From the NCBI GenBank assembly GCA_016929795.1, contig JAFGIA010000067.1:1-8250 (forward strand): a stretch of DNA of 8,250 nt, written 5' to 3'. Source of the DNA: Anaerolineae bacterium (GTDB taxonomy: Bacteria; Chloroflexota; Anaerolineae; JAAYZQ01). The notes beneath the pieces are model-generated. The model was given only the letters and a program-made list of their open reading frames with translations, made no database searches and was not told the DNA's origin. Position numbers and translations under genes: made by a program. Of this stretch, positions 1 to 8,250 are shown piece by piece (the stretch's first letter is position 1; every line of letters starts with the position of its first letter).

Positions 1-168
1 CAGGACGACGGCGCCACGCTGGAGGGCGTGTACAAGGAGACGCTGTGGGGGTACGCGCCCGAGCCGTCGACGGTGGTCGGCACGTTTCGGCTGCGCCGCC
101 CCGTCTATGCGAGTGAGGAAGGCGACTATAACACCTATCTGCCGCTGGTGCTGAAAGCGACGAATTAG
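1..168 (+). CDS. 3' end of a secreted or surface protein with an LPLVLK-type tail
   Basis: Frame 1 is open from the window edge to TAG at 166-168, giving the last 55 residues of a longer protein. The end reads NTYLPLVLKATN. Tails of the form (Y/F)LPLV(L/M)(K/R) close to the C-terminus are common on exported proteins of Chloroflexota; I know this from experience with such genomes, and no function is assigned to the tail here. No catalytic motif is visible in the fragment. Codon use is strongly GC-rich, like the Ro60 operon downstream. An intrinsic terminator lies about 55 bp after the stop, so this gene ends its own transcription unit. The product beyond 'probably exported' cannot be named. 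Confidence 0.75.
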   Translation, partial: QDDGATLEGVYKETLWGYAPEPSTVVGTFRLRRPVYASEEGDYNTYLPLVLKATN

Positions 169-223
169 GCCACTGTATGGTTGTGTGCGGACCTGAATAA
201 GGGACCGCCCCGGGGGTATCCAG

Positions 224-263
224 AACGCCCTGCCGGTTTCCACGGAAACAGGTAGGGCGTTTT
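224..263 (+). terminator. Intrinsic terminator after the first gene
   Basis: AACGCCCT (224-231) pairs with AGGGCGTT (254-261). The helix continues inward through CC/GG and GTTTCC/GGAAAC with two single mismatches and a 2-nt AC loop. T260-T263 forms a short T tract overlapping the stem end. The stem is long and GC-rich and sits between the stop at 168 and the next gene remnants, so it most likely terminates the upstream secreted-protein gene. Confidence 0.85.
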
Positions 264-277
264 GCGATTCCAAAGGT

Positions 278-488
278 ATGTCTATCAGGAAACGTTCTCC
301 AACTCCTTCGCCTCGATGAGGGCGGGTACGTTGCTCGTGCCCTGGGCTATTCTATCTTTACGGAAGCGAATTCGTGGGATGAGCTGAAGCAGGCGATTCG
401 AGATGCGGTGCAGTGTCACTTTGAGGAAGGGGAGCAGCCGGACCTGATTCGCCTGCACGCAGTGCGCGAGGAGGTCGTGCGCGTGTGA
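278..488 (+). pseudogene. HicB-like antitoxin gene, frame broken near its 5' end
   Basis: The phase with codons beginning at positions divisible by 3 encodes DEGGYVARALGYSIFTEANS (from 315) and continues through WDELKQAIRDAV, CHFEEGEQP and IRLHAVREEVVRV to TGA 486-488. This is the signature of small HicB-type antitoxins. No ATG, GTG or TTG occurs in that phase between the stop at 198 and the homology. An ATG at 278 lies in another phase (MSIRKRSP..., stop at 317-319). If one A of the AAA at 290-292 is skipped, that ATG reads MSIRNVLQLLRLDEGGYVAR, as expected for the family. The simplest explanation is a one-base gain in the A run, or an assembly error. The HicA-like gene follows with a 4-bp overlap (GTGTGA), the usual toxin-antitoxin arrangement. 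Confidence 0.6.
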
Positions 489-756
489 GGCTGCCAAGGG
501 ATATCGGCGGCGAGGACCTGGCCGCTCGGCTGACAAGGTACGGCTACGAGGTGACACGCCAGACGGGTAGTCGCATGCGATTGACTACGACAGAGGGTGG
601 AGAGCACCACATCACGGTTCCGCGCCACAAGCCGTTGCGGGTAGGGACGTTGATGAGCAGGTGAGTGCTGAGTCGATTGTGTCTGAGGTGGGTGATCTCG
701 TCGAATTTGACAAGGACGCCTCCAGAGGATATACTATGAGGAGCTATTCAATCTAA
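485..756 (+). pseudogene. HicA-like mRNA interferase gene, truncated and with the catalytic His replaced
   Basis: GTG at 485 opens VRLPRDIGGEDLAARL, then YGYEVTRQTGSRMRLTTTEG and EHHITVPRHKPLRVGTLMSR, with stop at 662-664. This is the HicA fold (dsRBD-like toxin): an RQ.GS(H) strand, then TVP.H..L..GTL. Family members normally have GSH with a catalytic His; here the codon is CGC (Arg, codon 555-557), one transition away from CAC. Family members also continue past GTL with an I(L/V).E(V/A) helix. That continuation, IVSEVGDLVEFDKD, is present from 676 in another phase and stops at 754-756. Removing about 17 nt between ATGAGC and ATTGTG would rejoin the frames as GTLMSIVSEV. TGAG recurs in the inserted stretch, suggesting slippage. 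The toxin is probably inactive. Confidence 0.65.
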
Positions 757-772
757 ATTGTAAGGAGGGCAG

Positions 773-1270
773 ATGCCCTGTAGGAGTCATTACAAACGAG
801 CCGGCAAACGAGGCGGCGAGACAACCAAATCGCGCCACGGCCACGGCTTTTATCGCAGGATCGGCGCCCTGGGAGGCAGACGGACGATGGAGCTGCACGG
901 CGACGAGTACGACGAGGTGCGGCAGCGGGCAGGAGAGAGTACGCGGGACAAGTACGGAAGAGAGCACTATCACGACCTCGCCGCCCGCTCGGCGCAGAAG
1001 AGGCGAGCCAGTAACAGGCTGAGGGACCAATCTATCCAGAACATGCTGGATGACGGGTGGAAGATACCGACGATTATCGGCTTGACGTGGGAAGATTTAC
1101 CAAGGCTGGACAAGTACCTTCAAAACGGATTGGGAGAATATCTGGCACAGGAACGCCCCTCGACGGACGCCGAGCACCTATTCGTGTCACGGTCGGGCAA
1201 GCCGCTGGGGTTGGCGAACACGTATGCGGTGATGAAACGCTTCCGGGAGCGCCAGGGCGCGGGCAATTAG
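773..1270 (+). CDS. KGG-repeat stress-protein-like N-terminus fused to a tyrosine-recombinase-like fragment
   Basis: The start is ATG 773 with a strong Shine-Dalgarno AAGGAGG at 762-768. The product has 165 residues. Residues 9-75 hold imperfect KGG repeats (GKRGGETTKSRHG, HGFYRRIGALGGRRT, YGREHYHDLAARS), the hydrophilic Gly-rich unit of GsiB/Em-type general stress proteins. Residues about 80-100 are a basic linker. Residues about 102-162 read IGLTWEDL, then YLAQ, EHLFVSRSGKPLG and YAVMKRFRER, which resemble the middle of the XerC/D-type catalytic domain (LTWEDL strand, YL helix, HLFVSRRGRPL turn). The protein ends before the HTLRHT box and the catalytic Tyr, so it cannot be an active recombinase. 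It may be a chance fusion after loss of an integrase, or a real small protein with borrowed sequence. The KGG assignment is firmer than the recombinase one. Confidence 0.6.
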   Translation: MPCRSHYKRAGKRGGETTKSRHGHGFYRRIGALGGRRTMELHGDEYDEVRQRAGESTRDKYGREHYHDLAARSAQKRRASNRLRDQSIQNMLDDGWKIPTIIGLTWEDLPRLDKYLQNGLGEYLAQERPSTDAEHLFVSRSGKPLGLANTYAVMKRFRERQGAGN

Positions 1271-1291
1271 TAGTCTGTCAGTTGTGAATTC

Positions 1292-1341
1292 ATAGGTTGC
1301 CATGGGCCGAAAAGCGGCTGAAGCCGCTACTACGAACCTAT
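1292..1341. repeat. REP/MITE-like nested palindrome (about 50 bp)
   Basis: Outer inverted ends ATAGGTT (1292-1298) and AACCTAT (1335-1341) enclose a perfect inner hairpin AGCGGCT-GA-AGCCGCT (1313-1328) flanked by GGCCGAAA and ACTACGAA. The nested layout and lack of coding potential fit a dispersed REP-like or MITE-like element. Only one copy is in this window, so dispersal cannot be shown here. Confidence 0.5.
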
Positions 1342-1408
1342 CAATCGCGCTTGACGCGGTAGTCACTGGCCGGCAGCAGTACGCACTTTTTCTTCTTTGA
1401 TCTGAAAT

Positions 1409-1437
1409 TTGACACGCACTCGGAAGTGTGGTATATT
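1409..1437 (+). promoter_or_regulatory. Sigma70-type promoter for the structured leader and probably the Ubl operon
   Basis: The -35 is TTGACA (1409-1414) and the -10 is TATATT (1432-1437), with a 17-bp spacer. This is the best promoter match in the window. A start near 1444 would transcribe the structured region that ends in the terminator at 1674-1713, and with read-through the ubiquitin-like gene at 1738. The surrounding sequence is AT-rich compared with its neighbours. Confidence 0.75.
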
Positions 1438-1443
1438 ATAAGC

Positions 1444-1713
1444 AGCTAAGCAAGCAAGGGCTTTTTGCCGGGGGGGAGTGCAATCGCCCCGGATGATTGA
1501 GAAGATACGGCGAGGATGGAGACGTTGCGAACAAAACAGGGACAACCGGACAAGTGGATAGTGTGTGACGCTGGGCTGTTTGGCAGTCCAGCACTACACA
1601 GTCTATGGTTCGGCCGTGCTCGCACCCAAGGGCAAGCGATGGCATGATTCAGGAATCGCTTGCCTGATTCCAGGGACGTGAGGGCCGGACCGGTCGAACT
1701 CACGTCCTTTTTT
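1444..1713 (+). ncRNA. Structured leader or independent small RNA, about 270 nt, class unknown
   Basis: The region lies between a strong promoter and a strong terminator and has no credible coding frame. Hairpins read directly: CCGGGG (1468-1473) with CCCCGG (1487-1492); GCTGG (1570-1574) with CCAGC (1588-1592), closed inside by CTG/CAG and extended outside by GTGT/ACAC; GGCAAGCGAT (1631-1640) with ATCGCTTGCC (1655-1664), a perfect 10 bp; then the terminator stem. I see no signature of 6S, SRP, RNase P or tmRNA and no riboswitch I recognise. The Ubl start codon is only 25 nt past the T tract. This could be an attenuator leader controlling the Ubl operon, or a free small RNA with some read-through. 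The 5' end is inferred from the promoter. Confidence 0.55.
1674..1713 (+). terminator. Strong intrinsic terminator or attenuator upstream of the Ubl gene
   Basis: GGACGTGAG (1674-1682) pairs perfectly with CTCACGTCC (1699-1707), followed by six T (1708-1713), then G and four more T. The stem is 9 bp with a 16-nt loop that can pair further (GACCGGTC palindrome). The next gene's ribosome site begins about 10 nt downstream. Its place between promoter and gene suits attenuation as well as simple termination of the leader RNA. Confidence 0.9.
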
Positions 1714-1737
1714 GTTTTCGGGGAAAGGGGGCCCACG

Positions 1738-1971
1738 ATGGTTGAGCAGATGATTCCTTACGAGGAGCGCATGGTCCACGTCCGATTCGAGGGCCAGAGC
1801 TGGAGCCTGGCTTTCAACGTCCTCGATATCGGCGATCTGAGCACCGACCAGGACGTGCGCGGGGCGCTGGCGCGCTACTTGGGCATTCCGGAGCGCCAGC
1901 TTGCACCTTACGTCGTGGACCGGCACGCGAATGGCAACATCACCGTCCGGCCCGAGGCAGTGTTCGGCTAG
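1738..1971 (+). CDS. Ubiquitin-like protein, 77 aa, C-terminal Gly (PRTRC-C-like)
   Basis: The start is ATG 1738 with the purine-rich site AAAGGGGG (1724-1731). Later in-frame ATGs at 1750 and 1771 are possible but have poorer sites. The order is a short N-terminal extension, a beta-hairpin (MVHVRFEGQSWSLAFNVLDI, residues 12-31), a helix after a polar turn (STDQDVRGALARYLG, 35-49), a further helix or strand (ERQLAPYVVDRH, 52-63) and a last strand NITVRPEAVFG ending at the stop. Size, strand-strand-helix-strand order and a terminal Gly fit ubiquitin-like proteins. The arrangement resembles the small Ubl of PRTRC cassettes (protein C), which also sits with ThiF and JAMM partners. The E1-like and JAMM genes are downstream. 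Expected role: adenylated at Gly77 by the E1 and attached to a target or used as a sulfur carrier. Because the protein already ends in Gly, no proteolytic maturation seems needed. The fold is inferred from pattern only. Confidence 0.6.
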   Translation: MVEQMIPYEERMVHVRFEGQSWSLAFNVLDIGDLSTDQDVRGALARYLGIPERQLAPYVVDRHANGNITVRPEAVFG

Positions 1972-1976
1972 GAGAT

Positions 1977-1993
1977 CGCGTGCATCGCGTTTT
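1977..1993 (+). terminator. Weak hairpin plus T4 after the Ubl gene
   Basis: CGCG (1977-1980), loop TGCAT, CGCG (1986-1989), then TTTT. The stem is only 4 bp, so termination would be partial at best. It could set a lower level for the RNAs and Ro60 gene downstream. Confidence 0.25.
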
Positions 1994-2004
1994 CCTCCAT
2001 ACGT

Positions 2005-2141
2005 CCAATCTCGGTCTGCACCCGAACATGGGAAGCTTACAAACTGGGCTCTCCTGAGCTGAGGTCCGACACCTCCCCCATGGCAGGGTTATGCCTAACC
2101 AAGAACAGACGCTGCCCTAACTTGTGCAGGCCGATGATTGG
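2005..2141 (+). ncRNA. Y-like RNA 1 (Ro60-associated), long end-to-end stem
   Basis: The two ends pair: CCAATC (2005-2010) with GATTGG (2136-2141), then T-CGGTCTGCAC (2011-2021) with GTGCAGGCCGA (2124-2134). This gives about 17 bp with one bulged T (2135) and one G-U pair. Above it lie an internal loop (CCGAACAT side and TAACTT side) and a second helix GGGAAGC/GCTGCCC with one mismatch. Inside are CATGGG (2027-2032) with CCCATG (2077-2082), competing with the second helix; hairpin GAGGT-CCGAC-ACCTC (2061-2075), which can also be read as a T-arm-like loop TCCGACA; and GGTTA-TGCC-TAACC (2087-2100) within GGCAG/CTGCC. The motifs GAAGCTTACAAAC on the 5' side and CTAACTTGTGC on the 3' side recur in the next two RNAs. 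The tRNA-like module here is degenerate. No promoter is visible, so it may be processed from the operon transcript. Confidence 0.6.
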
Positions 2142-2169
2142 AGTCTTTGGGTGTTGGCTCGGACCTGGC

Positions 2170-2185
2170 GCCTACGGCCGTAGGC
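2170..2185. repeat. Perfect 16-bp palindrome between RNA 1 and the T-armed element
   Basis: GCCTACGGCCGTAGGC is self-complementary over all 16 bases, and CCTACGG recurs at 2190-2196. It may be an RNA hairpin, or a dimeric protein site in the DNA. Nothing in the sequence decides between these. Confidence 0.4.
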
Positions 2186-2219
2186 AGCTCCTACGGTAAT
2201 AGGCGGCGCAGGCGGTCGA

Positions 2220-2307
2220 GGGATGGCGACCGGCACAATCCATCCCCGGAGTGGTCGTGTGGTGGCAAGGGGCTCCGGCCTCGTAGGTTCGAATCCTACC
2301 CACTCCG
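2220..2307 (+). ncRNA. T-armed mini tRNA-like element preceded by a hairpin
   Basis: An acceptor-like helix of 8 bp, CGGAGTGG (2247-2254) with CCACTCCG (2300-2307), abuts a textbook T-arm: stem GTAGG (2283-2287), loop TTCGAAT (2288-2294), stem CCTAC (2295-2299). Only 28 nt lie between the acceptor 5' strand and the T-arm. They hold one hairpin, GGGGC-TCCG-GCCTC (2269-2282), with a C(UNCG)G-type stable tetraloop. D-arm and anticodon arm are therefore missing or merged, so this is not a normal tRNA. Just upstream GGGATGG (2220-2226) pairs with CCATCCC (2240-2246) and would stack on the acceptor; CGGTCG/CGACCG (2213-2218, 2227-2232) is an alternative. The 3' end is directly followed by the closing stem of Y-like RNA 2. 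Confidence 0.6.
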
Positions 2308-2485
2308 TTTGTCACAAATCCATAGGGCGTACCCTTACCTGAGAAGCGTACATACCCAAGATCCCTGACGTGGATGAGATTCTGGTTCGAGCCCAGACGC
2401 GTGCACTCGGGCACGCGTAGCTCAAAAGGCAGAGCAGGTTGCTAACGGCTTTCCTAACTTGTACGCCCTGTGGGTTTGTGATGAA
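2308..2485 (+). ncRNA. Y-like RNA 2 with a circularly permuted tRNA module
   Basis: CACAAATCCATAGGGCGTAC (2313-2332) pairs along its full 20 nt with 2461-2480 (18 Watson-Crick, 2 G-U). The helix can extend outward to 2308/2485. After an internal loop, GAGAAGC (2341-2347) pairs with GCTTTCC (2448-2454), 6 of 7. The core is tRNA-like but permuted: T-stem TCTGG/CCAGA with loop TTCGAGC (2381-2397), then acceptor 3' strand CGCGTGC (2398-2404), a 6-nt loop ACTCGG, acceptor 5' strand GCACGCG (2411-2417), TA (tRNA positions 8-9), and D-stem GCTC/GAGC with loop AAAAGGCA containing GG (2420-2435). Junction lengths are exactly those of tRNA. Known bacterial Y RNAs carry a tRNA-mimicking module and bind Ro60/Rsr through a long stem; the Ro60-like gene is 285 bp downstream. 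The 5' and 3' ends are inferred from pairing. Confidence 0.75.
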
Positions 2486-2506
2486 GGATGCAGCGCATCT
2501 TATGAT
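2476..2506 (+). promoter_or_regulatory. Possible promoter for Y-like RNA 3
   Basis: The -10 is TATGAT (2501-2506) and the best -35 is TTGTGA (2476-2481) with a long 19-bp spacer. A start near 2513 would coincide with the first paired base of Y-like RNA 3. It overlaps the 3' strand of RNA 2's stem. The match is moderate. Confidence 0.3.
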
Positions 2507-2514
2507 TGAGAATG

Positions 2515-2674
2515 GATCGGGCGTATCCCGATCGGAAGGGCCTACAAACTCATAGAGAAGAGCACCAGATGCTGAGTCTGGAGGTTCCCGGTTCAAGTCC
2601 GGGCGCGGGTGCTCGAGCCCGTGTAGCTCAAGAAGCTTTGACAAGCCCTTTAAACTTGCACGCCCGGTTTTTTT
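2515..2674 (+). ncRNA. Y-like RNA 3 with permuted tRNA module and U-tract end
   Basis: CGGGCGT (2518-2524) pairs with ACGCCCG (2660-2666) and is followed by G and seven T (2668-2674), so the 3' end is well marked. A second helix, GAAGGGC (2535-2541) with GCCCTTT (2645-2651), lies above an internal loop. The core repeats the order of RNA 2: T-arm CCCGG-TTCAAGT-CCGGG (2587-2603), CGCGGGT (2604-2610), 6-nt loop GCTCGA, GCCCGTG (2617-2623, two G-U pairs), TA, GCTC. The D-arm is poor (AAGAAGC, no GG). An extra hairpin CCAGA-TGCTGAG-TCTGG (2565-2581) precedes the T-arm. Competing folds exist: GATCGGG/CCCGATC (2515-2533), GAGCACC/GGTGCTC (2560-2566 with 2608-2614), and CCGGGCG/CGCCCGG (2599-2605 with 2661-2667), the last forming a terminator-like stem. 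Confidence 0.7.
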
Positions 2675-2720
2675 AAGAGCTGGAGGGTGTGTAACCGGCG
2701 CCGGGCTGCACGCGGGCGCA

Positions 2721-2745
2721 CGCCGCCGGACACCGTCCGGCGGCG
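2721..2745 (+). other. 11-bp GC hairpin in the 5' leader of the Ro60-like gene
   Basis: CGCCGCCGGAC (2721-2731), loop ACC, GTCCGGCGGCG (2735-2745) is a perfect helix. It lies just upstream of the ribosome site (AGGAGGAGGAGGA from 2757) and has no T tract. It probably stabilises the mRNA 5' end or separates the mRNA from the Y-like RNAs after processing, rather than terminating transcription. Confidence 0.55.
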
Positions 2746-2770
2746 AAGAACTGCCAGGAGGAGGAGGATC

Positions 2771-4333
2771 ATGAGCATGAATGAGCAGGATCTGCGTCTG
2801 CGGCTGCTGAACACGCTGCTGGCGACGCCACACCGGGACCTGGACAGCGTCTACCCGGTTCACCGAGAGATCCTGGAGCAGGACCCACGCTTTTACGTGC
2901 AGATGGCGGCCTGGTACGCGGACGAGGGCGAGGTGCGCGACCACAAGGAGATGTTTGTGGTGAACCTGTGCCTGAGCGACTTTCCAGGGCACCGTGACGT
3001 GGGCCTGGCGCTGCTGCGCGAGATGCCTCCCTACCAGGTCGGCCGCGTGTTCGACTTTGTGAAGGGTGCGACCCTGCGGCGCCGGGTGAACCAGGATGGG
3101 CAGACCCGGATCATCACGGAGCGGCGGGGCCTGTTCCGCAACGTGCCGCGCTCGATGAAGACCGAGATCACGCGCTATCTGCGCGAGCGCGAGGCGAATG
3201 CGGCGTGGTTCGACAGCACCGTGCTGCAGGCGCGACGGGCGACCAAGCGGCTGTACGCCAGCCTGCACATCGAGCCCTCGGAACGGGCGCAGGCGATCCT
3301 GTTCGACGACGACCCGCTGGCGGACTCGCGGCTGCACGCACTGAAGGCGATCGCCCGGACGCGCGCGCCGGCCGAGCAGGCGCGGGCCATCGTCGAGCAG
3401 CAGATCCCGTACCGGGTGGCGGCTTCGGTGGTCCACCAGATGACGCCGACCGTGCTGGTGGCGCTCATCGACAGGATGAGCCCGCAGGAGGTGATCAACA
3501 ACATGGGCTCGCTCAAGCGGCACGGCGCGCTGGACAACCGCGAGGTGAAGGCGCTGATCGAGGCCAAGCTGGAGCAGGCCCAGACCGACGGCAGGGTGTC
3601 GGCCTACAAGGCGAAGGTTGCCGCCGAGGCCGCAGGCGTACCGGCCGACGTGGCGGCCAAGCTGGACGCGGTGACCGAGGCGCGGGTGCAGGCGAAGGGT
3701 GCGATCGTCCGCTCCACGGCGCTGCTGATCGACAAGAGCGGCTCGATGAGCCAGGCGATCGAGATCGGCAAGCGGCTGGGCGCCATGATCGCCGGCATCT
3801 GCGAGGCGGAGCTGTACGCCTACGCGTTCGACTCGATGCCGTACGAGATCGAGGTGCCCGTCAAGCCGGGCGCGATCGAGAGGCTGCGAGGCAAGCTGTC
3901 CGGGGCACCTGCGGCCGAGGACCGGGCGGTGACACTGGCCGACTGGGAGCGGGCGCTGGCCGGCATCAAGGCCGGCGGCACCACGTCGTGCGGTGTGGCG
4001 GTCGAGATGATGCGCCGCAACGGCCAGGTGGTCGAGCAGATCATCATGGTCACGGACGAGGGGGAGAACGAGAGCCCGCGCTTTGTGGATGCGCTACAGC
4101 ATTACCGCAAGGAGCTGGGGGCCGACCCGCACGTGGTTTTTGTCAAGACACAGGGTGCTGCGAACCGGCTGGAGGGGGATTGCCGGCGGGCCGACATCGC
4201 CTACGACGCCTACGACTTTGCCGGTGACTACTATGCCCTGCCGAACCTGCTGCCGCTGCTGACGCGGCCCAGCAAGCTCGACCTGCTGCTGGATATCATG
4301 GCCTACCCACTGCCGCGGCGCAAGCCGGGGTGA
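2771..4333 (+). CDS. rsr: Ro60/TROVE-like protein with C-terminal VWA domain
   Basis: ATG 2771 follows the purine run AGGAGGAGGAGGA; the open frame upstream to 2687 is Arg-rich, covers the hairpin and is not used. The product has 520 aa, near the usual length of Ro60/Rsr. Residues about 8-230 look like helical HEAT-type repeats with TROVE-style wording (FYVQMAAWYADEGEVRDHKE, NLCLSDFPGHRDVGLALLRE, MPPYQVGRVFDFVKG). Residues about 235-305 are helical and charged. A VWA domain follows with a complete MIDAS: DKSGS at 321-325, GGTTS (Thr 404/405) and VTDEGEN (Asp429). Known role of the family: a ring that binds misfolded RNA ends in its hole and Y RNA on its outer face, aiding RNA decay or quality control, in bacteria with partners such as PNPase. 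The Y-like RNAs directly upstream support the call. The DIP1984 gene follows after 31 bp. It could be a TROVE-related VWA family distinct from classical Rsr, so the symbol is tentative. Confidence 0.75.
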   Translation: MSMNEQDLRLRLLNTLLATPHRDLDSVYPVHREILEQDPRFYVQMAAWYADEGEVRDHKEMFVVNLCLSDFPGHRDVGLALLREMPPYQVGRVFDFVKGATLRRRVNQDGQTRIITERRGLFRNVPRSMKTEITRYLREREANAAWFDSTVLQARRATKRLYASLHIEPSERAQAILFDDDPLADSRLHALKAIARTRAPAEQARAIVEQQIPYRVAASVVHQMTPTVLVALIDRMSPQEVINNMGSLKRHGALDNREVKALIEAKLEQAQTDGRVSAYKAKVAAEAAGVPADVAAKLDAVTEARVQAKGAIVRSTALLIDKSGSMSQAIEIGKRLGAMIAGICEAELYAYAFDSMPYEIEVPVKPGAIERLRGKLSGAPAAEDRAVTLADWERALAGIKAGGTTSCGVAVEMMRRNGQVVEQIIMVTDEGENESPRFVDALQHYRKELGADPHVVFVKTQGAANRLEGDCRRADIAYDAYDFAGDYYALPNLLPLLTRPSKLDLLLDIMAYPLPRRKPG

Positions 4334-4364
4334 TGCGGCGGGTACGCGTAACAGGAGGTGCAAT

Positions 4365-4823
4365 ATGAAACTGGCCGAGGCCCTGATCCTGCGGGCCGAC
4401 TATCAGGAGCGGATGCGTGAGCTCGGGTACCGGCTCGGGCGCAGCGCCCGAGTGCAGGAGGGTGACAAGCCGCCTGAGGACCCGCAGATGCTGCTGGCCG
4501 AGCTGGAGAAGGTGGCCAGCGAGCTGGAGCGCCTGATCCAGGCGATCAACCGGACGAACAGTGCCAGCGAGCTGGCCGAGGGGGTGACGATCACCGACGC
4601 CCTGGCGACGCGCGACGTGCTGCGCGCCAAGCAGGAGATCTATCGCGACCTGGCGTCGACGGCGAGTGTGACCCAGGGCCGGGTGAGCCGGTCAGAGGTC
4701 AAGTACAGGAGCACGGTGGACGTGGCCGAAATCCAGAAGCGGGCCGACGAGGTCGCGATGGCGCACCGTGAGCTCGACACGCGGATCCAGGAGGCCAACT
4801 GGCGCGTGGAGCTGGTGGAGTAG
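4365..4823 (+). CDS. DIP1984-family (septicolysin-like) coiled-coil protein
   Basis: ATG 4365 has a perfect AGGAGGT (4353-4359). The 152 residues match the DIP1984 family pattern throughout: MKLAEALILRADYQERM at the start, ARVQEGDKPPEDP (28-40), a long helix, LIQAINRTNSASEL (57-70), TITDALATRDVL (75-86) and the closing VDVAEIQKRADEVA / ELDTRIQEANWRVELVE. Most of it should form long antiparallel helices. The family is widespread; the biochemical role is not settled as far as I know, and the septicolysin name comes from annotation rather than proof. Tight spacing behind the Ro60-like gene suggests co-transcription. A GC hairpin follows the stop. One possible role is a scaffold or adaptor for the Ro60 particle, which is inference only. 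Confidence 0.85.
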   Translation: MKLAEALILRADYQERMRELGYRLGRSARVQEGDKPPEDPQMLLAELEKVASELERLIQAINRTNSASELAEGVTITDALATRDVLRAKQEIYRDLASTASVTQGRVSRSEVKYRSTVDVAEIQKRADEVAMAHRELDTRIQEANWRVELVE

Positions 4824-4831
4824 AAGGGAAT

Positions 4832-4859
4832 GGCAGTTGGGGCCTGCGCCCCAACTGCC
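4832..4859 (+). other. 12-bp hairpin after the DIP1984 gene (no T tract)
   Basis: GGCAGTTGGGGC (4832-4843), loop CTGC, GCCCCAACTGCC (4848-4859) is a perfect helix eight bases after the stop codon. The following bases are GACTTGGGG, so it is not a classical intrinsic terminator. It may protect the upstream mRNA 3' end and separate the Ro60/DIP1984 message from the RNA and genes downstream. Confidence 0.6.
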
Positions 4860-4887
4860 GACTTGGGGAAGGACAGATAGTTGGTAG

Positions 4888-5078
4888 CCATGTCGACGGG
4901 GGCGAGCACAAACCGTGCCAACGGGTACGTTGGCGCACTGGCTAAAATAGCCACCATGGGTCCCGCAAAGGGCTGCGGGCGGGTTCAAATCCCGGATCGC
5001 ACAGTGTATGCCCGGCACAGATACAAGAAAACACGTGACCGAGAACCTGTTACTACCACGTGCTGACTCGAGACATGG
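4888..5078 (+). ncRNA. tRNA-like structured RNA in the leader of the RRLRGG-protein gene
   Basis: The core has three arms in normal tRNA order: a D-like hairpin TGGCT-AAAAT-AGCCA (4939-4953), an anticodon-like hairpin CCCGCA-AAGGGC-TGCGGG (4962-4979) and a T-arm CGGG-TTCAAAT-CCCG (4980-4994). An acceptor-like helix is possible between GGCGCAC (4932-4938) and GTGT..GCC (5004-5012) with a bulge, and GTGCC (4915-4919) pairs with GGCAC (5014-5018). Further out, CGAGCAC (4903-4909) can pair with GTG....CTCG (5060-5070), and CCATGTC (4888-4894) pairs perfectly with GACATGG (5072-5078). There is no CCA and no exact acceptor, so it is not a functional tRNA. It may be another Ro60 ligand, or a cis structure controlling translation of the gene at 5106, whose ribosome site starts 13 nt after the last pair. 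Confidence 0.55.
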
Positions 5079-5105
5079 TGAGGGTGGGTAAGGGGAATCG
5101 TGAAC

Positions 5106-5963
5106 ATGAGCATTCATGACCTGCTAGACAGGATGGAATCGGCAGAGGACGACTTCCTGAAGACCGAGTTCCTGGCCCCGGTGCTGCCCGGCGGCCAGGT
5201 GCGGGTGCGGATCGAGGGATTGGTGTGCACGCTGCGCGTGACGGGCCAGGCCGATCCTGGCTGGGCCATCCTGAAGCCGGTGTCGATGGAGCGGGCAAGG
5301 GTGGTCGCTGAGCCGAGCCTGCGGCAGCTCCGAGACTACCTGGCGCTGTTTCCGGCGGTGCGCATGCTGCTGCTGGCCCGTGCCGGGGACTACTGGCTGG
5401 CGGTTCCCGCGCACCGGGGCGACCGCCGCATTCAGATCGAAGGGCAGGCCCGTGTCCACCTGGCGACCGGTGTCGAGCCGTTTCAGCAGGTGGTCACGCG
5501 GTTCGACGGCTCGGTGTTTTTGTTTCAGGAGGTCGACAGGCGGCGCAGTCCGGCGATCGCCGCGTATCTGCGCGACGAGCTGAACGCAGGGACGCAGGTA
5601 GGGGATCTGCACAAGGCGACGCTGACTGCCGAGGAACGAGACGTGTATCAGCTCGCCCGAGAGGCGATTGATGCTGCGCGGCAGGCGGCGGAAGCGGCGC
5701 GACGTGACCGGGCGGAAGTTCGACTGGCCGACGCCCTGGCCCACGCCGGGGCGGAGCTGGCCTCGTACATCGAGCAGGCGGACGCCTACGCGGTGTCGTA
5801 CACCGTGGACGGCAGCACGCACCGCTCTATCGTGCGCAAGGACGACCTGACGGTGCTGACCGCCGGTATCTGCCTGGAAGGGGGCGACCGCGACTTTGAC
5901 CTGCAGAGCCTGGTGGGTGTGCTGCGCGAAGAAACATCGGGGCGGCGGCTAAGGGGTGGGTGA
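5106..5963 (+). CDS. Unknown 285-aa protein of the Ro60-Ubl locus, C-terminus RRLRGG
   Basis: ATG 5106 is preceded by AGGGGA (5091-5096); GTG 5100 is in frame but too close to that site. I do not recognise the family. Residues about 15-155 form a compact mixed domain (DDFLKTEFLAPVLPGG, GWAILKPVS, YLALFPAVRMLLLAR, VTRFDGSVFLFQEVDRRR). Residues about 172-220 are an Ala/Arg/Glu-rich helix, probably a coiled coil. Residues 227-275 form a second small domain, YAVSYTVDGSTHRSIV, LTVLTAGICLEGGDRDFDL, QSLVGVLRE. The last residues are GRRLRGG, identical over LRGG to the conjugated tail of ubiquitin. Only two Cys occur, at 41 and 256; the latter lies in GICLEGG, which recalls the GxICLD active-site stretch of E2 enzymes. 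It could be an E2-like transfer protein, a modification target, or an adaptor. The JAMM and E1 genes follow directly. Confidence 0.7.
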   Translation: MSIHDLLDRMESAEDDFLKTEFLAPVLPGGQVRVRIEGLVCTLRVTGQADPGWAILKPVSMERARVVAEPSLRQLRDYLALFPAVRMLLLARAGDYWLAVPAHRGDRRIQIEGQARVHLATGVEPFQQVVTRFDGSVFLFQEVDRRRSPAIAAYLRDELNAGTQVGDLHKATLTAEERDVYQLAREAIDAARQAAEAARRDRAEVRLADALAHAGAELASYIEQADAYAVSYTVDGSTHRSIVRKDDLTVLTAGICLEGGDRDFDLQSLVGVLREETSGRRLRGG

Positions 5964-6025
5964 CCCGGGGGGAGCGCGTCGCCGGGCAGCCGGCGGCTGT
6001 GTCCAGAGGAGCGAGAGGGACGACC

Positions 6026-6394
6026 GTGAACGAGATTTCTTACACCCTGGTGGGCTACCACCGGCGCGGCATCTGGTATGGGCGGCTGCGGCAGCGACAG
6101 GTGGGCGGTCCTGCGTGTGTCGAGTTTGACTGGGCGTGGGTGATGGCGCGCGAAGAACGGTATGGCGACGTGGCCGGCTTTTTCCACACCCACCCGCGCG
6201 GCCTGGCGACGCCCTCGGATCGCGACCTGCGCGCCATGCGCGGCTGGGTCAGTTGCTTCGGCAAGCCCTTGTTATGCCTGATCGACAGTGGCGACCGGCT
6301 GTCGGCCTATCTCTTCCAGACGGATGAGGACGAGGGGCGGCCGGTGGCGCGGGTGGAACGTTTCCCACGGAACGCGATCGTGGCGGTGGAGTAG
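6026..6394 (+). CDS. JAMM/MPN-family metallopeptidase (JAB deubiquitinase-like)
   Basis: The product has 122 aa from GTG 6026, chosen because GAGAGGGA lies just upstream and the domain starts at once (EISYTLVGYHRRG). An in-frame GTG at 5960 overlaps the previous stop but would add 22 residues of non-domain sequence. The JAMM motif is complete: HTHPRGLATPSDRD, with His54, His56, Ser64 and Asp67 as zinc and catalytic residues. The needed upstream Glu is probably Glu33 (CVEFDW) or one of Glu43/Glu44. The C-terminal part supplies the closing strands (PLLCLIDSGDRLSAYLF). Bacterial members cut isopeptide or precursor bonds of ubiquitin-like proteins, or release cysteine from sulfur carriers. With the Ubl and E1 in the same locus, deconjugation of the Ubl is the likely job. 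No N-terminal signal or membrane segment is seen. Confidence 0.85.
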   Translation: MNEISYTLVGYHRRGIWYGRLRQRQVGGPACVEFDWAWVMAREERYGDVAGFFHTHPRGLATPSDRDLRAMRGWVSCFGKPLLCLIDSGDRLSAYLFQTDEDEGRPVARVERFPRNAIVAVE

Positions 6395-6405
6395 GGGGAA
6401 GGACG

Positions 6406-7068
6406 ATGCACGAAGCCTTTCATCACGAAGCGCTTTACCGGGGCGAGGAGGCCCTGGAGGGGCTGGCCCGGGTGCGGCTCGTCGTGTGCGGGGCCGGGGC
6501 CGTCGGCTCGAACCTGGTGGACAGCCTGGTGCGGCAGGGCTACCGGGAGCTGGCGGTGATCGACTTTGACCGGATCGAGGCGCACAACGTAGGCACTCAG
6601 ACTTACGCCGAGAGCGACGTGGGCGCATTCAAAGTAGATATCCTGCAGGCCGAGGTGTTTCGCGCCGTGGGCGTCGAGATCGGGGCGGTGCGCCAGCGGC
6701 TGACGGCGCGGAACGTGGGCAAGCTGCTGCGGGGAGCGGACCTGGTGATCGATGGCTTTGACAACCACGAGTCGCGGGCGGTGGTGACGGAGCATTGCCG
6801 GGCGGGAGGCATTCCGTGCCTGCACGTGGGCCTGAGCGCGGACTATGCCGAGGTGGTGTGGAACGAATCGTACCGTGTGCCACGCGACGTCGAGCAGCCC
6901 GGGGGAGACGTGTGCGACTATCCCCTGGCGCGCAACTTGATCCAGTTCGCCGTCGCCCTGGCTGCAGAGGCGGTCATCCGCTTCGTGTTGGAGGGCCGGC
7001 AGCAGGGTTATTCGTTCACCTTGCAGGACTTGCAAGTCAACAGGGAAGGGGACGCTGCGCAGGCCTGA
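6406..7068 (+). CDS. E1/ThiF-like Ubl-activating enzyme
   Basis: ATG 6406 with GGGGGAAGG upstream; 220 aa, the length of a minimal ThiF/MoeB adenylation domain. The nucleotide-binding loop is VVCGAGAVGSN (27-37), followed by IDFDRIEAHN (52-61), GAFK (73-76) and LVIDGFDNHESR (113-124, the D..DN..R element). Cys170 in GGDVCDYPLARN is the best candidate for a thioester Cys; Cys131 and Cys138 form a CRAGGIPC pair. The usual N..RQ box is NVGTQ (61-65), so the Arg normally found there is missing. Expected reaction: ATP-dependent adenylation of the Ubl C-terminal Gly, then transfer to a Cys or to a substrate. The JAMM gene ends 11 bp upstream, which implies an operon. The 3' end is 7 bp from the convergent regulator gene. 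Confidence 0.85.
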   Translation: MHEAFHHEALYRGEEALEGLARVRLVVCGAGAVGSNLVDSLVRQGYRELAVIDFDRIEAHNVGTQTYAESDVGAFKVDILQAEVFRAVGVEIGAVRQRLTARNVGKLLRGADLVIDGFDNHESRAVVTEHCRAGGIPCLHVGLSADYAEVVWNESYRVPRDVEQPGGDVCDYPLARNLIQFAVALAAEAVIRFVLEGRQQGYSFTLQDLQVNREGDAAQA

Positions 7069-7075
7069 ACCAGTT

Positions 7076-7759
7076 CTACCCTTTGACCTGGCTCGCGAGC
7101 TCCTCGAGGCGTGCCTGGTCGTGGACGACGAACTCGGTACGGGTGATGTCGATCAGGCCCTCGTCGGCGAAACGGTGGAGGAAGCGGCAGGCGACCTCAC
7201 GCGTCGTCCCGGTGCGTGCCGCGATCTCGTCGAGGGTCATGGCGCGCGGGATGGGCTCGGACTCGCGGCCCGCAGAGAAGGATACGAGCAGGCGCGCCAG
7301 GCGGCCGGCTACAGGCTGAAAGACCATTTCCTCTACGACGGTGCTGGCGCGCTGCATGCGCTCGACCATCAGGCGGCACAGCGCCCACAGGATGCATCCG
7401 TTGGCGAGCAGGAGTGACTCGACGCTGTGGCGGGACCAGAGATGCACGCGCGCGAGGCCGGGCGCTTCGAGCGTTGCCGGCAGCGCCGCACCCTCCTGAA
7501 AAAAGGCCGGACCCCAGAAGAGTTCGCCCTCTCCAAAGGTCGTGACGAGCAGGCTGCGCCCCTCGCTGGACGCCTTGGCTGCATCGATCCGCCCCTTGAC
7601 GACCAGGAACAGGTAAGGCCACACGTCGCCCTGCAGCGCCAGGACCTGGCCCTTGCGCAACTCGCGCGCGTGCGCGTGCTCTACAAGGAATTCTCGTTCC
7701 CGCTCTCCCAGGGAGGCAAAGACGGGATGGACTTGCAACGACTGTTCCAGGGTTCTCAT
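7076..7759 (-). CDS. Crp/Fnr-family transcription regulator
   Basis: The start is the ATG at 7759-7757 (minus strand) with AAAAAGGAT about 8 nt upstream; the frame is open to 7891 but that extension is not protein-like. The product has 227 aa, the normal Crp size. Residues about 10-125 form a cyclic-nucleotide-binding-type beta-roll (LRKGQVLALQGDVWPYLFLVVKGRI, FGEGELFWGPAFF). The phosphate-binding cassette lacks the Arg-Ser of cAMP-binding Crp, and there is no Fnr-type Cys cluster, so the ligand is unknown. Residues about 174-203 form the winged helix-turn-helix (MTLDEIAARTGTTREVACRFLHRF). It is convergent with the E1 gene and divergent from the lipoprotein gene. It may regulate itself and that neighbour; a link to the Ro60 locus is not shown. 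Confidence 0.9.
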   Translation of the reverse strand: MRTLEQSLQVHPVFASLGEREREFLVEHAHARELRKGQVLALQGDVWPYLFLVVKGRIDAAKASSEGRSLLVTTFGEGELFWGPAFFQEGAALPATLEAPGLARVHLWSRHSVESLLLANGCILWALCRLMVERMQRASTVVEEMVFQPVAGRLARLLVSFSAGRESEPIPRAMTLDEIAARTGTTREVACRFLHRFADEGLIDITRTEFVVHDQARLEELASQVKG

Positions 7760-7882
7760 CGATCCGATCCTTTTTGATGTGTGCCGCGTGGGAGAGTGTA
7801 TCATATGTCGATCCGTTGGGCAAGTTGGCAAAGGCGATCCGCGGGCGTGAGGGCCTGGAATGTCCGAGCGTGGCCGCCAGGA

Positions 7883-7925
7883 CTTGACCAAAGTTCAAGA
7901 CTTCTGGCGCCGGTTGTGCTATGCT
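7883..7925 (+). promoter_or_regulatory. Dyad and possible promoter between the regulator and lipoprotein genes
   Basis: A dyad CTTGA-N7-TCAAG (7883-7899) lies in the divergent intergenic region. A TATGCT (7920-7925) preceded by TGC looks like an extended -10 for the rightward gene; TTCAAG (7894-7899) would be a poor -35 with a 20-bp spacer. On the minus strand a TATGAT near 7793-7798 may serve the regulator gene. The dyad could be an operator for the Crp-type protein but matches neither the Crp nor the Fnr consensus spacing. Confidence 0.35.
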
Positions 7926-7967
7926 AGACCATAGTGAGCCAGGTGTTTCCTGTGCGGGAGACGTGCC

Positions 7968-8250
7968 ATGTTTCGAACGAGGTCGACGATGAAAAGATAC
8001 GTGCTCTTCTGGCTGGCGCTGGTGGCTGTGCTGTGCGCTTCGTGCGGCCAGGGCGCGCCTGCCGCCGATTCGCCTGCCTGCCCGCGGCCGAGCGGCACGC
8101 CCCACTACCTGGAGGTGCCGCCGGAGCTACTGCCGGCGCCCGGGCCGACGACGGGGGCCAGGGAGGTGGAGATCGGGGGGAAACGCATCGTCGTGGACAG
8201 GGTGGTGGAGGGGCCGCTGTGCAACGACACCTGGCGCGGCACGGTGTATG
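7968..8250 (+). CDS. 5' part of a lipoprotein gene, function unknown
   Basis: The frame is open from ATG 7968 to the window edge (94 codons). GGGAG (7956-7960) serves ATG 7968; ATG 7989 with CGAGGT is an equal alternative. The N-terminus MKRYVLFWLALVAVLCASCG is a lipoprotein signal: positive start, hydrophobic core, and CASC with Cys as the likely lipidated residue, though the -3 position is Cys rather than Leu. The mature part begins Pro/Ala-rich, then LEVPPELLPAPGP, EVEIGGKRIVVDRVVEGPLC and TWRGTVY. I recognise no enzyme motif. The protein is probably anchored on the outer face of the membrane. It is divergent from the Crp/Fnr gene, so it may be under its control. Confidence 0.75.
   Translation, partial: MFRTRSTMKRYVLFWLALVAVLCASCGQGAPAADSPACPRPSGTPHYLEVPPELLPAPGPTTGAREVEIGGKRIVVDRVVEGPLCNDTWRGTVY

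Follow-up and report, generated by a model that had tools for sequence, protein, structure and literature searches.

Gene content and organization of the locus

The window, meaning the whole 8,250-nucleotide stretch of DNA that was analysed, contains genes for a ubiquitin-like protein (Ubl), a divergent Ro60-type TROVE-vWA protein, a DIP1984 family protein, a conserved protein of unassigned function (UP), a JAMM peptidase, and an E1-like enzyme, together with three Y-RNA scaffolds. All features described below are on the + strand. The open reading frames occupy the positions given in an earlier, sequence-only reading of this DNA, and reading frames and profile evidence agree with its placement of the Ubl, TROVE/vWA, DIP1984, JAMM, and E1 genes. 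A sigma70-type promoter (TTGACA-17-TATATT, 1409..1437), matching the consensus at 11 of 12 positions, lies 5′ of the Ubl gene; the scan of positions 1300-7300 returned two promoter-like sites, against a mean of 0.8 in shuffled sequence. Between this promoter and the Ubl gene, sequence reading and folding revealed a hairpin followed by a T-run (1674..1713), a possible attenuator that is absent from the terminator-scan list because its loop exceeds the length limit of that scan.

The Ubl (1738..1971, 77 aa) had no match in family-profile searches, and AlphaFold2 predicted a beta-grasp fold (pLDDT 84). Its C-terminal FG belongs to a conserved terminal motif, PEA[VI][FY]G, with a single Gly rather than GG: the terminal Gly was present in 120/120 homologues among the matches listed, and all 16 aligned sequences (alignment A2, 16 of 42 Ubl loci) end in [FY]G. 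The predicted fold and the conserved C-terminal Gly are both those of a ubiquitin-like modifier. The E1-like (ThiF/MoeB) adenylating enzyme (6406..7068; ThiF, E 3.8e-28) carries a GAGAVG motif, and an alignment of 15 of the 67 E1 loci (A3) left G29, G31, G34, D53, D55, K76, and D116 invariant along with C28, C138, and C170. The protein combines the Rossmann GxGxxG and the adenylation residues of an E1 with conserved cysteines, and the three invariant ones are candidates for the catalytic Cys. The JAMM/MPN+ peptidase (6026..6394; PF14464, scoring 31 bits where the cut-off is 25) has the motif HTHP-x6-S-x2-D, and the peptidase motif HxHP..SxxD was found in 13/13 sequences recovered with the window protein (its own included). 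No E2-only, E3, or RNA ligase family was matched by the window proteins in family-profile searches, and only the E1 protein among them matched the PADLOC E1-E2 models.

The 520-aa product of 2771..4333, with a DKSGS MIDAS-like motif, scored below the Pfam and NCBIfam cut-offs on its own sequence (vWA_Ro60, 14.3 bits vs 27.7). However, the five best PDB matches of a profile built from 15 of the 52 TROVE loci (A4) were Ro60, TROVE, TROVE, Ro60, and Rsr, with E-values from 2.4e-6 (best match, profile positions 190-436 of 498) to 0.023. By profile comparison, this protein is a relative of Ro60/Rsr with both TROVE and vWA parts. It is followed by the accessory DIP1984 family protein (4365..4823; NF038048, E 3.5e-56) and by UP (5100..5963), in which C41 and C256 (P0001 numbering) are invariant across an alignment of 59 of 120 UP proteins (A1). 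In the AlphaFold2 model of UP, a barrel region that resembles an OB fold can be distinguished from a long helix and an alpha/beta end; fold placement is weak, with pLDDT 86 for the best of five models and 82 to 59 for the others. The C-terminal RRLRGG of UP, noted in the sequence-only reading, occurred in 2/120 homologues among the matches listed, namely the window protein and a near-identical copy; it is therefore put down to chance, and its reading as a meaningful Ubl-like tail is not supported.

Y RNAs of the window

A covariance model (R1) was built from 22 of 40 permuted-tRNA Y RNAs (A5), all from other loci, with the window left out. It nevertheless recovered all three Y-like RNAs proposed from the sequence alone, with E-values that are rough owing to a short calibration: Y RNA 1 (2012..2133; 45.7 bits, E 1.4e-9), Y RNA 2 (2323..2470; 92.7 bits, E 2.2e-20), and Y RNA 3 (2517..2667; 61.8 bits, E 2.9e-13). 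Y RNA 1 has the scaffold motif and a fold z-score of -2.7, and its insert, the identity of which is unassigned, clustered as a pair with that of another Chloroflexota locus (L001). Y RNAs 2 and 3 are Y scaffolds with a permuted tRNA, the T arm preceding the D arm in Y RNA 2. Rfam gave a single weak YrlA match in the window (RF02553, Y RNA 2), at 24.8 bits against a gathering threshold of 69 (E 0.075), and two relatives also scored below gathering (L027, 26.6 bits; L014, 20.9 bits). The consensus structures and the R1 matches in the window nonetheless have a YrlA-like architecture of terminal stem, internal loop, second stem, and tRNA-like module. The window inserts are tRNA-like, and no rRNA-mimic insert was detected there. 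In folding predictions the tRNA bodies of Y RNAs are closed into the scaffold without a free 3′ end, and charging would therefore not be expected.

Two further RNAs are tentative. A cloverleaf-like hairpin set between Y RNAs 1 and 2 (2247..2307) has no evident Y stem and scored below gathering with the Rfam tRNA-Sec model (23.5 bits, E 0.43; z -2.2). The additional tRNA-like RNA previously suggested after the DIP1984 gene (4905..5050) keeps a T-arm motif near 4978-4994; however, ARAGORN found no tRNA in the window, R1 gave 11.4 bits (E 0.11, on the same rough calibration), and its fold was barely beyond shuffles (z -1.08).

Distribution and synteny of the module

In a sample of 301 Chloroflexota genomes, TROVE was found in eight and the Ubl in 11, and the Ubl adjoined TROVE in 8/8. 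The two genes were also adjacent in 10/10 cyanobacterial genomes searched for both, which had been picked for having UP. Carriers of the module include named cyanobacterial strains (Nostoc, Microcoleus) and giant phages; all six viral or phage records with TROVE held the whole set, four of them with a terminase or capsid match, and the module also occurs on a plasmid. The order Ubl, TROVE, UP was kept in 41/41 loci. Comparison of these loci establishes, at the level of sequence, that the Ubl, Y RNA array, TROVE, UP, and E1 occur as a set, in a constant order and all on the same strand; JAMM joins the set at a portion of the Chloroflexota, Planctomycetota, and viral loci. UP stood without a nearby TROVE or Ubl gene in 11 of 49 long loci. 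A cluster of L7/L12 paralogues was present in 13/80 loci (one member Pfam-checked), with two L7/L12 copies in each of two genomes with the cluster and one in each of two without it.

The proposal that a Ro60-Y RNA locus is joined to a Ubl/E1/JAMM set, which rested on the window, is thus strongly supported by conservation across phyla, in viral records, and on a plasmid. An outcome that had been named as refuting it, homologues whose E1, JAMM, and Ubl genes never adjoin TROVE, did not arise. By its gene content, the locus is a conserved Ro60 ribonucleoprotein module that owns a putative ubiquitin-like pathway, common to several bacterial phyla and some giant phages, and it probably counters attacks on protein synthesis.

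Inserts of the Y RNAs in related loci

The Y-scaffold motif matched 203 times on the + strand and twice on the - strand across 80 loci and the window; when the + strands were shuffled once by mononucleotide, it matched five times. It was present in 53/80 loci and in 50 of the 53 TROVE loci. R1 matched 15 of 18 further sources (none in L097, L104, or L008), one of which, L096, is a repeat of L001, itself part of R1.

Comparison of these RNAs demonstrates a common outer scaffold with differing inserts, which are copies of translation-machinery parts. Among them are tRNA bodies, 23S H69-H71, and the 23S GTPase-associated centre (GAC) with the sarcin-ricin loop (SRL). Inserts were clustered for all but one of 198 RNAs, which was excluded because its insert was shorter than 25 bases. 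In searches of four E. coli RNAs, the class 2 profile matched 23S positions 1044-1114 (E 1.9e-12) and the class 5 profile 1912-1941 (E 2.8e-6), the latter over only about its first 30 bases. A GAC query matched 28/80 loci, each time on the + strand, and Rfam, run on eight of the 80 loci plus parts of L027 and L014, gave an LSU match of 54.7 bits in one of the eight (L014). The SRL 11-mer is invariant in 24/24 aligned RNAs (A6: 21 of 24 class-2 RNAs, excluding the long copy of L040, L065, and L076, plus L071, L041, and L089). H42/H43/H44-type helices were recovered in the SRL-GAC RNAs, with compensatory double changes in 18 of 54 pairs over the whole RNA. At the GAC position that we take to be A1067, the mimics carry either A or G, and the copies are therefore inexact. 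Inserts of the rRNA type were found only at cyanobacterial loci, on one plasmid of a cyanobacterium, and, with a weak match (E 0.19), in one phage.

Regulation

The operator TGTAGTAT, a motif taken from the available part of PMC10272220, lies upstream of the Ubl gene in 32/35 cyanobacterial loci (300 permuted motifs: mean 0.6, maximum 20) and upstream of SRL-GAC RNAs in 16/25 (permuted maximum 5), placing the cyanobacterial relatives, and these only, in a putative TrcR regulon. The regulon described in that source includes rtcB, and the 26-tRNA operon of Anabaena is TrcR-repressed and induced by translation-targeting antibiotics (PMC10272220, available in part). The operator thus points to translational stress, and the stress link that the sequence-only reading had put forward gains support from it; that interpretation as a whole is partly supported, strongly so for the junction and not for the RRLRGG tail. 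The rRNA-mimic Y RNAs of relatives, beyond the reach of a reading of the window alone, change the likely meaning of the locus.

Interpretation

The reading we favour, tentatively and as somewhat short of probable, is a stress-induced Ro60 particle with tRNA and rRNA inserts as bait and with Ubl tagging. Translational stress would lead to expression of the locus, and a putative TROVE ring would bind the Y stems. The inserts, locked in the scaffold, would be unable to work as tRNA or rRNA; they could be bait or decoys that draw in proteins which either attack tRNA and the factor-binding sites of the ribosome or otherwise act on them. The E1 would activate the single-Gly Ubl, which might be conjugated without an E2 onto the particle or captured proteins and serve there as a mark for disposal or signalling, and JAMM would take it off. 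A precedent for decoys is the competitive inhibition of an anticodon nuclease by tRNA-like YrlA, one possibility raised in the available part of PMC7790460; YrlA was uncut by that nuclease in the same source, which counts against a decoy role.

It is possible, if a little more doubtful, that cells and phages share a system in which the Ro60 particle is a modular bait display. Its Y scaffold would show tRNA bodies, permuted tRNAs, SRL and GTPase-associated centre, and H69-H71 (joined at some loci by an L7/L12 paralogue) as a minimal imitation of the factor- and tRNA-binding surfaces of the ribosome, and an E2-less Ubl pathway would tag docked partners under translational-stress control. Several observations run against bait: the window has no detectable rRNA insert, such inserts were found almost only in cyanobacteria, the Ubl ends in one Gly, no E2-only or E3 family was matched by a window protein, UP lacks a nearby TROVE or Ubl gene in 11 of 49 long loci, the GAC copies are inexact, and the class 5 match is partial.

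That the locus is instead an RNA repair or quality-control platform, in which enzymes for the repair or breakdown of damaged tRNA and rRNA are brought in by TROVE and the Y RNAs, with inserts aiding substrate recognition or positioning and the Ubl regulating assembly, seems rather unlikely. In its favour, a Tpt1/KptA cluster occurs in 11/80 loci (one member Pfam-checked) and DIP1984 in the window and 2/80 loci, and rtcB belongs to the TrcR regulon (PMC10272220, available in part). A small minority of jumbo phages are reported to carry TROVE, and cellular TROVE is described as an RNA-repair platform with a tRNA-like partner (PMC7824862, available in part). Yet Pfam named no RNA ligase or kinase in ten neighbourhood representatives (one member from each of 10 of the 60 listed clusters), Tpt1 is also found at five loci without TROVE on the stretch examined (L025, L041, L045, L063, L068), and repair has no obvious need for SRL or GAC copies.

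Decoys could alternatively shield translation from tRNA- or rRNA-cutting host defences during infection, as a counter-defence cassette of phages or mobile elements; the bacterial copies would then have come from phages or plasmids. The complete viral sets, most with a terminase or capsid match, and the patchy occurrence of TROVE in Chloroflexota (8/301) fit this; the adjacent TROVE and Ubl genes in all ten UP-selected cyanobacterial genomes, with a host TrcR operator, argue for cellular use, and we consider the counter-defence reading improbable. Thiolation of tRNA-like or Y RNAs by the Ubl and E1, without protein tagging, has precedents in TtuB and Urm1 as sulfur carriers; however, the single Gly of PEA[VI][FY]G, the lack of a thiolase or rhodanese among ten Pfam-scanned neighbours, and a JAMM that suggests a cleavable Ubl linkage make it no less improbable. 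Least credible is a translation back-up cassette whose tRNA arrays supply tRNAs in stress while Y RNAs tune the processing or modification of these tRNAs and of rRNA. Some loci do have tRNA arrays, with up to 33 ARAGORN tRNAs per stretch (run on 37 of the 80 loci, then on L052 and seven new loci), and the Anabaena tRNA operon is antibiotic-induced and TrcR-repressed (PMC10272220, available in part); but the window has no ARAGORN tRNA, 34/37 loci have three or fewer, and the closed tRNA bodies of the Y RNAs would not be charged.

The roles of bacterial Ro60 and Y RNAs, and of E1-Ubl-JAMM sets without an E2, are both long-standing open questions, and one conserved module binds them. The inserts name likely partners (proteins touching tRNA, SRL, GTPase centre, and H69) and the TrcR operator a likely inducer (translation inhibitors), so both questions become directly testable. 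Should the inserts prove to be bait, the locus would mimic the translation machinery in a new way, and no earlier case of a Ubl pathway linked to an RNA particle is known to us.

Comparison with known systems

RNA-repair operons with TROVE were reportedly described by Burroughs and Aravind in 2016. Such operons share with the present loci TROVE, a Y or tRNA-like RNA, and, at some loci, DIP1984 and Tpt1 companions (PMC7824862, PMC7790460, both available in part), but here no RNA ligase was found among the ten neighbour clusters examined, and a Ubl pathway and rRNA-mimic RNAs are present. The trn operon/TrcR regulon of Anabaena is alike in its tRNA arrays, operator, and link to translational stress; it differs in that no Ubl is described in the available part of PMC10272220, and TROVE and Ro60 each have zero occurrences in its text. 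Bacterial Ubl-E1-JAMM systems (PMC1779556, available in part) likewise have a Ubl, a ThiF-type E1, and a JAMM peptidase at one locus, whereas here no E2 was recognised, and the Ubl has no Pfam entry, ends in PEA[VI][FY]G, and is tied to a Ro60 locus; TROVE and vWA have no occurrences in the main text of that paper (Iyer 2006). The closest likeness is to bacterial Ro60/Rsr with YrlA-type Y RNAs, in the divergent TROVE-vWA protein, the Y-type stem, and the permuted tRNA insert, although scores here are below Pfam and Rfam cut-offs. Later work on bacterial Ubl-E1-JAMM systems includes Bil and CBASS. From Ro60/Rsr with YrlA, the present module is set apart by Y RNA arrays with varied inserts, including 23S rRNA centres in relatives, and by its own Ubl, E1, JAMM, and UP genes.

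Gene Organization and Co-inheritance

The module in the window (1738-7068) lies entirely on the forward strand and begins with the gene for a 77-aa ubiquitin-like protein (UBL), followed by three Y RNAs and then a divergent Ro60/TROVE-vWA protein (TROVE, 520 aa), a DIP1984 protein (152 aa), a conserved protein named UP here (287 aa), a JAMM peptidase (122 aa), and, as the last gene, a ThiF-type E1-like enzyme (E1, 220 aa). A Crp/Fnr-type regulator on the reverse strand (7079-7891) is convergent with the module, and a sequence scan located a promoter-like TTGACA-17-TATATT at 1409-1437. UBL is preceded by a hairpin with a T-run in three Chloroflexota loci (1674-1713 in the window, ∼3060-3095 in L001, and just upstream in L007), which suggests attenuation.

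A genome scan with a UP profile yielded 173 relatives, and the best 80 loci, to which all counts out of 80 refer, came mostly from Cyanobacteriota, but also from Chloroflexota, Planctomycetota, Myxococcota, and Acidobacteriota. Profile matches in these 80 loci numbered 80 for UP, 68 for E1, 53 for TROVE, and 42 for UBL, with the order UBL, TROVE, UP in 41/41 loci and UP followed by E1 in 68/68; JAMM matches to the window protein were present in 5/80. Among the 49 loci with >9 kb upstream, TROVE (38), UBL (36), and E1 (44) were all on the same strand as UP and each UBL was accompanied by TROVE, and 11 of the 49 had neither TROVE nor UBL. TROVE was not found in the two acidobacterial loci, the stretches of which start within 2.4 kb of UP, or in the 6.7 kb upstream of UP in L037, where UBL lies beside UP. 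Tpt1 occurred in 11/80 loci; Tpt1/KptA accompanies UP in L025, L041, L045, L063, and L068, where UBL and TROVE are absent from the stretch examined, and these perhaps represent a second type of UP-E1 system. An AAA ATPase cluster is present in six loci, L025 among them, and a conserved protein of about 241 aa with a weak PH-like match lies mostly between UBL and TROVE in L014 (4488-5213) and 28 other loci.

Ten cyanobacterial genomes, five with a UP locus lacking TROVE nearby, were searched whole for TROVE and UBL; each of the ten carried TROVE at full length plus a single UBL, both on one contig and separated by 1.1 to 6.0 kb, with an in-frame TGA reported in the UBL of G019 and an additional 36-residue TROVE piece in one genome. 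A UBL-only search of two more genomes found it in one, and not in the genome of L039. In a sample of 301 Chloroflexota genomes, including that of L001, TROVE was present in eight and UBL in 11, and UBL adjoined TROVE on the same contig in 8/8 TROVE genomes (33 to 1,533 bases apart), supporting the junction of a Ro60-Y RNA locus with a ubiquitin-like module that the sequence-only reading put forward. UBL occurred without TROVE in G307 and G265, near the contig start, and in G097, away from it. UP was present in 7/9 short TROVE loci fetched. In one genome of the Chloroflexota sample (L098, L104; G293:C159), a tandem TROVE pair lies behind a single UBL.

Retrieval based on TROVE also recovered five viral contigs, two plasmids, and one phage record. 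UBL, TROVE, UP, JAMM, and E1 were all present in the 6/6 viral or phage loci, and the one plasmid examined of the two, from Kovacikia, carried the full set except JAMM. A terminase or Gp23 capsid match was found in 4/6 viral records, including the 595-kb LR756511, but not in L084 or L085. At the level of sequence, co-inheritance, gene order, RNA homology, and motif conservation of the module are established.

Y RNA Scaffold and Insert Identities

In L001 and L006, a recurring frame encloses different inserts. Defined as a motif (5′ AGCnTACAnAC, 3′ AACTTGYRC, stem of at least six pairs), this scaffold gave 203 forward-strand matches vs. two on the reverse strand in the 80 loci and the window, and five in one mononucleotide shuffle; it was present in 53/80 loci and in 50/53 TROVE loci. 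A covariance model (R1) built from 22 RNAs of other loci, excluding the window, scored the three window Y RNAs at 92.7, 61.8, and 45.7 bits and made 53 matches across 15 of 18 further sources (L096 being the L001 locus again and not independent), with none in L097, L104, or L008. Consensus folds run through a terminal stem, internal loop, and second stem to the insert.

Of 198 RNAs, 171 sorted into 14 insert classes of at least three members, and in several of these classes the inserts in relatives are, as judged by homology, pieces of tRNA and rRNA. Classes 0 (29 RNAs) and 3 (23 RNAs) are whole tRNA bodies, with ARAGORN or Rfam predicting a tRNA in several of them, and classes 1, 8, 12, and 13, which include window RNAs 2 and 3, are permuted tRNAs; the fold of L001 4331-4480 is also that of a permuted tRNA, in which the T arm and an acceptor-like stem come ahead of the D arm and an anticodon-like arm. 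The class 2 profile (24 RNAs from 23 loci), compared with four E. coli RNAs, matched 23S 1044-1114 (E 1.9e-12), the GTPase-associated center, and RNAalifold recovered the three helices expected of that center, with kept double changes at 18/54 pairs of the whole RNA. The 23S-like part is preceded by the sarcin-ricin 11-mer AGTACGAGAGG (reference stretch, E. coli 2647-2673), invariant in 24/24 aligned RNAs. In class 5 (13 RNAs from 13 loci), the first ∼30 bases match 23S 1912-1941 (E 2.8e-6), the H69-H71 region, and a phage RNA (L088 4684-5004) resembles the 23S-type inserts with a score of only E 0.19. Sources were not found for the remaining classes or for window RNA 1, and no rRNA-type insert was detected in the window. 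An additional insert type upstream of TROVE, a GGTGCGTA..TACGC-like hairpin (L027:4114-4259, L042:491-621, L079:6798-6923), likewise yielded no source RNA. The tRNA and rRNA copies are enclosed by the scaffold, and so would be expected neither to be charged nor to be assembled.

Translation-Related Neighbors and the TrcR Operator

Arrays of 11 to 33 ARAGORN tRNAs per stretch adjoin the module in L011, L027, L033, L052, L083, L084, L086, and L089; when ARAGORN was run on 37 loci, 34 had three tRNAs or fewer. Arrays of some 20 to 31 tRNA genes, covering many amino acids, lie directly upstream of UBL in L011 (183-5884), L027 (78-2630), L033 (23-2223), and L089 (7450-10533), the hosts being a Phycisphaerae genome and cyanobacteria, with one array on a 1.2-Mb plasmid. 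A cluster of ribosomal L7/L12 paralogues was found in 13/80 loci, and the divergent paralogue lies near the Y RNAs and TROVE in L050 (5057-5437) and 12 others. Two genomes with the cluster have a second copy with 50% identity to the L050 array protein; two without it have a single copy with 47-48% identity.

In Anabaena, a silent 26-tRNA operon is reported to be repressed by TrcR and induced by translation-targeting antibiotics, with TGTAGTAT at its promoter (PMC10272220). After 11 non-cyanobacterial loci were dropped (L037 remained), this 8-mer occurred 108 times in 69 loci, whereas permuted motifs gave a median of 25 occurrences and at most 101. It lies ≤700 bases upstream of UBL in 32/35 cyanobacterial loci and ≤60 bases upstream of 16/25 SRL-GAC (sarcin-ricin/GTPase-associated center) RNAs, adjoining or overlapping a −10-like box in the examples displayed. 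It was not found upstream of UBL in L027, L033, and L052, each with a tRNA array there, and in L089 a doubled site lies ∼280 bases ahead of the array. Relatedness of the loci inflates these counts, but spacing of the doubled site differs, being 41 bases in Nostoc-type loci vs. 11-12 bases in Microcoleus-type loci.

Proposed Function and Relation to Known Systems

We propose that TROVE and the Y RNAs would form a ribonucleoprotein in which the inserts would act as bait, and that Ubl would be conjugated to a target, either the particle or captured proteins. A bait role would explain why the inserts are tRNA pieces and 23S sites contacted by tRNA and factors, why an L7/L12 paralogue may join, why the promoters should respond to translational stress, and why phages carry the module. 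The module may instead be a repair platform, or UBL may serve as a sulfur carrier.

Burroughs and Aravind in 2016 reportedly treated TROVE, Y RNA, and DIP1984. Among the matches listed by full-text literature searches, none described TROVE joined to a Ubl pathway, and none described Y RNAs bearing rRNA inserts. TROVE is described in a small subset of jumbo phages, with Ubl not mentioned alongside in the consulted part of that review (PMC7824862). A precedent for inserts as bait is the tRNA-like YrlA, for which a role as competitive inhibitor was earlier raised as a possibility, although YrlA itself was found uncut in that study (PMC7790460).
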